The position numbers and the translations under genes were made by a program. Positions 1-64,000 of a stretch of 64,000 bases of DNA are shown here, one piece after another. Position 1 is the first letter of the stretch; the number at the start of each line of letters is the position of its first letter. The notes under the pieces were generated by a model, which was given only the letters and a program-made list of their open reading frames with translations, searched no databases and was not told where the DNA came from. Source of the DNA: a virus; the IMG/VR virus record IMGVR_UViG_3300025162_000046, positions 1 through 64,000 of that record; one strand, written 5' to 3'.

Positions 1-1879
1 CAATGGTCTGTCCTAACAAAGCGTGAGGGCCTGCGATCAATTTGAAATTCGCTCCGCCGCTGAATTGAAGTGCGGAAGTCGGCACGGCGGTAGTCCAGAA
101 AATCCTATCGATGTTATTCATACGAGCAAAGTCGCGCTCTCGGTTTGCCATTCCTTCCTTGGTGTGAACCTTCTCAAAAAAAGGAGAGGATTCAAGCATA
201 TTGAGCATTGGCTCAAATAATAACTCGGAAGATTTCTTTTGTGAAGTTGCGCAGAAGGCTTGGGCATATATGGTGGCGGGGGAATGACCGAAGAAACGCC
301 ACGGCGAGCGCATCATAGATAGATGAGTTCCTATGTATAGATTGACGAGAACCGCCAAAAAAGAATTATGGGTGACAATATAATCATCCGTCAAATATAA
401 GCATTCCGGGTGGTCTATCATTATACAGGTCGCTTCTGCATCTTCAACTTGCTCTATTCTTGACAAGTATAAAACTTGCGTTTTTCTTTTTGTTCTTGGG
501 CGATTAAAATGATAATCAACTATGTCTTGCTTTCTCTTTAAAGAAAAAATAGGAAATTTGTTGGAAGGAAATGATATAAAAATAAAATAGCAAGGAAAGT
601 TTATTTTACAGTGGGGTCTAATAGTATCATCTCTGCTCCAAGAGGCAAGCCCCCCCAGCCCCCTCACTAATGTGAGCATATTATCCCTTAATTTTTCACT
701 AGTAGTGTTAAATACCGCTAGTCCCGATCGTTTAACCGCTGTGCCATCCGTATCCATCAGCCCCTGAAGCAATGCAATACGATTCCAAATAGAATCGTAA
801 AGATATTCCTCAGGGATAAATTTATTATTACTTCGTGTCTCTCTCAAACCTAATCGCCCTAATTCTTTTTTATAAGGGTTGCCTTTAGTATGATGATATG
901 TGAATATAGTCTGATAGTCGCATGAAACCGTTTTTGAAATTCGTGCCTGCACATCACTCGATAATTCTTTTTCAACTCGAGCATGAATTTCTTTATCATC
1001 TCCTACAAGTGTGACGGCTGATCCAAAATATCCGTCACCCAATAGAGCCCCTAAAGTATACGGGGATATAATATGGGGGTTTGCCTTGTGAAGAACAGGC
1101 TCCGTTAAAGGTATAAACCAACGATCCTTTGGGTTCTTTTCAATGGACTCTAAAATCCCTTGAGTGGTGATTGTTTTCCAATTAGGAGTTTGGAATTCTT
1201 TTTTCATATATTTTTTTTGTTGTTTATTCCACTCGATAGAGCACTTAGATTTTGCTGCTTTCCACAAATGTTCTCGACCTATATAAGTTTCTCTCCCATC
1301 AGAAAAGGTAGCTCTGAAGATTTCCTTTCTACCCTGCGGTGAGACTTTTATCACATTTGCAAATGATCCATCAGGCGTGCATACTTTTTCACCTACCTGA
1401 ATATCTCCTATGGGGATATCTCCGTGTTCGTAAGTCTTTATATTACAATCGTTCCTCTCCATTTTCCCAAAGCCGATGAAAGAATAAAGAACAGCGGTTC
1501 GATACGGCGCAGTAGGATTCATGAAATCAATAAAGGCTTGCTTGACCTGTGGCCAAATGGTTTGCGCGACAGGACCTAAATAACGCTCAGTAAGAAATTC
1601 CTCTGGTGTAGGGGGCCTATCACGATAATTGAGTCGCCAGCTATTGGATAGAAGATCCGCTTTTTGACTTTCATCAAGATCTTGATTGGTGAGAATAAAT
1701 TCAAGTGCTGTTTTGAGTTGCTGGACATTAAGACCCGTGAACTCAGGTCTGGCGAGAGCAGCCGGATCTCCTGAGAGAACATCTTTGAAAATAAATTGTA
1801 AATTGTTAAGTAGCTCAGGATCAAATGTGGATAGATCGACCCCCTTTGCTTCTTCAAGAAAAGGGTTATTTGTGGACAT
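1..1879 (-). CDS. terL: Terminase large subunit, intein-interrupted, partial
   Basis: Probable large terminase subunit, the ATPase/nuclease motor that packages DNA into the phage head. It is read on the minus strand from ATG 1879 (AAAGGA upstream) and runs off the left edge without a stop. Visible are 139 host residues, an in-frame 366-residue insertion, then 121 host residues. Removing the insertion joins IGFGK to SFLAVLVNLY, a P-loop-like Walker A. Downstream host sequence (PWRFFGHSPATIYAQ, GGANFKLIAGPHALLGQ) fits the TerL ATPase fold. Walker B and the nuclease domain lie outside the window. Naming it TerL rests on the P-loop context and general resemblance; another phage P-loop ATPase is the alternative. 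The long intein explains why the first 1.9 kb can look non-coding on the plus strand. Confidence 0.65.
   Translation of the reverse strand, partial: MSTNNPFLEEAKGVDLSTFDPELLNNLQFIFKDVLSGDPAALARPEFTGLNVQQLKTALEFILTNQDLDESQKADLLSNSWRLNYRDRPPTPEEFLTERYLGPVAQTIWPQVKQAFIDFMNPTAPYRTAVLYSFIGFGKMERNDCNIKTYEHGDIPIGDIQVGEKVCTPDGSFANVIKVSPQGRKEIFRATFSDGRETYIGREHLWKAAKSKCSIEWNKQQKKYMKKEFQTPNWKTITTQGILESIEKNPKDRWFIPLTEPVLHKANPHIISPYTLGALLGDGYFGSAVTLVGDDKEIHARVEKELSSDVQARISKTVSCDYQTIFTYHHTKGNPYKKELGRLGLRETRSNNKFIPEEYLYDSIWNRIALLQGLMDTDGTAVKRSGLAVFNTTSEKLRDNMLTLVRGLGGLASWSRDDTIRPHCKINFPCYFIFISFPSNKFPIFSLKRKQDIVDYHFNRPRTKRKTQVLYLSRIEQVEDAEATCIMIDHPECLYLTDDYIVTHNSFLAVLVNLYIGTHLSMMRSPWRFFGHSPATIYAQAFCATSQKKSSELLFEPMLNMLESSPFFEKVHTKEGMANRERDFARMNNIDRIFWTTAVPTSALQFSGGANFKLIAGPHALLGQTI
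365..1462 (-). mobile_element. Intein with LAGLIDADG endonuclease, probable class 3
   Basis: In-frame intein of 366 residues inside the terminase P-loop, between GFGK and SFLAV. The splicing blocks are readable: an N-terminal block with GDIQVGEK, a B block with REHLW, and a C-terminal end VTHN followed by Ser. The first residue is Met, not Cys or Ser. The Trp two residues after the B-block His, Cys in ATCIMID, and Thr before the final HN together match the WCT signature of class 3 inteins, which do not need an N-terminal nucleophile. Two LAGLIDADG motifs, LGALLGDGYF and LLQGLMDTDG, mark a homing endonuclease domain. Alternative: a class 1 intein starting at the Cys five residues later, which would leave MERND as host sequence. 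Confidence 0.85.
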
Positions 1880-2112
1880 CTTAGTCTTTTCCTTTGGCGC
1901 CACTAATTATCTTAGTAAGCACACTCCTTATTTAGTGTGCCGGAATTCGAGGAAACTCGGATGAATGCGAAAAATGTTGCAAATGCATGCAAAATGCTCG
2001 GGCTTACGTGTGAGCCAACCGTCCTCTTAACATATGTGAGGCAAAAACCAAGCGCGCCGGCAATAAAGCGCAGCACATCTTAAACCACCATACGTGGCAC
2101 GAACAACGTTGG
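1880..2112. promoter_or_regulatory. Divergent intergenic region between terL and the next gene
   Basis: No gene is seen in this stretch. It holds one ACTAATTA copy on the plus strand (1902-1909) and a 7-bp hairpin (1919-1925 with 1934-1940, loop of eight) without a clear T-run. It should contain the start signals for the leftward terminase and the rightward gene at 2134. Confidence 0.45.
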
Positions 2113-2130
2113 TGACCCTGAGGAGGGTCA
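2113..2130 (+). promoter_or_regulatory. Hairpin over the ribosome-binding site of the gene at 2134
   Basis: TGACCCT (2113-2119) pairs perfectly with AGGGTCA (2124-2130) around a GAGG loop. The GGAGG ribosome-binding sequence (2122-2126) is split between loop and stem, and ATG follows at 2134, so translation may be structurally controlled. Confidence 0.5.
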
Positions 2131-2133
2131 ATT

Positions 2134-3642
2134 ATGAACAGAGCGGAATTCCGCCGAATGGCAGAGATCAAAGCTAAGATCACTGTAGCAAAAAGACGCC
2201 GTATGCGTGAGGCTGGCGTCCCCGTAGCAGTAGGCCCGGACAAGGGTGAGAATGCTTACATCAAGTCACCTCTTTCTGGTGAAGAGCTGAAAGTTGTAGA
2301 AGCATATCGCAAGTGGAAACGCGCACGCGTTCAAGAAGGCGAAGCTGCTGCTCCCGCTGATGATGGCGCCGAGGCTCCGGCAACGAATGTGACTGCCGAA
2401 TCTCGCAACATGCGTATTCTTCGTCTTAAAAGGAAGATTGAGCGTCGTCGCCGAGTCGAAGGCCTCAAGCGTCAGCTCGCAGAGAAGCGCAATGCCGAAA
2501 AACCGGATGCTCTTCGTTCACAAGCCCTTGCACTCAAAGAAAGGATTCAAAAGGTCCGCAAAGCTCTTAGAACTTTGAGTCTTCGTGAAGGCGCTCCCGG
2601 AGCCGCCCCAATGGCCCCCCCTCCTGACGCTTCTTCGCCCCCAATGGGCGCAGCCGCTCCTGGTGCCGATGGCATGCCCGGAGCAATTCCAAATCTCCCG
2701 CCAGAAATTACTGCGGAGATTCAGAATATCGCAACAGCAGCGCAGTCACTTGCACAGATGGCTGGCGTAGCACCAGAAGCACCACAACCCGGCGCGGATC
2801 TTGGCGCAGGTATTCCTCCTGAAGGTGCCGCTCCTGGTAGTTCCGGAATGCTTCCTGAGAAGGCTCAGCGCATCGCTCGTATCAAGGCTCTTCTTGAGAA
2901 GAAGAAAGCCGAAAAGGGTGATGACAAAAAGAAAGAGAAAAAGGCTGAGAAGGAAGATGAGAAAGACGAGAAGGGCAAGAAGAAATTCCCCTTCAGCAAG
3001 AAGAAGGAATCGTGGGAAGATAATGAGGCTAATAGAAAAAACACTAAACTCATGGCTAATAAACTTATGCCTCTTACTCAAATGATTCCAGACGAATTCT
3101 ACGCAGATGAAGAAGAAGATGAGGACGGGAAGCTGATGGACAGCGTGCGCAATCGTGCCACTGCTCGTCGTGAGGCCCTCCAGAAAATCCGCGCTCGCGC
3201 GATGAACGAAAGATCCTATGAAGCCGAAGAGGCTTCTGATGGTGATGTCAAGGGTTTTGTAAAGAACGCGCTTGACCTTGGTCAGCGTGGCTATGAACTT
3301 AACCAAGACCGCGTGATTCAGCAAGCTGGTGTCAAGCATGACGGAGCATCTCCTTCCATGCCTGGCAGAAAGGAAGCAACCTCAAGTATTAGCCCTGCCC
3401 GCACCTGGCCCGCTAAGGACCTCAAGTATGGTGGGAAGGTTCCTGATAGTTTCGCACGAACCCCCGATTATAACCCCGTTCGTAAGTCTGGTGGGCAACC
3501 GCGTATGCCCGGACAGGGGGATAAGGGGGCTGTGACTAAGGAATCTGTCGAGCAAGATTGGTCAGAAAAAAATATTGATCATTTCCTTGAGAGGAAGGAG
3601 CTCAACTTTCGCGATTTACTTAAAAGTGGTCGCCTCGGCTGA
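2134..3642 (+). CDS. Highly charged low-complexity protein, unknown
   Basis: 502 residues, not recognised. The N-terminal third is very basic (RRRMREAG, KRKIERRRRVEG), the middle is rich in Ala, Pro and Gly (about 145-235), then comes a Lys/Glu-rich block (about 250-300) that may be helical or disordered. The C-terminus reads ERKELNFRDLLKSGRLG. Its position beside the terminase suggests a head or packaging role, but that is inference only. The last ten residues and stop are closely matched by the end of the truncated endonuclease reading frame just downstream (RELLASGRLG), which points to a duplicated gene tail. The start is set by a ribosome-binding site lying in a hairpin. Confidence 0.7.
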   Translation: MNRAEFRRMAEIKAKITVAKRRRMREAGVPVAVGPDKGENAYIKSPLSGEELKVVEAYRKWKRARVQEGEAAAPADDGAEAPATNVTAESRNMRILRLKRKIERRRRVEGLKRQLAEKRNAEKPDALRSQALALKERIQKVRKALRTLSLREGAPGAAPMAPPPDASSPPMGAAAPGADGMPGAIPNLPPEITAEIQNIATAAQSLAQMAGVAPEAPQPGADLGAGIPPEGAAPGSSGMLPEKAQRIARIKALLEKKKAEKGDDKKKEKKAEKEDEKDEKGKKKFPFSKKKESWEDNEANRKNTKLMANKLMPLTQMIPDEFYADEEEDEDGKLMDSVRNRATARREALQKIRARAMNERSYEAEEASDGDVKGFVKNALDLGQRGYELNQDRVIQQAGVKHDGASPSMPGRKEATSSISPARTWPAKDLKYGGKVPDSFARTPDYNPVRKSGGQPRMPGQGDKGAVTKESVEQDWSEKNIDHFLERKELNFRDLLKSGRLG

Positions 3643-3680
3643 TAAGAACTTAATTTTTAGGGCCTTCTAACCGGAGGTTG

Positions 3681-3718
3681 AAGCCTCCACTAATTATATT
3701 ATTGGTGGAGGCTTTTTT
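3681..3718 (+). promoter_or_regulatory. Terminator-like hairpin with internal promoter-like motif and buried RBS
   Basis: AAGCCTCCAC (3681-3690) pairs with GTGGAGGCTT (3705-3714), followed by a run of Ts that abuts ATG 3719. The loop side carries ACTAATTA (3689-3696). The right arm carries the GGAGG ribosome-binding sequence (3707-3711). Confidence 0.7.
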
Positions 3719-3883
3719 ATGCCCTGTTATGTTTATGTCTATCTTGACCCTCGAAAACCGGGGATATTTGGATACGGGGAATACAAGTTTGACCATGAAC
3801 CTTTTTATGTAGGGTATAGCTCGCGTCAATTCCGTATGAGTGAACACCTTCGCGAGCTTTTAGCTAGTGGCCGTTTAGGTTAA
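3719..3883 (+). pseudogene. Truncated GIY-YIG homing endonuclease
   Basis: 54 codons encoding only the first part of a GIY-YIG domain. YVYVYLDPRKPG and EPFYVGY closely match the intact gene at 3938, then the frame ends ELLASGRLG and stop. The rest of the nuclease and its DNA-binding region are missing. The ending resembles the end of the protein at 2134-3642 rather than a GIY-YIG protein, so it looks like a recombination product between an endonuclease gene and a copy of the neighbour's 3' end. Confidence 0.7.
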
Positions 3884-3905
3884 ACTTTAGCAACTTCCCA
3901 GAGAT

Positions 3906-3937
3906 AAAACTCCCACTAATTATAGTGGGAGTTTTTT
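3906..3937 (+). promoter_or_regulatory. Terminator-like hairpin with internal promoter-like motif and buried RBS
   Basis: A perfect 13-bp stem (3906-3918 with 3923-3935) with loop ATTA, running into Ts directly before ATG 3938. It contains ACTAATTA (3915-3922) and GGGAG (3927-3931) in the right arm. Confidence 0.75.
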
Positions 3938-4720
3938 ATGCCATACGTGTATGTTTACCTGGACCCTCGTAAACCGGGAATTTTCGAATACGGGGATTAT
4001 AAATTCGATTATGAACCTTTCTATGTAGGCTACGGGAGTCAGCAAACAAGAATGAGAGCCCATTTAAGAGACGCTAAAAAACATAAGGGCTCTGAGCACC
4101 CTAAATTCGCGAAAATTCATAAGATTTGGGCGGAAGGACTGGATCCTATTCTTATTCAGTATCAAAAAAATCTAAGTAGAGAGAAAGCCTGCGAATTAGA
4201 GCATAACATGGTAATCACGATAGGTCGGCAGGACTTGAAAAAAGGGCCACTAACCAATCTTACTGATGCGGGAGAGACCAATTTGAATCGGTCGTATAAA
4301 CCGAGACCTCAGCCAACGAGAACACGAGAAAAAATTCGGGACACTCTAAAGCAAAAATACATTGATCACCCAGAATTGCGTGAAAAACCTTTCTCGCAAG
4401 ACACCCGAAAAAAAATTAGCGCGGGGCTTATAAAAGCCTACGCAGCTGGAAAAAAAATGCCGGTAACTGGTGGCTGGAAGTTATCTGAAGAGGTTATAAA
4501 AGAAATGTCAGAAAGAAGTAAATTACAAAAGCATCCAACAGGGATTAATGCCGCAAATTGGTCAGGATGGGCTTACGACCCTCAAAAAAACATATCTTAC
4601 GCTACCGCAAAGTTGGCCGCAAGATACGAGCAAGTGGCTAATGGGACTATTCTTTGGAGAATTCAAAAAGGTAAATGGAAATACCTTCAAGAACCTCAGG
4701 GAACTCAGGTCTTTGAGTAA
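3938..4720 (+). CDS. GIY-YIG homing endonuclease
   Basis: 260 residues. Free-standing homing endonuclease of the GIY-YIG family, which cuts DNA of endonuclease-free relatives and promotes its own spread. The N-terminal domain shows YVYVYLDPRKPG and FYVGYGSQQTRMRAHLRDA (the second half of the signature and the conserved Arg), with the later conserved Glu in KACELEHNMV. The C-terminal half is basic, with a NUMOD3-like segment around DTRKKISAGL. It sits between a likely head-region gene and an AAA+ ATPase and is preceded by a hairpin that hides its ribosome-binding site. Confidence 0.85.
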   Translation: MPYVYVYLDPRKPGIFEYGDYKFDYEPFYVGYGSQQTRMRAHLRDAKKHKGSEHPKFAKIHKIWAEGLDPILIQYQKNLSREKACELEHNMVITIGRQDLKKGPLTNLTDAGETNLNRSYKPRPQPTRTREKIRDTLKQKYIDHPELREKPFSQDTRKKISAGLIKAYAAGKKMPVTGGWKLSEEVIKEMSERSKLQKHPTGINAANWSGWAYDPQKNISYATAKLAARYEQVANGTILWRIQKGKWKYLQEPQGTQVFE

Positions 4721-4725
4721 ATCTT

Positions 4726-4733
4726 ACTAATTA
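4726..4733 (+). promoter_or_regulatory. ACTAATTA motif before the AAA+ ATPase gene
   Basis: Exact ACTAATTA between the endonuclease stop and the start at 4758, with AAAGGAG close to that start. Candidate phage promoter element. Confidence 0.55.
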
Positions 4734-4757
4734 AAAGACTTCCTAAAGGAGAATAAT

Positions 4758-6875
4758 ATGGCAGAGCAAGGCCTACCAAAAGTAAAGAAATCAGAAGGAG
4801 ACGAAACTGCCGATAATTGGCTCAAGGGCGAAGCTACTTGGCCGGTTTCTGAAATCGATCCTTCTGTTATAGATCCGGATGGTTTGTTTTTGCCAAAGGA
4901 CCCGAGAAGCATCGCGGAAGAACAACAAGATCGCGAACGCGGGTCTAAAGATTTATACCAGCAGAAGTTCAAACCGCCGTTCGGAGCAATCCAAAACGAC
5001 TGGGAGTCTAACATAGATCCCCGTGCTGATGAAAAAGATGCTAAAGGCCCCGTCTCTAAGCATGCAGCGGCTAATCGGGATCACGCAAAAGATGGCGAGC
5101 GCAATCAAGGGGCCAAGGCTGATATCACCACGGATTATATGAATAAGGAACCAAAAGAGAAGCTTTTTTCTGATGAAAAGAAACTCACGGAGATGTCTAT
5201 AGAAGAGCTTGAAAGACTCCTTGAGGCAGAGGATATTCCAGTTGAGGCGGATCTTCTCACAAATCTACCTCCTCTACCTGAAGCCCCAATTTCTAACTCG
5301 GATTACAATTCTGAAGAAGATGATGAAGAGACAGAAGCGCTTGATACTTTTGAGCATGCCAGCCATGACCCTGTGCCAAAAGAGGGCCCAATCGAGACCG
5401 TCCTCCATACCGGGGCTTATCACGATCAACTCCAAGAAGCCGGTGGCAAGGGCGCTTTTGGCCAATTTTTTCAAGAGAATCCAAATGCTTTCCATGAGGA
5501 TCCTAAGAACGCTTTTCATCGCTATAAAAAATGGGCCGACAAAAAAGGAATTGAACAAGGTTGGTGGCAAACATTCCAGCGCGCGCATGCTAAGGGAGCT
5601 GGTGGTTCTGCTACTGCTACAAAAGCGCCTCGACCTGGGAAAGCTCCTCCTCCTGATGCGGCCCCGCCAGCACCAAGGCCTTCTATCCAAAGCGCAGACT
5701 TAGATAGCGAGTTTGGTGATATGCTGGGGCCCCTCGCCAAGGCAACAGAAGAGCAACTTTCATCTGAACTTACGGTGGATGAGAAGTATTCTCAGCTTCT
5801 TTCTAAAGTATACGATTGGGCGACAACTCCCATGGAGCCTTTTGAGAAAGATCCATCTAAGAAAACCTCGGGTAGCAAACGCCATATAATGATCTGTGGT
5901 TCAGCAGGGGTGGGCAAAACATTTAGTGTGAAAGAAGCGGTTCTTCGAGCGGTAAATGAGGGGATCAAATTCAAAACTCAATATGTTCGCGGAACGATTG
6001 GCAAATCCATTTCTAATGTCATGGCATTCCTTTATCGATTCCGCCAAGGCTATCTCATCATATTCGATGACTGCGATGACTTTCTTGATTCAGATCTTGG
6101 CAATGTCATGAAAGGAGTATTTGAGCTTGATGCCCCGACAACAAACACCGGCTCTGTCGGCGTTCGTAAGATGGCAGCGAAGAATATGCTCGATCTCGAA
6201 GATCAGCCTCTTGAAGAAAGCGAAGCTATTCGTAAATTCCTTCGAGGCGAATTCCTGAACGAGGCCGCGGATGAAGACATGCCAATGGACGAGGTGGTGG
6301 ATGAGGCTGATGATGAAGAAGAATTTGAACGCGATGGAATGGATGATACTGGTAATGAAGATAAAGCCGAAGAACTTCTCCCCGCTCGTATCAATTTCCA
6401 ATCTCGCATCCTCTTCATTTCCAACAAAAAAAGAACTCAAATTGACGCTGCTGTTAGATCTCGTCTCAGCGTAATAGAGTTGTATCTCTCGGCACAAGAG
6501 ATTATTGGCCGCATCAGAGAGATTTTCGCGCAGCTTCTCAAAAATGAAGCTACAGTTCCCAAGGCTCGCCTCGAGTGGGCAAAAACTAACGCTCTTCGTT
6601 GGTTAGAACTTACAGTCAAGGCCAATGGGCAACCAATCGAATTCCTTGGGGGCCGTTCGCTTCAACTTCCTTTTGAGCCCGATGCTACGATTATTGAGTT
6701 CCGAACTTATATTGATCTCGTGAGTGGCTGGCTTTCTCAATCGAAAAAATATGAGCGTGAGCATAAAGGTATATCTCTTATGACACAGCCGAAACTTCCG
6801 ATGGATTTCCTTCGCGGGTTCTTGATGGGCGAGTTAGTTCCTATTCTTAAGGATGCAACGAAAGGTCGTCGATAA
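4758..6875 (+). CDS. AAA+ ATPase with long acidic N-terminal region
   Basis: 705 residues. Residues 1 to about 340 are acidic and low in complexity, probably flexible. The AAA+ core follows: Walker A GSAGVGKT (about 381-388), Walker B YLIIFDDCDDF (about 432-442), then RILFISNKK and a conserved arginine region DAAVRSRLSVIEL (about 550-575). An acidic insertion (about 500-545) lies between Walker B and the arginine region. The core should act as an oligomeric ATP-driven remodeller; partner and substrate are not visible. A clamp-loader role is possible but unsupported. The stop TAA overlaps the next ATG (TAATG), so translation is coupled to the tiny gene that follows. Confidence 0.8.
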   Translation: MAEQGLPKVKKSEGDETADNWLKGEATWPVSEIDPSVIDPDGLFLPKDPRSIAEEQQDRERGSKDLYQQKFKPPFGAIQNDWESNIDPRADEKDAKGPVSKHAAANRDHAKDGERNQGAKADITTDYMNKEPKEKLFSDEKKLTEMSIEELERLLEAEDIPVEADLLTNLPPLPEAPISNSDYNSEEDDEETEALDTFEHASHDPVPKEGPIETVLHTGAYHDQLQEAGGKGAFGQFFQENPNAFHEDPKNAFHRYKKWADKKGIEQGWWQTFQRAHAKGAGGSATATKAPRPGKAPPPDAAPPAPRPSIQSADLDSEFGDMLGPLAKATEEQLSSELTVDEKYSQLLSKVYDWATTPMEPFEKDPSKKTSGSKRHIMICGSAGVGKTFSVKEAVLRAVNEGIKFKTQYVRGTIGKSISNVMAFLYRFRQGYLIIFDDCDDFLDSDLGNVMKGVFELDAPTTNTGSVGVRKMAAKNMLDLEDQPLEESEAIRKFLRGEFLNEAADEDMPMDEVVDEADDEEEFERDGMDDTGNEDKAEELLPARINFQSRILFISNKKRTQIDAAVRSRLSVIELYLSAQEIIGRIREIFAQLLKNEATVPKARLEWAKTNALRWLELTVKANGQPIEFLGGRSLQLPFEPDATIIEFRTYIDLVSGWLSQSKKYEREHKGISLMTQPKLPMDFLRGFLMGELVPILKDATKGRR

Positions 6876-6964
6876 TGAAAGATCTCGGTGATGTTGGTGA
6901 CTTCGAACGCCCTGGACTTTCGGTAGAAGCTTTTCTTAAGACAGCGGGGGTAGCTAATGCTTAA
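6875..6964 (+). CDS. 29-residue peptide with the DLGDVGDF motif
   Basis: Tiny gene of 29 codons, wedged by overlaps between two large genes: it starts in the stop of the ATPase gene (TAATG) and ends 8 bases inside the next gene. It begins MKDLGDVGDFERPG and continues SVEAFLKTAG. The same DLGD-x-GDF pattern followed by Pro and an E-x-FL element appears near the start of the protein at 15247-15771 and near the right end of the window. The shared peptide and tight coupling argue that it is expressed. Function unknown; a docking or sorting peptide is conceivable. Confidence 0.6.
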   Translation: MKDLGDVGDFERPGLSVEAFLKTAGVANA

Positions 6965-9900
6965 TAATTTTCAAGAAGGCGGCAATGCCATCAAAGACGC
7001 GGTGGATGTTCCTACCGCGAATGTCATGCCGACCATTGAAGCTTATATCATCGATGTTATCTCCAAACTTGATCATAAAGCTTGGGCAAAGATAGGCTCA
7101 ACGGGTAAAAAGAAAATAAAAAACGGGGATATAGATCTCGCATTCGACACGGATCTATCCTTAGAAGAGCTTTCCGCCGAATTAGATAAACTTGGTATTG
7201 AGCATGTAGTGTCTAAAGGGTTTCACGAACTCAATACAAAATTCCATCAGTATTCTCCCGAAGGAGAAGGGCTACCTGAATTCGCCCAAGTGGATTTGAT
7301 GGTAGGGAATCTCGATTGGCTTCAATTCGCTTATTTCACCGCGCCTGAGGCAGAAACTCATTACAAAGCAAAGCACCACACCGCGACCCTTTTTGGTCTT
7401 CTCAGAGGAACGGATATTGAAGGTGATGACGGTTCATTGACTGGATGGTCGATGGCGGTTGCTTACGGGGTATTCAATCGTAAGAGTATCAAGTATGTGA
7501 ATAAAAAAGGCAATGAAGATACTAAGGCAGAGAAGCTTAGTGGGTATTTTCCCAGCCCTAAAGTTTTCTGTGAGGTAATATCCGAGCGGAGTTTAGAACC
7601 TTGGAGTCCCGAGGATCTTATGGATACTTGTGAGGCTATCTGGGAAAAAATCAAGCAGCGATATTCTCCCGAACAACAACACACCATCTTCAAAACGATT
7701 ACGCGCTGGTGTGCAAACCAAGAAATTGAAGTGCCTGATCTGATGCCTTCTCTTCAAGAAGCGTTAGACCATATTATTACAAAAGAAAAACTCCATCAGA
7801 CTCACGCCGAAGATATGGTGTTGTATGGTGCAGAAGGTATCGAGTTTACTCTCGAAACCTTCGAATCCCTGTTTCATCAATTACAGACGGGGGAACCTAC
7901 TGTGGAAAGGAATTTAAGCGTTAAGGCGGATGGCGCGCCTGTAGTATTTGCTGGTAAGAGTTTCGCACATATCAAAGTCCCCTTCGTTGCAGCTAAGGCT
8001 ATCTTAGCTAAGAACGCCAAGTATGCGACTAACGAGGAAGAGCTTGTTGAGTTATTCGGCAATCGCCCTGGGCTGCTTCTTAAGATGCGAGCATTACTCA
8101 AATATGTCCCCGCAATTGGATTTCCCGAGGGAGAATGCTGGCGAGGAGATTTTTTATTCGCGCATGATGCCCTTCAACATCTTTCTATCGAAGGGAAAGA
8201 GTATGTCACGATGCATCCTAATAGCCTCTATTATGCGACTCAGGCTAATAGCGATTTAGCAGCGAGAGTTGAGGAGGCTGAGATCGGCGTTGTATGGCAT
8301 ACCCGATACAATGGTGAAGATGTTACCACAGCGGAGCCCATCTATTCAACAGATGTATCTGAACTCAATGACATTCCCCAAGTGTTCCAGACTGACCCTT
8401 ATCTTCGAAGTCTTGCCGGAGGAGTATTCACTCATGAAGAGGAATCGAAAATAGAACATCTATTGGACTTCGCTCATCAGGCAAAAGAAGAACTCCTTCA
8501 AAGCGATGATTATTCTACGATTCTCGCGGATGAAGACTTCATAAAGAATTTCTTTACGATTTTTGAAAATCACAAAGTGCGTTCAGGCGCAATAGGAATA
8601 GACCCTTTGACTTTTATTCCTGAACTAATGGAATGGTCAATTGGTCGCTTTGAAAAGAAAATTGCGAGTCTCAAGACAGATAAGGCTCGAGCGAGCTATG
8701 AAGAAAAAAAAGCTCAATTCCTTGAGCTCCTCGAGAGTCGCAAAGACACCTTACTCACGATGCTTGACCTTATGAAAGATATCGCTGAAGTCAAAGACAT
8801 GTTTGTTGATAAACTTAATCATTTCGGAATGTTTGAAACCTTTTATAAGACTATGTCGGATGGCGCGTTTCATCGAACGGGACAAGAAGGATTTGTCATC
8901 TCTGATACAATCGGCAACTCTTTGAAACTTATCAATCGCGCTGAGTTCAGCCATCTCAATTTCTCCCCAGATACGGAGAATGGATGGAAAGTAGAAGCGG
9001 AGACTTTCAATGAGGATGCTCCTAAGGACCCCATGAAAATTGAAGCATATCTCGCGAATCAGTTAGGTTTAGTAATCACAAAAAAAAGTTCAACTACTTG
9101 GTCCGCTCGAGACCCGGAGAACGAAAGAAAAGATAAAGCTATTCGCGCCCAGCGTATTCTCAAAGGAGAATTACAACGAGATGGGAAAGACCTTATCCTT
9201 CCGACCGGTATAAAAATAGAATTCAAAGATGAAAAAGCACTGAAACAAAATGCTAAGCACGAAGATAATGTTGAGACTCGATACTTCCGTATTCTTGAAG
9301 AAAACTTCAATAGAGCGTTGGGCGCTCGTAAATCAATTAATGTCCAGATCAAAGGGCAAAAAAAGACTATGCTTATTCAGGGAGTTGCGGGGGTTAAAGT
9401 TGTTGAGGGGACTCCTAAAGCAGATTTTGCTTTTGTGGATAAAGCGGGTTATGAGATTTACTATATTAGCCACAAGGCCGGCACAACGCCTGCTCACTAT
9501 CAGCAATACGGAGGTCTGAAGGATCTCAAGGACTCGCCGGCTTGGGATTTAATTGCCCCGGAGCTTGCCAAGAAAATTCGTAAAACAATTAGGGGAGTAG
9601 AGTTTGGCTCCGGGCTCGCGGTAAAAAAGAGTTTAAAAAATACGGGGCCAGAAGGCCAGATTAAAAAATTGGCCGCTTATGGACAGGATTATAATTCCAG
9701 TGCCGAGGGCCCTCAGAATGTATCCGCTATCATACAAGGAGAGATTTCCTTTACTCCCGCGGGTTCGGGGACTTACGATCTAAATGCCGCTCATGTCTAT
9801 CTTAATGGAGAAAATATGTCTGGCGACGCTGATCCTGTTTTCATTGTCAGATATGATAGTGAAAGAGATAGCCTGATAGGCGGAATCAAGTTTGTCAACG

Positions 9901-10004
9901 CACGGGCGATGATTGTTCCGGAGGCATACACTTCGGGCCGGAATGTCATAAATATTCTCGAAGCAAGCCAGTCAATTGAGCCCGGACTAATTAGGATGAG
10001 GTAA
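6957..10004 (+). CDS. Nucleotidyltransferase, ligase-like and nuclease-like fusion
   Basis: 1015 residues with three recognisable parts. Residues about 40-130 resemble a nucleotidyltransferase fold: KIGSTGKKKIKNGDIDLAF gives the G-S and D-x-D pattern, with a further Asp in VDLMVGN. Residues about 320-665 resemble a polynucleotide ligase: KADG (about 323-326) as the adenylation motif, a WRGDFLF segment (about 394), EGFVI (about 643) and SLKLINRAEF (about 655). Residues about 690-900 include KADFAFVD followed by YYISHKAG (about 821-842), a possible PD-(D/E)XK-like nuclease core. The combination suggests nucleic-acid end processing. These are motif readings, so each activity is an inference. The start overlaps the 29-residue gene. 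Confidence 0.55.
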   Translation: MLNNFQEGGNAIKDAVDVPTANVMPTIEAYIIDVISKLDHKAWAKIGSTGKKKIKNGDIDLAFDTDLSLEELSAELDKLGIEHVVSKGFHELNTKFHQYSPEGEGLPEFAQVDLMVGNLDWLQFAYFTAPEAETHYKAKHHTATLFGLLRGTDIEGDDGSLTGWSMAVAYGVFNRKSIKYVNKKGNEDTKAEKLSGYFPSPKVFCEVISERSLEPWSPEDLMDTCEAIWEKIKQRYSPEQQHTIFKTITRWCANQEIEVPDLMPSLQEALDHIITKEKLHQTHAEDMVLYGAEGIEFTLETFESLFHQLQTGEPTVERNLSVKADGAPVVFAGKSFAHIKVPFVAAKAILAKNAKYATNEEELVELFGNRPGLLLKMRALLKYVPAIGFPEGECWRGDFLFAHDALQHLSIEGKEYVTMHPNSLYYATQANSDLAARVEEAEIGVVWHTRYNGEDVTTAEPIYSTDVSELNDIPQVFQTDPYLRSLAGGVFTHEEESKIEHLLDFAHQAKEELLQSDDYSTILADEDFIKNFFTIFENHKVRSGAIGIDPLTFIPELMEWSIGRFEKKIASLKTDKARASYEEKKAQFLELLESRKDTLLTMLDLMKDIAEVKDMFVDKLNHFGMFETFYKTMSDGAFHRTGQEGFVISDTIGNSLKLINRAEFSHLNFSPDTENGWKVEAETFNEDAPKDPMKIEAYLANQLGLVITKKSSTTWSARDPENERKDKAIRAQRILKGELQRDGKDLILPTGIKIEFKDEKALKQNAKHEDNVETRYFRILEENFNRALGARKSINVQIKGQKKTMLIQGVAGVKVVEGTPKADFAFVDKAGYEIYYISHKAGTTPAHYQQYGGLKDLKDSPAWDLIAPELAKKIRKTIRGVEFGSGLAVKKSLKNTGPEGQIKKLAAYGQDYNSSAEGPQNVSAIIQGEISFTPAGSGTYDLNAAHVYLNGENMSGDADPVFIVRYDSERDSLIGGIKFVNARAMIVPEAYTSGRNVINILEASQSIEPGLIRMR

Positions 10005-10006
10005 CT

Positions 10007-11422
10007 ATGTCATACGAAAATAGTTGGTTGTATAAAAACGCGCGGTTAGAAGAATCGTGTCCAAATGGTCGTATAGTAGCGTTTAACCCTACTCGTAGTC
10101 CTCTACTTCGACATCAGGTGGAAGCAATTGCCAAGGAACTCGATTACGATTTTGCTATTTATGAAAATATCCGAACTGATTATAAAATACTTGAAGCCGC
10201 GTATGTTGCGTATAAAGATGGCTACGATGACTTTTTAATTCTTACAGAAACCAATGACCTTGGTCGAACTGAGCGTCTCATTCGAGAGCAATTTGATTTT
10301 ACTAACATACAGGCGTTTTCCGAAGTGGTTGAGGGCCCCCATGCTACGAGCCAGTTCCATGAGGCTCGTATCAACGCAGAGCCGCTTAGAGAAGGCGCAG
10401 CCGCCGCCCTCGCCCTCGCTCCCGTTGTAGCTCCGGGAACTGCTCTATTGTTAGTCGGCGCGCTTAATGCTAATCCACCAGTCAAAGGCACGGGGCAACT
10501 AATTCAAGAGATTTTAGACCTGGAGAAGAATGCCCGGGCACTGGTCCAAACTTATCTTCCTAAGTTTACTTCTTGGGACGGGAGAACAGTATATGTGCGA
10601 ATCTATATGCGACCAGGAGAGTTGACAAATGGATTGGGTTCTGGCACGAGAGTTAATCTTTTAGCAGACAGCGATAACTATTTTGGATTATACGACGCTC
10701 ACGGCGTTGGTGCTTTTAAAGTGTCTCCTCCTTTATCGGGGGAACCCGGGGGAATTTGGATTCCCGGGGATCATAGATCCGGGCCCATAACAAAAATAAA
10801 TTCTTTTACTAATTCGCTCGGCATTGGCGACAAGATTATATTCGCTCCCTCTGATCAAGTCACCAGTGTTCAAGATGAATTTAAGATTCCTACAGTGGTG
10901 CCCTTGACCACAAGCGTTCCTGATGGGCAAAGATCGGATCTGATCGCCACTATGGTAGCGCTCAGTAATGATTACTCCATCGAAAGTATGGCCACAAAAA
11001 AACCAAACCCCACAACAGCTTCTAAGATATCTAATGGGGACTATTTCATGTTTCAAATGCTCAATATTAGCTTAAAAACAAAGGGCAGAGCGATAGAGAC
11101 AGAACATAGTGTCACTGATAGAATGAATAAAGGTAGCAAGGGATACTTTGAGGGTATTTGGGAATCTCTTTCCCCCGGAGATAGAGCATGGCTGACAGAT
11201 CTTGGGGAAGGCACAGGAATTGGGGATATTATCTCTGTCGTAAATAGTGTAAGAAAAACAACCAAGGCCGCTTTGGGTCTTGGCGATAAAAGTGAAGAGC
11301 AGAAAAAAAAGAACTTGGAAAAACAGAAAGAAATAACTGAAAAACTTGGATTCGATATGGCTGAGGTTCTGAATGATCCGAGGTATAAGCAGCTTAAAAG
11401 TGCATTTGACTTAACTGATTAG
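10007..11422 (+). CDS. Unknown protein with one hydrophobic segment
   Basis: 471 residues, not recognised. Residues 1 to about 105 form a compact-looking region. An Ala/Leu-rich hydrophobic stretch (about 128-150, with ALALAPVVAPGTALLLVG) could be a membrane segment or buried helix. The C-terminal part has a short charged helix (EEQKKKNLEKQKEITEK) and ends FDLTD. It starts two bases after the fusion protein's stop, so it belongs to the same transcription unit. Its 3' end overlaps the convergent gene at 11411 by 12 bases. Confidence 0.65.
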   Translation: MSYENSWLYKNARLEESCPNGRIVAFNPTRSPLLRHQVEAIAKELDYDFAIYENIRTDYKILEAAYVAYKDGYDDFLILTETNDLGRTERLIREQFDFTNIQAFSEVVEGPHATSQFHEARINAEPLREGAAAALALAPVVAPGTALLLVGALNANPPVKGTGQLIQEILDLEKNARALVQTYLPKFTSWDGRTVYVRIYMRPGELTNGLGSGTRVNLLADSDNYFGLYDAHGVGAFKVSPPLSGEPGGIWIPGDHRSGPITKINSFTNSLGIGDKIIFAPSDQVTSVQDEFKIPTVVPLTTSVPDGQRSDLIATMVALSNDYSIESMATKKPNPTTASKISNGDYFMFQMLNISLKTKGRAIETEHSVTDRMNKGSKGYFEGIWESLSPGDRAWLTDLGEGTGIGDIISVVNSVRKTTKAALGLGDKSEEQKKKNLEKQKEITEKLGFDMAEVLNDPRYKQLKSAFDLTD

Positions 11423-12082
11423 ACAAAGCCTATTACGAATTTCAAGAAGAAGCAAGTCAAGGGCCTGTTCTTCCTTCGGCTCCAATCCAATAAACTGTTT
11501 GAAAAGAGTAGTGGACTGCCGGATTTTAGATTTACGAAGTGTGAGCAATAGATACAATCGCGCTGACAATGATAATCGATAGGAATCAACAGCACCGTCA
11601 AACTCCATAAGAATCGTCCTAATATTTTTTGCTAAATCTTCTAATCTGGACTCATCCATCTCCACAGTGAATTGGGCGCCTAAAGGATGAAGATGCATTT
11701 TATCTTGCAAATCCCCCAATTCCGTTTTATTGCCAGAGTCATCTCCAACGATCGCGTTCAAAGAAAGGTGCGCCTCTTCTTCCCAATTTCCATATAGAGA
11801 TTCAAGAACTTTCCATCTTAATAGCCCGCCGAAAGAATGCTCGATGCGAAATCCGGGTTGGCTATATCTCGCCATGATTTTAATGGCTGAATCGGTAGCG
11901 ACCGCGAGAACATGCTCCGGATCTAAATACACCTTACCCTTATTTACTTTGAGGGTGAGCGAGCGAGCATATTTGATCATTATTTCAAACATGCTCTTCC
12001 AAGCCTCGGGGCTTTTTGTTGCGAGGTATTCTTCTTGCAGGTCTGTGAGAATTATTTCTGTTTCCGGCTTATTTTTTGCCAT
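11411..12082 (-). CDS. Sigma region 2-like protein
   Basis: 223 residues. The middle part (DPEHVLAVATDSAIKIMARY, then FGGLLRWKVLESLYG) resembles sigma-70 region 2, where helices bind core RNA polymerase and the -10 element. The C-terminal third is helical, without an obvious region 4 helix-turn-helix. It is in the minus-strand unit led by the sliding clamp, which would fit a transcription role, but the assignment is tentative. A GGAGAG ribosome-binding sequence lies upstream, and the start overlaps the 58-residue gene before it. Confidence 0.45.
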   Translation of the reverse strand: MAKNKPETEIILTDLQEEYLATKSPEAWKSMFEIMIKYARSLTLKVNKGKVYLDPEHVLAVATDSAIKIMARYSQPGFRIEHSFGGLLRWKVLESLYGNWEEEAHLSLNAIVGDDSGNKTELGDLQDKMHLHPLGAQFTVEMDESRLEDLAKNIRTILMEFDGAVDSYRLSLSARLYLLLTLRKSKIRQSTTLFKQFIGLEPKEEQALDLLLLEIRNRLCLIS

Positions 12083-12245
12083 TGATTTTTAATCTCTCCG
12101 TTATTTGATCTACTGCAATATCCTTATTAAATAAACTATCCGGTTGTATCTCAACGATTATTCGCGGGTCTGTGAACAATAAAGAGTAGTCTATTTTCAT
12201 TTCATTCACAGCACTTTGTTTCACAAGAACACGCGCGATCTTCAT
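12069..12245 (-). CDS. Small protein between clamp and sigma-like gene
   Basis: 58 residues, beginning MKIARVLVKQSAVNEM. It starts 9 bases after the clamp stop and overlaps the next gene start by 14 bases, so it fills the only gap in this minus-strand unit. No family recognised. Its placement recalls small clamp- or polymerase-binding transcription proteins of T4-like phages, but nothing in the sequence proves that. Confidence 0.55.
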   Translation of the reverse strand: MKIARVLVKQSAVNEMKIDYSLLFTDPRIIVEIQPDSLFNKDIAVDQITERLKINGKK

Positions 12246-12254
12246 TCACAAAAC

Positions 12255-13469
12255 CTAACTATCATTCAGTTTAGCCAAGGTCGCATTATAAATTTCATTC
12301 CCTTGGATATCCGTATATAGAAGTTCAATTCCTGCGCCATGGTCAATATCCGTATCGAGTTCATTGAATCTGAGAAGCAAAGTGCCTGTGTCCGCCATAC
12401 GATTCAGCAGTATCCTTAATGAGTCACTGATGAGCGTAAAGGAAGCCTCAGTGACTTTTAGATTTCCGTCAAAGGTCTCGACAGCGAGCTCTTTCTCAAC
12501 CTCAGTGGAGGGGTGCTTATACGACAATATCATTCTTTGACCTAAGGTTGCGTCGTTTGTCCAGGTGAATGTGATGGGCTTCCATACCGAGGCCTCAAAG
12601 AGACCTGAGAAGAAGTCGATTGCTTCTGCCATGCGCGAAGGCTTTACCGCTATGGTTTGTACCTGAGCGCTATCCGGAGCGATGAGTTCCAAATCAGCTT
12701 GGCTCGGAATAGTGATGGTACAAGGATCGATAGCGAGTATAGCCCAGAAAGTTGGGTCAGGAGAAATCCAGCGAATCAAATTTTTATCCTTAGACAGGGT
12801 GAAGGTGCTGGCCTCCACTACGGCGAAGTCAATGAATCCTAAAATGAACTTATGAAGTAATCGGGATTCTCCGACAGGCAACACTGAGTTCCACACACTT
12901 GCCTTCATCCCTACCACTACGGTTCTATCCGCATACACGAGCTTATCTTGAAATAGGGCGATGGAGTTATTCTTATTGACGGTTCCCATATAAGTGGTGG
13001 CGATATGGGAAAAGTCGAGGAATGCTTGATTTGCCTCAAAAGATTCACCACCGGTGAATTGGGGCTCGCGATCAGTGTAAAAGGTAAGCAGGGAGGTGAT
13101 TTCAGGAGCATCTGCCTCATAAAAAACGACACTAAATGTTATCTTATCGTTAGTGGCGTCTGAGGTCATCAACATAGATGGCGGGGTAGTATTGATATTG
13201 AGTTTAAGGGGCATTGTTGAACCAATTTTCTTGGATGCACTGAGGAACTTGTTGATATCAATAGAAAAGTGTACAACATCGGGGCAGGCAGTTTCGAGGA
13301 TTAAGGCAAGAGAGACAACCGACTTATTCCCTTTGAAATAAAGAGTTAGCATATCGTCTTTGATGATCCCGTAAGTTTTTACAAATGAAGTCATCAAGTA
13401 TGAAAACATCTTGGAGTATCGAGAGAGTTTCTCGATGCTTGTCTGGGGTATTGCGATAGCGATCTTCAT
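12255..13469 (-). CDS. Sliding clamp (beta-clamp-like)
   Basis: 404 residues from ATG 13469, chosen because AGGAGAG lies just upstream; an in-frame ATG at 13541 would add 24 residues without such a site. The strand-helix pattern (FSIDINKFLSASKKIG, then LKLNINTTPPSMLMTSD) fits processivity clamps, rings that tether polymerase to DNA. At about 400 residues it is nearer bacterial three-domain DnaN than the about 228-residue T4 gp45. In T4 the clamp also activates late transcription with the gp55 sigma factor, and here a sigma-like gene is divergently transcribed next door. No catalytic motif exists to confirm the family. Confidence 0.55.
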   Translation of the reverse strand: MKIAIAIPQTSIEKLSRYSKMFSYLMTSFVKTYGIIKDDMLTLYFKGNKSVVSLALILETACPDVVHFSIDINKFLSASKKIGSTMPLKLNINTTPPSMLMTSDATNDKITFSVVFYEADAPEITSLLTFYTDREPQFTGGESFEANQAFLDFSHIATTYMGTVNKNNSIALFQDKLVYADRTVVVGMKASVWNSVLPVGESRLLHKFILGFIDFAVVEASTFTLSKDKNLIRWISPDPTFWAILAIDPCTITIPSQADLELIAPDSAQVQTIAVKPSRMAEAIDFFSGLFEASVWKPITFTWTNDATLGQRMILSYKHPSTEVEKELAVETFDGNLKVTEASFTLISDSLRILLNRMADTGTLLLRFNELDTDIDHGAGIELLYTDIQGNEIYNATLAKLNDS

Positions 13470-13511
13470 ATTCTCTCCTGTGGGGGTGACATTCTTCTCA
13501 TAGTCATATAC

Positions 13512-13541
13512 AATATACACAGCAATTCTAAAAATCTTCAA
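13512..13541 (-). promoter_or_regulatory. Putative host-type promoter for the clamp unit
   Basis: Read leftward: TTGAAG (13541-13536), an 18-base spacer, then TATATT (13517-13512), upstream of the clamp start. Consistent with a sigma-70-type promoter. Confidence 0.45.
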
Positions 13542-13549
13542 TTAGTAAT

Positions 13550-13579
13550 TTGATATCTGATGAGGCAATTAGATATAAT
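13550..13579 (+). promoter_or_regulatory. Putative host-type promoter for the sigma-like gene
   Basis: TTGATA (13550-13555), an 18-base spacer and TATAAT (13574-13579), 21 bases before the start at 13601. A good sigma-70-type match, fitting early expression. Confidence 0.55.
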
Positions 13580-13600
13580 TCTTAGACACAAGGAGGCTTC

Positions 13601-14275
13601 ATGGTTAAGGGAGAATCGGGGTACATTGGAATGTCTGATAGTGAATTGGTCAAAAGGATCAAGGCCAGTCAAGACGAGAGGCAGATCAAGGATATGACAC
13701 ACGCCTTGTATATCCGGTATATGAATTTCATTCACAAGCATTGGCACGCATTATCTCGGCAACTTAACACCTCTCATTTGGTGAGAGACATCAAAGAAGA
13801 CTTTTACAGTGAAAGCTTTGTATCCTTTTCAAAAGCATTGGCGGCGATTGACACCACAAAAATCAAAGATAATAAATGGAAATTTCTCGGGTACTTTGGT
13901 TTCTATCTTTCTAACCAGCGCAACTCTTCCGCAAAGAAAATCATAAAAAAGTATCAAGCCGAAACTCCTATTGAAATACCGGAAGCGTCCGGTGAGCGCA
14001 CCATTTATCTTTCGGATATTTCAGAAAAAGGATCGGTGTCTTCCGCGGAGGACACTTTTATGAAGGAAGATCAGCGCAAGCAATTCTGGTCAGGCCTCAG
14101 TTATTGTAAGGATAGCCTTTGGAACGACACAGAAAAGCAAATCTTCGAGATGAGAGAGAAAGGAAATTCTATCAAAGCTATTTGTAATCAATTACAGATG
14201 AGTCAATGGAAGTGTAAAAAGATTCTTGGATGTATGAAAGAACAATTCAAGGAGGCTGCTGGAATCGCCAGTTAA
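13601..14275 (+). CDS. Sigma factor-like protein, candidate late sigma
   Basis: 224 residues. The first half (about 25-115: ALYIRYMNFIHKHWHALSR, then FYSESFVSFSKALAAID and KFLGYFGFYLSNQR) resembles sigma region 2 of small ECF or gp55-type factors. Near the C-terminus (about 175-215: EKQIFEMREKGNSIKAICNQ, then LQMSQWKCKKILGCMK) is a region 4-like helix-turn-helix. AGGAGG lies five bases before ATG. Divergence from the clamp gene suggests the T4-like pair in which clamp and sigma drive late genes; the recurring ACTAATTA motif would be a natural target. The family call rests on pattern, not alignment. Confidence 0.55.
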   Translation: MVKGESGYIGMSDSELVKRIKASQDERQIKDMTHALYIRYMNFIHKHWHALSRQLNTSHLVRDIKEDFYSESFVSFSKALAAIDTTKIKDNKWKFLGYFGFYLSNQRNSSAKKIIKKYQAETPIEIPEASGERTIYLSDISEKGSVSSAEDTFMKEDQRKQFWSGLSYCKDSLWNDTEKQIFEMREKGNSIKAICNQLQMSQWKCKKILGCMKEQFKEAAGIAS

Positions 14276-14661
14276 GAATCTCCATCGAGGTGATTCATCA
14301 ATTTCTGCCATTGACACCCAGCGACGCGGGACCACCACTCTTGCCTCTCTTCATAAGTGATGGGGTCACCCGTCACTGGGTGTTTCATGTTATCTAAGTT
14401 CCCATGAGAATAACGGTTCATCAATATCACATTATTAGGGTCATACATGAGATCCGGATAAATCGAAACCGGAAAGATGTGACAGTTATCTAATTTCTCC
14501 AATTGAATACGGGGCGCCTTCCTTTTAAGGAGGAGAGCCTCTTTTACTGTGAGCACTCTTAGTAATCTATCTTGGTGCTTGTCCCGAGCTTTGATCTTTT
14601 CTTTTAATTGCTGCCATTGGCTATCATTTTTATCCCGTCGCAACGCTATCGCCCTCTTCAT
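14272..14661 (-). CDS. HNH-type endonuclease
   Basis: 129 residues. The segment CHIFPVSIYPDLMYD followed by NNVILMNRYSHGNLD matches a phage HNH nuclease core, with His, Asn and His spaced as in the beta-beta-alpha metal fold. The N-terminal half is basic. It overlaps the upstream gene by 32 bases, and its stop overlaps that of the convergent sigma-like gene. Probably a homing or DNA-cutting enzyme; no zinc-binding cysteine pair is seen. Confidence 0.6.
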   Translation of the reverse strand: MKRAIALRRDKNDSQWQQLKEKIKARDKHQDRLLRVLTVKEALLLKRKAPRIQLEKLDNCHIFPVSIYPDLMYDPNNVILMNRYSHGNLDNMKHPVTGDPITYEERQEWWSRVAGCQWQKLMNHLDGDS

Positions 14662-15214
14662 CCTTCAGGGTTATGGCATTTAAGAGTGTTGCGTTTTTAG
14701 AAAAATAATCCCAGCTACTCTCCAAAGTAAATTTTCCCGCGCGATAGTTCTTCAAAAAGAAAATTGAACTTTTATTCAACTTCCAACGGAATTGGTTATT
14801 TGTTGCTTCATCAACTAAAATAAATATATCGCGCCATACAATCACCCTATCAATGCGCCACATCCGCTGAGTGGTTTCTTTGCGGGTGGAGGGCAATTTA
14901 TCAGGCTCTACTCCGTCCTCAAGAAGCTTGGCTTGCTCTTCGGGAGTGAGGGGAATTTCAACAACGATGCTTTCTATCATTCGAGGGTAATGGTTTACCA
15001 CTAACACCTCTTTGATTTCGTGGATGAAGGATTTGACTGGCTTTGTGAAGTCCCATTCAAAATCATACTTCTTGCCGGTGTTAGCGTGAATTATCGTGAC
15101 GCCGGAATCTGCAGTGACGAAGGAAAGTAGCACAGGGGATTTTTCCGCGAAGTTCGAAAGTTTTTTAATAAACTCTGCTTTGTATCTTTCGCTGTCGATC
15201 TTAGTATGTAGCAT
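14630..15214 (-). CDS. Unknown protein
   Basis: 194 residues, not recognised, with mixed alpha/beta composition. Visible elements are a central segment LTPEEQAKLLEDG and a later WRIDRVIVWRDIFILVDE. AAGGAG lies before the start and an ACTAACTA variant lies further upstream. It is part of the leftward cluster with the primase. Confidence 0.6.
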   Translation of the reverse strand: MLHTKIDSERYKAEFIKKLSNFAEKSPVLLSFVTADSGVTIIHANTGKKYDFEWDFTKPVKSFIHEIKEVLVVNHYPRMIESIVVEIPLTPEEQAKLLEDGVEPDKLPSTRKETTQRMWRIDRVIVWRDIFILVDEATNNQFRWKLNKSSIFFLKNYRAGKFTLESSWDYFSKNATLLNAITLKDEEGDSVATG

Positions 15215-15246
15215 GTTTGCTCCTTCATTTTAGTTAGTGTTTGTAA

Positions 15247-15771
15247 TTATAGTAAACGCTCATCCGTTGGTTCTTTTGGGGAGGGAGGAACCTGAGGGAA
15301 AGTGTCCCAAACCAGATCGTTTATCGGGTGAGGCATACACTGATCTACTCCCTCAACCGCGGGCCGTGGTAAAGAACCAAGATAAGGTAACAGGGCCGTA
15401 GCGAAAATATAGCAAGCGTCCGCCGTGGCTTCGAAGTAGGTATCTTCAAAGAATTCTTCTACGGACGCGTCCTTTTCTCTCATGTATTCTTCTAAATCTG
15501 AGGTGTCCACATTATCAGGGAGGTTTTCAGTTAACCCCTTGCGACATATGTTTACTATTCTATCTGTATATATGTTGCTTAGTCTCATAGCTTCTTTAAA
15601 TACGGCTTTATGGATTGCCTTGCCAGCGACCTCCCCCATTCTCGTAAATTCAGCTGAGAGTTTTTCCGCAATCTGTTCTCCGTAACGAGGGTTTGTTGTA
15701 AGGAACCTCTCGACATTCGTTGGAGGAGTATCAAAATCCCCCGTGTCACCCAGATCGCGATAATCACTCAT
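15247..15771 (-). CDS. Unknown protein with N-terminal DLGDTGDF motif
   Basis: 174 residues. It begins MSDYRDLGDTGDFDTPP and then NVERFLTTNPRYG, sharing its opening with the 29-residue peptide at 6875 and with the acidic protein at the right edge. The remainder looks helical, with acidic patches (VDTSDLEEYMREKDASVEEF). It starts three bases after the stop of the preceding minus-strand gene, so it is likely co-translated. Function unknown. Confidence 0.6.
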   Translation of the reverse strand: MSDYRDLGDTGDFDTPPTNVERFLTTNPRYGEQIAEKLSAEFTRMGEVAGKAIHKAVFKEAMRLSNIYTDRIVNICRKGLTENLPDNVDTSDLEEYMREKDASVEEFFEDTYFEATADACYIFATALLPYLGSLPRPAVEGVDQCMPHPINDLVWDTFPQVPPSPKEPTDERLL

Positions 15772-15774
15772 AGT

Positions 15775-16083
15775 TTAGTCCTTCTTATCTTTATTCTCTT
15801 GTTCTTCTTCTTCAATGAAGTGTTCATCGATTGCTTCAATGATAGCATAGAAATCTTCATCAGAAGCTTTGAGCTTTTTTTGTTTGAATTTCTTGAAGCG
15901 CATGTAAGCCTCGTGAACATATTTCTTGGCTACTTCTGATTCCTCCGCGTAACCCTCAATGCGTTCCTTGACGCTATCCATTATTACCTTTATTTGTGCC
16001 TTGAGTTCACCTGCGGCTTCCTCATCTTCATAGGCGGCTGAAAATTCATTTATGAGCTCGGTTTTATTTATCATTGCACTCAT
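15775..16083 (-). CDS. Small acidic helical protein
   Basis: 102 residues from ATG 16083, chosen because AGGAGG lies six bases upstream; a longer in-frame start at 16119 has no such site. Almost wholly helical in appearance, with an acidic tail (HFIEEEEQENKDKKD). The size and charge pattern recall small phage DNA- or recombination-accessory proteins, but no specific family is recognised. Confidence 0.6.
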   Translation of the reverse strand: MSAMINKTELINEFSAAYEDEEAAGELKAQIKVIMDSVKERIEGYAEESEVAKKYVHEAYMRFKKFKQKKLKASDEDFYAIIEAIDEHFIEEEEQENKDKKD

Positions 16084-16124
16084 TTGTAACCTCCTGTATT
16101 CTGTGCTTATGAGATTCACTCATT

Positions 16125-16379
16125 TTACGCCGTGTCTCTTCCATAACATTTCCACAATATCAAGTGTGCGATAAAATGCTCGCGAGGAATGAGATATATC
16201 AGATTTTCTAAAGTATCCTGACCTCCTAAACTTCGAGGGAGTATATGGTGCCTTTCGAACCCCCTCTTACGAACTGTTAGTGCTGTTGGTGCCCTATCTA
16301 ATCCTCGGGTCTGAATGAGTTTGAAATACCGAGTGAAGTGAGGCTCGAATCCCGATGGCAACAAATCAAGGTTTCTCAT
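16125..16379 (-). CDS. HNH homing endonuclease
   Basis: 84 residues. Compact HNH protein: RGFERHHILPRSLGGQD gives the first His pair, NLIYLIPREH the Asn and second His, and FIAHLILWKCYG the closing helix. It lies directly behind the primase gene, whose stop is formed by an ACTAATTG variant just before this start. Probably a free-standing homing endonuclease. Confidence 0.8.
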   Translation of the reverse strand: MRNLDLLPSGFEPHFTRYFKLIQTRGLDRAPTALTVRKRGFERHHILPRSLGGQDTLENLIYLIPREHFIAHLILWKCYGRDTA

Positions 16380-16383
16380 CTTT

Positions 16384-16391
16384 CAATTAGT
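16384..16391 (-). promoter_or_regulatory. ACTAATTG variant motif before the HNH gene
   Basis: Leftward ACTAATTG; its TAA is the primase stop codon, and the HNH start at 16379 follows after four bases. Confidence 0.4.
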
Positions 16392-17436
16392 AGAAAATCA
16401 GAGTCAAAGAGGATTTCAATTGTCGGCCCCAACCACGATGGCGTAGGGCCTCTACTGTGGTGTGTAACTTTGTAGGCACATCACCTATATCCTTAATTCC
16501 CAAATTAGGAATTTCAAGTATCTCGAAAGGCTTACCTAAGTGTTCTTTCAGGTGGCCCATAGATTTCTTTCCCGCTTCATCATTATCCGGAATCATAACA
16601 ATACGACTGAACTGTTTGAGCAACCAAATCTGTCTTTCAGAGATGCCGGCGCCGAAAGTGGCGGTGCTATTAGCAAAGAAAGGATCTGTCCTAAGCACAG
16701 CGAGTTTGGTCAAGCCTTCAACTACATATAGAGGATCCTCCCGCTTGAGAATATCTACATCATAAATTGTTTGGACGGTTGAGTCTTTAGGATAGAGGAC
16801 TTTATGTGTTTGTTTTCCTGTAGTATCACGGCCTTCAATAGCAAGCAACTTACTACCTTCATAAATAGGAATGGTGAGTCTTTTGTTGAAGGTAGTTCCA
16901 TTAATATTGCCGTGATCCATAAACCCCATAGCCATCGATTTCGCTATTTCAAAGGGGATTCCACGACGACGGAGATAACGAATCGATTCCGGATGCTTTG
17001 CGGCAGGGACTATCTCACCTCTTACTTGAATATCGATATCTTTGTCAATGACGCTATAGTCCGGCGTCACATAATTAGAAGGATCGAATGAGAAGGATGT
17101 GAACTCATCATTCACTATGTCAAAATCTTTATAGAAAGATCTACTGGTAATCCTATAGTATAGAGAAGCGAGGGATCCTTGCGCTTGGCAACTAAAACAA
17201 TGATAAACGAACTTTTCGGGGGCGATGAACATGGAGGGGGTTTTATCAATATGAAAGGGGCACGCGACCTGCCACTCATCGGAGTTATCGAGATTGTGTG
17301 TTTTTAGTTTTAGGTTGAGCGCGCGAACAACCTGCTCAGCAAGTTGCCGCTTTCTGATAGGATCATTCATTGCTTGGCGTTGCTCATCCATCTTAGAACT
17401 CCTTGACGGCGGAGCAAAACGAAAGGCAGTTGGCAT
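16387..17436 (-). CDS. DnaG-type DNA primase
   Basis: 349 residues. Makes RNA primers for lagging-strand synthesis. An N-terminal zinc-binding motif (about 58-85) reads CPFHIDKTPSMF followed by YHCFSCQAQG, a CHC2-type finger. The catalytic core includes YLRRRGIPFEIAKSMAMGF, and a Toprim domain shows VVEGLTKLAVLR and later IVMIPDNDEAGKK. It is short for DnaG (about 580 residues in bacteria) and lacks the C-terminal helicase-binding domain, as in many phage primases. GGAGG lies five bases before ATG. Confidence 0.85.
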   Translation of the reverse strand: MPTAFRFAPPSRSSKMDEQRQAMNDPIRKRQLAEQVVRALNLKLKTHNLDNSDEWQVACPFHIDKTPSMFIAPEKFVYHCFSCQAQGSLASLYYRITSRSFYKDFDIVNDEFTSFSFDPSNYVTPDYSVIDKDIDIQVRGEIVPAAKHPESIRYLRRRGIPFEIAKSMAMGFMDHGNINGTTFNKRLTIPIYEGSKLLAIEGRDTTGKQTHKVLYPKDSTVQTIYDVDILKREDPLYVVEGLTKLAVLRTDPFFANSTATFGAGISERQIWLLKQFSRIVMIPDNDEAGKKSMGHLKEHLGKPFEILEIPNLGIKDIGDVPTKLHTTVEALRHRGWGRQLKSSLTLIFY

Positions 17437-17470
17437 ATTAGCCTCCGATGCGTGATTCTAATATACGCTC

Positions 17471-17974
17471 TCACTTTTTAATCTTTACAGAGATTGAAGA
17501 TAAATCGATATCGTCATCATCACCCGTATTCCTTTCAAATGGATTTTTTCCTACAGGGATGTTTACATTGATGGGAGTATACGCAAGATTCTCAGCAGGG
17601 TTGAGGGGGTTTTGTTCAGGCTGTGTTTCCTTTCGAAGTGCCTTTTGAATTTGACCTTGGATTGTTTTTAGATCATCTGAGCCCTTCATAGCAATTCGAG
17701 AAATTCTCATCTTTTCTCTATCATACAGCCAAAAAGTTCCATAAGTAGAAAGAGCCTCGTGTATTTGGGGTAGAATATCATATCCTGCGAGAGTGATAAT
17801 AAGATCTAAGAATTTATCGTGGGTCATCATTCGTCGATGCTCATCACCATCCGGGTAAATAAACACTTTTTCCCTACTGGGGTCGGAATAGAGAACCAAG
17901 AAAAAGAAATTTTGGATCGGAGGGGACATTACATATAGGCTGTCAGGGGGCAAAGGAGATACAAATTCTTCCAT
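17471..17974 (-). CDS. Unknown protein upstream of primase
   Basis: 167 residues, first gene of the leftward unit. Not recognised. The first about 115 residues look folded; the C-terminus is polar and acidic (RNTGDDDDIDLSS) and ends SVKIKK. Its upstream region carries ACTAATTA, a TATAAATA and the paired dyad repeats shared with the divergent polymerase gene. Confidence 0.6.
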   Translation of the reverse strand: MEEFVSPLPPDSLYVMSPPIQNFFFLVLYSDPSREKVFIYPDGDEHRRMMTHDKFLDLIITLAGYDILPQIHEALSTYGTFWLYDREKMRISRIAMKGSDDLKTIQGQIQKALRKETQPEQNPLNPAENLAYTPINVNIPVGKNPFERNTGDDDDIDLSSISVKIKK

Positions 17975-18010
17975 GTGGTTACTCCTCAGGGGCGATTCGT
18001 AATATTTGTA

Positions 18011-18028
18011 TATTTATAAGTAATTAGT
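18011..18028 (-). promoter_or_regulatory. ACTAATTA and TATAAATA, leftward
   Basis: Read leftward, ACTAATTA (18028-18021) is followed by TATAAATA (18018-18011), about 40 bases before the start at 17974. TATAAATA equals the T4 late promoter consensus. Confidence 0.45.
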
Positions 18029-18043
18029 ATTATTATATACACC

Positions 18044-18074
18044 CTGAGAACCTTAGGAACTGAGAACCTCAGGA
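18044..18074. repeat. Tandem dyad repeats, possible operator
   Basis: Two 15-base near-identical repeats, CTGAGAACCTTAGGA (18044-18058) and CTGAGAACCTCAGGA (18060-18074), start 16 bases apart. Each has CTGAG-AAC-CTCAG type dyad symmetry. They sit between the divergent genes at 17974 and 18149, as an operator would. Confidence 0.5.
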
Positions 18075-18148
18075 TCTACAATCTCTACAATTTTAACTCT
18101 TATCTTAAAGAGGCGAACTTATACTATCATAAACAATAGGAGTCAAAA

Positions 18149-20221
18149 ATGGCATTTGCGTTTGGGGGCCTAAATGTGGCCTCAACAAAGAAAAGCCTTG
18201 CGGCAGAACTGATTCAAGATATTGTTCAAATCGAACACACCTCCGATAAAGGCCCCTATATTCTTGTGCTGCTTGATGAGTTCTACTACCCCGACAAATT
18301 AAAGAAGATCTCTATCTTTCTTGAACGCAACGGAATACGGAATTATCGAGCGGTCAACGCGTTGAATTGTATCATTCCTAAAGAAGACCTTAAAGGAGAA
18401 CTTTCTCGATTCTATCGGATCAATCAATCCAAGTGGCGACAATACGCCGACGGCGCAAAAGGGGTTATCGCGGTTGGGGCCGCCCTCTATGCTATCAATC
18501 AAAGCGCGGACTTGATGACCTTTGCTTTTTATGATATTATGTTTAACAAGCCCTACTTCTGGTCCCCCGATGCGGGCACTTGGGTATTTCCTATTGATAC
18601 CTTCCAAGACATCTTCGCCCCTATTCAGCAACAGCACGGTGATAGCCATATGGAAAATCCAGGCCCTGTTAATACTTACAAAACACATTTTGCGGAGTAT
18701 CAGTTCAAGCAGATCACCTCTCTCCGCCTCCACCCCATAGTAGCCGAGAAACCCATTCTTATTAAGATAGAAAGCGTAGAAGCATTCAAAGAATTTGCCA
18801 AGCAGCACATGAATGAAGAAATACTAAGCACCGATCTTGAAACCTCAGGTCTTGATTTTATGAAATGTCGTATTGGGTGTATCACCTTTTCATTTGATGG
18901 AAAGACTGGTTATTTTGTCCCTTGGAAATTCGTAGACAAGCCTCTTCTCGATCGGATGTTCACCACTGCCAAAATAGTCGTCGGGGCCAATTTTAAATTC
19001 GATGTTAGATTCCTCTGGCACAATGGAATCCCGGCCGCTCGAGTTGATGAGGACACCGTTCAGATGGGGCATCTCATGAATGAGCAGCGCCTCAACGGCT
19101 TGAAGCCTTCTGCGTATTACTACACCCCATTTGGAGGGTATGATAGAGAACTTGATCGCTACCGAGAGAAAACCGGCATAGATGATTTCACTCTTATTCC
19201 TGAGCACATTCTATTTCCCTATGCTACGATGGATGCGATTGTCACCTATCTCGTATATGTGGCCCTATTGGAACAGATGCGCTATGTCGACAAGACAATG
19301 CCTAATGAGAAAGATCCTTCGTGGACAATAGAAAGATACTACCGAGAGATCATGATGCCTGCGGTCAACGCCTTCGCGGAAATAGAATATCGGGGAGTCT
19401 ATGTCAATCGCGAACTTCTCGCTCAATCACGACTCGCAATGCAAGTTGAGATTCAAGAGATTGAAAATGAACTCGCCGCGAAATGGAATGTGGGAGGGAA
19501 TTTTGATTTCAATAGCGCGAATCAGTTGGGCAAACTTTTTGAGCGCTTGGGCTTTGAAGAACTCGGCAGGGCAAAGAATGGTGATTACAAAACTTCGGAT
19601 GCTAGCCTTGAACGCTGGGCTAAAAGAGGCCATCCTGAGATTTCTCGGCTTCAAAGACTACGCACGCTCAATACTCTATTGAAAACCTTTATCAGCAAAG
19701 ATGAAGAGTCGGAGAAAGGGTGGGAGAGTTATGTCAGACAGCATGAAGATGGTAGTTGGAGAATGCATCCTACCTTCAATGTCATGCGCACTGAATCGGG
19801 CCGCTGTAAATCAGACTCCCCTAACATGCAGAATGTTCCGGCAGGGCATGGTGCTAACGGAGACTTGGCCTCCTTAGTAAAAAAATGTATAACTACTCCT
19901 GACCCCGAGGAATACTATCTCAGCACTCTGGATTACGCATCGCTTCAAATGCGTCTTGCTGCAATCGACACTAATTTAAACGACGGCGGCAGGGATAAAA
20001 ACCTTTACAACATCTATCTCGATCCTAAAATGGGTGGGGATATGCATAGTCGCACAGGCTTCGGCGTATTTGCAGAAGGCCGAGATTTCGATTTAGAAAT
20101 AATAGAAATTGAAGAAGACGGAAAACCCTCGAAGACCTTTTTCGGGGGGGAGTTCGTCAAGACTAAGAATAGAGGGGAGATACAAGCAAGAAACCTATCA
20201 CCTTCTGATGTTTTATTTTAA
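18149..20221 (+). CDS. Family A DNA polymerase, N-terminal part only
   Basis: 690 residues. Replicative polymerase of the PolA/T7 type. The first about 200 residues are unassigned. The 3'-5' exonuclease is complete: STDLETSGL (about 228), GANFKFDVRF (about 280) and YATMDAIVTY (about 357). The polymerase domain begins, with MRTESGRCKSDSPNMQNVP (about 547-565) and motif A, DYASLQMRLA (about 595). It stops about 95 residues later, before motif B (O-helix) and motif C (HDE), so it cannot polymerise alone. The last residues, KTKNRGEIQARNLSPSDVLF, resemble the end of intein N-halves (compare TKRGWVEAQALEADDQ in the reductase), but no N-terminal nucleophile is seen. The missing part must be encoded elsewhere. 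Confidence 0.85.
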   Translation: MAFAFGGLNVASTKKSLAAELIQDIVQIEHTSDKGPYILVLLDEFYYPDKLKKISIFLERNGIRNYRAVNALNCIIPKEDLKGELSRFYRINQSKWRQYADGAKGVIAVGAALYAINQSADLMTFAFYDIMFNKPYFWSPDAGTWVFPIDTFQDIFAPIQQQHGDSHMENPGPVNTYKTHFAEYQFKQITSLRLHPIVAEKPILIKIESVEAFKEFAKQHMNEEILSTDLETSGLDFMKCRIGCITFSFDGKTGYFVPWKFVDKPLLDRMFTTAKIVVGANFKFDVRFLWHNGIPAARVDEDTVQMGHLMNEQRLNGLKPSAYYYTPFGGYDRELDRYREKTGIDDFTLIPEHILFPYATMDAIVTYLVYVALLEQMRYVDKTMPNEKDPSWTIERYYREIMMPAVNAFAEIEYRGVYVNRELLAQSRLAMQVEIQEIENELAAKWNVGGNFDFNSANQLGKLFERLGFEELGRAKNGDYKTSDASLERWAKRGHPEISRLQRLRTLNTLLKTFISKDEESEKGWESYVRQHEDGSWRMHPTFNVMRTESGRCKSDSPNMQNVPAGHGANGDLASLVKKCITTPDPEEYYLSTLDYASLQMRLAAIDTNLNDGGRDKNLYNIYLDPKMGGDMHSRTGFGVFAEGRDFDLEIIEIEEDGKPSKTFFGGEFVKTKNRGEIQARNLSPSDVLF

Positions 20222-20233
20222 GGGGGCTCTTCA

Positions 20234-20629
20234 ATGCCGGTGAATGGAGTTTACAAGATACTGATTGTTGACGATAGCGTATCTATCGTAACTCTAATAC
20301 AACAAATTTTTAGCCGAAGACCTCAATTCTCAACCATCGTCGCCTATGATGCAGAAACGGCTATTACCCTTATTGGCTTAGAAGATCCAGATGTTGTTCT
20401 GTTGGATTTAAGTCTTCCTCAGATAGACGGGATTAAGGCATGTCGCCAAATCAAAAAGGCGCACCCATTGTTACCAATTCTTGTTATCACAGGAGAACTA
20501 GGACGCTTTTCTAGTGAGCAGGCTCATGAGGCCGGCGCTGACGATTTTATTTCCAAGCCCTTTAATAACGAGCAACTCGTATCGCATGTCAAACATTATT
20601 TACATCTAACATCACTTAATGTAACTTAG
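20234..20629 (+). CDS. Stand-alone response-regulator receiver (CheY-like)
   Basis: 131 residues. Complete receiver domain: ILIVDDS (acidic pair), DVVLLDLSLPQIDG with the phospho-acceptor Asp, LVITGE (switch Thr) and DDFISKPFN (conserved Lys). No output domain. Such domains take a phosphoryl group from a histidine kinase; none is visible here, so it may tap a host kinase or act as a phospho-sink or phosphorylation-independent adaptor. It lies 12 bases behind the polymerase fragment and probably shares its transcript. Its stop overlaps the stop of the convergent gene at 20626. Confidence 0.85.
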   Translation: MPVNGVYKILIVDDSVSIVTLIQQIFSRRPQFSTIVAYDAETAITLIGLEDPDVVLLDLSLPQIDGIKACRQIKKAHPLLPILVITGELGRFSSEQAHEAGADDFISKPFNNEQLVSHVKHYLHLTSLNVT

Positions 20630-21111
20630 ACAGCGAGACTTTTCAGAGTAGAAGATCCGTAAATTCCTCCGCCTACATCATCTATTTGCTGTGATAGAAA
20701 CATAGAGATCTGATCGATAGTATTAGATGCCCCGGATGTCAAAGTTACGATGCCTTCAAGTGTTCGACGGACCTGATTATAAATCAATTGTTTCTGACCT
20801 TCAAGATCATTGATCACTTCCCCCATTTCTTGTAATTGCTTGGAGTCCGTTTGCATCTTATCCGGAGAGAATGTCGGAGCGGTCGGCGTTATGCCAGGGA
20901 ATGTCATCGGCGATGGATGGAAATCGTTATTCGCAGAATATTGTTTGACTATTTCAACATACTTCTGTTTCATTTGAATGAGATCGAGACCCACGCCCTC
21001 ATATTGCTGCATAAGTTGTGAGAGCGTTTGGACATAGGCATTTTGATCCTGGAATTTGGTTTTAATATCCTGTGTAAGATTGCTTATGATTTGTTGCGAG
21101 CGCTGATCCAT
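20626..21111 (-). CDS. Unknown helical protein
   Basis: 161 residues. Gln-rich helical N-terminus (QNAYVQTLSQLMQQYEG), a Pro-rich linker (about 65-85), then another helical part. Not recognised; a structural or scaffolding component is possible. Its ATG overlaps the stop of the gene at 21111-21839 (TAATG), so the two are translationally coupled. Confidence 0.6.
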   Translation of the reverse strand: MDQRSQQIISNLTQDIKTKFQDQNAYVQTLSQLMQQYEGVGLDLIQMKQKYVEIVKQYSANNDFHPSPMTFPGITPTAPTFSPDKMQTDSKQLQEMGEVINDLEGQKQLIYNQVRRTLEGIVTLTSGASNTIDQISMFLSQQIDDVGGGIYGSSTLKSLAV

Positions 21112-21839
21112 TATTCGTCTCCTATCTTTATAGCATTAGGCCCCGGTTTTCCCGACTCACAGTGAGGGCACACATCACCAAGATAAGGCTCATAGCACAA
21201 AGGACATAACTTGGCTTTTGGATTTTCAAATAACTCGTCCTCTGATAGCATATCTTCCGCTGACATTTCAACAAGAGAAATTCGTGTTCCTCGGGGATAT
21301 CTGACGCCTTCAATCATTTCGGGCTGTTGAAGAACGATCTCACCCGGCTGAGGTGGCTGGGCGCTAGATTGATCAATTGGTCCCACTACTGACGGCTCCA
21401 TTTGAGAATAGACTTGTTGGTGACGGGGGAACTCAGAAGCCGGCTGTTCAAGAGATTCGAGATGAACATCAGACGCTGATTCTATTTTTGACAGGTCTTT
21501 TTTGTGATACTCTGTGTTTGTTTTGTTGGCATCAGTGCTGGGTGGTGTATGCGAGTTATTGGGATCATTGCGCGTTCCGGGGTCATTGAACATATAAAAA
21601 TCCCCATAGATAGAGGCAAGCGGATGTTCGTTAGCCTGAGAAGTATCGTTTAAGTCCCCGCGAATATCAGTAACATTACCAGGAATACCATCATAGCCGT
21701 CTTGTTTAAGGTCGTCATCACCGCCTCCATCAAACCCAAAATTGAAGTCATACATATTATGATCTTTGGGTGGCTGGAACCCCGTATCAGTGAAAAACTG
21801 GGCTATGGTGTTTTCTCGCACGCGTTTCATCAAGGGCAC
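21111..21839 (-). CDS. Unknown protein with C-terminal zinc ribbon
   Basis: 242 residues. Most of the chain is polar and probably disordered (many Asp, Asn, Pro, Gln). The C-terminus holds a four-cysteine zinc ribbon, CPLCYEPYLGDVCPHC (about 217-232). It is first in a two-gene leftward unit, divergent from the gene at 21896 with only 56 bases between. Function unknown. Confidence 0.6.
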   Translation of the reverse strand: MPLMKRVRENTIAQFFTDTGFQPPKDHNMYDFNFGFDGGGDDDLKQDGYDGIPGNVTDIRGDLNDTSQANEHPLASIYGDFYMFNDPGTRNDPNNSHTPPSTDANKTNTEYHKKDLSKIESASDVHLESLEQPASEFPRHQQVYSQMEPSVVGPIDQSSAQPPQPGEIVLQQPEMIEGVRYPRGTRISLVEMSAEDMLSEDELFENPKAKLCPLCYEPYLGDVCPHCESGKPGPNAIKIGDE

Positions 21840-21875
21840 CTCTTATATTACAAAGGAAGAAGATTCATTATACAC

Positions 21876-21882
21876 CTAATTA
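21876..21882 (+). promoter_or_regulatory. CTAATTA motif before the gene at 21896
   Basis: CCTAATTAG located 13 bases before the ATG, followed by GGAAAGGAG. One-base variant of the recurring ACTAATTA element. Confidence 0.45.
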
Positions 21883-21895
21883 GTGGAAAGGAGTA

Positions 21896-22237
21896 ATGCC
21901 TGTGCAAGAATTGGACAAAGCATTTGTGGCTAAGAACAAAAAGGCGCTTCTTGAAGAGATAGCAATCCAGTTATCTCGCGCAAGAGAGATGATTGATAAC
22001 GCCTCCGTAAATAGTGAGGCCATTGCGGGCGCTTTTGCGGGAGTATGTTCTTGCGTAGGAAGTATTGATGGTTTTTTCAAGCAGTATATGCTCCTTCGCA
22101 AAGGAGAAATCACTCAACAACGAATGATAGGTTTTGGGGCGTTTGATGATGATGACACAGAATTCGGCCCCGAAGATGAGAGTGATAGCGAGCAAAAAGA
22201 CCTCGCGCCAGCAAAGAAAAAGAGTCCAAAAAAGTGA
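21896..22237 (+). CDS. Small acidic-tailed protein
   Basis: 113 residues. The helical first 80 residues include LLEEIAIQLSRAREMIDNAS, followed by an acidic stretch (DDDDTEFGPEDESDSEQ) and a basic end (AKKKSPKK). Preceded by a strong AAAGGAG site. Not recognised. It lies directly before the reductase gene. Confidence 0.6.
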   Translation: MPVQELDKAFVAKNKKALLEEIAIQLSRAREMIDNASVNSEAIAGAFAGVCSCVGSIDGFFKQYMLLRKGEITQQRMIGFGAFDDDDTEFGPEDESDSEQKDLAPAKKKSPKK

Positions 22238-22253
22238 AAAGACTACTAACTAG

Positions 22254-22268
22254 GTTCCTAGGAGGAAC
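22254..22268 (+). promoter_or_regulatory. Hairpin over the reductase ribosome-binding site
   Basis: GTTCCT (22254-22259) pairs with AGGAAC (22263-22268) around AGG, so the AGGAGG sequence (22260-22265) for the start at 22278 is partly buried. An ACTAACTA variant lies just upstream. Confidence 0.4.
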
Positions 22269-22277
22269 AGCACAGAT

Positions 22278-23399
22278 ATGATTTTCCACCAAAATATTTC
22301 CCGCGATTTATTCTCCCAAAAGTATATGATAAACGGGGAAACCACCCCGGATCAGGTATTCCACGATATAGCAGTAGAAATCTCTCGACCCGAAAAACCC
22401 GGAATTCGCCTTAGAGTTCAAAATGAGTTTGAGTCGATTATGACCGAGGGTTACTTTATTCCTGGCGGCCGAATTTTGGCTAACGCACGCACTTACGGGC
22501 ATCTAAAATCGCGAAACTATAATAATTGCTTTACTATTAACATTGAAGATAACATGGAAGGCATCTATATGTCCGTGTATGAAGATGCCATGATCAGCCG
22601 TATGGGTGGTGGAGTGGGGTTCAATGTATCTAAATTGAGACCCAAGGGAAGCAAAACTACCAATGGCGGCGAAGCATCAGGCCCCGTCTCTTTCCTTCGT
22701 GTGTTCGACGCATCCGCCAAAACCATAAGCAGCGGTGGGGCACGGCGCTCAGCGCATATTGCTCTTCTGGATATTTCTCACCCGGACATCGAAGAGTTCA
22801 TTACCGTCAAGCAAGGGGACAAAGATAAAAAACTTTCTCAATTCAACATCTCTGTAATCATCACCGATGCTTTTATGAAGGCGGTGAGTGAAGATGCTGA
22901 TTGGGATTTGGTATTCGAAGGAAAAGTTTACAGAACTCTAAAAGCCCGAAAATTATACGAGACACTCGCTAAGAATGCCTATGAGCACAACGACCCGGGC
23001 GTTTTCTTTGTTGACACCGTTCAACGAGATAATAATGCTTGGTGGGCATTTGTTATGGATGCGTGTAATCCCTGCGTCGCAGGAGCGACTCAGGTAGAAT
23101 TCAGAATCGGAGACAGTCCCCCTCACAGTATCGCCATACAGGACCTAGCAGAAATCTACAAGGGGCTAAAATCTGGTCAGTACATCTACGTAAAGTCCTA
23201 CGATGAGAAGACCCAACAAGTTGTTTGGAAGATGTTGCAAGGAGCAAACCTCACTAAGAAGGACACTGAGCTGCTTCAGATCACCGATACAGAAACTGGG
23301 AAGGTTATTCGCTGCACCCCGGATCATAAGATTCTTACGAAGCGAGGTTGGGTCGAGGCTCAGGCTCTCGAGGCTGATGACCAGATTATCCAGGCGTAA
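22278..23399 (+). CDS. nrdJ: Class II ribonucleotide reductase, N-part fused to N-intein
   Basis: 373 residues: 265 of reductase, then 108 of a split intein's N-half. The enzyme makes deoxynucleotides from ribonucleotides; class II uses adenosylcobalamin and one subunit. Reductase features include PGGRILANAR, NNCFTIN (first active-site Cys), GGGVGFNVSKLRPKG and SGGARRSAHIALLDISHPD. The host sequence stops after MDACNP, exactly before the Cys of the NPCGE active-site motif, and the reading continues CVAGATQVEF as intein. It ends with a normal stop after QIIQA. It cannot give active enzyme until trans-spliced to the product of 23650-25453. Confidence 0.9.
   Translation: MIFHQNISRDLFSQKYMINGETTPDQVFHDIAVEISRPEKPGIRLRVQNEFESIMTEGYFIPGGRILANARTYGHLKSRNYNNCFTINIEDNMEGIYMSVYEDAMISRMGGGVGFNVSKLRPKGSKTTNGGEASGPVSFLRVFDASAKTISSGGARRSAHIALLDISHPDIEEFITVKQGDKDKKLSQFNISVIITDAFMKAVSEDADWDLVFEGKVYRTLKARKLYETLAKNAYEHNDPGVFFVDTVQRDNNAWWAFVMDACNPCVAGATQVEFRIGDSPPHSIAIQDLAEIYKGLKSGQYIYVKSYDEKTQQVVWKMLQGANLTKKDTELLQITDTETGKVIRCTPDHKILTKRGWVEAQALEADDQIIQA
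23073..23396 (+). mobile_element. Split intein, N-terminal half (reductase)
   Basis: 108 residues starting with the catalytic Cys (CVAGATQVEF), with the B-block TxxH motif in RCTPDHKILTKRGW, and ending EADDQIIQA and stop. Length and ending match natural split-intein N-halves. Confidence 0.88.
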
Positions 23400-23496
23400 G
23401 CAACATCAACTCACAGAGATCAAGGGCTGCATCGAGAGAGGTATCCTCGGATCTAGCTTTCAGGAGATATCAATCGAAGCTCCAAAAGATGTGTGA
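23377..23496 (+). CDS. Small basic ORF inside the reductase break
   Basis: 39 codons, MTRLSRRKQHQLTEIKGCI onward. Starts 23 bases inside the end of the N-intein ORF and overlaps the next small ORF by 8 bases. It may be a DNA-binding remnant of a homing endonuclease or chance; supported only by the continuous chain of overlaps. Confidence 0.3.
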   Translation: MTRLSRRKQHQLTEIKGCIERGILGSSFQEISIEAPKDV

Positions 23497-23656
23497 GACT
23501 ATTATGAACCGGCAAGCAATAGGCTTTCCAGAATTAATAAGAGATATAGATAGGATAGTGAAAGAAGAAAAGGAGAGAGGCTTGATACCAAGAACGTTTG
23601 GATTGAGTAGACAGTCCATAGATAAATATAGAGTACGGGAGGTATTCGAGTGTTAA
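23489..23656 (+). CDS. Second small ORF inside the reductase break
   Basis: 55 codons, beginning MCETIMNRQAIGFPEL, with a helix-turn-helix-like end (RTFGLSRQSIDKYRV). It overlaps the preceding small ORF and the GTG start of the C-intein. Together the two could be what remains of an endonuclease gene that normally sits between split-intein halves. Confidence 0.35.
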   Translation: MCETIMNRQAIGFPELIRDIDRIVKEEKERGLIPRTFGLSRQSIDKYRVREVFEC

Positions 23657-23745
23657 CCATTGAGAAGGTTCGTAATGAAGATGTGTACGATCTATCCGTC
23701 GAAGGAACTCATAATTTCTTCGGCAATGGAATGGTTGTACATAAC
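23650..23745 (+). mobile_element. Split intein, C-terminal half (reductase)
   Basis: 32 residues (MLTIEKVRNEDVYDLSVEG, then THNFFGNGMVVHN) with classical F and G blocks and terminal His-Asn, followed by Cys as +1 residue. It has its own start codon and ribosome-binding site. Confidence 0.9.
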
Positions 23746-25453
23746 TGTGGTGGAATTTAGCGCCTCAGTATAATCACAGGGTGAATTGCTGGAAAGCTAA
23801 GCGGAAGTAAGCTAATCAGCAGCCAAGCGCGGTAGGGATACCGCGAAGGTTCAGAGACTAACAGCCGAGTCCAGATCGGACAGTAATGCTGACACGAGCG
23901 CCCTGCTCACGAAAGTGATGAAGATATAGTCCGATACTCCAGTGAAAATTGGAGAGCTATGATAAAGAGCATAGCAATAACAGATGGAAATTCCCATGCC
24001 CGCATATAGCCTCTGTTGCCTCGGTGCACTCAATCTAACAAAATTCATAATAGATCCCTTCACACCTGTTGCGCGTTTTCATTTTCAAAAAATGGCAGAG
24101 ATTGTGAAGACCGCCGTCAGGCTATTAGATAATACGCTTGACGCAACACAATACCCTCTTGAACGCATAGAGACTTTCTCAAAACAATGGCGCCGCATTG
24201 GTCTTGGTTTTACTGGCCTAGGTGATGCGCTTGCTATGCTTGGAATGAAGTATGGAGATGAGAGCAGTGTCGCGTTTTGCGAGATCTTTGGTCGTTCTCT
24301 TCGTGATGCTTCCTATCGAGCATCGGTTGAACTGGCGAAAGAGAAAGGTATGGCTCCTGGGCTTAAATCCGGCTTCTTCAAAAACAAACCTGATCCGCGC
24401 CTTACCTTAGGCGACTTCATTACCAAGATGCCGTTCGATCTTAGGAGAGATATTGGCAAATATGGCCTTCGCAACATAGGACTCAATACCGCAGCACCAA
24501 CCGGCACCATCTCTTTAACCGTTGGAAACAATTGCTCATCGGGGATTGAGCCGATCTTTGAGTATCAATTTACCCGTAATATTCGCACCGGAACCGGAGA
24601 TGAGACGAAGCCCGAGATAGTGCGTGACTACGCTTGTCTTATTTGGGAACAAAACCATCCCGGCGAGCCGCTTCCCACTTACTTTGTTACTGCGTTGGAG
24701 TTGGAGCCTCGCAAGGCGATTGATATCCAGGCGGCAATTCAAAAATATATAGATCATAGCATCTCAAAAACTTTTAATTTCGATGGTAAAAAATTGGGGT
24801 TTGAGGAATATAAAGATCTATTTACTTATGGTTATAAATCGGGCTTGAAGGGATATACTAGTTTTAATATTTCTGGTAGTATGAAAGGTGTTCTTGAATC
24901 AAGAGCACAGCCTAGTGAAGATAAACTAGATTCCTTTGTTCTTAGATCTAATGCTCCTAAACGCCCGAATGAACTGCCGTGCGACATACACTATGTCCAT
25001 GCTAACGGGCAGGACTTTATTGTTCTCGCTGGCCTACTCAACGGATCGATTTATGAGATTTTCGTTGATGAGCAGAATGGCCATGATTTCGGTTCTCTCA
25101 AATCCGGCAAGATCATCAAAAAAGGAAAAGGAGAGTATTCTCTCATAGACCCCGAAGGAAAAATGTTGGTTGAAGGGCTATCAAAAAACTTCAATGGAAC
25201 TTGGGGGTCTCTTGCGAGGATGATTTCTATGTCGTTGCGACACGGAGTTCCCCTCCAATTTATCATTGACCAGTTACAGCGCTCAAAAGAATTCTTGGGG
25301 TTTGAGAAGGCGGTATCTCGCGTGCTCAAACACTATATGAAAGAAGGCGAGGTATATGAATCGAAGGATAAATGTTCAAAATGTGGTGGTAAGCTAATAT
25401 TCCAAGAAGGCTGTTATGTTTGTAAATCGTGCGGCAATTCGGCCTGTACTTAG
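23650..25453 (+). CDS. nrdJ: C-intein plus class II ribonucleotide reductase C-part, with intron
   Basis: Starts at GTG 23650 with GGGAGG seven bases upstream: 32 residues of C-intein ending VVHN, then Cys-Gly, then a group I intron (23752-23986), then 488 residues of reductase. Without intron removal the frame ends after CGGI. Intron removal gives CGEIPMPAYSLCCLGALNL, so trans-splicing rebuilds NPCGEIPMP. The C-terminus has a zinc-ribbon-like CSKCGG...CYVCKSCG, as in NrdJ proteins. Mature reductase would be 265 + 490 = 755 residues. Expression thus needs both RNA and protein splicing. Confidence 0.9.
23752..23986 (+). ncRNA. Group I self-splicing intron in nrdJ
   Basis: 235-base intron without an ORF. 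The conserved core elements are readable in order: P (AATTGCTGGAAA, near 23784), Q (AATCAGCAGC, 23814-23823), R (GTTCAGAGACTA, 23849-23860) and S (AAGATATAGTCC, 23921-23932). The 5' exon ends in T (TGTGGT) and the intron ends in G (CAGATG), as the group I rule requires. The joined exons restore the Cys-Gly-Glu-Ile-Pro reading. ATCACAG (from about 23773) can pair with the 5' exon as guide sequence. Boundaries could shift by one base because a G is shared. Confidence 0.92.
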
Positions 25454-25590
25454 ACCCCCGCACTCACCTAACTGCCCGAGAGATTTGGGATTATGATGAG
25501 AGAAGAATCAAAGAATTAGAAGTCTTAGGGTATCAAGTTCAAATTGTTTGGGAATGTGAGAGACCCAAACCCAGCCGAACGACTAATTAG
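25453..25590 (+). pseudogene. Possible endonuclease C-terminal remnant behind nrdJ
   Basis: Open frame reading DPRTHLTAREIWDYDERR, then IKELEVLGYQVQIVWECE and ending in the TAG of an ACTAATTAG motif. It has no start codon of its own. The pattern of D-x2-R, leucine, GY and IVWE resembles the end of Vsr-like endonucleases, where the last strand and helix carry it. It may be the leftover of an endonuclease gene that once lay beside the reductase. Confidence 0.35.
25582..25589 (+). promoter_or_regulatory. ACTAATTA motif before the gene at 25605
   Basis: Exact motif 15 bases before ATG 25605, with GAGGGG between. Confidence 0.55.
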
Positions 25591-25604
25591 CAAGAGGGGC
25601 TAAC

Positions 25605-26024
25605 ATGCGGGAATCTGAACAATTTGATGACCTCACTACCACAGATGAGGATATGCCTTCTCCTGAAACCACCTCAATGACTCTCGAAGATTACTTTGCC
25701 GGTGAGGATCCTGAGTTCAAACCCATTCTTCCCAAGGATGACGGCGTAGGCCAACTCCTACACGATAATATTGAAAATGATCTTGTGGAAGCGGATAGGC
25801 CTAGAATGGATGACAGGGAGAACACTTGCCCTCGTTGTGGAAGCGAAGAAATAGACTATGATGATGGCGCAGGCAACCCAAAATGTTATACGATAGAATC
25901 TCCTAAAAAATACCGCGGGGAACTTGTTGCGGAAGAGGATGTTCTTTTTGAGGAGAGCACCAAAAACACTGAGAACACGTATTCATTTTACGGAGTAGAT
26001 AGTTATTTATTGCCAAAAGGCTAA
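25605..26024 (+). CDS. Acidic protein with zinc-binding motif
   Basis: 139 residues, acidic. A possible zinc site reads CPRCGSEEIDYDDGAGNPKC (about 75-94). The opening FDDLTTTDEDMPSPE followed by TLEDYF loosely resembles the DLGD-x-GDF-P...E-x-FL tag seen in other proteins here. A strong terminator follows. Function unknown. Confidence 0.6.
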   Translation: MRESEQFDDLTTTDEDMPSPETTSMTLEDYFAGEDPEFKPILPKDDGVGQLLHDNIENDLVEADRPRMDDRENTCPRCGSEEIDYDDGAGNPKCYTIESPKKYRGELVAEEDVLFEESTKNTENTYSFYGVDSYLLPKG

Positions 26025-26035
26025 TCTCTTTTCTA

Positions 26036-26066
26036 AAAGCCCCGGACACATTCTGGGGCTTTCTTT
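26036..26066 (+). terminator. Intrinsic terminator
   Basis: AAAGCCCC (26036-26043) pairs with GGGGCTTT (26055-26062), followed by CTTT. It closes the unit ending at 26024. Confidence 0.75.
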
Positions 26067-26077
26067 ATGTTAGAAGG

Positions 26078-26085
26078 TATATTAA
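26078..26085 (+). promoter_or_regulatory. TATATTAA motif before the gene at 26101
   Basis: TATATTAA just after the terminator and 15 bases before ATG, followed by GGTGGAGG. Related to the TATATTAG copies at 27984, 30317, 54953 and 58378. Confidence 0.35.
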
Positions 26086-26100
26086 TGGTGGAGGTCCTGT

Positions 26101-26493
26101 ATGGAAATCGTATCTATAATCCTTCGCTTGAAAAATCAAGAAATCAAAGTCACTGTCGAGGAGGCGAAAGAACTCCTCGGCCAACTCTCCTCAGTTTTCG
26201 AGGGTGAGAAACCCCTCATTCAAAAAGAGTTCGTAGGAATTCCATACGGAATTCCGTATCCAGTTTACTCTCCACCCGCCTACCCGAAGCCGTGGTGGGA
26301 ACCCATTGTCGTTTATAGCAACGGAGACACTGGCAATATCAGTTGGAAAGATAATACCCGTTTAATTACTAGTGGAACAACTGGTGAGATGCTTGATTCC
26401 ATCACGTATCAAGAGAATATGTCTTGGTCCACAGGTGCTGCGTTTCCTCAAAGGTCAGAGGAGATGCGAGGAACAAACACAATTAGCATTTAA
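26101..26493 (+). CDS. Unknown small protein
   Basis: 130 residues. The N-terminal about 40 residues (RLKNQEIKVTVEEAKELLGQ) look like a small strand-helix unit, followed by a Pro/Tyr-rich segment (GIPYGIPYPVYSPPAYPKPW) and a polar end. Not recognised. Separated from the next gene by 19 bases. Confidence 0.55.
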   Translation: MEIVSIILRLKNQEIKVTVEEAKELLGQLSSVFEGEKPLIQKEFVGIPYGIPYPVYSPPAYPKPWWEPIVVYSNGDTGNISWKDNTRLITSGTTGEMLDSITYQENMSWSTGAAFPQRSEEMRGTNTISI

Positions 26494-26512
26494 GTTTAAA
26501 AGAGGAGAGGGA

Positions 26513-26851
26513 ATGGAAATTTCAGATGCCCAGTTTAAGGAGAGCGTCTATGATTATGATGCCGGAGAAATCCGAGCATCGCGGCCTGTGTTAGTCGATT
26601 TGTTTACGGACTGGTGCCAGAATTGTAAATCGTTTTTGCCGACTTTGGAAAAAGCGGCGCAGAAGTTCGAAGGTATGATCGATGTTGTGAAAGTCAATAT
26701 CACAAAATCCGACGCGCTTACCCGCGCAATGGATATTCAAGGTGTTCCCACTCTTCTTTTTTTACGACCGGAGACTAAGAGTAAACAAACTATGGTCGGT
26801 GCCGCTTCCAGCGCTTCGGTGGAAAAAGCCATTACAGAGTATCTTTTATAA
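26513..26851 (+). CDS. Thioredoxin-like protein
   Basis: 112 residues from ATG 26513, chosen for the AGGAGAGG just upstream; an in-frame longer start lies inside the previous gene. The active site reads DWCQNCKSF, with the cis-Pro loop in GVPTLLFL. Length and fold match thioredoxin. Class II ribonucleotide reductases need a dithiol donor, so a role in recycling the reductase encoded just upstream is plausible. Confidence 0.85.
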   Translation: MEISDAQFKESVYDYDAGEIRASRPVLVDLFTDWCQNCKSFLPTLEKAAQKFEGMIDVVKVNITKSDALTRAMDIQGVPTLLFLRPETKSKQTMVGAASSASVEKAITEYLL

Positions 26852-26864
26852 GGAGGAAAGCCAT

Positions 26865-27026
26865 ATGGCAGACACGAATAATAAACCTAAGCCCACCCTA
26901 AATGGGGAGCCGGTAACACAAGAGCAACTTCGAGAGGAAAAAGAAAAGTTGCCGAACAATGAAAGGATTGTCGAAGTAGCAGACAAACCGAATGAGTTTC
27001 GTAAAGTCCATCGTATCCAAGGATAA
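26865..27026 (+). CDS. Small charged protein
   Basis: 53 residues from ATG 26865 behind AAGGAGG. Charged and Pro-rich (TNNKPKPTLNGEPVTQEQ); not recognised. Lies between thioredoxin and the exonuclease in one tight unit. Confidence 0.6.
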   Translation: MADTNNKPKPTLNGEPVTQEQLREEKEKLPNNERIVEVADKPNEFRKVHRIQG

Positions 27027-27029
27027 CTG

Positions 27030-27983
27030 ATGAGATATAATTTCATCTTGATTGATACTCTAAATCTGCTTTGGAAACTACGCGAAAAGAATGAACAAGT
27101 CTCGCTATTATCGTCGAAGTATGTTTATCGAGGCCTTGCTGCTAAGTATCTCGAAACTATCAAGAGCCTCAGTGATAACTATCTCGTAGAGGACGGCACA
27201 TTTTTCCTTTTGTTCGACAATCCCACAAGTCGCTTAGACTTACAAAAGTCATTTTATTTTGCATCTCGCAAGCATATCTACCCGAAGTATAAAGAGCAAC
27301 GCGCGAAAGAATGTAAAGAGTTTTACAATACTCTCGATTTGATTCGCTATTATTATCTCACTAATACTTCGGAGTATGCTTGCATTCAAGTCCAAAACCT
27401 TGAAGCAGATGATTTAGTCAAACCTGTGCTTACTAATTACTGCGCGCCCGATTCACGAGTGCTAATGGTCACTAACGATTATGATTGGACGAGGTATCTA
27501 TCAGCGCAGGTAGATTGGATGCCTAATCTTGAAGCCGAGCCGGAAACAATAACAGTATTCACTGAAAAGATGGGGTTCATTCCCACCGAGAGTTCTGTAA
27601 TTATGTATAAGAGTTTATTCGGTGATCCGAGCGATAACATCCCCCAGATTATTGTTAAGAACAATAAAACTTACACAGAGTTTCTTGATTTCCTACGGGC
27701 AACACCCACCCTCAACCCTGAGACCTTGATTGATAGGGGGCACAATACAGCCACCGCTGTCGCATCCCCAATTTTAACAGCCATCAAGTTAAATGAACGC
27801 CAGTATCGAATCAATATCCAATTGACCTCAACGATCCCCGTCTCAGAAAAACATCTCAAAGCGGTTACTTGTCGGGGGCGAAATTCTTCCGTTATTACAG
27901 AGGCAGTGGAAGTTGCTCTGGGGATCAGAAAAGAAAAGAAGGAATTCGTATTCGGCCAACTGAAAAGTCCTAAAACTTCCTAG
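27030..27983 (+). CDS. 5'-3' exonuclease / flap endonuclease (RNase H-like)
   Basis: 317 residues. Removes RNA primers and 5' flaps. The FEN/PIN acidic core is visible: FILIDTLNLLWK, YPKYKEQR, NLEADDLV, VTNDYDW and FGDPSDNIPQI, the last being the family's GD-x-SDNIP metal and DNA-binding motif. Comparable in size to T4 RNase H (305 residues). The C-terminus EFVFGQLKSPKTS might contact the clamp, which is speculation. It is followed by the gp47-like nuclease. Confidence 0.85.
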   Translation: MRYNFILIDTLNLLWKLREKNEQVSLLSSKYVYRGLAAKYLETIKSLSDNYLVEDGTFFLLFDNPTSRLDLQKSFYFASRKHIYPKYKEQRAKECKEFYNTLDLIRYYYLTNTSEYACIQVQNLEADDLVKPVLTNYCAPDSRVLMVTNDYDWTRYLSAQVDWMPNLEAEPETITVFTEKMGFIPTESSVIMYKSLFGDPSDNIPQIIVKNNKTYTEFLDFLRATPTLNPETLIDRGHNTATAVASPILTAIKLNERQYRINIQLTSTIPVSEKHLKAVTCRGRNSSVITEAVEVALGIRKEKKEFVFGQLKSPKTS

Positions 27984-27992
27984 TATATTAGA
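27984..27992 (+). promoter_or_regulatory. TATATTAGA motif before the gp47-like gene
   Basis: Directly follows the exonuclease stop and ends three bases before ATG 27996, where no ribosome-binding site is seen. Confidence 0.35.
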
Positions 27993-27995
27993 ATT

Positions 27996-29012
27996 ATGGC
28001 CTTACACATTTTTGGAGATATACATTTTAGTTCCTTACAGCCCTGGAGGCTTTCGTTAGGGGACGCATTTTTGGATTGGTTTATGGCTTATCAGCCGGGC
28101 CCGCGAGAGCAAAATTCCTTTCTTTGCTTAGGAGATTACACTGATAGCGCGGTTTTACCGGGTGAAGAGGTAGCGCAACTTAAAAGATTTATCGATATCG
28201 CAAAAGGTAAATTCAAACAGATCTATTTACTCACTGGAAATCATGATTTAAAACTTTATAAAAATAAGCCTCAATTATCTTTTGAGTTCCTCAAATATGA
28301 AGAAGGGGTGATAATTCTGCGAGAACCTGCCGAAGTGCTTGATATAGAAGGAATACGCATCCTTTCTCTCCCCCATTATAACTATCGCACGGATATTCCT
28401 TCTATGTGGGAGCACTACGGAAATTTGCCTAAGGTTATTAGAGACCAACATTTCGATTTAGTTTGCGGCCACTTTTCGGACACATCAGCACAACTGTTTG
28501 ACCATACGATTGACATATCTTATCTTAAAACAAATTATATTGTGCTCGGACATCAGCATATCCGAGCATCATCTCATTACACTGGCTCATTGTTCCCCTG
28601 CAAGATAAGCGAGAATAATAGCCCTACGCCTCGTGCGATCTGGATTTTTGAAAAGAAAGATAACAAGGTAATCAAATGCGAGATTCCTTTACCTAAGTTT
28701 GGAGAATACCGCGTTGCGGAGTATCCTAAGCCACTACCCAAGACAGATGCTCAAATTACCATCTGGACCATATTAGGCTGTGAATCTGAGAAAATAGCCG
28801 CGGCTTTATATGGCGATATTTTTATCCGAGGCATCGCCGCGAACTTCATTAAAAAGAATAACAACATCATTGCATCAGATGACACCTTCGTGCTGGGAGA
28901 TCCTACAACAGTCTTCAACGAATGGATCAAAACCGCAAAAACCCCAGTAAGTCGTTCTGTCGCCGCTCTCGTTCGAAAAATGCTCGCTCCTTCGGCCCCT
29001 CCTACTAATTAG
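27996..29012 (+). CDS. SbcD/Mre11-like nuclease subunit (gp47-like)
   Basis: 338 residues. Metallophosphoesterase nuclease that works with the gp46/SbcC ATPase in end resection and recombination-dependent replication. Metal-binding motifs in order: FGDIHFS, LGDYTDS, TGNHDL, CGHFSD and LGHQHIR. Size matches T4 gp47 (339 residues). Its partner is encoded about 30 kb away (58393-61987), not adjacent. The final codons ACT AAT TAG form an ACTAATTA motif. No clear ribosome-binding site precedes the start. Confidence 0.88.
   Translation: MALHIFGDIHFSSLQPWRLSLGDAFLDWFMAYQPGPREQNSFLCLGDYTDSAVLPGEEVAQLKRFIDIAKGKFKQIYLLTGNHDLKLYKNKPQLSFEFLKYEEGVIILREPAEVLDIEGIRILSLPHYNYRTDIPSMWEHYGNLPKVIRDQHFDLVCGHFSDTSAQLFDHTIDISYLKTNYIVLGHQHIRASSHYTGSLFPCKISENNSPTPRAIWIFEKKDNKVIKCEIPLPKFGEYRVAEYPKPLPKTDAQITIWTILGCESEKIAAALYGDIFIRGIAANFIKKNNNIIASDDTFVLGDPTTVFNEWIKTAKTPVSRSVAALVRKMLAPSAPPTN
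29004..29011 (+). promoter_or_regulatory. ACTAATTA motif forming the gp47-like gene's end
   Basis: Encodes the last Thr-Asn and most of the stop; the next ATG begins two bases later (29014). Confidence 0.45.
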
Positions 29013-29013
29013 G

Positions 29014-30300
29014 ATGGCCCGAGAATTTGAACAACAACGCTTTTTTAGTACAGATCAGTGGCAAAATGTTTTCTATGCCGCACAAATCCCGCTTGAATAT
29101 TACTTAGCGGATGTTCTCACTCTCGCAGATCTCTCCCGTATACAATGGTCCTCAGACGCATATGCTTTTCGTCGTAGGTTTGAACTTGCTGACGCTACGA
29201 ATGGTGGGGCCTTTGACGATATACAACCATCCTCTCTCAATCTCCCCTTCGTAAATTATTGGTACGAGAATGGCAAGTTCTGGGAGCCTGATGATCGGCC
29301 CTTTGCCGTAAACTCCCAGCAAATTCTCAAAGGACAGTGGGAAGAAGGTATGCCCGCAAGGCTATATGCTATTGCGGTAAAAACCCCCATCATAGGAACA
29401 GTTTATTACAGCACGGATATAGACGCGCGCATAGCCTACGAAAGACTGCTTTGGGAAAGACAACCAAAAGGACCAATCCAATTAAGCACTTCTATAAAGT
29501 GGAAGGGCGTTGATCTTGCGATCCCCGTCTTCATTACTTTTGAAAGTGTCAATTTCAATCCTAAATTCAATGAGACCGATTGGCTAAAAGCCCAGCGCAT
29601 GTTCCCTATGCAATTCGTGATGAGCCTTCGCACTTACGCAATCTATTATCCACAGCAAACCCCCATCGTCACTCTTCATCCCGACCGACCTATGCCTCCT
29701 TATAGCACAGGGACTCGTGGGGAAGGCCCGGGCGGTGATGATTCCGTATACATTACAGAATCCGTCTTACTCAACTTTGCCGCTAAAAAACAATGGGGCA
29801 CTTTGGATGATTCCGAGGGCATCATTGATATGAGTATAGTAGAAGATACTACCCCGCCCGGCGCAGCCACAGACCTGACAGATAGCGCCGGCAATCCTAT
29901 TCAATACGAATCTCAAACAATCAATAACGCGGTGGTTGATATCGCAACCGGGTACTTCACTGCCTCGACCGATGTCTTTGTCAATGAATGCTCTATCATT
30001 ACTATTGGTCAAAACACTTTCACGGTAAAATGGGTGGTCCGTCACGCGGAGTTACAATACTTGTCAGATGTCACTATTTATGTGCCGGGGCAAGTGCCTA
30101 TAAAAATCACAGATCAACGCATCCGCCAACAAGTAATTTCTGGGCTATACCCTAATTCAGAGTATCATGTGATCGTGTTATTTCATTCAACTAACGGCAG
30201 TGCTAAGGACTTCCATCTTACGGCCACTACCGCAAACGATCCGGCTAATCCTGTTCCGTTGAAGAAGCGCCGCGGAAAATTGAAGGGTATGGAATTTTAG
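29014..30300 (+). CDS. Virion structural protein with C-terminal FN3-like domain
   Basis: 428 residues. First gene of the tail block. The N-terminal about 290 residues are unassigned. From about 325 on, FTVKWVVRHAELQYLSDVTI and later QQVISGLYPNSEYHVIVLF have the strand pattern and 'GL-x-P-x-S/T-x-Y' signature of fibronectin type III domains, common on phage surfaces. The basic C-terminus reads LKKRRGKLKG. A neck, tail-completion or baseplate-associated role is inferred from position before the sheath. Confidence 0.6.
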   Translation: MAREFEQQRFFSTDQWQNVFYAAQIPLEYYLADVLTLADLSRIQWSSDAYAFRRRFELADATNGGAFDDIQPSSLNLPFVNYWYENGKFWEPDDRPFAVNSQQILKGQWEEGMPARLYAIAVKTPIIGTVYYSTDIDARIAYERLLWERQPKGPIQLSTSIKWKGVDLAIPVFITFESVNFNPKFNETDWLKAQRMFPMQFVMSLRTYAIYYPQQTPIVTLHPDRPMPPYSTGTRGEGPGGDDSVYITESVLLNFAAKKQWGTLDDSEGIIDMSIVEDTTPPGAATDLTDSAGNPIQYESQTINNAVVDIATGYFTASTDVFVNECSIITIGQNTFTVKWVVRHAELQYLSDVTIYVPGQVPIKITDQRIRQQVISGLYPNSEYHVIVLFHSTNGSAKDFHLTATTANDPANPVPLKKRRGKLKGMEF

Positions 30301-30315
30301 GGATAACTAAACAAC

Positions 30316-30327
30316 TTATATTAGAAT
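30316..30327 (+). promoter_or_regulatory. TTATATTAGAAT motif before the GIY-YIG gene
   Basis: Lies 11 bases before ATG 30339, with CGAGGT between. Member of the TATATTAG set. Confidence 0.35.
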
Positions 30328-30338
30328 CGAGGTATTGT

Positions 30339-31112
30339 ATGTTTGGAATTATCTATAAGGCTACTTGTGTGGCAAATGGTAAAGTCTATGTGGGGCAAAC
30401 TATTGTTTCTTTACAAAGTAGACAAAGAGATCATTTTTATGAGGCAGCCAGAGGTGAAGATTCTTACTTTTGTCGGGCGCTTCGTAAATATGGTAAAGAC
30501 TATTTCGTGTGGGAACAAATAGATGGTGCTGAAACTATAGAAGAGTTGAATCAAAAAGAAATCTACTGGATTGCGTTTTATAGATGTTTTGAAGATCCTG
30601 CCAAAGGATACAATAGTGACTCCGGTGGAAAAAATGCTAAATCGTCAGAAGAAACTAAAAAGAAAATTGGAGACGCCCTACGGGGTAAGAAAAAGAATAT
30701 AACTCCGGAGGGTTTTCTTAAAAAACAAGAAGTATGTAGAAATCGAGTTTGGTCACAAGAATCAAAAGATAAACTTTCTATAGCCCGCATAGGACAAAAA
30801 TCCTCCTCCGAAACTATAGAAAAAATTAAAAAGGCTAATACAGGTAAAACTCGATCGCCTGAAGCCAAACAACATTATGTTGAAAGATGGACTGAGGAAG
30901 AACGGCAAAAAAGAAGAGAAAAGTATACGGGAGAAAATAATCCTAACTATGGAAAACATTTATCAAAAGAATCTCGACTAAGTATAAGTGAAAAGGCTAA
31001 GGCCCGTGGTGGCCGCACTCAGACAGATGAAGAAAGAAAGAAGAGATCTGATAGTATTCGTGCTTGGCACGCTAAGAGAAAACAACTTCTTTTAGAGCAA
31101 AGCACTAATTAG
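30339..31112 (+). CDS. GIY-YIG homing endonuclease with NUMOD3 repeats
   Basis: 257 residues. GIIYKATCVANGKVYVGQT is a textbook GIY-YIG opening, followed by the conserved Arg (SRQRDHFYEA) and Glu (LNQKEIYWIAFY). The C-terminal half repeats NUMOD3-type DNA-binding segments (SSEETKKKIGDALRGKK, SQESKDKLSIARIGQK, SSETIEKIKKANTGK, SKESRLSISEKAK). Resembles T4 Seg proteins. Inserted between two tail genes; its last codons ACT AAT TAG form an ACTAATTA motif. Confidence 0.9.
   Translation: MFGIIYKATCVANGKVYVGQTIVSLQSRQRDHFYEAARGEDSYFCRALRKYGKDYFVWEQIDGAETIEELNQKEIYWIAFYRCFEDPAKGYNSDSGGKNAKSSEETKKKIGDALRGKKKNITPEGFLKKQEVCRNRVWSQESKDKLSIARIGQKSSSETIEKIKKANTGKTRSPEAKQHYVERWTEEERQKRREKYTGENNPNYGKHLSKESRLSISEKAKARGGRTQTDEERKKRSDSIRAWHAKRKQLLLEQSTN
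31104..31111 (+). promoter_or_regulatory. ACTAATTA motif before the tail sheath gene
   Basis: Overlaps the endonuclease stop; the sheath GTG start (31139) lies 27 bases downstream. Confidence 0.55.
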
Positions 31113-31138
31113 AGAGCAGGAACCTGATTTAGTGATCA

Positions 31139-33787
31139 GTGGAGGGTAAAATTATCGATAGCTTCAGACTCATTTTCGTCGACATAGATCAGTCATACAA
31201 CATTCCCGTAGCAGACAGCGCTATTCAGGGTTACATGGTCTGCCGAGCGCCTAAGGGCTCGACTGAGGCAGTATACTTCTCGAAAGGCTCCACCAATCAA
31301 ATTCACGCTATGCTGGGCATACCAACTGCGGATTGGCCGGATATTCAGGATGCGTTGGATCTCAATGCTTCGTATGGCTTGTGGATCTCTGCACCCCCGG
31401 GATCGAGCGCGGATTACCCCTCCTACTTTGGTGGAGTCTATCTTACTAAGCATGGGCTTTTCCCCTTCTATAAAATAACCGATCGCGCCGTGCCAAACTT
31501 CCAAGTTCTGGTAAATCCGGAAAGCGAAGACTTTGAATTCGTTCATGCCGGGGAAGCGAGCTCAACCATATCTCCAATGGAAGGATTTGGAAATCCTTCA
31601 GGATTTGATGAGATTCAAATTAATGATATCCCTCCAGCAATTCTTAGCTCCATGGTCGGTTTAAGTTTCAACTTCTGGGGAAATAGTGGTGCGCCCTCTG
31701 CGTATAGCGGTGCGGCTTCCTATCAACTCGTTCTAGAGGGGAATAGCCTCAAGGTTGAGAATCCTGATGGCGCCGGCACTATGATGTCTATTGGTTCACT
31801 TAGCAACGGGACATTAACTCTTACCGGCACGAATACTTCCGGCTCATCTTCTTTCATGTACTTTGATTTCGAACAACTTGTAAGCTCTGCTCCTTACAAA
31901 TCAACAGGCGGTGATTGGCTCTCCGACCCTGATCACGCAACCTACCTTACTCTGGTTCACACGGCGCTTTTGAACTCTCTCCAATGGATCGTTGATGTCA
32001 CTGACACTACCTATATGACCATCTCCCAGAAAACACAAACGGAGAAAGAGACATTCATTACCCTAAGTGATATTGGTTACGATGCTTATGCTTATGATTA
32101 TGCTCTTGATGCGTATAAGGATGAGCCTTATCCTGCCACGTATACCCCCGGCACAGGGGGCCCGTATTATCCAACGCCGGCAGATGTTGAAAATGCGAAC
32201 GGTCTATATGTACAATTTTTTACAACACAAGGGGCCCCTTCGGTTAAATGCGTCAACGGTATCTACCAATCTACAGGCGCGGGAACTCCTCCAGTAAACG
32301 TCACTATGAATTATCGTAATAAGTTTGTTCGTATTACAAACGCAGGCATTCGGCGCACAACTACAGGAGTTCTAAGAACTCCTCCCAGGGACACTATAGA
32401 AACCTCGGCCTATATCGACCAGATTTACTACGTCTCGTCATCTGGCACCTTACAACTGGTCAAGACAGCAGCGCACCCGGAAGGTATAGCCAATCCAAGA
32501 TATGCGCCAAACTTCAATCAGGTCACGTTCTCCGTAGTAGAAGATGTATACCCGGGCGACGCAACTTCTGGTGGAACTTTCACGGGCTCATTAAGTCAAA
32601 CAGGCACAGATGGTTACGGCGGGAACATTTATTACCCGAATGTGCTTCCTGAAAACGCTCTCTCTGATGTTGATGTGGCTGTTTATAGGACATTCGATAA
32701 TGACCTCAATGGCTCGGGATTCTTCGACCTTCTGACAGGGTATAAAGTAATAGATACCCGCATTTTCGACGCCACCACACAAAATAGCACCAATCAACAG
32801 TTGCCAGCATCGATCACCACAGGCTCGTTTGGAATGCCAACAGTGATAGGTCAGCGCCATGTAACCGGCATAGTCAATAGCCTGATAGCCTCTGGTTCAA
32901 CGGGAGGGGTTGTCGATGTTCGTTTCACCCCTCTTCTTATTGACGGGTGGACAGAAGCAGCGAAGGGCCAGTATGAGGTTTGCCGCGTATTTGCTGAGCC
33001 AACAGGAACAGAATCTCTCAAGGAGGATCTGTATAACCTTCGTCTGAATACCCATAAGGTTTCCACGTTCGTTTCTCCGAGAATCATCAGTGTTTCCGAA
33101 GCAAATGACCCTTCCAGTACTGTAATAACAGGTCGCTTGACAGGAACAGTTCAACTCGTCAATCAAGCACTGCGCAGTGATACTTATACCGGCGCTAAGT
33201 ATTGGACGAATTTGGTTGGAGCATACGCAGCCGAACTTCTTTACATCATGGATGGTAAACTTGGTGGCTGGGCTCCAATGTGGACAAGCATCGCGGGATA
33301 CGGTGGACAATTACCTGTCTCTGTCAACAAGATGAAATATGAGTTTACTCAGGCTCAACTCGAAGCCTTCGATACTATCGGTCTTAACCCGATCACGATG
33401 GACCCGACCTACGGTCTGATGGTAGTTAGCCAGAAGACAACGCAGGATCCGGATAATCTCAGTGACTGGTCGTATCTCGGTCACTCAATGGCTTTCGACC
33501 TCTTCAAGAGAGAAGTCCGAGACAATGTCATGGTGCCTCAGATCGGAAAGCCGAATGATAGTTACTACCAAGCAATGCGTCAACGCCAAGTTGAAGCCCT
33601 TCTCAATCGCCGAACGGGCGGAGCAGAGCCAATTTGGGCCGCAGGCAAAGTGGAAGTCGCCAATGTCAATACTTCGGATGTCAAGGCACAACGCAAATTC
33701 GCTATTCGCGTTACCGTAAAGGTCAATGTTTTCTCAGAGTATGTCGAGCTCACTTTTGTCAATGTGGCAGCCACGACTCAGATTTAA
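31139..33787 (+). CDS. Tail sheath protein
   Basis: 882 residues, GTG start (31139). Contractile sheath subunit. The N-terminus (NIPVADSAIQGYMVCRAPKG, then ASYGLWISAPPG) and especially the C-terminal domain (MKYEFTQAQLEAFDTIGLNP, LSDWSYLGHSMAFDLFKREV, VKAQRKFAIRVTVKVN) fit the T4 gp18/phage sheath family. Longer than T4 gp18 (659 residues), with extra outer-domain sequence in the middle. Followed by a hairpin-controlled endonuclease gene, then tube genes. Confidence 0.85.
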   Translation: MEGKIIDSFRLIFVDIDQSYNIPVADSAIQGYMVCRAPKGSTEAVYFSKGSTNQIHAMLGIPTADWPDIQDALDLNASYGLWISAPPGSSADYPSYFGGVYLTKHGLFPFYKITDRAVPNFQVLVNPESEDFEFVHAGEASSTISPMEGFGNPSGFDEIQINDIPPAILSSMVGLSFNFWGNSGAPSAYSGAASYQLVLEGNSLKVENPDGAGTMMSIGSLSNGTLTLTGTNTSGSSSFMYFDFEQLVSSAPYKSTGGDWLSDPDHATYLTLVHTALLNSLQWIVDVTDTTYMTISQKTQTEKETFITLSDIGYDAYAYDYALDAYKDEPYPATYTPGTGGPYYPTPADVENANGLYVQFFTTQGAPSVKCVNGIYQSTGAGTPPVNVTMNYRNKFVRITNAGIRRTTTGVLRTPPRDTIETSAYIDQIYYVSSSGTLQLVKTAAHPEGIANPRYAPNFNQVTFSVVEDVYPGDATSGGTFTGSLSQTGTDGYGGNIYYPNVLPENALSDVDVAVYRTFDNDLNGSGFFDLLTGYKVIDTRIFDATTQNSTNQQLPASITTGSFGMPTVIGQRHVTGIVNSLIASGSTGGVVDVRFTPLLIDGWTEAAKGQYEVCRVFAEPTGTESLKEDLYNLRLNTHKVSTFVSPRIISVSEANDPSSTVITGRLTGTVQLVNQALRSDTYTGAKYWTNLVGAYAAELLYIMDGKLGGWAPMWTSIAGYGGQLPVSVNKMKYEFTQAQLEAFDTIGLNPITMDPTYGLMVVSQKTTQDPDNLSDWSYLGHSMAFDLFKREVRDNVMVPQIGKPNDSYYQAMRQRQVEALLNRRTGGAEPIWAAGKVEVANVNTSDVKAQRKFAIRVTVKVNVFSEYVELTFVNVAATTQI

Positions 33788-33808
33788 CGAACCAATACTT
33801 ACAAATCT

Positions 33809-33845
33809 AACCTCCACTAATTATATTAGTTAGTGGAGGTTTTTT
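33809..33845 (+). promoter_or_regulatory. Terminator-like hairpin with internal promoter-like motif and buried RBS
   Basis: A perfect 12-bp stem (33809-33820 with 33830-33841), loop of nine, and a T-run reaching ATG 33846. ACTAATTA is at 33816-33823; GGAGG (33835-33839) is in the right arm, six bases from the start. Confidence 0.78.
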
Positions 33846-35072
33846 ATGGACCATTATATTTATGTTTATCTTGATCCCCGAGAGTCTGGGCAATATGTTT
33901 ATGGAAATTTGCAATTTGATTATGAACCTTTCTATGTAGGAAAGGGTAAAGAAGATAGAGACACCCAGCATCTTCGAGATTTGTTTCACCTGGGGGGCCG
34001 AAAAAATACTTGCAAAGATAATAAATTAAAGGCAATAATACAACAAGGAAAAGCCCCTATTATTCTCCGATTAATAGAGAATCTGACAGATGATGAGGCC
34101 TGCGCGAAAGAAATAGAGATGATAGCATTAATAGGGCGGTCATGTGAAAAAACAGGCCCACTTACGAATTTACACAAGGGGGGCACAGGGGGATCTCAGC
34201 CGGAAGAGATTCGGAAACAAACGGGGCTCAAAATATCTCAGCGCTGGGCCGAAGGAGCCTACAAGAATAAAGTAGAAACTCCAATGACCGACGAACAAAA
34301 AGAAAAGATTCGTCAAGCGCATTTAGGGATGAAAGAAGATCCCGAGATTACTAAAAAAAGAGTCGCTGCTCGCGCGGGGTATAAGCACTCCGAAGAAACG
34401 AAACAGCACATTCGGGAAGGACAAAAAGTAGAACTTGCTAAACGTAATACAAAACAAAGTTGGGAAAACCCGGAGATTAGGAAAAAAAGATTAGAGGGAA
34501 TCAAGGATAGCTGGGAAAAGAAAAAGGGCATCAAACGTCTATGGATAAACAATGGAGAGCAGAGTGGGTGTTATGAAGAACAGAACGCTAAAAAACTTCT
34601 TGAGCAAGGATGGATCAAGGGTCGATTACCCGTATTTTCACTACTACAAGGCCGTATACCCTCCGAAAAAACAAAACAAAAAATGAGAGAGACTGCGGCT
34701 CAACCCGAGAAAAAAGCAAAAAGGATAGAAAATTCTAAAAAGAATTGGGAATCGGAAGAATACAGAAAGCAACGATTGCAAACTCTACAAGAAACTTGCG
34801 CCACTCGCACTCTTCGAAAAAAAGTTTGGATACATACCGCAGAAGAAACGATTATGGTATATCAGGATGAGTTAGATAATTACCTAAATGAGGGGTATCA
34901 AGAAGGCCGCGGAGAGTCACTAAAAAAACGAGGCAGACAAGGAAAATCTTATTGGGTAAACAATGGAACTGAATCCAAAATGCTGCGAGAAGATAAAGCA
35001 TTAGAACTCCTTGAACAAGATTGGGTTAAAGGTCGTCTATCGATCAAGAAAGACAAAAAATGGGCCCACTAA
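33846..35072 (+). CDS. GIY-YIG homing endonuclease with WINNG-type repeats
   Basis: 408 residues. GIY-YIG domain: YIYVYLDPRESG, EPFYVGKGKEDRDTQHLRD and the Glu in CAKEIEMIALIG. The middle carries NUMOD3-like segments. The C-terminal part has repeated modules of the form [V/L]WINNG...LLEQGWIKGR (around 235, 330 and 375), probably DNA-binding. It resembles the gene at 3938 in its first 60 residues and has the same hairpin start, so the genes probably share origin. Located between sheath and tube genes; its stop TAA is within an ACTAATTA motif. Confidence 0.88.
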   Translation: MDHYIYVYLDPRESGQYVYGNLQFDYEPFYVGKGKEDRDTQHLRDLFHLGGRKNTCKDNKLKAIIQQGKAPIILRLIENLTDDEACAKEIEMIALIGRSCEKTGPLTNLHKGGTGGSQPEEIRKQTGLKISQRWAEGAYKNKVETPMTDEQKEKIRQAHLGMKEDPEITKKRVAARAGYKHSEETKQHIREGQKVELAKRNTKQSWENPEIRKKRLEGIKDSWEKKKGIKRLWINNGEQSGCYEEQNAKKLLEQGWIKGRLPVFSLLQGRIPSEKTKQKMRETAAQPEKKAKRIENSKKNWESEEYRKQRLQTLQETCATRTLRKKVWIHTAEETIMVYQDELDNYLNEGYQEGRGESLKKRGRQGKSYWVNNGTESKMLREDKALELLEQDWVKGRLSIKKDKKWAH

Positions 35073-35075
35073 TTA
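35068..35075 (+). promoter_or_regulatory. ACTAATTA motif before the first tube gene
   Basis: Contains the endonuclease stop. A small GC-rich hairpin (CGCGA/TCGCG, near 35086-35100) and AAGGAG follow before ATG 35118. Confidence 0.55.
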
Positions 35076-35117
35076 TATAATGATCCGCGAGGACTTCGCG
35101 ATACAAGGAGAATAAGC

Positions 35118-35879
35118 ATGGCAAATCTTGCTTCAAATCAGGTAACAGCACTATTAGGCCTTGGTGCTGATGCTATGGATAATATGTTCGATATCGAGAT
35201 CACCCCTCCGGCAGGTCTCACCACTTTTCAAGGTCTAGGTACCGGAAGGGCCGGTATACTTAGTGCCGCTGACCCAGGATTCCAAAACAATCTTACTATT
35301 CGCGCGGAAGGATTTGAACCCCCTTCGCTAAGCGTGAAAACTTATAAGGTAGGATACAAGGCGGTCAATATCGATCGTCCTTCTACAAAAATAGAAGGTG
35401 AGAGAGAATTTAAAATCACCTTCCGTCTTGATGCTAATTATCGCGCGTATCGTTTCCTCAGTGCTTGGAAATCTCTTATTATGCAGCAATCCACTGGCTA
35501 TGTGACTAACGCTTTATGGGGAGACGGCGGCGATGAAGCTGGTCTTACACTTCCCATACCTGCAATCAATACAGTTTTTGGCCAAGTAATAGTATCCGCC
35601 CTTGCACGACCAATCTATCAAGATGGGGGATCTCCTTTCTCCGCACAGGGCGTTGATGCTGGTAAGTTTACTGATGGGACGTTATCGACATCCGCCGCTG
35701 CTTCTACAATGCCCGGTGCGATGGATAAGACTACGTGGCAATTTAATCACGTTTGGCTTGCTAAACTTGAGGAGCCAAAATATAAGACAGATGGCGGAGA
35801 AGCACTCAAGATCTCCGCGACCTTTAAATTCGGAGAATTCGGAGATCCCGTTTATCTACAATACGGTAACTTAGGATAA
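35118..35879 (+). CDS. Tail tube protein
   Basis: 253 residues. Inner tube subunit of the contractile tail (gp19-like). NMFDIEITPPAGL, then IRAEGFEPPSLSVKTYKVGY, KIEGEREFKITFRLDANYRA and the last strand LKISATFKFGEFGDP match the tube beta-barrel pattern. The next gene is a clear paralogue, aligning from the first residues (both open MA..NSQ/ASNQ and ALL..GADAMDN) to the end. Confidence 0.75.
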   Translation: MANLASNQVTALLGLGADAMDNMFDIEITPPAGLTTFQGLGTGRAGILSAADPGFQNNLTIRAEGFEPPSLSVKTYKVGYKAVNIDRPSTKIEGEREFKITFRLDANYRAYRFLSAWKSLIMQQSTGYVTNALWGDGGDEAGLTLPIPAINTVFGQVIVSALARPIYQDGGSPFSAQGVDAGKFTDGTLSTSAAASTMPGAMDKTTWQFNHVWLAKLEEPKYKTDGGEALKISATFKFGEFGDPVYLQYGNLG

Positions 35880-35903
35880 TAAATTCCTGGGGAAGTGAGA
35901 TCC

Positions 35904-36788
35904 ATGGCTGAACTTAATTCTCAAATATCCGCCCTGCTCTCTGCGGGCGCGGATGCTATGGACAACTTATTCGATGTAAGCATAGATCTCCCTCCCGCCC
36001 TAACCTCTCTCATACCTGGGGGAATGCCCGGCGGGCGAGTCCCATTTACTCTTCGGTGTATGGGATTTACCCCTCCTAAGTTCACTTTAAAAACCTACGA
36101 CGCACCTTATAAAACAATGAAGGTAAAACGCGCCGGCGGGAAAATTGAAGGAGAGCGTTCTTTTCAATTACAATTTCGCCTCGATGCCTATTATACGGTA
36201 TATCGTCTTCTTCTTGCGTGGCGCAGCGCCCAAATGCAAGCCTCCTCTGGGTTTGCTTCTAACGCTGTGGATACTTATGATGGAAATAATAACTCCTTTT
36301 TAGGATCAATATTCGTCTCTGCGGCAGATAGCCCTGTCGCTCAGCAACTAGGAAAAGGGTATGATGCGGAAGGAGTTTCCCGAGGAGAAATCAGCGCTCA
36401 AACCGCCGCCCAAGGAGTATCCGTTGGCCTCGGCTGGGTCTTTCAAGACGCTTGGATTATGGATATGGAAAATCCAAAATTTACAACTGGTGCCGGAGAG
36501 ATTCAACTTATTTCTGTTACTTTTGGATTTGGAAACTACATAGATTCACAAGCATATGATTTCACATACGGAGAATCAAAGACATATCAAAATATGATTC
36601 CCGACACGACAGGGGTCTCACTTCAAGCCTCAATAAATGCCGGTATAGCAGCAGCCTCGGCAGCCAATGCGGCGACTGGACTCGCAAGACTACAAGCGGC
36701 ACAAGGTGGTGGTAATACTGGGGCCTCTTCAGCAAGCATGGCTGCCGATAAGGCCGCCGCAGCCGCTGCTAATAAAGCACGACTCTAA
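35904..36788 (+). CDS. Second tail tube-like protein (paralogue)
   Basis: 294 residues from ATG 35904, preferred over GTG 35895 because GGGGA is then at a usable distance and the start matches the paralogue. Shares GADAMDNLFDVSI, CMGFTPPKFTLKTYDAPYK, KIEGERSFQLQFRLDAYYTV and the final strand with the protein at 35118. It differs by an Ala-rich extension (about 245-294, AAAAANKARL), which suggests a specialised position such as tail terminator or baseplate-tube junction. Confidence 0.7.
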   Translation: MAELNSQISALLSAGADAMDNLFDVSIDLPPALTSLIPGGMPGGRVPFTLRCMGFTPPKFTLKTYDAPYKTMKVKRAGGKIEGERSFQLQFRLDAYYTVYRLLLAWRSAQMQASSGFASNAVDTYDGNNNSFLGSIFVSAADSPVAQQLGKGYDAEGVSRGEISAQTAAQGVSVGLGWVFQDAWIMDMENPKFTTGAGEIQLISVTFGFGNYIDSQAYDFTYGESKTYQNMIPDTTGVSLQASINAGIAAASAANAATGLARLQAAQGGGNTGASSASMAADKAAAAAANKARL

Positions 36789-36816
36789 CGCTAGTTTTTA
36801 CAAGATCATTCCCAAC

Positions 36817-36824
36817 ACTAATTA
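36817..36824 (+). promoter_or_regulatory. ACTAATTA motif before the third tube-like gene
   Basis: Ends three bases before ATG 36828; no ribosome-binding sequence fits between, so a leaderless or near-leaderless message is possible. Confidence 0.45.
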
Positions 36825-36827
36825 GAT

Positions 36828-37442
36828 ATGTCAACGTTATCTACTGGTCTACAAATACAGCAAAAAATACCGGGCTTCATGCCCAATCTCTTTGAGGTTT
36901 CTATCTTTGGCGAAGATGGATCTGGCAATTCCAGTTTTCCTTTTACAGAATATTACACTGGTGCCGACGCGAGCAAGTCCTCACAATATTATTGCACCGC
37001 CTACGAGTTGCCGGCCCCCGCGCTTGGTTTTAAACGAGACCCTCTTAGTAAAAAATTCTACGCGGAAAAATATACTATTCCCGAAACAGTGAGTATTACC
37101 TGGCAAGAAAATCAAGAATTACAAGTTTGGAAATATCATCAAGATTGGCTTCGCTGCTTTTATAATAGGGAGACAGATCAATTTATTAGCGGCTCAAGCG
37201 GCAAGAAAAGAAATGCGCATATCACTATTCAAAGATATAACTCAAATCAAACAGATTTCTTAAGTACAGATTTAATAAATACATATACAATCAAATTAGC
37301 CGGGCTTATTCCCCAAAGTCTTCCTCCCCTACGAGGGGACTGGAATCAAGATGCTAGTAATTCGATGGGGCTTGCTATAAAATACTACGTGGATTATGTG
37401 GCTATACTTGATCCCACCGATACCTTCACGGGGGCCCAATAA
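36828..37442 (+). CDS. Third tail tube-like / baseplate-tube junction protein
   Basis: 204 residues. IPGFMPNLFEVSIFGEDGSG, then YYCTAYELPAPALGFKRDPL and KYTIPETVSITWQENQELQV have the tube-fold order of strands, but with less similarity to the two preceding genes. It may correspond to T4 gp54 or gp48, which share the tube fold and start the tube on the baseplate. Its TAA overlaps the next ATG (TAATG). Confidence 0.6.
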   Translation: MSTLSTGLQIQQKIPGFMPNLFEVSIFGEDGSGNSSFPFTEYYTGADASKSSQYYCTAYELPAPALGFKRDPLSKKFYAEKYTIPETVSITWQENQELQVWKYHQDWLRCFYNRETDQFISGSSGKKRNAHITIQRYNSNQTDFLSTDLINTYTIKLAGLIPQSLPPLRGDWNQDASNSMGLAIKYYVDYVAILDPTDTFTGAQ

Positions 37443-37870
37443 TGTCATCAATCATACAACGCAACATACAACAACTCGGACAAAAATTCCTCAAGAATAA
37501 CAATTACTTGGACATAGATTATCGTGGGTTTGTCAGTGAGTCTCATGATCCAACAATAGAATCAGGCCAAGTATTAATCAATGATCTTAAAATTTGGATT
37601 CAATCTACTAAGGGCGATTATTATCGGCGGTTTTCGATGGGTGGATTCTTCGACACTATTCAACAATACCCGCTTAATAATGAGGGAGCGATTTCTCTTT
37701 CTAGCGCGCTTAAATCAGCCATCTCCGCTAATTTTTCAACCATTACAATTTTAACTCTTCAAGTAACCCCTAATTATCAAAATCGCGCCTGGGTGTTACA
37801 ACTAGTAGTTAGGGATAACATCACGGGAGCCATCGCTCCGGTTACAACTTCAGTTCAGTCGACTACCTAA
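37442..37870 (+). CDS. gp25-like baseplate wedge protein
   Basis: 142 residues. Matches the gp25 baseplate family in size and layout: VLINDLKIWIQSTKGDYYRR (the 'I...T..GE' strand), FSMGGFF, then ISLSSALKSAISANFSTITI and the final strands RAWVLQLVVRDNITG. gp25 proteins link the wedge to the tube in contractile machines and also carry a sheath-initiating strand. Confidence 0.7.
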   Translation: MSSIIQRNIQQLGQKFLKNNNYLDIDYRGFVSESHDPTIESGQVLINDLKIWIQSTKGDYYRRFSMGGFFDTIQQYPLNNEGAISLSSALKSAISANFSTITILTLQVTPNYQNRAWVLQLVVRDNITGAIAPVTTSVQSTT

Positions 37871-37974
37871 ACTATATTACTCTAATTTCCGGAAGTTCAC
37901 TAATGGCACTAATTGTATATCAGGTGTATCATAAAGACCCCTTATATAATTAATGGGAACTTTTGGGGGATGGC
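37871..37974 (+). promoter_or_regulatory. Intergenic stretch with an ACTAATTG variant
   Basis: 104 bases without a gene. Holds ACTAATGG and ACTAATTG (37908-37915), then TATATAATTAATGGG and GGGGGA just before ATG 37975. Likely promoter region for the baseplate genes. Confidence 0.4.
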
Positions 37975-40578
37975 ATGGCCAAGCGATTTGATTCAGAATC
38001 AATATTCAATAGATTGATGAGCCGAATGGAGGTTAATCTCAATTGGGCTATTCTATCTCAAAATGGTGTCATTGCCGCCATGATGGATGCTTTTGCAGAT
38101 AGACTATCTGAAATTTCTCGTTATGCAGAGTACTTGTTAGCAGAAAAAAAGTGGACTACGGCTCAGAACATCTCATCTCTCAATACCCAAGCTGGGCTAA
38201 CCGGATACAAGTCTCATAGAATGAGATCTGCAATATCTTACGTGATTGTTTCCCATACGGATCAAAATGGCACCAATCGACTAGCTAATTATGGCCGCAC
38301 GTTTTTTAATTTAAGTGATAGGTCGAATTTTGACAATATTACAGAGGACCCCGACCCCCAAAGCCTTCTCCGATCCCAAGCTTTAGTTCCTTGGACATAT
38401 GATACTCCTTACATAATTCCGCGAGGCACCCGCTTTATCTCTTCTAATGGTGTGGAGTTTATCTCTATTCAAGCATTAGCATCTCGAACTTTAAAAGAGC
38501 CATATGATGTTATTGTAAATAGTTCTTCTCGTTACTCCGCCTTTCTTAATGCCGGGGGGTGGGAAGGTATTAAATATCTCAAGATCCCTGTGATCCAAGG
38601 TAAAGTTAAAACTTCAACCTTGGGTACTGCGGCAGGCACCCGATTCGAGTCGATGATACTTTCTCTCACTAACTGCGAAGATGCCTCAAACAATATTTCG
38701 AAGGATTTTTTAGTAGTAAAAGTAAATCCAACCCCCCTCTCGCCAGAAAATGCTCAACAATGGATTCAAATTCCCAATATTTTGCTTGCTGGCCCTCTTG
38801 ACAAAGTTTTTGAAGTTACGAATATGCCAAATTACTCGGGTGTAATTTTTAAATTTGGGGATGGAATCACGGGCCAGAAATTAAGTGCTAACTCTACCGT
38901 CACAGTATCTTATCTTGAAACTGCCGGCGCTGCGGGGAATATAGATAAAAAATATCAAGTGACTTCGATAGCATTTCCTATAGGGACTCAAATGATAGAT
39001 CCGCGAACAAATACGGTATCTAATTTTCTTAGCGTAACAAACGAAGCTTCTATTCTCGGGGGCAGAGACCCTGACTCACAAGAGGATATTCGAACCAACG
39101 CTCCGCTAGACTACTTAGAATACTACGCGATAGCAACAACGGCTGCATACGAAAAGCAAATTTTACAATACGCTCAAATTGGTCTGGACAAAGTAAAAGT
39201 ATTTGCGGGAAATGCCACAAATCTCCTAACTTTGATTGGGGACATTGCAGGATCTAATAGAGGCCCTCTTGTGACCGGGGTTTCTCAATCTGTTTTATAT
39301 GTTACGGCTATTTCTTCAACGGGAGAAGTTATTGAAAACGCGCAAGACGCGTTTGTAACCCCAGTAACTCAAGCCATTGGAAACCTAAAAGCCCCATCTG
39401 ATACTTTAGTGTATGTAGACCCTTCTCTCATTCAATTAAGATTAAATACTACGGTTTACTCGGACGCCACCAATCGATCAGATCAAGATGTTATTAACGC
39501 AGAGTCTGCTGCGCTGCAAGCGGCATATTCCATTTTTAATGTGGATTTCAACACCCCATTTTATAATTCCGAATATGTAGCATTAACCCAGTCATTCCCA
39601 TTTGTTAAGTTCACAGACACATTTATAGAGGCCATAGCTGATACCCCGTTGGCCCTCGATAATATTACTTTTCCTCTCGCATCACTATCCTCTCTAGGAA
39701 ATAACACGCCGCCTGGCGGGGATACGGCATACCCTATTCTATATAAAATAGGGTTCACCTTTAATCCTATTTTTGGGAGCAATTCTTATGCATTAGGTTT
39801 TGCAAATTATAAGCAAAATTCACCATATTTGTTGCGTATTGATTTACAGTTTATCAATAATCCGATTGCCGCGGCATCATTAAATAGAACTTTCTTTTTA
39901 TTTGATGATCGCGCATTGTATAATCCAACATATTTAGGGGCCCCTTTACAAGATGCTATTTCAATTAATGACGCTAAGTATCTTAATCTAGATGGTAGCC
40001 CCGTAATTACTAATGGAGCCGTATATTCAGATTGGGTAAGGCCCGAGGAAACCTTTGAGAATTATAATCGCGCGGCGAGGGTTGCTCAATACTCATATAT
40101 TTCCAATATTACAGACGTTTCCTTTATGGCGGGTTCTCGAGATTTTACCAAAGGTCCTTTCGAAATTCGCCCGTATTATGTAGATAATACCGGGAGCAAC
40201 ACAATATTCACTGCGGCAGATGTTACTTGGCCCGCGGGAACGCTCGACCCACGAGTTATGCTTCCTGGTGATGTCCAGTGTTATAGAAAAGACTGGAGAT
40301 ATATTGATTATTTAGATATAAATTTTTTAGAGAATTACGACATGGCGAGTTCAGATATATTTGCCACGGGGTCTTTGGTAATTCCTGGAAATTATTTTGG
40401 ATTTTCTAGCGCAGTTACCGAAAATAAAGAACAGTTTGTCGGCGCACTTAATAATTTTGTTTCTATAAAAGCGTATGCTCGTCCGTTACTTACGGATCTC
40501 GAACCACAAAATTGGAATGAGATTATTTTTGTTTCTAATGAAGATATTAAAGTAGAACGTTTAAAAACGGCGATATAA
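37975..40578 (+). CDS. Baseplate wedge protein, gp6/gpJ-like
   Basis: 867 residues from ATG 37975 (GGGGGA four bases upstream). The order of features fits the gp6/gpJ family that dimerises to form the baseplate ring: helical N-terminus (SRMEVNLNWAILSQNGVIAA), a barrel region with PRGTRFISSNGVEF, the family-typical segment FEVTNMPNYSGVIFKFGDGI and later GGRDPDSQEDIRTNAP with a helix leading to 'AYEKQILQYAQIG'. The C-terminal 250 residues are extra. Confidence 0.7.
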   Translation: MAKRFDSESIFNRLMSRMEVNLNWAILSQNGVIAAMMDAFADRLSEISRYAEYLLAEKKWTTAQNISSLNTQAGLTGYKSHRMRSAISYVIVSHTDQNGTNRLANYGRTFFNLSDRSNFDNITEDPDPQSLLRSQALVPWTYDTPYIIPRGTRFISSNGVEFISIQALASRTLKEPYDVIVNSSSRYSAFLNAGGWEGIKYLKIPVIQGKVKTSTLGTAAGTRFESMILSLTNCEDASNNISKDFLVVKVNPTPLSPENAQQWIQIPNILLAGPLDKVFEVTNMPNYSGVIFKFGDGITGQKLSANSTVTVSYLETAGAAGNIDKKYQVTSIAFPIGTQMIDPRTNTVSNFLSVTNEASILGGRDPDSQEDIRTNAPLDYLEYYAIATTAAYEKQILQYAQIGLDKVKVFAGNATNLLTLIGDIAGSNRGPLVTGVSQSVLYVTAISSTGEVIENAQDAFVTPVTQAIGNLKAPSDTLVYVDPSLIQLRLNTTVYSDATNRSDQDVINAESAALQAAYSIFNVDFNTPFYNSEYVALTQSFPFVKFTDTFIEAIADTPLALDNITFPLASLSSLGNNTPPGGDTAYPILYKIGFTFNPIFGSNSYALGFANYKQNSPYLLRIDLQFINNPIAAASLNRTFFLFDDRALYNPTYLGAPLQDAISINDAKYLNLDGSPVITNGAVYSDWVRPEETFENYNRAARVAQYSYISNITDVSFMAGSRDFTKGPFEIRPYYVDNTGSNTIFTAADVTWPAGTLDPRVMLPGDVQCYRKDWRYIDYLDINFLENYDMASSDIFATGSLVIPGNYFGFSSAVTENKEQFVGALNNFVSIKAYARPLLTDLEPQNWNEIIFVSNEDIKVERLKTAI

Positions 40579-40592
40579 GAAAGAGGTAAGGG

Positions 40593-43500
40593 ATGTCGGA
40601 TATTATATCAGTCATGGGTGCTAGCGCGGCCTACACTTCAGACACAGAATTTACTCTCGTAAAAAGGGTACAATTAACTAATGAAGTACCTTCCTCATCT
40701 TTAGCCGCACTATTACCCACAGGACTACGAAATGATTTTTGGAAATATTTTGTAGGATCAACTAAAACAGAGCACGAAATACCCACCATCTCCACAGGGG
40801 GTACCATTGATACTCAAGTTATGAAAATAGTCAATGGGGTAGTTTCCTCAGATTATGGCCCCCCGGCAATTGCTGGCACTACTTATTCTTCTTTAGATAT
40901 TGAAGGAGTAATTCAACCTGAATTAGACCTTTTTCTTCATGAGTTATATCGGTATCTAGATCATTTATATCCGGATCATCCCGATTACTCACTCTTGCTT
41001 ACCCCCATAGAACTTAACGATGCTTTTTTCGCCGCCGCTGCAATTATTGGGTATACCCCTGATTACCGATTTCTAGGAATTTGGTCTCAATCTATTACTG
41101 GAGCCACCCTTACTCAAGAGGAACTGAAATGGAAGATTCGAGATCTTCGATCCGCGGCGTATCGACGTAAATTCAATGGATCCTACAGTGGATATAAAAG
41201 TATTTTTTCTTCTATGTATCGCCACGGGTCTGTGTATGCTACGGGCACGTATATCCCGAAAACAATTATTAATTCTCTTGATGTTACCAGTAAGAACTTT
41301 TTTAGAATGTTCAGGCTTATTGATTTTTTAGGCGTCAACGATTCCATTTACAAGGAATCAACAGAGGCCGCTTTTAACGGAATTATAGACCCTTCTGATC
41401 TATATTCCATTTATGAAATTACTCCTCAGTTATTATCTAATGACATATCCGTTCTCTCTAAAATTTCTTTTGGGGCCTTCATTGCTGACACGGATCAGAT
41501 ACTAATTCCTACCGCTTCTGCGGGGATTACGGTGCAATCTAAATCGACAGTCCCTTATTATTATGATTCTAATTATATTTTACATCGAATTGGGCTATCA
41601 GGTCGCGGCTTAGCAAGTTCCCGCAAGTACACTATCACTCATAGAGGGGTGAGACAAACAGACCAAATCACTCTTTCTCCTCGGCCTTTTGGTATTTTAG
41701 GCTCCTTTTCTTTACCAGCATCCGTAGCGCTAAAGATGTATCCTAAGGATACTTTAGCGATGACGCCCATCGCAGCAATATCTTTTGGCGAAGATACTCT
41801 TATTATTGATGATCTCATTCAAGATTCCTATGTTACAACAACAGGTTATAGTCAAGCAGATGTTGCGAGAATCATAGAAACCGCTCCTGGTGTAATTACG
41901 ATTTTTACTAATCCGGCATCGGCACCAATTATTACTCAGCCGCCAGCAACAGATATATTATCCTTTGGGTTTAATATTCAAATCACTCAATATATAAATA
42001 CAGAAATTACTCATTCTTATGTATTTCTTGAAGGCTTAGTTACCTACGTTCTTGGGACAGGCACGGCTCTTTCCAGCGCTTCGCTCAAAATTCTTTGCGT
42101 ACCAGAGATCAATCCAATTACGGGGGAAACAAACAATCGTGATCTTTTTATAAATGCCGTAGGATACCCCACAATTGCTGTGGGCAATTATGTGGACATT
42201 TGTGCGTATAACATAATAACTTCTACCTGGGATGTTATTTCTAATACATATGGATGGATCGATTCTATTGATTATGGGAGTGTAATAACTAATGAAATGA
42301 CGCGTTTCGGGGTTACCTTAGGATCCCCAGCAACTTTTACCCCGGATGATTTTTTGCCTTGGGAGCAAAGAGCTTCTTCTTCTTTTGTTGCGAGCACCAA
42401 TTCTTTTGTCAACGGCACAATTCCAGGAACTATTTTATCTGACTCGCCAACTGAGATCGCTGTGTTCGAAGGGAATTCGGAATCCTTGAGAGCAGAGTCT
42501 TTAACGGCTGGAGATTCTATTTATGGCCCTGGGTTACAAGTTGGCACTATCGTTGTAAGCTCCACCGCTCGCTCGATTATAATTTCACCCGCCGCAATTC
42601 AATTCGGATCTTTTACTTATACTGTTACTATGAAGCATAATACAGGTGCGATTTCTTCACCAAAAATCTTTGATTTTAAAAAAGATTTATTCACCCAGTA
42701 CCCAACACTAACTTCTTCTGCGTTTGATTTTCTCTGGCCCTCATCAACTTGGCCAGAAGTTAGCCAAGGGTATCTTGAAGGCGTGATAGACACATCCCTA
42801 TACTCATATCCCGCTGGCCTCCCCTCTGGTATTACTTTACCGGCTAATGTATATATAGATCGCAATGTAGTCCTTGATTTATCTCTCGATAGACCCTTGT
42901 ATCATCCAAATACCTTAGGATTAACAGGAGGTGCAGGCCAATACCTCTGTTTATGTGACACCCCCTGGTTAGACTATTTGGAATTTTTTGCTAATCAATC
43001 CAAGAGAGCAACAGAGCAAGTATATGTCGGCGCGCAGATCAATCTTACAACAGATACTTCTGGATTATATACTATCATTCCTGGCATGAGTTATACGGAT
43101 CCCGCAATTCAAGCCAAATTCACAATAATACCCCAGAATTATAATCCTAACCCCCAACCAGCATATATTCAGTTAGGGGTCGGCGGCGAATTGAAATCGC
43201 AATTATTTGTATCAATTGATTCTTTAATTCGTCCTTCTATTTTCGGGTCTGCTTTTTACGATCAATCAGGAAGAGATGAAACGGTGGGAGAAACTCGCCG
43301 AAGCACGTATTTCTCTAAAGGAAGTAATGTAGCTTCTGGCTTTGCAAATATTGCTACTAGTTTACAACTGGAAGCCCCTGTTTTTGAAACGCCAGTTGGA
43401 GAATATGAAAATATAAGTGGCCCAGCAGCAACCGATAGCCAAGGATTTGCGACATATACAAGCGGTCTAACAGACCCTGATAATCCTACTAATTCCTATC

Positions 43501-46500
43501 ACGTTATTCATTCGATAGTGTATCCTCAGCGTTTTCAGGATATTTCAATAAATCTAGGATCGGGGAGTTCCTTAATTATCAATCCACCGGCCATGATAGA
43601 GCTTCAGCGCTTACCAGCCCCCTGGGCCTATCGAGGTAATTGGTCCCCCACACCTGCACCAACCTCCATAGAAACCCAACCCATAACTTTAGTACCAAAT
43701 TGGCCATCCGGAACTACCTATGCTAATAAAAATTATTTTATTATACAAGAGACAGCGACTATTGGGGCCCTCTCTTTCATAAAAGGGGACTGGATTGTAT
43801 GGGACGGAGCTCAATGGGTAAATAAAATATGGTCATTGCAGGGATCCTTAAAAATCGATCATTCTGGAAATATATCTCTCCCAGATATCTCTGCTCTCAG
43901 CACTCTTGCTGGCATCTTTCCTTATTATATTGTTATAGAAGAAGGGCGCATCCTCGAACTCGGAGATGTACATATAGGAGATTGGGTAATTGCTGCCGAA
44001 GGAACTCCTTCAAACCCCACGTGGATATTGTCCACAGGACAAAGTTATGATGCTCTGCGCAATACAGTTTATTCAGATACATTATCTGCTTCAGATTATT
44101 CTGAAATTACTCAGAATATTATAAAAATTCTTGGCGATACCGTTTTTAAGTATCAACTTCCTCGAAAATTTCTCGCTCCGGGTTCCTGCAACTTACGATT
44201 TCTAATTAAACCTAGTTATAATGCTATAGATAAATCCGGGGCATTTTATAATTTTACTGCGGCGGCCCTTCTCTATGATACTGCAGAAGAGTCTTTTTAT
44301 GTGCAAGACACATCTTTAGATTCTTTATTGATTTATTTTCAGGAAGGATCAAGCATAGAAACTGATTTTTTTAATACGGTTAACTCCGACGGGACTCAAA
44401 CACAATTTAATGTCAAGTCCTCTGTAGAACCTATTAAACATTATGTTCAGTTTCGTGAACCTCAATACTTTAAAAATCTCGGCACTGTGATTGGATCTGT
44501 TAGTGCAGAATTTCCAAAGCAGCTTTCTCTTATCTCAGGGTTTGATTTCCCAATTTCTCAGATTTCACCAACGGATATTATGATATCTGGGTCACAAATC
44601 AAACTTCGAAATAATTATTCATCAGTATTCGAAAATACCTTTTTTACTCACTATGTTACTTTACAAGGTATGCTATCTACTTCTGACATCACGAATCATA
44701 CTCTGGTCCCTGTAACAGGAACAGGGACCGATTCTACCTTTCTTGCAGAATTTTCTTCAGCAGCATCACATCTTACAATAGGAGATCAAGTATTAATCAC
44801 TGAGCCAGCGGTGGCTCGGCAATATGATGCAACATACGAAACACGCTATTATAAAAATTTACTTGCAATAGCGGGTACTGTTTCTCAAAGTGATCCTACT
44901 ACGTTGCTTCCGATTGGAAACGGGTCTGAGGATCTAGCTTCTTTTGCAGCGGCGATGAATCTAATAAGCACAGGGGATAGTACTTATGGTATTTTTATTC
45001 TTGGCGGCTCCTCTTTTTCCACAGGAGCGCATCAATTGCCTTTTACCGGGGCACTCTCGGCTGCCTGCAATCGCAGCGCGCCCTTACTTTGGATTGTAGG
45101 CGGCGTAGGCGGTCAATTAGCAAAATCTTCCGACGGGTCAACTTGGACTCCCATTTCTTTCTCGACCTGGGGGGTTGGAAATATTCGAAAAGTATATTTC
45201 ACGATTACATCCTCAGGCATGGGCCAGTGGAGAATAGTTGGTGATAATGGTAAATGCGCCTGGTCTCAGGATAACGGAGTCAGCTGGTTTATGGATGCAA
45301 TCCCCGGCTGGGGAACCACTCGCATTAATGATATCAGTTACATGAATGATACGTGGGTAATCGTGGGAGATAGTGGGAAACTCGCTTATCTTAATGCGGA
45401 GCTCGCCGGCGCCACAGTCTGGACTATTCCCAGCAGTTCGGGCTTCGGCGCAACTACGATCCGGACAGTATCAAGCGGCAATAATACTTGGATGACAGGT
45501 GGTGGGGATACTTCAGGCCCTGGAATTCTTTCTATATCTATGGATTCAGGTGTCACTTGGAATTCTGCCCCCATGAATAGTACCACCTGGGGAGATAATT
45601 ATATTACCTCCATCCTGTGTAACAATGAAGCGGCTAACCGTACTTGGGTAGTGGCGGGGATAAACGGCAGGATCGCTTATTCTGTGGACGATGGTGTGAA
45701 TTGGGCATCGTGCGCTGCGCTCCCCACCAATTGGAGCTCTGCAAATATAAATAATATTTCTTACGGATATGGAGTATGGACTATTGTTGGAGATCAGGGG
45801 CGAATAGCGACCTCAATCGACGGCATAACCTGGGTAATGAGTACTGCCCCCTCAACATTAAGTACAACTAACTTGAGGGCGGCCGCCCACGGTGCTAGTT
45901 TAATAAATGGTATAGAAGACCTGATCGTGGGAGATTCTAATCTCATAGCATATTCCAGTAGCCTCAATTTATCACAAGGGTCCCGAACAGTTCAAGGAAC
46001 TTTCTCGGGCAGCTCCTCTATTAGTTTTAATTCAGATATCGTATCCTGGGTCTCAGGGGATCCCTTGATAAAAACAGTGTTGATCACATTATATACTAAG
46101 TTATCCGTTGAGTGTGAGTTAATCGGAATACCTTTAACTCGAATTCCCCTATTTTCTTTAGGAGATCAGTTAGTATTGCCTGTGGCAGTTGTTACTTCTT
46201 CGTATTCTCAAGCCAATAGGGTTTATTACCCCAGCACTGACCCCGCGGTTCACGTCGGATACCCAGCATATGCAGAAGACTCTTCTCTTTATTACACGGA
46301 TTCTAATAATCAACCAATTCTTTATGTAAATTCAAATAATGATAAACTATATCTCTGTGATGTTGCCGGAAATTACGTAAATTCGGTTTACTCTACACTC
46401 CCTATTTCTTCTTTCATGATGTATTCCACCAACTATGGGATTCAATTCAACGATACTCGCCAATTTTCCTATACGCCAAAATACCCCACTTATGCAGATT

Positions 46501-48239
46501 GGCTCGCGGGCAGTGGTCGATTAATTTTAAGACCCTCTGTAGCAATATCAAACATCATTATTTCGGTGTCCTCTTCATCCATTGTGTTTCGTGATGCACT
46601 CGCCCTCCCCTCAGGGAATAATATTCTTATATTGACTATCATGCCTACGGTCATCACCGGGACCGTCACTACGGCCTCCCTACCCGCTTACGAGTTTTCT
46701 TCAATACCCCCTCCTTCAGTTCCTTACGCGATCAATAATAACGCAACGGGTATTTATATTCCAGATGGAGGATATGGAACTTGGATAGGGTATAGTTCTA
46801 TTACAGATTATCTTCCTTGGATTGAGGACACTGCGGCATTCCACACTAACCCGTTAGTGAATATGAACGGAACTCCTGTGTATCTTTGTAATGCCGACGG
46901 AACTTTTAGAACAACCACTAGCGGAGACCTTATTCCAATGCAGGCCCCCGAATATTTTACTTTCCAAGAACTTATTACTAACCTTGGTCGAGAAATTGAT
47001 GTAGGGGGGTGCAAAGGAAAATGGACGCCAATCGCTACAGGATCTCCAGCAGTCCCCGTTTATCCTGACTCCGCGGAGCTCTCAATTAATGATTATTTTC
47101 TTATTACACAAACAGTCGCCATTAGTACCTTTACTTTCACTCAAGGAGATTGGTTAGTTTGGGATGGAGCACAATGGACTGACGCCCCCCCAACAAACCC
47201 TGTTGTAACTAAAGTAGATATAGCCAACAATACTATTTATTTTTCTAAATCTCTTTCCTCTACTTCAAAATATCTTCGTCTCCATATGCTCACAATTGCT
47301 TCCTTTGAACCTATGACAACAGATCTCAATAGCCCTCTTAGAATTTATAGCCTATTACAAACGCAGTTAAACAAGTATACTCCAGATAGGGTGTATTACG
47401 CAACAAGCGCCTACCCCCCATATAGTTCCCGTCCTGATTTATATCTCAATAATGCGTTCATTAATTCAAATGATGCGGTAGTGTATTATTGTGACGCGAA
47501 CGGCAATTACGTAGATGAAACTCTCACAACAAATACAGCGAGCCCAACTAGCCGATATCAGCCCCCAATGCCTAAGTACAAATTTTGTCAAGATTGGTAT
47601 AAGGAAGAACAATATTTAGAGGGGCAGGAAAATAATCCATACTGGCAATTTATAATAATTAAAGATGTTTTTGATTCTGATTCTAATACCTGGTCTCAAA
47701 AAGCAACCGTAAATCGCAAAAACAAAAGTGCCACGGGAACTCAGCTAGTATTCCAGGAAATTACCGATGGGTCTAACTACTTAACAGTACAAAAAGGATT
47801 GGAACATACTTCAACATTCACCTCTTTTTCTGTAAGCGCCGCTCCATATATTGATTATATCAAGGGTATCATTACTCTATTGATCGTGGTGAACCCTACA
47901 TATTCCCGGCCGGCAGCAGAAATAGAAACGGACTTCGAGCAATATGGTATTAAATTCATCTCAAATATAGAAATGACTAATATTTCTTCAACAACAGAAA
48001 TCATTCATTCTTTAATTAATAGTACGCTCACCACAGATTATCAGGTTAACACCACCCAAAATTTTGCGAATGCACAAGATAAAAAAAGTTCAATTGTAGC
48101 TATTACTGAAATGGGGGTCTTCAATACCGATGACACTATGATCGCCTACGCCACCTTCCCTCCAATTATCTACAATAGCGCGAAACACCACCTTTCGTTG
48201 AACTTGTTTATTAAACAAGGGCAGTTCTCATCAGTATAG
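40593..48239 (+). CDS. Giant baseplate/tail protein with Asp-box propeller
   Basis: 2548 residues, the largest gene here. The N-terminal about 400 residues contain helices (IQPELDLFLHELYRYLDHLY) and could anchor to the baseplate, perhaps like T4 gp7. Most of the rest is beta-rich. Residues about 1498-1790 hold five Asp-box (S-x-D-x-G-x-x-W type) repeats, typical of beta-propellers. Two copies of GDW[I/L]VWDGAQW (about 1064 and 2184) and repeated 'CDANGNYV' modules (about 1910-2320) mark other surface domains. Probably contributes to host surface binding as well as baseplate structure. Exact equivalence with a known gene is unclear. Confidence 0.65.
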   Translation: MSDIISVMGASAAYTSDTEFTLVKRVQLTNEVPSSSLAALLPTGLRNDFWKYFVGSTKTEHEIPTISTGGTIDTQVMKIVNGVVSSDYGPPAIAGTTYSSLDIEGVIQPELDLFLHELYRYLDHLYPDHPDYSLLLTPIELNDAFFAAAAIIGYTPDYRFLGIWSQSITGATLTQEELKWKIRDLRSAAYRRKFNGSYSGYKSIFSSMYRHGSVYATGTYIPKTIINSLDVTSKNFFRMFRLIDFLGVNDSIYKESTEAAFNGIIDPSDLYSIYEITPQLLSNDISVLSKISFGAFIADTDQILIPTASAGITVQSKSTVPYYYDSNYILHRIGLSGRGLASSRKYTITHRGVRQTDQITLSPRPFGILGSFSLPASVALKMYPKDTLAMTPIAAISFGEDTLIIDDLIQDSYVTTTGYSQADVARIIETAPGVITIFTNPASAPIITQPPATDILSFGFNIQITQYINTEITHSYVFLEGLVTYVLGTGTALSSASLKILCVPEINPITGETNNRDLFINAVGYPTIAVGNYVDICAYNIITSTWDVISNTYGWIDSIDYGSVITNEMTRFGVTLGSPATFTPDDFLPWEQRASSSFVASTNSFVNGTIPGTILSDSPTEIAVFEGNSESLRAESLTAGDSIYGPGLQVGTIVVSSTARSIIISPAAIQFGSFTYTVTMKHNTGAISSPKIFDFKKDLFTQYPTLTSSAFDFLWPSSTWPEVSQGYLEGVIDTSLYSYPAGLPSGITLPANVYIDRNVVLDLSLDRPLYHPNTLGLTGGAGQYLCLCDTPWLDYLEFFANQSKRATEQVYVGAQINLTTDTSGLYTIIPGMSYTDPAIQAKFTIIPQNYNPNPQPAYIQLGVGGELKSQLFVSIDSLIRPSIFGSAFYDQSGRDETVGETRRSTYFSKGSNVASGFANIATSLQLEAPVFETPVGEYENISGPAATDSQGFATYTSGLTDPDNPTNSYHVIHSIVYPQRFQDISINLGSGSSLIINPPAMIELQRLPAPWAYRGNWSPTPAPTSIETQPITLVPNWPSGTTYANKNYFIIQETATIGALSFIKGDWIVWDGAQWVNKIWSLQGSLKIDHSGNISLPDISALSTLAGIFPYYIVIEEGRILELGDVHIGDWVIAAEGTPSNPTWILSTGQSYDALRNTVYSDTLSASDYSEITQNIIKILGDTVFKYQLPRKFLAPGSCNLRFLIKPSYNAIDKSGAFYNFTAAALLYDTAEESFYVQDTSLDSLLIYFQEGSSIETDFFNTVNSDGTQTQFNVKSSVEPIKHYVQFREPQYFKNLGTVIGSVSAEFPKQLSLISGFDFPISQISPTDIMISGSQIKLRNNYSSVFENTFFTHYVTLQGMLSTSDITNHTLVPVTGTGTDSTFLAEFSSAASHLTIGDQVLITEPAVARQYDATYETRYYKNLLAIAGTVSQSDPTTLLPIGNGSEDLASFAAAMNLISTGDSTYGIFILGGSSFSTGAHQLPFTGALSAACNRSAPLLWIVGGVGGQLAKSSDGSTWTPISFSTWGVGNIRKVYFTITSSGMGQWRIVGDNGKCAWSQDNGVSWFMDAIPGWGTTRINDISYMNDTWVIVGDSGKLAYLNAELAGATVWTIPSSSGFGATTIRTVSSGNNTWMTGGGDTSGPGILSISMDSGVTWNSAPMNSTTWGDNYITSILCNNEAANRTWVVAGINGRIAYSVDDGVNWASCAALPTNWSSANINNISYGYGVWTIVGDQGRIATSIDGITWVMSTAPSTLSTTNLRAAAHGASLINGIEDLIVGDSNLIAYSSSLNLSQGSRTVQGTFSGSSSISFNSDIVSWVSGDPLIKTVLITLYTKLSVECELIGIPLTRIPLFSLGDQLVLPVAVVTSSYSQANRVYYPSTDPAVHVGYPAYAEDSSLYYTDSNNQPILYVNSNNDKLYLCDVAGNYVNSVYSTLPISSFMMYSTNYGIQFNDTRQFSYTPKYPTYADWLAGSGRLILRPSVAISNIIISVSSSSIVFRDALALPSGNNILILTIMPTVITGTVTTASLPAYEFSSIPPPSVPYAINNNATGIYIPDGGYGTWIGYSSITDYLPWIEDTAAFHTNPLVNMNGTPVYLCNADGTFRTTTSGDLIPMQAPEYFTFQELITNLGREIDVGGCKGKWTPIATGSPAVPVYPDSAELSINDYFLITQTVAISTFTFTQGDWLVWDGAQWTDAPPTNPVVTKVDIANNTIYFSKSLSSTSKYLRLHMLTIASFEPMTTDLNSPLRIYSLLQTQLNKYTPDRVYYATSAYPPYSSRPDLYLNNAFINSNDAVVYYCDANGNYVDETLTTNTASPTSRYQPPMPKYKFCQDWYKEEQYLEGQENNPYWQFIIIKDVFDSDSNTWSQKATVNRKNKSATGTQLVFQEITDGSNYLTVQKGLEHTSTFTSFSVSAAPYIDYIKGIITLLIVVNPTYSRPAAEIETDFEQYGIKFISNIEMTNISSTTEIIHSLINSTLTTDYQVNTTQNFANAQDKKSSIVAITEMGVFNTDDTMIAYATFPPIIYNSAKHHLSLNLFIKQGQFSSV
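45088..45963 (+). repeat. Asp-box (BNR-like) propeller repeats
   Basis: Five repeats of about 55 residues, each with WIVVGD-type strand and an Asp box: AKSSDGSTW, WSQDNGVSW, ISMDSGVTW, YSVDDGVNW and TSIDGITW. Known from sialidases and other carbohydrate-binding or glycan-cutting propellers. Confidence 0.75.
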
Positions 48240-48241
48240 AG

Positions 48242-48249
48242 ACTAATTA
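48242..48249 (+). promoter_or_regulatory. ACTAATTA motif before the gene at 48266
   Basis: Two bases after the giant gene's stop; AAAGGAG follows before ATG 48266. Confidence 0.55.
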
Positions 48250-48265
48250 GAAAGGAGACTTCCGC

Positions 48266-50092
48266 ATGGCAAATCCGATTCAAAAGGCTCCGTGGAAAAT
48301 ATCGTTCGCCCCCACTGGTAATGGCCCCTATGCAGTTAAAGTAAGGTTATATGATCTGCTTTTTAATTCAGAGACAGATGTTGCTTGGTATCTTACTGAT
48401 GGCGCCGGGTTGAATCTCCCCCACGATATTATTTTGTTCGACCCTTCAATTTACTCTTCTTCAGGCGGTGGTTCGATATCTCCTCCGGCATTAAGAAACT
48501 CTAGACAAAGCCATGGTTTTTTTCTGACAAAAGTCACGTATGATGCACGTGCAACTTCCACCTGGGTGCCTGATGTATCCTATGCAGCGATACCAGATTC
48601 ATCTGATGCCCACTATAATCAGCAGGGATATTACATTCACGACTCTTCAGCCGCCCTACCTCCCTTAGAAGTAGATTATACGACTATTGCTAACATGACA
48701 TATTATGATACGTCATTAAACTCCACCGTATTCACGGATCTCTTAGACCCCTCGGCGCCCTACGAAACATCAACGAATCCTTACATGTGTTATGTTTCAA
48801 GCGTCACTTTAGGCATCTCAGGGCTATCTGCAGCCTCATCATCCGCGCTGATCCTCAGTAGTCCTGATTTAGCTCTGCAGGCGACTATTCCCGGATCTTC
48901 TTTACAACCATACACCCGTATTTGTATGCGAGCAGATATTACTAATTCCGAAATAGTCTCCATACTTCAGTTTTTTACTCGATACGGAATTAATAATGAC
49001 AACTCCTCGATCCTAACCACCCAAGTGCCGGATCTTATTGATCCTACAAAAAACACGCATCTTTTAGACATAGAAATTTGGGTTCGTTGTTCTTTCTTTG
49101 CAGATTATATTACTCCTTCTCCCTTCGAGCAGGATTTAACTACGGGGTCTCAAGTCGCTCACGAGAATCTTATTATTGGTCAAGGAGACTTCTCCCGGTT
49201 CACCCGAGAGATCAACCCTAATGAAATTATCCCCTATCTCCCCGCAACTCCCCCTCGAAACGACATAACAGGAATAACGCTAGTTGCTGACGCAGGCCTC
49301 TTTCCAATCCCTTCTGTGACGGGCGCCTATAATAGCGCCACCACGGTATCAAATATCCCTGTTGGTTGGGTAAACCCCGAATTACAAAGCGGCGCCATCA
49401 CAGGAGGCTTAGTAGCCGTTCCTCTCAAGGGTAACGCATATGTGAGCGGTCGCATTTTCTCCCCGACAATTGATGAGCTTTGGATCTATATCAAAAAACT
49501 TGTTGATGGCCAGGGCACCGGGGCAGTATCCTCTACTTTAACAGAGCCAACAATAAGCCTGCCGGGCGGCCATATTGGCGACCCTATTTCTGCCGACGGC
49601 ACATCATATGTTGCAGCGCCTTCGAGTATTTCTTACTCTGTAGACACAACAATACAATCTATAATCAATGCAATTCTTCCTAACAGCTACGCGAATTATG
49701 TTCCGATTTCTAATCCCACACCACGAACTAACCCGTATTCTTTACGAGAGCTAGAATCTATTGTTGATAATCTGCAATATAATTCACGAACAGCCGTGGG
49801 CTTCTTTGCTGCAAATGCGGTAAGCACCGGCAATATAAATACAAGCATTGGAACAGTATATCAACTACATGCTAATTATACTCCAGAATCCCCCAGCGCC
49901 TGGCACTGGTCTGTAGCTAACACCTATAATGCGGCGGAAAGCGCTATTAATTACGGTGCGGCGCTTCCACAGGCAACAAATTATGATAGGGCGGCTGACT
50001 TCATCGCCGGGGACTCCTATCTATCAGCAGATGGAAAGTGGCATTATTTATTTGATCATGTGCGAATTCCGGTTCTTGCAGAAACTTACTAA
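48266..50092 (+). CDS. Tail/baseplate-associated structural protein
   Basis: 608 residues, beta-rich, not assigned to a family. The opening WKISFAPTGNGPYAVKVRLY suggests a small barrel. The middle contains Ser/Thr/Pro-rich strand segments, and the C-terminus ends in a compact aromatic stretch (GKWHYLFDHVRIPVLAETY). Placement between the giant tail protein and the tail fibre suggests a fibre-attachment or baseplate-periphery role. Confidence 0.6.
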   Translation: MANPIQKAPWKISFAPTGNGPYAVKVRLYDLLFNSETDVAWYLTDGAGLNLPHDIILFDPSIYSSSGGGSISPPALRNSRQSHGFFLTKVTYDARATSTWVPDVSYAAIPDSSDAHYNQQGYYIHDSSAALPPLEVDYTTIANMTYYDTSLNSTVFTDLLDPSAPYETSTNPYMCYVSSVTLGISGLSAASSSALILSSPDLALQATIPGSSLQPYTRICMRADITNSEIVSILQFFTRYGINNDNSSILTTQVPDLIDPTKNTHLLDIEIWVRCSFFADYITPSPFEQDLTTGSQVAHENLIIGQGDFSRFTREINPNEIIPYLPATPPRNDITGITLVADAGLFPIPSVTGAYNSATTVSNIPVGWVNPELQSGAITGGLVAVPLKGNAYVSGRIFSPTIDELWIYIKKLVDGQGTGAVSSTLTEPTISLPGGHIGDPISADGTSYVAAPSSISYSVDTTIQSIINAILPNSYANYVPISNPTPRTNPYSLRELESIVDNLQYNSRTAVGFFAANAVSTGNINTSIGTVYQLHANYTPESPSAWHWSVANTYNAAESAINYGAALPQATNYDRAADFIAGDSYLSADGKWHYLFDHVRIPVLAETY

Positions 50093-50095
50093 TTG
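50088..50095 (+). promoter_or_regulatory. ACTAATTG variant motif before the tail fibre gene
   Basis: Contains the stop of the preceding gene; AGAGGG and ATG 50109 follow. Confidence 0.4.
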
Positions 50096-50108
50096 ATAAG
50101 AGGGTATA

Positions 50109-52937
50109 ATGTCAGCACATAATGAAGGATTAACATGGTTTGCTAGGCGAACGGGCCAATTTCGTTACTCTGTCAACGGCCATGATCAGTGGCTCCAGCC
50201 CCTCAGTATCTATACCGCTGGCGAAGATGTCAAACGAGGCCAACCTGTCTCTATAGTTGTTCATGCTGATACTCAGGATGCTATTTTACAATCTTATGGC
50301 ATAGTAACTGCGACTCAAACAGGCAATGACAATGTAGTCGTTCTTACTCGCTCAGATCGTCACACCTATTCAATCGGCTTTGCAATGGAATCTGTTATCG
50401 CGGGTGAGACTATTCATGTGTTAGAAAGCGGCCGGCTTTGTTATTTGGCAACAAATAGTGCAACGGAATATTGGCCGGGTATTTTCACCGACGCGTCGCG
50501 CGGACTTATGGTATATGCAGGCCCCGCCGCAGGATCTTTTACCTTCAGTTCTGTTGAGGCGGTCACGGGAGGCCGCAATCTAATTCAATTAGGATCTATT
50601 TCTAATACGATAATCTCAGGGGCGAATCTTACTGAAGTAGATATTGAAGTATCAATCACCGGTGATGGTCGCGGGCCTATCGATAACACCCAGTTTGAAA
50701 TGGTGACAGGCGAGGTGATTGATTATACCGGCTCCCCCCCTTACAACTTCCCCCCTCTATGCGCTATTTCAGATGGAACCGTAGGTATCGCAGGAACCGC
50801 TATTCTTGCCGATAGTAGATTTAGGAACAAATCGAATGTAATTGGCTTTATGCTTAACGCATCGCAAGTAGCCCCCTTCCCAATTGGTTCTAATTGCATC
50901 TTTCTTCGTAAAGGCAGATTGAATGTTTCTGGCGCCGTTAATGCTCTTATTCCCGGCGCCCGTTATTATTTAGCTAATGATGGCCAAATCACTACCTCAA
51001 GTGGATCAGTAGTTTATCCTAATGCATTGGTAGAGGTGGGGACTGCGGTGTCCGCCACGGAACTCATTGTTGATATTAGTTTACCTCTCCTTGGAGTTTC
51101 TGACTATCCATTAGGAACACTCCGGCCTCTAACCGGTGACAATACCGTCTCTGGTTATTTGGTTTGCGATGGTATTCTCCAACATTTAATTATTGACTAT
51201 GTAGAATTTTACAACTGGGCGCTAACTCAACCGCTAAATTCCGTTATCACTATTGTTGGTGCTGCCCCCGGACATTTCATAGTGGCCGAACAAATCAACC
51301 CGGCGTCGTCACTTCCCTTCCAGATCGTGGCCTATACCCCCAGTTACGAACCTCTATCCACTATCACAGATTATCGACGAGAAACAGGCACAACATCTAT
51401 CACAGGCACTCTCACGATGGACCTCACTCCCTTCACTATCAGCGGCCCTCAAAACAGTATAGGATTGGCCCTCGACCAATTTCTTCCTGAACTATTTATA
51501 GATATTGGTGGGATCTCGACAAAAGTTTCGGCGGATTCATGGACACTCTCAGGGACTATTCTCACCGGAACAGTAGCCGCCCACACTAACGCGGCATACA
51601 TCTTAGTTGTTTATCGACCGGAGGCCCTTGCTAGATATCAAGAAGCAACAAATATCCTGAGTGTAGTTAATACCTCCAGTGGCTACGCCATTAACTCAAC
51701 CGCCATGATAGATCGACTTCAAAACGACGGAATAGCAGAAACACTTATCTTAGGCAGTAATGTTTCAGGATCCATTGTAAGAATTTTAGGTAATGTGCAA
51801 TTCGGGGATAGTAGTGCGTTGGATGGTTTGACTATTGAAGGTCAGATTGTTGTCAAAACGGATGGGGGTGTGCAAACCCTTTCTATTGATAATGCAACGG
51901 GGCTCATAACCGCAGTAAACACCGCCCAAAATTATCCGTCCGCTGATGGCCATCTTGTTAATAAAGCATATTCCGATTTACATGGAATACATACAACAGT
52001 AGCTATCGGTGGATCAATCGTTAATGGGTCTTTTACTAATACAGCAACAGTTCATGGTATTTCAATGGGGGCAACTGGCGGGTTTGATGCAGATATGATT
52101 GATGAGCGCCATGTGGGTGGCTATGGCTGGAGATCCGACTCAGTGCCGACGGCCTCAAGCGGAGTTCCTGTGGCCAGATCAGCCTGGGTTCCTGAAATCA
52201 CTTCCACCGGTGTGGCCGAATTGGGTAGTCAAGTCAATTTTTACTTGACTTCATTTGTCGCAAAACCGGCAGTGGGGCTTATAGCAACATCTTTAATAAT
52301 CAAAGGGACTACCTCTGGCAACCCCTCGTATGCTCCCACTAATCCTTACCTGCAAATACTTAATAATGGTTCAAGTCTACTACAAGCCGTTCAAATTGGT
52401 AATCCTATTGCCGGCAACGCAGTAAATTTAATTTCTGTTAATAATTCACTTCTAGTTACTAGTGACAGCACCCCCAACGCAGCCCCTGTATCGTGGGCCA
52501 CGATCAAAGCAGCGGCATTCCAGACAGTATCTACTATTCAAGCAAAGAAAAAAGTCATTCCTTTTACAAAATCAGGCCTTGAAATTATTAAAGAGACAGA
52601 AATAGTTCAGTATGAGCTTAAAACCGAAGACAGGCTACGAGTAGGTTTCATAGCGGAATGGACTGATGAACTTTTAGCAGGAAAGAATCATGATGAGAAT
52701 GATCTTGGCACTACTCTTGGAGTAGCGCTTAAAGCCATTCAAGAACTCGCTGCGCTTGGTGAAGAATTGCAGAAAGATAATAAAAAACTACAGCAGGAGA
52801 TTGAGGTTTTAAAAGAGACAGCTATTCAACAGCTCAAAGATGATAAGGAACTGTTGAAAGAAGAGATCGAAGTCTTAAAAACAGCGGCTATTAAAGCTAA
52901 ACTTCCTGTTATGATTGTTCCTCTTGATCTCACTTAA
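50109..52937 (+). CDS. Tail fibre with S74-type chaperone domain
   Basis: 942 residues. The beta-rich shaft has Gly/Ser/Thr-rich strands. The end (about 800-942) matches the intramolecular chaperone (peptidase S74) layout: STIQAKKKVIPFTKSGLEII, EYELKTEDRLRVGFIAEW-type strand, VALKAIQELAALGEEL, then a coiled coil (KKLQQEIEVLKE). Such domains trimerise the fibre and then cut themselves off. Likely host-recognition fibre or spike. Its stop overlaps that of the convergent gene at 52934. Confidence 0.75.
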   Translation: MSAHNEGLTWFARRTGQFRYSVNGHDQWLQPLSIYTAGEDVKRGQPVSIVVHADTQDAILQSYGIVTATQTGNDNVVVLTRSDRHTYSIGFAMESVIAGETIHVLESGRLCYLATNSATEYWPGIFTDASRGLMVYAGPAAGSFTFSSVEAVTGGRNLIQLGSISNTIISGANLTEVDIEVSITGDGRGPIDNTQFEMVTGEVIDYTGSPPYNFPPLCAISDGTVGIAGTAILADSRFRNKSNVIGFMLNASQVAPFPIGSNCIFLRKGRLNVSGAVNALIPGARYYLANDGQITTSSGSVVYPNALVEVGTAVSATELIVDISLPLLGVSDYPLGTLRPLTGDNTVSGYLVCDGILQHLIIDYVEFYNWALTQPLNSVITIVGAAPGHFIVAEQINPASSLPFQIVAYTPSYEPLSTITDYRRETGTTSITGTLTMDLTPFTISGPQNSIGLALDQFLPELFIDIGGISTKVSADSWTLSGTILTGTVAAHTNAAYILVVYRPEALARYQEATNILSVVNTSSGYAINSTAMIDRLQNDGIAETLILGSNVSGSIVRILGNVQFGDSSALDGLTIEGQIVVKTDGGVQTLSIDNATGLITAVNTAQNYPSADGHLVNKAYSDLHGIHTTVAIGGSIVNGSFTNTATVHGISMGATGGFDADMIDERHVGGYGWRSDSVPTASSGVPVARSAWVPEITSTGVAELGSQVNFYLTSFVAKPAVGLIATSLIIKGTTSGNPSYAPTNPYLQILNNGSSLLQAVQIGNPIAGNAVNLISVNNSLLVTSDSTPNAAPVSWATIKAAAFQTVSTIQAKKKVIPFTKSGLEIIKETEIVQYELKTEDRLRVGFIAEWTDELLAGKNHDENDLGTTLGVALKAIQELAALGEELQKDNKKLQQEIEVLKETAIQQLKDDKELLKEEIEVLKTAAIKAKLPVMIVPLDLT

Positions 52938-53443
52938 GACTTTTTAACCTTATCATCGACAACTTCTGTGATAGCCGCTAATGCATTATTCCCGTGCATA
53001 GCTTCGAGGATCTGATTTAACTGGACAATTCCTTGCAACACATCTTTGCTGGCTTTTTTGAAAACTTTTTCATCCGTGTATGAGGAAGACCCCGGTAATT
53101 GATGCGTCTCTATTTCAGCATGGACTTTTGCAGCCTGTATCCCCATGATCGGATTAATAATCGTAGACATGGCGCCTGTATTTCCACCCTGAACTTGGGT
53201 ATAAAAATCCATCAATTGTTTTACATTCGCCTCACCCAACCGGACAAGAATCGCCTCTTTAATTTCCGATTCAAAGTCTCTATTATCCTGAACATGCCTA
53301 AAGCTATCTCTGACGAATTCAGTCAAGGAAGACTCAATAGAGGAGACAGGGTCATCAATCCTAACAGCAGTGACAGCGGCAGACTCTTGCCCCATAGAAT
53401 CGCTTAGTTGATTAAGCATTTGCATCGAAGTTCCTTCATTCAT
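52934..53443 (-). CDS. Unknown helical protein
   Basis: 169 residues, mostly helical, with MLNQLSDSMGQESAAVTAV at the start and a basic end (VVDDKVKKS). Not recognised. It overlaps the preceding minus-strand gene by eight bases (ATGAATGA) and forms a two-gene unit with it. A structural-assembly role is possible from position behind the tail genes. Confidence 0.6.
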   Translation of the reverse strand: MNEGTSMQMLNQLSDSMGQESAAVTAVRIDDPVSSIESSLTEFVRDSFRHVQDNRDFESEIKEAILVRLGEANVKQLMDFYTQVQGGNTGAMSTIINPIMGIQAAKVHAEIETHQLPGSSSYTDEKVFKKASKDVLQGIVQLNQILEAMHGNNALAAITEVVDDKVKKS

Positions 53444-53873
53444 AATTGCCTGCTCCGTGCAATCGCATTTTCATACGATCCGCAATATACTTGAGAAAGG
53501 ATTGATACTGTTGCATTCTGATCCCGTATTTGATTGTGGGAAGTTCTGAGTCGCCGATCAACTCTTTAATTTCCGTCCACTCTTTGCCTTCAATATTTTT
53601 ATAATAATAGCATATAGCAAGTTGGATTGTATCTTTGAAATCTTCTTTGCGCGGGAAAATAATTGTTTTTCCGTCGAGTAGCTGTAAAAGATCCGTGAAT
53701 CTATCCAACCCCAAAAGGTCATAAACTTCCACTAAAGATAATAGTGCTTCATTCTTTTCTGCATTCTTGAAAAGATGTAGACGGATAATATCTTCAATTA
53801 TTTTCTTTGATTGATCTGTCTTGATTGTTTCCTGCACCTTCTGTTGAAATACAGACTTGGGGGTCTTATACAT
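53436..53873 (-). CDS. Unknown small protein
   Basis: 145 residues, helical. Segments SVFQQKVQETIKTDQSKKII and KEWTEIKELIGDSELPTIK are visible. Leads the minus-strand pair, with ACTAATTA (53897-53890, leftward) and CGAGGAG before its ATG. Could be a tail-assembly chaperone by position, but no motif supports this. Confidence 0.6.
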   Translation of the reverse strand: MYKTPKSVFQQKVQETIKTDQSKKIIEDIIRLHLFKNAEKNEALLSLVEVYDLLGLDRFTDLLQLLDGKTIIFPRKEDFKDTIQLAICYYYKNIEGKEWTEIKELIGDSELPTIKYGIRMQQYQSFLKYIADRMKMRLHGAGNYE

Positions 53874-53889
53874 GTTTTATGTCTCCTCG

Positions 53890-53929
53890 TAATTAGTGGC
53901 GCATTAAAAATCCAAAGGTATACTAATTA
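53890..53929. promoter_or_regulatory. Back-to-back ACTAATTA motifs between divergent genes
   Basis: One copy reads leftward (53897-53890) into the gene at 53873 and one rightward (53922-53929) into the gene at 53946. Both point toward their gene, which fixes the motif's orientation. Confidence 0.65.
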
Positions 53930-53945
53930 TCTTAGAGGGTAAATT

Positions 53946-54557
53946 ATGACAGACACACAGCATTTTATGGTCTCAATAGATGAAGGAAATTCGCAAGGCG
54001 TTTATTGCGCATATTGCGGAGAAAAAATAATTCCCTCCAAAGATGATTTAGGGGGGTATAGTTTTCAGTGCTCCTGTAATGACGCATTAAGCGAGCAGCG
54101 CCTATACCAGATGAAGGCAGATGTAGAAAAAGAACTTGGAGCATTTCTTCAAGAGAAAACTACCTCAATGCAAATCAACGAAATCCGCACGCGCATCGTT
54201 ATTTACGAGCAGCATACACATGGATTGAAAATAAAATTACAAGAATTGATGAATAGAGAAGCAGGAGTTGTTCCTGAGGAAGGAGTCTCTACCCTGGTAG
54301 TAAAACTCCCTGAGCCAGAGGAAGTTCCTATGGAACTTTTTGATGAAGTGTTTGTAGGGCCCGAGGACGAGAGCAATCTCGCTCAGGCTGACCTTCATGT
54401 TTCCTCGAATTTTTCTATCCCTGAAGAAATACCAGAAGGAGAAGAGCTATCAGAAGAGGCATTTGAAGAAATTGTTCTCCCCGCTGAAGAGTTACCCATT
54501 ATTGAAGAATCTGTTCCTTTTGCTGAGGAATTTGAAGAAGAAGAGGGTATACTATAA
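53946..54557 (+). CDS. Zinc-finger protein with long acidic tail
   Basis: 203 residues. An N-terminal zinc motif (about 20-42) reads YCAYCGEKIIP followed by FQCSCND. A helical region (about 50-105, VEKELGAFLQEKTTSMQINE) follows, then about 90 residues very rich in Glu. Function unknown; acidic tails like this can mimic DNA or mediate partner binding. A strong terminator follows. Confidence 0.6.
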   Translation: MTDTQHFMVSIDEGNSQGVYCAYCGEKIIPSKDDLGGYSFQCSCNDALSEQRLYQMKADVEKELGAFLQEKTTSMQINEIRTRIVIYEQHTHGLKIKLQELMNREAGVVPEEGVSTLVVKLPEPEEVPMELFDEVFVGPEDESNLAQADLHVSSNFSIPEEIPEGEELSEEAFEEIVLPAEELPIIEESVPFAEEFEEEEGIL

Positions 54558-54595
54558 ACAGGATATCATTGACCCCGATGTCCTCTCTCCTCCTT

Positions 54596-54621
54596 AAACC
54601 CAGCTAACCACTGGGTTTTTT
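54596..54621 (+). terminator. Intrinsic terminator
   Basis: AAACCCAG (54596-54603), a seven-base loop, CTGGGTTT and further Ts to 54621. Confidence 0.8.
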
Positions 54622-54670
54622 ATGCGCGAATGATTTTCTGCGGTGTATATTTATCAAGAGAGGAGTGTAT

Positions 54671-54943
54671 ATGGAACTCAACTTATCTATTACTGAGATT
54701 GATAATGGGTATCTGGTTCATACGGGAGGATCAACCTTCCAGTCCCTCGCTGCAACGAATCGCGCGTTTGTCGGCTCTAAGGATAATCCAACAGTCGCAG
54801 AGGAGTTCTTGCAATTCGTCAGCGAGGAAATCCTGTTCAAACTAATGGGCCGCTCTAAGCACTTTGGAGGGAATATACACGGGCGAGTCAAAGTAGAAGT
54901 CTCGTTCACCGAAGATCCTGACAACCCGGTCGAAATGCACTAA
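54671..54943 (+). CDS. Unknown small protein
   Basis: 90 residues from ATG 54671 (AGGAG five bases upstream; GTG 54665 is too close to it). Begins MELNLSITEIDNGYLVHTGG and has an acidic end (FTEDPDNPVEMH). Not recognised. First gene after the terminator and before GroEL. Confidence 0.6.
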   Translation: MELNLSITEIDNGYLVHTGGSTFQSLAATNRAFVGSKDNPTVAEEFLQFVSEEILFKLMGRSKHFGGNIHGRVKVEVSFTEDPDNPVEMH

Positions 54944-54950
54944 AAGAATT

Positions 54951-54963
54951 GTTATATTAGACT
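54951..54963 (+). promoter_or_regulatory. GTTATATTAGACT motif before groEL
   Basis: Seven bases after the preceding stop and 15 before ATG 54979, with GAAGGAGAG between. Member of the TATATTAG set. Confidence 0.4.
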
Positions 54964-54978
54964 CACGAAGGAGAGATA

Positions 54979-56631
54979 ATGTCTAAAGATATGTTATATG
55001 GAGAGGACGCAAGAAAAAAGCTGATGTCGGGAATTACCAAACTTTCAGAAGCCGTTTCAACTACTTTAGGACCTCGCGGTCGCAATGTTATTATCACGCG
55101 CCAATTCGGTTCGCCCCTTATTACTAAGGATGGCGTGACGGTAGCAAAGGAAATCGATCTTAAAGATCCCTATGAAAATATGGGCGCACAGCTTATTAAA
55201 GAAGCCGCGACCAGAACAAATACCCAAGCAGGTGATGGGACCACTACAGCAACTGTGCTCGCATATGCCATTGCTAAAGAAGGCATAAAAATGGTAGCGA
55301 CGGGGTATGATCCTATCTCTATCAAGAGAGGTATCGATGAAGGCGTGAGAGTCGCACTTGCCGCACTCGACAATATCAAACGAGATGTCAAAACCAAAGA
55401 AGACATTCTCAACATAGCCACAATCTCCGCGAATGGAGATACTGAAGTGGGTCAGCAAATCGCCGATGCCATGGAGCATGTTGGTAATGATGGCGTCGTG
55501 ACGGTTGAAGAATCCCGCACCATGAATACCTATGTGGATTATGTAGAAGGCATGCAACTTGACCGTGGATATATGTCGCCGTATTTTGCTACGGATGAGC
55601 ATATGAATTGCACTCTCGAAGCGCCCTACATTCTTGTAACTAATAAGACCATTTCCAATCTTCAAAGCATAGTTCCTCTACTCACAATGCTTCAGCGAGC
55701 AGATAGACCTTTGCTCATCATTGCGGATAATGTTGAGGGTTCGGCTATGCAAGCCCTTATTATCAATAGTATGAAGGGCGTTCTCAAATCCTGCGCTATT
55801 CGAAGTCCCGGGTATGGTGAACATCGATTTGAATTCCTTAAGGATATTGCAATTCTCACTGGCGCTACTTATGTCGATGAAGGGGCGGGAATGGAGTTTG
55901 CAACTCTCTCCCTGGAAAGCCTTGGTCAGGCGGGTAAAGTAAAAATCACAGCGCAGAGCACTACTATTATCGAGGGCGCAGGAACACCAGAGGCGCTGGC
56001 AGGTCGAGTAGATCAGCTTCGTATGCTTCTTAATGAATCATCGTCCGATTATGAGAAAGAGAAGTATCAAGAGCGTATCGCTAAACTCGCTGGTGGCGTA
56101 GCTATTATCAATGTCGGAGCAAACTCCGAAGTTGAGATGAAAGAGAAGAAGCACAGAGTTGAAGACGCTCTCTCAGCTACTCGCGCCGCTCTTGAAGAAG
56201 GTATTGTTCCTGGCGGTGGACTGTCCCTCGTCTACGCAGCAACACAAATGAACAATCTGAAAGCCCCTCAGGGATGGACAGAGGCTCATGCCGCTGGTTA
56301 TCGAATCGTGCAAAAAGCCCTCGAAGAACCGATGCGCAAGATAGCGGATAACGCCGGGGTAAGCGGTGATGTTGTTGTTGGTAAGGTTCTTGAAACTTTC
56401 GAAGCAAATAACACGCTTCTTAAAAAAATTGATTCTTACTATCAGGGGTATAACGCAGCCTCGGGCGAATGGGTTGACATGTATGTGGCGGGAGTCATCG
56501 ACCCTGTCAAAGTCACACGGTCAGCATTGCAGAACGCGGGCTCGGTAGCAGGAATGCTCTTGACTACTGAGTGTGCTATTGTAGATCTTCCTGAGCCGCA
56601 GCAGCCAATGCCCCAGATGCCAGAGATGTAA
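54979..56631 (+). CDS. groEL: GroEL-type chaperonin
   Basis: 550 residues, full length for group I chaperonins. Folds proteins inside a double ring using ATP. Hallmarks: TTLGPRGRNVII, DGVTVAKEIDL, AGDGTTTATVLA (ATP site), GMQLDRGYMSPYFATD, KKHRVEDALSATRAALEEG and VPGGGLSLVYAA. The C-terminus ends PQQPMPQMPEM instead of the usual Gly-Gly-Met repeats. No GroES-like gene follows, so it must use the host co-chaperonin, another phage gene outside the window, or none. Phage GroELs are known from some large phages. Confidence 0.95.
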   Translation: MSKDMLYGEDARKKLMSGITKLSEAVSTTLGPRGRNVIITRQFGSPLITKDGVTVAKEIDLKDPYENMGAQLIKEAATRTNTQAGDGTTTATVLAYAIAKEGIKMVATGYDPISIKRGIDEGVRVALAALDNIKRDVKTKEDILNIATISANGDTEVGQQIADAMEHVGNDGVVTVEESRTMNTYVDYVEGMQLDRGYMSPYFATDEHMNCTLEAPYILVTNKTISNLQSIVPLLTMLQRADRPLLIIADNVEGSAMQALIINSMKGVLKSCAIRSPGYGEHRFEFLKDIAILTGATYVDEGAGMEFATLSLESLGQAGKVKITAQSTTIIEGAGTPEALAGRVDQLRMLLNESSSDYEKEKYQERIAKLAGGVAIINVGANSEVEMKEKKHRVEDALSATRAALEEGIVPGGGLSLVYAATQMNNLKAPQGWTEAHAAGYRIVQKALEEPMRKIADNAGVSGDVVVGKVLETFEANNTLLKKIDSYYQGYNAASGEWVDMYVAGVIDPVKVTRSALQNAGSVAGMLLTTECAIVDLPEPQQPMPQMPEM

Positions 56632-56644
56632 TAAGGGAGAGATT

Positions 56645-56911
56645 ATGGCTCGTCAAGCAAAACTGCATATAGTATACCAAGCAAGAGTAACCCCTATTCT
56701 AAAATGGCCGCATCGAAAAATAGTAGTCAATTTTGATTCCCAATTGGTATTTCCTACTTTTGAACTTGCGGAGAAATTCGCTCCATATTATGTTCGACAA
56801 TTGATCGAGATTGGTGTGCTGAATATCAATGACAAGTATGAAGTTGGGGTTATTCAACTTAATGTTTTTGATGGTGCTATCGACGCCAATGGAGTGGAGG
56901 CTGCATCATGA
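56645..56911 (+). CDS. Unknown small protein after GroEL
   Basis: 88 residues, alpha/beta (PHRKIVVNFDSQLVFPTFEL). Not a GroES: the expected 'PL-x-D-R' opening and mobile loop are absent. Overlaps the next gene by four bases (ATGA). Function unknown. Confidence 0.6.
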   Translation: MARQAKLHIVYQARVTPILKWPHRKIVVNFDSQLVFPTFELAEKFAPYYVRQLIEIGVLNINDKYEVGVIQLNVFDGAIDANGVEAAS

Positions 56912-57324
56912 GTGACGACGGAGTGCATGTTGATTATACCACCATTATGAATAGCGCCACAATAGATTTTCCTTCAATGTATGAAGTAGTAATTGGTAGG
57001 TTTTTCGATGAAAAGGTAGGAGAAAAAACTCATCCGATGACGGATGAGTTGTGTGAGAAGCTCAAAGCCAAAAGAGATTTTGGATTGAAAAAATATGGCG
57101 AGCACTCTTTTCAAAGCTCATTTCAAAATGCAATGACTTCTCCCGTGCTTGACCATCTTGAAGAAGAGTTGCTTGATTCTATTAACTATCTCTTGCATAT
57201 TAAATTTCAATTACTTTTTATGTCGACAACTTCGACATTCCCCGACGCCGCTCTTGGCCAGATAATGGCTACATATAGCCAACTCAAATTTCTTAAAAAA
57301 ACCCTTGAAAATCCAGGTGCCTAA
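56908..57324 (+). CDS. MazG-like nucleotide pyrophosphohydrolase
   Basis: 138 residues. KLKAKRDFGLKKYGEHSFQS followed by LDHLEEELLDSINYLLHIKF fits the all-alpha MazG/dUTPase-like superfamily, where the E-E-x-x-D cluster binds magnesium and the Lys-Tyr-Gly segment lines the base pocket. Expected to cleave a nucleoside triphosphate to monophosphate and pyrophosphate; substrate unknown. It fits the neighbouring Nudix gene in a nucleotide-cleaning role. Confidence 0.55.
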   Translation: MSDDGVHVDYTTIMNSATIDFPSMYEVVIGRFFDEKVGEKTHPMTDELCEKLKAKRDFGLKKYGEHSFQSSFQNAMTSPVLDHLEEELLDSINYLLHIKFQLLFMSTTSTFPDAALGQIMATYSQLKFLKKTLENPGA

Positions 57325-57614
57325 TGGGTTTGATAACTTATCCTCTTAGATTTTTCAATGCCTCAGAACCCGCTCAGATGATCATGCAATCTAACCCCGG
57401 GTCCGTCTTGGATGCAACGATGCCGCCAGGATTGCTTATGCCTCTGTGTGTGGCGTGTAATACGGGCGAGGGAATTCTTCGCGAGGAAAAGGAAGCTCTC
57501 TTCAGGTATCGTTGTGTTATCTGCGGGTTTGAAACTGATTGGGGTGATCGGGATATGGTTGCTCAACAATGGGCCAATTGCAACGATCCAAATATTCCGA
57601 CTAATTTAATATGA
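57324..57614 (+). CDS. Zinc-ribbon protein (Lar-like)
   Basis: 96 residues. Two cysteine pairs, CVACNTGEG and YRCVICGFETDW, followed by AQQWANC, give the layout of Lar-like restriction-alleviation proteins and other small phage zinc ribbons. Function not proven. Starts on the last base of the preceding gene's stop (TAATG), and ends PTNLI within an ACTAATTT variant of the boundary motif. Confidence 0.5.
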   Translation: MGLITYPLRFFNASEPAQMIMQSNPGSVLDATMPPGLLMPLCVACNTGEGILREEKEALFRYRCVICGFETDWGDRDMVAQQWANCNDPNIPTNLI

Positions 57615-57871
57615 CAACACTATTCTCACCCGGGGACATTGTATTTGTGCCTAATATGTGTTCTCTATACTCTATGTCATACTACGGAGAGCATAAGAAA
57701 GAAGGCCTGGGATGTCCTTGCAAATGGGTGCATGCAAAAGCAAAAGTAACACATTTACACGGCAACTTCGCTCATGTGGTCGATCTGACAAATGTGGATC
57801 ATAAGACAGCCTTTTATCATCTCGATCTCACTTTAGTGCAGCGAGCAGGAGCAGAAGATGGACAAGATTGA
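57611..57871 (+). CDS. Unknown small protein
   Basis: 86 residues. SPGDIVFVPNMCSLYSMSYY and ATVTHLHGNFAHVVDLTN-like strands suggest a small beta-barrel (SH3-like) fold. Overlaps both neighbours by a few bases, so it is part of the coupled 56645-58385 unit. Not recognised. Confidence 0.6.
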   Translation: MTTLFSPGDIVFVPNMCSLYSMSYYGEHKKEGLGCPCKWVHAKAKVTHLHGNFAHVVDLTNVDHKTAFYHLDLTLVQRAGAEDGQD

Positions 57872-58385
57872 AAAGGAATTATCAATAGGAACGATCATAA
57901 CAGACGGACAATACATTCTTGCTTGTCGACCCTACGGCCGTAAGGATAAGGAGCATTCGTTCGACTTGCCTAAAGGCAGGTGGGAGGAGGGAGAAACCTA
58001 CATTGAAACCGCTGTTCGAGAATGTAAAGAAGAAACGGGGTTTGATCTGTGGCCTGACCATCTTATCGCTCTTGGCAGGTTTGAGTATATACCTACTAAG
58101 GACTTGTATCTCTTTCTTGTGGCCCTCGATTTTATGCCTGAGCATAGCACTTTGAAGTGTCCCTCGAAATTCGAAGTAGACGGGAAGCAAGTCCCCGAAG
58201 TAATAGGATATAAGAATGTTCCGATCACAGAGTTACATTGGTTTTTTAGATCAATGGAACCTGTCATCAAAGCGGCTCTTGAAAATTTCGATAAACGAAT
58301 TGAAGAGGACCCTGAGGCGCAGGTGGCGCTCCCCGAAAAAAATTCACAAGAAGAAATAGAAAACCGAAAACAGCCGGTATATTAG
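57858..58385 (+). CDS. Nudix hydrolase
   Basis: 175 residues. Complete Nudix box G-x5-E-x7-RE-x2-EE-x-G: GRWEEGETYIETAVRECKEETG (about 40-61). Hydrolyses nucleoside diphosphates linked to another group, such as damaged nucleotides, dinucleotide polyphosphates or capped/NAD-linked RNA; the substrate cannot be told. The C-terminal about 30 residues are acidic and likely flexible. Starts inside the previous gene. Confidence 0.88.
   Translation: MDKIEKELSIGTIITDGQYILACRPYGRKDKEHSFDLPKGRWEEGETYIETAVRECKEETGFDLWPDHLIALGRFEYIPTKDLYLFLVALDFMPEHSTLKCPSKFEVDGKQVPEVIGYKNVPITELHWFFRSMEPVIKAALENFDKRIEEDPEAQVALPEKNSQEEIENRKQPVY
58378..58385 (+). promoter_or_regulatory. TATATTAG motif before the gp46/SbcC-like gene
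   Basis: Contains the Nudix stop TAG; seven bases separate it from ATG 58393, where no ribosome-binding sequence is visible. Confidence 0.35.
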
Positions 58386-58392
58386 TTATAAT

Positions 58393-58818
58393 ATGATTAC
58401 TCTAAACAGTTTGACTATCAAAAACTTTATCTGCGTTGAGTCCGCCGATTTCGATTTTATCAACAACTATATCACAGTTTTCTTTGGGGCGAATGGTAGC
58501 GGCAAATGCATCGAAGGCTCTACAAGAATCAAAACCAAACAATTCGGGGAACTCCCAATTAAAGAACTTTTTAAGAAATTGGAAGTTTCACCTTCTGTTA
58601 AAATGGCTCTTCCCAAAGAAGGACTTGAAGTTTGGACTGATGAGGGGTGGAAATCCATTGAGGCATTCTGGATCACCCCGCCCGAGCCTTTGTGGGAACT
58701 GGAATTAGATGATGGTATAGTTCTGCGAGCCAGTGCAGACCATCGTGTAATGACGCAGCGCGGCTGGGTGAAGCTAAAGGATCTCCAGGAATCAGATGAG
58801 ATTCTGCGGGAAGAATGA
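58393..58818 (+). CDS. SbcC/Rad50-like ATPase N-part fused to N-intein
   Basis: 141 residues: 38 of the ATPase, then a 103-residue split-intein N-half. The host part has the Rad50-type opening ITLNSLTIKNFICVESADF and Walker A FFGANGSGK. The next residue is the intein's catalytic Cys (CIEGSTRIKT). The frame ends ESDEILREE and stop. Trans-splicing to the product of 59918-61987 restores GSGKSSIFEAI, a perfect ABC-type P-loop. Until spliced, neither half can bind ATP. Confidence 0.9.
   Translation: MITLNSLTIKNFICVESADFDFINNYITVFFGANGSGKCIEGSTRIKTKQFGELPIKELFKKLEVSPSVKMALPKEGLEVWTDEGWKSIEAFWITPPEPLWELELDDGIVLRASADHRVMTQRGWVKLKDLQESDEILREE
58507..58815 (+). mobile_element. Split intein, N-terminal half (SbcC/gp46)
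   Basis: 103 residues starting CIEGSTRIKTKQFGELPI, with a B-block-like RASADHRVMTQRGWVKL, ending in a stop. The same style of ending as the reductase N-intein. Confidence 0.88.
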
Positions 58819-58839
58819 CAATCTATCCGGATACTCCCT

Positions 58840-58847
58840 ACTAATTA
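58840..58847 (+). promoter_or_regulatory. ACTAATTA motif before the inserted endonuclease gene
   Basis: Lies between the N-intein stop and ATG 58864, giving the inserted endonuclease its own candidate promoter. Confidence 0.55.
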
Positions 58848-58863
58848 ATTCAGGGGATTTATC

Positions 58864-59970
58864 ATGGATTTACAAACTCTTGCAAAAAATCTTTATGGTG
58901 AGGATTATTCTTTATGGCAACTCGGTTCGTTGAGGCGACAACTACAAAAAAAGAAAATAACCGAAGTTGATATTACTTGGAGAGAAGAAGAAAATGGTTT
59001 CGGCGCTTGGGATATGATTCATGGTATCCCTTTATCTTGTAATACTTATTGGCATAGCTATGCTTGCACTTCTTGTGGTAAAAAAATTATTGATATAGAT
59101 CGAAATCATAAACGCCGGGCTAATCCTACCCTTTGCGGGCATTGCAGCAAATCAAAAACTTTAACAGAAGTGAATCGAAATTCCAATAAAGTAAAAAACG
59201 CAGAGATTTTTGCTGACCCTCTTCTAGGCTCTATTCGGAAAGAAAAACTAAGAGAAAATAGGATTCGAATAAACCAAACTGTGATGGCAGATTTTATTCG
59301 AAACTTGTCGCCGGAGAGAAAAGAACAAATAGCCATTCAGAAGAAACAAACTTGGGGGGCTCGTCCAGTAGAGGAAAAAAAGGAAATCAATAAAACTCGC
59401 AATGGCTATCTTTATAAAAGTGAAAAGGAGATACAAGAACGAGTACAAAGAGGGGTAGAGACTAAGAAAAAAAACTTAGCTAAACTGTCCTCGGAAGAGA
59501 TCCGACAAAAAACCTTAGAGAGGGTGGCAAAAATGAAAGCTACCATTCGATCTAAACCTAAAGACCTGAGGTTTAATCACCCTGAGCGTAGATATGTAAA
59601 GGGGAAGCAAGGTGAGGTAGGGGGTGTTTATTTTCAATCATCTTACGAAGAAGCCGTATTACAGTTTTGTTGCATGAAAATGTATAAGATACAAAGAGGG
59701 CCGGCACTTGAATACTATAATCCAATAGGAAAAAGTATTTCTCTTTATTTTGTGGACTTTTTGATAAACGATACTCTTTTAGTAGAGATAAAAAGTAATT
59801 ATACTTGGGATCAAAATATAGAAATCAATAAGGCGAAAGAAAGATGCGCTCAGTCGTATGCACAAGAACAAGGGTTGACCTATCTGACGCTTATATTATC
59901 CAAGGAGGATATCAAGGATGTCAACAAGATTCTCGAAAATACGTTCAATAAAGAATTTAGAGAGAACTGA
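58864..59970 (+). CDS. Homing endonuclease inserted in a fractured gene, PD-(D/E)XK-like
   Basis: 368 residues, located between the two halves of the SbcC-like gene. N-terminal zinc-binding pairs: CTSCGKKIID and LCGHCSKSK (about 60-98). A basic middle with NUMOD-like repeats (SPERKEQIAIQKKQTWGA, SSEEIRQKTLERVAKMK). The C-terminal nuclease (about 255-360) shows FQSSYEEAVLQF, then YFVDFLINDTLLVEIKSNY, matching D...E-x-K catalysis. Neither GIY-YIG nor classical HNH. It overlaps the start of the C-part by 53 bases. Endonuclease genes between split-intein halves are known from 'fractured' genes. Confidence 0.75.
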   Translation: MDLQTLAKNLYGEDYSLWQLGSLRRQLQKKKITEVDITWREEENGFGAWDMIHGIPLSCNTYWHSYACTSCGKKIIDIDRNHKRRANPTLCGHCSKSKTLTEVNRNSNKVKNAEIFADPLLGSIRKEKLRENRIRINQTVMADFIRNLSPERKEQIAIQKKQTWGARPVEEKKEINKTRNGYLYKSEKEIQERVQRGVETKKKNLAKLSSEEIRQKTLERVAKMKATIRSKPKDLRFNHPERRYVKGKQGEVGGVYFQSSYEEAVLQFCCMKMYKIQRGPALEYYNPIGKSISLYFVDFLINDTLLVEIKSNYTWDQNIEINKAKERCAQSYAQEQGLTYLTLILSKEDIKDVNKILENTFNKEFREN

Positions 59971-60037
59971 AAATTGCTATGATATTCAGGTCGCAGATAT
60001 TCAGCGGTACTTCTCTAATGGAATTGTAAGCCATAAT
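59918..60037 (+). mobile_element. Split intein, C-terminal half (SbcC/gp46)
   Basis: 40 residues with F block CYDIQVADIQRYFSNGI and terminal SHN, followed by Ser as +1 residue. It has an independent start and ribosome-binding site. Confidence 0.9.
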
Positions 60038-61987
60038 TCTAGTATTTTTGAGGCCATCGCCTTATGCTGGACAGAGCGCAGGAGAGGCGACTCCTATAAG
60101 GATTTCATCAAGCACGGGACTGATTCTGCAGAGATTCACCTTGTTGCCAGTATTCACGGCGAACCCATTCAATTCGATGTGGAGATTCGTGATAAGAAAG
60201 GGGCGACTCCTTTTCAACGAACTATCACTTATAAAAAAGAGAAGTATGTAAATTCAGAGTGCACTACGCTTCTCACCTCCTTCGATATTGATTATCTCCA
60301 ACACATTATGTTCTCTATGCAAGGTGAGAATAACATTACTGATCTCAAACCCTCCGAAAGAACTAAACTTCTCAAGCGTATTTTCAATTTCGAGTTTGAA
60401 TCTCAATTGAGCCAACTTGATAAATTGGTTGAACAAGAAGAACAGAACAGCCTCGTGCTCAAAACTCGCGTTGATGTTTTATCTCATATGAAATTTGAAT
60501 ATGAGCAAGCGGAGCAAACCCTTACTCTCGACAAGCGCAGCGAAATAGAAAATCGCATTACCGAGATCGATGAAATCATAAGAGTGCAAGAACAAAATCA
60601 ACTTCTTCAATCCGAAACTTCTCATCGACTCGAAAGTCTCCGCGCCCAAGGTCAAGCTGCGTCAGCACGCAAGCATTCTATCGAAAAAGATATCAGTGAC
60701 CTTAATAGTTCGTATACTCGACTACTCGGGGATAAGAATCGACATAGTCAAGCATTACTTACTCTCCCCGATTCCGTGAAACTCGAAGAAGAAATCAAAG
60801 AGAAAACCGCGGCAATTGAATCGTTCAAGATTCTCGTGGAGCAAAATCGTCTTCTTATTCAAGAGAAGGAAAACAATCTCGGATCTCGTCAAAGCCGTAT
60901 CCTTGAACTTAGGAATCACATCGTAGCACATAAGCAAGGCATTTGTCCTCAGTGTGGGCAAGACACTCATCCTGAAACCGTTCCTGAACTTGAGACCTCT
61001 TTGGAATCAGTTGAACAATTGTATGAGGAGCTCCTCTCACAAAAAATGATGCTTGAGACCGCTGAGAAAGGTGCCGAGAGAAACATCTCCACCTATCAGG
61101 CGGCAATACCTAATCTTAGAGAAAAAATCAAATCGTCTGCGGATATGAAAATCCAGTTTGAGAGCATTTTCAAAACCATCGAAGAAAGCACCCAGCAAAC
61201 AAACGGAACCATTGAAATTCGAAAATCCACTTTGTTGGAAGTCGAGAATCAGATCAAAGAACTCGAACAGCAAATTGAAGAGATCTCTCCTAAATTGGTT
61301 CGAATGATTCCTACCACATCTCTTCTCAGTGAGAAGAGTGGGTTAGCTAATCAGGTTCAGAGGCATCTTGCTGTCATCGCTCGCAACGAAGTAATTGAGC
61401 GTAAAAATATAGAGATGAAACAAAAAGAAGAAGGGAACAAACAACTACTGATAGACCTCAACCGGCAACAAAACGATTTGCTGCTATCGACGAATAATTA
61501 TAAAGACGCGAAGCGCATATTGGAAGTAGACCTACCCAATTATATCATTGTCAAAGCGTGCTCAAAACTTGAAAAACATATCAATCATTTTATCTCTGAG
61601 GTCAAGGAAGGGATGGTAGTTAGGCTATTCCAAGCGCGCTCGGGAGTTGAATTTTTCTATTCCCCAGTAGGAGAAGTAGCAAATTCTGAAGATTGGACCT
61701 CTACAAAAATGGCATCGGGATTTGAACGGGAATTGCTATCAGCCGCGTGGAGAGTAGCGTTAGCAAGGGCTTATAATCTACACGCGCTTATGCTTGATGA
61801 GGTGGATAGCGCGGCTAACACCTTCTCATCTGAAAAAATGTTTAGAGAGATCGCTAATCTCACCGGCTTTGAGCAGCTCTTCATAGTGAGTCACAAGCCT
61901 GAAGTAGTCGATATTTTATTACAGGAAAATGAGAGAGTGACCGCGTATTTCGTCCAAGATGGTATCTTTACTCGTCAAGAATACTAA
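59918..61987 (+). CDS. C-intein plus SbcC/Rad50-like ATPase C-part (gp46-like)
   Basis: 689 residues: 40 of C-intein ending GIVSHN, then 649 of ATPase. AAGGAGG lies nine bases before ATG 59918, inside the endonuclease gene. The ATPase starts SSIFEAIALCW (end of the P-loop), has long coiled coils (about 165-530) broken by a zinc hook CPQCGQDTHP (about 350), the signature region ASGFERELLSAAWRVAL and Walker B HALMLDEVDSA. Mature length would be 687 residues. Partners the gp47-like nuclease at 27996-29012 in recombination and end processing. Confidence 0.92.
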   Translation: MSTRFSKIRSIKNLERTENCYDIQVADIQRYFSNGIVSHNSSIFEAIALCWTERRRGDSYKDFIKHGTDSAEIHLVASIHGEPIQFDVEIRDKKGATPFQRTITYKKEKYVNSECTTLLTSFDIDYLQHIMFSMQGENNITDLKPSERTKLLKRIFNFEFESQLSQLDKLVEQEEQNSLVLKTRVDVLSHMKFEYEQAEQTLTLDKRSEIENRITEIDEIIRVQEQNQLLQSETSHRLESLRAQGQAASARKHSIEKDISDLNSSYTRLLGDKNRHSQALLTLPDSVKLEEEIKEKTAAIESFKILVEQNRLLIQEKENNLGSRQSRILELRNHIVAHKQGICPQCGQDTHPETVPELETSLESVEQLYEELLSQKMMLETAEKGAERNISTYQAAIPNLREKIKSSADMKIQFESIFKTIEESTQQTNGTIEIRKSTLLEVENQIKELEQQIEEISPKLVRMIPTTSLLSEKSGLANQVQRHLAVIARNEVIERKNIEMKQKEEGNKQLLIDLNRQQNDLLLSTNNYKDAKRILEVDLPNYIIVKACSKLEKHINHFISEVKEGMVVRLFQARSGVEFFYSPVGEVANSEDWTSTKMASGFERELLSAAWRVALARAYNLHALMLDEVDSAANTFSSEKMFREIANLTGFEQLFIVSHKPEVVDILLQENERVTAYFVQDGIFTRQEY

Positions 61988-61990
61988 TTA
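61983..61990 (+). promoter_or_regulatory. ACTAATTA motif before the right-end gene
   Basis: Contains the stop of the SbcC-like gene; AAGGAG and the start at 62023/62029 follow. Confidence 0.55.
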
Positions 61991-62022
61991 TATAGGATTA
62001 TTAGTCTCTCAAGGAGAAGAAG

Positions 62023-64000
62023 GTGCCTATGAAACTCGAAGAAGGACGCAAGTCTAACATTCTGAAAACCTTGTCCCAACTGCATGCCTACCTGAAGCGT
62101 TATCAGGACCTTGATAAAACAGAAGCCCATTTTGAACAGCGCCTCGAAGATGCGGGCTGCACTGATATGTTTGCGGCAATCGACGATGTTCTCGATATTG
62201 TCGAAACAGGCAAGGCCGCAGATAAGGCTCGGCTGCTCAATAAAGTATATAAGCAATACTTCCCTAAAACCGCCAAAAAAGATCCTGCTTCTGATGAAGA
62301 ACTCGAAGCCGCAATAGGTGAAGAAGAAGAAGAAGAAGAGGCTGGCGAAGTGGAAGGCACTCCTCAAATGGCAACTTATGCTGATCTTGGTGGGCAAGGC
62401 GCTGAGGGAAAGACTTTGGGAGATATCCGCAAGTCCGATCAAGCATATATGAGCGGCGGCGATGATGAAGATTGGGGTGAGGAAGACGATGAATCGGACA
62501 TAGATGCTACTAACGCTCGTAAAAGAGAGTCTCGTATGTCTGATCTTGATCTTGCGCAACGAGAAGAGATGTATGGCCCTGGCGGCGATCCTGACGATGC
62601 CGATAGAAATATGACCTATAATGGTGGTGAGGGGATTGGCTTATCGGGGGAAGAATTAGACAATGAGTATTTCGGCACCGAGCCCGAGGAACCAATATTT
62701 GACCCGGATGAAGAAAACTTAGACGCGGATTGGATGAAGGAATCTGTTTTACGCGAGGCTTATGTAGAACCCGATGGATCGACAATGCCATTAGATGATT
62801 CAGAAGATCAGATTGATGATCAAGATTATGAAGAAGAAGAATCTCAATACTCTATTGAGGATCTTGAACCGGGTATGATTGTTAATTGTGGCGCTTATGG
62901 TGATGGAATTATTGTTTGCTCTATTCACGATGAGCATCGATTCTGGGGCACTGATGATATTGAAGATTACAAAAAGAATGGTCCAGATGCTTCCGGTTGG
63001 TATTTCGATGTTGGAGACATAGAGGATATTGTTGGCAATGCGAACGATGATGACGATGACGACGATTGGGAAGATCAGGCGGAGCGTCGAGAGATGGATT
63101 CTACTTTTGGTACCTTCAAAGATGGCCTTTCTGACCCTGACGAGAGCTCTGACTATTGGAAAGAACACGAGGATACTGAAATAGAAGAAACAATCAAAGC
63201 AGCAGAAAATCGCGCCGAACAACTTCGAGAAGGAGGCCCTATGCAAGGGCCCGCTCTTGGTTCTACTCCAAGACCGAAAGATCCTAAGGATAAAATTGAC
63301 TGGCCCGTAGAAATGTCGGATGAGGAAGAACACGAATATGATGATTATGAAGCAGAAATGAACGAGGGTAAGCAGCGCCGCCCTTTTGACGAAGGGTCCG
63401 ATACTGGGTGGGGTGATGCAACTCCTGAAACAGAGGAGTATGATGATCTCGGCGAGACGGACGACTTCGAAACCCCAGAGCGCTCTCTTGGCGGCACTCG
63501 TCACCCCGAAGGCATTATGGGGACTATGAATGATGAAGTCTTCGAATACATCGATGATATAAAATCAGTCGATCCCGAAATTTCTGATGAAGAAATTATC
63601 GATGAGATCATAAAAGAATTTTCGGGCTCCGAACATCGAATGCAACGCGACAAGGCTTCTGATATTCTCTCTGATTACGAAGCAGAAAATAACCCCACAA
63701 ATGAAGAAGCCACCTCAGGGCAAATCGAAGATGAGTATGCCGACTTAGCAATAGATGGCGTTCCCGACTCTGAGATTATCGAAAGACTTATTCATAAATA
63801 CAAACTCACCCGTCACGAACTTGAAATGATGCTCGGTGAGGAGAGAGAAGCGGGCTTTGATTCGTATGAGTCTAATGAAGATGAAGATATAGATGACACC
63901 GAGCAAGAATTTGAAGATGATAACGAACTCAATGAAAGCATTGATGACCTTGGTGATGTGGGGGATTTCCCCAGACCAAAAGCCCAAGATCTGGAATTTG
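62023..64000 (+). CDS. Very acidic protein, partial
   Basis: At least 659 residues, open at the right edge. Start is GTG 62023 (AAGGAG six bases upstream) or in-frame ATG 62029. The first about 85 residues are helical (LKTLSQLHAYLKRYQDLDKT). The rest is extremely rich in Asp and Glu, with a possible small barrel (SIEDLEPGMIVNCGAYGDGI, then GIIVCSIHDEHRFWG) near 285-320. Near the edge it carries DDLGDVGDFPRP, the tag also found at 6875 and 15771. Could be a head, scaffold or DNA-mimic protein; no family recognised. Confidence 0.7.
   Translation, partial: MPMKLEEGRKSNILKTLSQLHAYLKRYQDLDKTEAHFEQRLEDAGCTDMFAAIDDVLDIVETGKAADKARLLNKVYKQYFPKTAKKDPASDEELEAAIGEEEEEEEAGEVEGTPQMATYADLGGQGAEGKTLGDIRKSDQAYMSGGDDEDWGEEDDESDIDATNARKRESRMSDLDLAQREEMYGPGGDPDDADRNMTYNGGEGIGLSGEELDNEYFGTEPEEPIFDPDEENLDADWMKESVLREAYVEPDGSTMPLDDSEDQIDDQDYEEEESQYSIEDLEPGMIVNCGAYGDGIIVCSIHDEHRFWGTDDIEDYKKNGPDASGWYFDVGDIEDIVGNANDDDDDDDWEDQAERREMDSTFGTFKDGLSDPDESSDYWKEHEDTEIEETIKAAENRAEQLREGGPMQGPALGSTPRPKDPKDKIDWPVEMSDEEEHEYDDYEAEMNEGKQRRPFDEGSDTGWGDATPETEEYDDLGETDDFETPERSLGGTRHPEGIMGTMNDEVFEYIDDIKSVDPEISDEEIIDEIIKEFSGSEHRMQRDKASDILSDYEAENNPTNEEATSGQIEDEYADLAIDGVPDSEIIERLIHKYKLTRHELEMMLGEEREAGFDSYESNEDEDIDDTEQEFEDDNELNESIDDLGDVGDFPRPKAQDLEF

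What the first reader, a model, noticed from the sequence alone, without database searches (positions are those of the whole stretch)
58393..61987. gp46/SbcC-like ATPase fractured by a split intein with an endonuclease gene between the halves
Seen: GANGSGK is followed directly by an intein Cys; 1.1 kb later a C-intein ends SHN followed by SSIFEAIALCW. Joining gives GSGKSSIFEAI. A 368-residue PD-(D/E)XK-like endonuclease gene with its own ACTAATTA motif lies between and overlaps the C-part start by 53 bases. Known: this matches the layout reported for fractured genes with split inteins. The P-loop cannot form until trans-splicing, so the recombination ATPase is made only when both halves are present.
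Basis: partly seen in the sequence, partly recalled or inferred. Interest (0 to 1): 0.9.

Follow-up and report, generated by a model that had tools for sequence, protein, structure and literature searches.

The report
Split-intein-fractured phage gp46 (Rad50-like) gene
A virus of bacteria carries its Rad50-like DNA-repair ATPase gene in two pieces, cut exactly inside the ATP-binding loop by a split self-splicing protein element with a DNA-cutting gene lodged between the halves; this is a new case of a known arrangement, and the same cut site turns out to be hit repeatedly in other phages and cells.

Summary
A gp46/SbcC-type (Rad50-like) ATPase gene is broken between the Lys and Ser of its Walker A motif (GANGSGK|SSIFEAI) by a canonically split class 1 intein (103 + 40 aa). 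A 368-aa endonuclease gene lies between the halves; it overlaps the C-half by 53 nt and holds that half's ribosome-binding site.

The joined intein matches the NrdJ-1 split intein structure end to end; the joined exteins match Rad50. The 73.8-kb record has no second gp46, and the locus no RNA intron. The endonuclease has a TnsA-like PD-(D/E)XK domain; relatives are free-standing phage homing endonucleases and the gene inside the equally fractured uvsW of Salmonella phage S16. So this is a new member of the known 'fractured gene' class.

New here: the gp46 P-loop is a recurrent intein site. Other metagenomic phages carry contiguous mini-inteins, or inteins split after about 28 aa, at the same codon; none was found among 50,697 annotated phage records. 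Cellular SMC-superfamily P-loops hold contiguous inteins at the homologous site. The window's nrdJ is also fractured by a second split intein, with a group I intron 6 nt beyond it. Splicing and cleavage remain untested.

The parts
58393..58506 (+). N-extein of gp46/Rad50-like ATPase (38 aa), ending in Walker A GANGSGK
   Evidence: PF13476 27.5 bits on residues 6-38; phrog_77
58507..58815 (+). N-intein, 103 aa, Cys1 (block A), SADH (block B); stop 58816-58818
   Evidence: TIGR01445 25.4 bits, above cut-off; PF14890; NrdJ-1 structure match
58840..58847 (+). ACTAATTA promoter-like/leader motif 16-17 nt before the endonuclease start
   Evidence: 19 in window vs 2.57 expected; positional test
58864..59970 (+). 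free-standing putative homing endonuclease, 368 aa: N-terminal zinc ribbon, C-terminal TnsA-like PD-(D/E)XK domain (E262, D298, E308, K310); second lowest GC and GC3 of 48 genes
   Evidence: PF08722 E 1.5e-5 on the C-terminal domain; relatives L043, L051; AlphaFold2 pLDDT 84.8 and Foldseek 3r3p/1f1z prob 0.95/0.96; composition
59902..59908 (+). Shine-Dalgarno AAGGAGG of the C-half, inside the endonuclease reading frame
59918..60037 (+). C-intein, 40 aa, block F (CYDIQVADIQRYFSNG) and block G (SHN)
   Evidence: PF14890 21.3 bits; TIGR01443 15.4 bits vs cut-off 15.6; NrdJ-1 match
60038..61987 (+). C-extein of gp46/Rad50-like ATPase (649 aa): Ser+1, zinc-hook CPQCG, SGFERE signature, Walker B LMLDEVD, H-loop VSHK
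   Evidence: phrog_77 E 1.5e-17; Rad50 structures
27996..29012 (+). gp47/Mre11-like metallophosphoesterase, the expected nuclease partner of gp46, about 29 kb away
   Evidence: PF00149 41.5 bits, above cut-off

Best explanation
This is a fractured gene. The phage's gp46 (Rad50/SbcC-type) ATPase is encoded as two separate proteins. Each carries half of a class 1 intein that folds on association, ligates the exteins (Lys38 to Ser39) and so builds the Walker A loop; unspliced, neither half has a complete P-loop. The gene between the halves is a free-standing homing endonuclease of the TnsA-like PD-(D/E)XK kind. It most likely cuts the uninterrupted gp46 P-loop sequence of co-infecting relatives, so that repair copies the intein-endonuclease unit into them. 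The endonuclease has its own promoter-like motif and contains the C-half's Shine-Dalgarno and first codons, so it cannot be deleted cleanly without losing the C-half. Shown: anatomy, homology, motifs, single copy in the record. Inferred: trans-splicing, cleavage specificity, homing, and the coupling.
For: Intein and extein matches. All class 1 residues are present and there is no frameshift. The two halves are in different frames (offset 1), with in-frame stops after the N-half, so cis read-through is excluded. No second gp46 in the record, partner gp47 present. No group I/II intron at the locus, while the same Rfam search finds the nrdJ intron at E 1.3e-17. The nuclease family is shared with free-standing phage NUMOD3 homing endonucleases L043 and L051 and with the middle gene of the S16 uvsW fracture (hhalign prob 96.6, E 6.5e-10). 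Fold resembles homing endonuclease I-Bth0305I and TnsA. Same-site inteins exist in other gp46 genes as contiguous, split and split-plus-middle-gene forms. A second assembly is identical.
Against: No splicing or cleavage data. The same-site gp46 inteins are distant (28-37% identity), so selection on the intein could not be measured. The 3r3p and TnsA fold hits have modest E-values (0.025-0.055). The record is a linear fragment, so a second gp46 outside it is possible. The catalytic-domain model rests on three sequences.
Confidence: 0.86

Rival explanations
1. Decayed locus: the intein halves no longer splice, gp46 is lost, and the phage relies on host SbcCD/Rad50 or does without it.
For: The endonuclease is compositionally atypical, so invasion may be recent; no splicing data exist; block B has Ser instead of Thr (SADH).
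Against: All three frames are intact over 3.6 kb with complete motifs, a strong Shine-Dalgarno for the C-half and an intact gp47 partner. Block F/G and +1 Ser are intact. T4-like gp46 relatives split at another point also keep intact halves.
Confidence: 0.07
2. The two halves work as a non-covalent complex without splicing, as described for the NrdA pieces of Aeromonas phage Aeh1.
For: Gene pieces that function without splicing are known (PMC3653736).
Against: Here both pieces carry matching intein halves with all catalytic residues, and the break is inside Walker A, where about 143 extra residues would sit in the nucleotide pocket.
Confidence: 0.02
3. The 1.1-kb insert is removed at the RNA level (an intron with a homing endonuclease gene inside an intein gene), restoring a contiguous cis-intein.
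For: A true group I intron lies in nrdJ of the same genome.
Against: No intron model matches 58-62 kb in the same search that finds the nrdJ intron at E 1.3e-17. The endonuclease ORF leaves only about 45 nt upstream and overlaps the C-intein, so there is no room for an intron core. The C-half has its own start and Shine-Dalgarno.
Confidence: 0.02
4. The fracture is real and splices, but the endonuclease no longer homes: it is a passenger, or has been kept because it carries the C-half's translation start, or for interference with rival phages.
For: In related split gp46 loci the middle gene is absent (L072, L074) or only a 58-aa finger ORF (L066), so it is dispensable for splicing. The Shine-Dalgarno lies inside it.
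Against: E262, D298, E308 and K310 are conserved with relatives and the frame is full length.
Confidence: 0.2

Closest known systems
Fractured genes with natural split inteins (Dassa et al. 2009, doi 10.1093/nar/gkp095; paper not held, known here from citations and memory)
   Same: Host gene in two ORFs, split intein at the canonical endonuclease insertion point, free-standing endonuclease gene between, phage DNA-metabolism host protein
   Different: Host protein is gp46/Rad50-like, which I could not find reported; nuclease is TnsA-like with an E-I-K motif rather than EDxHD/Vsr-like
uvsW of Salmonella phage S16 (NC_020416, L061)
   Same: N-half + N-intein (97 aa), TnsA-like endonuclease of the same family with zinc-finger cysteines, C-half + C-intein (44 aa), endonuclease overlapping the C-half start (65 nt); closest intein to the window's by BLAST score
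   Different: Host protein is the UvsW helicase, inserted at the DEAH box, +1 Cys; annotated only as two helicases and a hypothetical protein
AceL NrdHF split intein (PMC7891396)
   Same: Phage-like contig, fractured-gene organisation with an endonuclease between; 98 + 48 aa split at the canonical point; trans-splicing shown
   Different: Class 3 intein in nrdHF with a GIY-YIG endonuclease
NrdJ-1 split intein (PDB 8ubs)
   Same: Best solved-structure match across both halves, E 6.8e-10
   Different: Host gene nrdJ; intein about 30% identical
T4-like gp46 P-loop inteins in IMG/VR (L063/L066/L073, L067, L069, L071, L072, L074; found here)
   Same: Same host gene and same Lys|Ser codon boundary
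   Different: Contiguous mini-inteins, or split after 27-29 aa with a 122-124 aa C-part; form their own clade (95/91), the window's intein falls outside it but one clade is not rejected (p-AU 0.289)
I-Bth0305I (EDxHD homing endonuclease) and TnsA
   Same: Predicted fold of the nuclease domain (Foldseek prob 0.95 and 0.96)
   Different: Active-site letters differ from EDxHD; the rest of the window protein (zinc ribbon, helical linker) is not in TnsA

Membership tests
Fractured gene with split intein | Conserved gene broken into two ORFs that together restore the protein | tested here: met
   687-aa join matches Rad50 and phrog_77 in both parts
Fractured gene with split intein | N-intein at the end of the first ORF, C-intein at the start of the second | tested here: met
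   TIGR01445 above cut-off; TIGR01443 15.4 vs 15.6 bits (just below) but NrdJ-1 structure matched over both halves
Fractured gene with split intein | Free-standing endonuclease gene between the halves | tested here: met
   58864-59970, own start, different frame from the C-half
Fractured gene with split intein | Trans-splicing of the two products | not testable with these tools
   needs co-expression
Class 1 intein | Cys/Ser at position 1, block B His, block G His-Asn, +1 Cys/Ser/Thr | tested here: met
   Cys1, SADH, SHN, +1 Ser in alignment of 16 inteins
gp46/Rad50/SbcC ATPase | Walker A, Q-loop, zinc hook, signature, Walker B, H-loop after joining, and a gp47/Mre11 partner | tested here: met
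   GANGSGKSS, QGE, CPQCG, SGFERE (non-consensus), LMLDEVD, VSHK read; partner 27996-29012
PD-(D/E)XK (TnsA-like) homing endonuclease | Fold and E..D..ExK catalytic set | tested here: met
   PF08722 E 1.5e-5 (25.9 bits, just under the 26.5 cut-off; relatives score above it), E262/D298/E308/K310 invariant in three sequences, fold search
PD-(D/E)XK (TnsA-like) homing endonuclease | Cleaves the allele lacking the element | not testable with these tools
   needs cleavage assay
EDxHD (Vsr-like, I-Bth0305I) homing endonuclease | EDxHD active-site motif | tested here: not met
   The window protein has VDFLINDTLLVEIKS, no HD after the strand; only the fold is similar
Group I/II intron with internal endonuclease gene | Intron core around the endonuclease gene | tested here: not met
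   Rfam search of 21.8-64 kb finds only the nrdJ intron

The most novel reading that the evidence does not exclude
The split intein plus TnsA-like endonuclease is one mobile cassette that has fractured unrelated phage recombination genes (S16 uvsW, this gp46). It independently re-invaded a P-loop site that other gp46 inteins had already colonised, and it is locked in place because the endonuclease gene supplies the translation start of the C-half. By breaking gp46 it would put the phage's own break-repair ATPase, a possible helper of homing, under the control of the element.
Probability: 0.2. Interest if true: 0.7.

Novelty: new member of a known kind. Interest (0 to 1): 0.52.

Why it matters
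It adds the phage Rad50/SbcC-type ATPase to the proteins that are fractured by split inteins. It also turns up a natural series at a single codon: contiguous mini-intein, split without a middle gene, split with an endonuclease, at two different fracture points. That makes the open question of how split inteins and fractured genes arise directly testable. Two unlike split inteins in one phage (gp46 and nrdJ) also give a natural pair for orthogonality tests and protein-ligation tools.

Tried and rejected
Single-sequence AlphaFold2 of the whole endonuclease failed (pLDDT 40); the C-terminal domain with two relatives worked. Close relatives of the C-half or endonuclease in IMG/VR: only the same virus. 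A narrow intein-junction pattern found only the same virus; the looser one found the other gp46 inteins. Endonuclease tblastn in annotated phages: no match at 0.01, mostly weak head-completion nucleases at 10; genome contigs: none confirmed. L026 looked like a truncated gp46 but is a GC-rich, unrelated ATPase with no intein seen. Literature terms for gp46/Rad50/SbcC inteins gave nothing relevant; the Dassa 2009 paper is not held, so whether gp46 is among its host genes is unchecked.
Full report
OBSERVATION. The three ORFs are 58393-58818 (141 aa), 58864-59970 (368 aa) and 59918-61987 (689 aa). The N-half reads MITLNSLTIKNF...FFGANGSGK and continues at Cys39 into 103 residues of N-intein. The C-half starts with a 40-residue C-intein ending SHN, followed by SSIFEAIALCW; the join is 687 aa. 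The endonuclease overlaps the C-half by 53 nt. The C-half's Shine-Dalgarno AAGGAGG (59902-59908) is inside the endonuclease frame.

WHAT THE HALVES ARE. NCBIfam intein_Nterm scores 25.4 bits against a cut-off of 24.5; intein_Cterm just misses its cut-off (15.4 vs 15.6). The joined 143-aa intein matches the solved NrdJ-1 split intein over residues 2-142 at E 6.8e-10 and many other HINT structures. Cys1, a block B His (SADH), SHN and +1 Ser are all present in an alignment of 16 inteins, which is the residue set of a class 1 intein. The joined exteins match Rad50 structures (best E 1.8e-7) and phrog_77, SbcC-like, at 1.5e-17 for the C-half. The cut falls between Lys and Ser of Walker A. The zinc hook CPQCG, the SGFERE signature, Walker B and the H-loop are all in the C-half (read).

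SINGLE COPY AND CONTEXT. The window lies in a 73,815-bp linear virus record. PF13476 and phrog_77 hit only these two halves. A gp47/Mre11-like phosphoesterase is at 27996-29012. A second assembly (G001, 40.5 kb) matches at 99.98-100% and is identical across the locus. It is the same virus population, so it argues against misassembly but adds no evolutionary evidence. No close relative was found for the ATPase; full-length or long matches are about 20-30% identical.

ALTERNATIVES TO PROTEIN SPLICING. The C-half is in a different frame from the N-half (offset 1), and two in-frame stops lie between N-half and endonuclease, so cis read-through cannot make an intein. A permissive Rfam search of 21.8-64 kb finds one intron only, in nrdJ at E 1.3e-17, which serves as a positive control; nothing is found near 58-62 kb.

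THE ENDONUCLEASE. Its C-terminal domain matches TnsA-like N (PF08722, E 1.5e-5, 25.9 bits against a 26.5 cut-off) and PDDEXK_3 weakly. Two IMG/VR relatives (L043, 34%; L051, 39% over the domain) are free-standing phage genes with NUMOD3 and PF08722 above cut-off. E262, D298, E308 and K310 are invariant. AlphaFold2 on the domain with these relatives gives pLDDT 84.8. Foldseek ranks the I-Bth0305I homing endonuclease (prob 0.95, E 0.025) and TnsA (prob 0.96, E 0.055) at the top, and phage NUMOD3/TnsA proteins in the viral library at E about 5e-7. The EDxHD letters are absent, so I do not file it in the EDxHD family. The gene has the second lowest GC and GC3 of 48 genes (0.366, 0.321), in keeping with separate arrival (inference).

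A NAMED PRECEDENT. Salmonella phage S16 uvsW has the same plan: N-half with 97-aa N-intein, a 291-aa gene with zinc-finger cysteines, NUMOD3 (just below cut-off) and TnsA-like domains, and a C-half with 44-aa C-intein overlapping that gene by 65 nt. Its nuclease aligns with ours at hhalign prob 96.6, E 6.5e-10. Of all inteins compared, the S16 one gives the highest BLAST score to the window's gp46 intein. Yersinia phage TG1 nrdA (HNH endonuclease between) and Campylobacter CP20 nrdA are similar. AceL NrdHF is a published fractured gene with proven trans-splicing (PMC7891396). The founding paper (Dassa et al. 2009) is not held; that layout claim rests on its title as cited and on memory.

THE SITE IS RECURRENT. 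A pattern for GxNGxGK|C..G in IMG/VR returned, besides this virus, eight contigs with inteins at exactly this codon of T4-like gp46. L067 and L069 are contiguous mini-inteins of 142 and 147 aa. L063/L066/L073 (near-identical), L071, L072 and L074 are split after only 27-29 aa, with C-parts of 122-124 aa. L071 has a 432-aa gene between the halves, with SSYE..YDFLVN..IEIA, related only marginally to ours (hhalign prob 56). L066 has a 58-aa finger ORF there, and L072 and L074 have nothing. So the gene has been fractured at two different points of the intein, which implies at least two fracture events. In a tree the T4-like gp46 inteins form one clade (95/91). The window's intein falls outside, near NrdJ-1, S16 uvsW and CP20 nrdA, but support is weak (81/86) and a single gp46 clade is not rejected (p-AU 0.289). 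Separate invasion is therefore suggested, not shown. In the annotated phage collection 494 records match an intein-bearing T4-like gp46 query; the listed ones are uninterrupted, and a query with the intein alone hits only terminase inteins. In 84,980 cellular species a stricter pattern hit 80 loci. At least 53 of them are contiguous inteins (165-618 aa) at the homologous P-loop codon of SMC-superfamily genes, mostly SMC; one further SbcC-like case (L084) was seen by eye. The insertion site is thus a hot spot across the superfamily. What is unusual in the phages is the splitting.

OVERLAP OF THE MIDDLE GENE WITH THE C-HALF. It occurs in window gp46 (53 nt), window nrdJ (7), S16 uvsW (65), TG1 nrdA (14), L071 gp46 (4) and L066 gp46 (17), but not in CP20 nrdA. 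Where a Shine-Dalgarno is recognisable in these overlapping cases (window gp46, window nrdJ, weakly L071) it lies inside the middle gene. A clean deletion of the endonuclease would then remove the C-half's start, which could explain its retention. This is inference from a small sample.

A SECOND FRACTURED GENE IN THE SAME WINDOW. nrdJ (class II RNR, TIGR02504) is broken at 23073 by another split intein (108 aa N-part, about 32 aa C-part from GTG 23650, +1 Cys at 23746). A group I intron (RF00028, 75.8 bits) begins about 6 nt after the intein; the mature protein would read CNP|CG^EIPMPAY. The phage therefore encodes two different split inteins (26% identical) that should not cross-react.

VERDICT. 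Observation confirmed, interpretation supported, new member of a known kind. Confidence is 0.86 in the anatomy and trans-splicing reading as a whole, lower (about 0.75) for active homing.

Noticed in passing
window 22278-25453: nrdJ is broken by a second natural split intein (N-part 22278-23399, C-intein 23650-23745) and, about 6 nt after the intein, by a group I intron (RF00028, 23742-23954); a 55-aa ORF (23489-23656) sits between the intein halves.
   Followed up: partly
window, 19 sites (e.g. 4726, 25582, 48242, 53922, 58840, 61983): ACTAATTA is a phage-specific motif: 19 vs 2.6 expected, 15 of 19 within 60 nt upstream of a same-strand ORF start, often about 16 nt before the start codon; some copies sit in terminator-like hairpins (3689, 3915, 33816). 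Likely a promoter element.
   Followed up: partly
window 30339-31112, 33846-35072; G000 67674-68483 (L002:7674-8483): Further homing-endonuclease-like genes: GIY-YIG + NUMOD3 (30339), LEM-3-like GIY-YIG (33846), and GIY-YIG + NUMOD3 between a DnaC-like loader and DnaB. The first has the lowest GC3 of 48 genes.
   Followed up: partly
L063, L066, L071, L072, L073, L074 (IMG/VR): T4-like gp46 genes split within the intein after only 27-29 residues, an atypical natural split with a very short N-part; L071 carries a 432-aa gene between the halves.
   Followed up: partly
L080-L159 (GTDB genomes): At least 53 bacterial and archaeal SMC-superfamily genes carry contiguous inteins at the P-loop Lys|Ser codon, many of about 530-560 aa; one further case is SbcC-like (L084).
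   Followed up: partly
window 54979-56631: Phage-encoded GroEL chaperonin (phrog_5725, E 2.8e-162).
   Followed up: no
L007:2002-4602 (Thermus phage phiLo): A single 866-aa protein that appears to fuse an N-terminal Mre11/gp47-like region to a Rad50/gp46-like ATPase.
   Followed up: no
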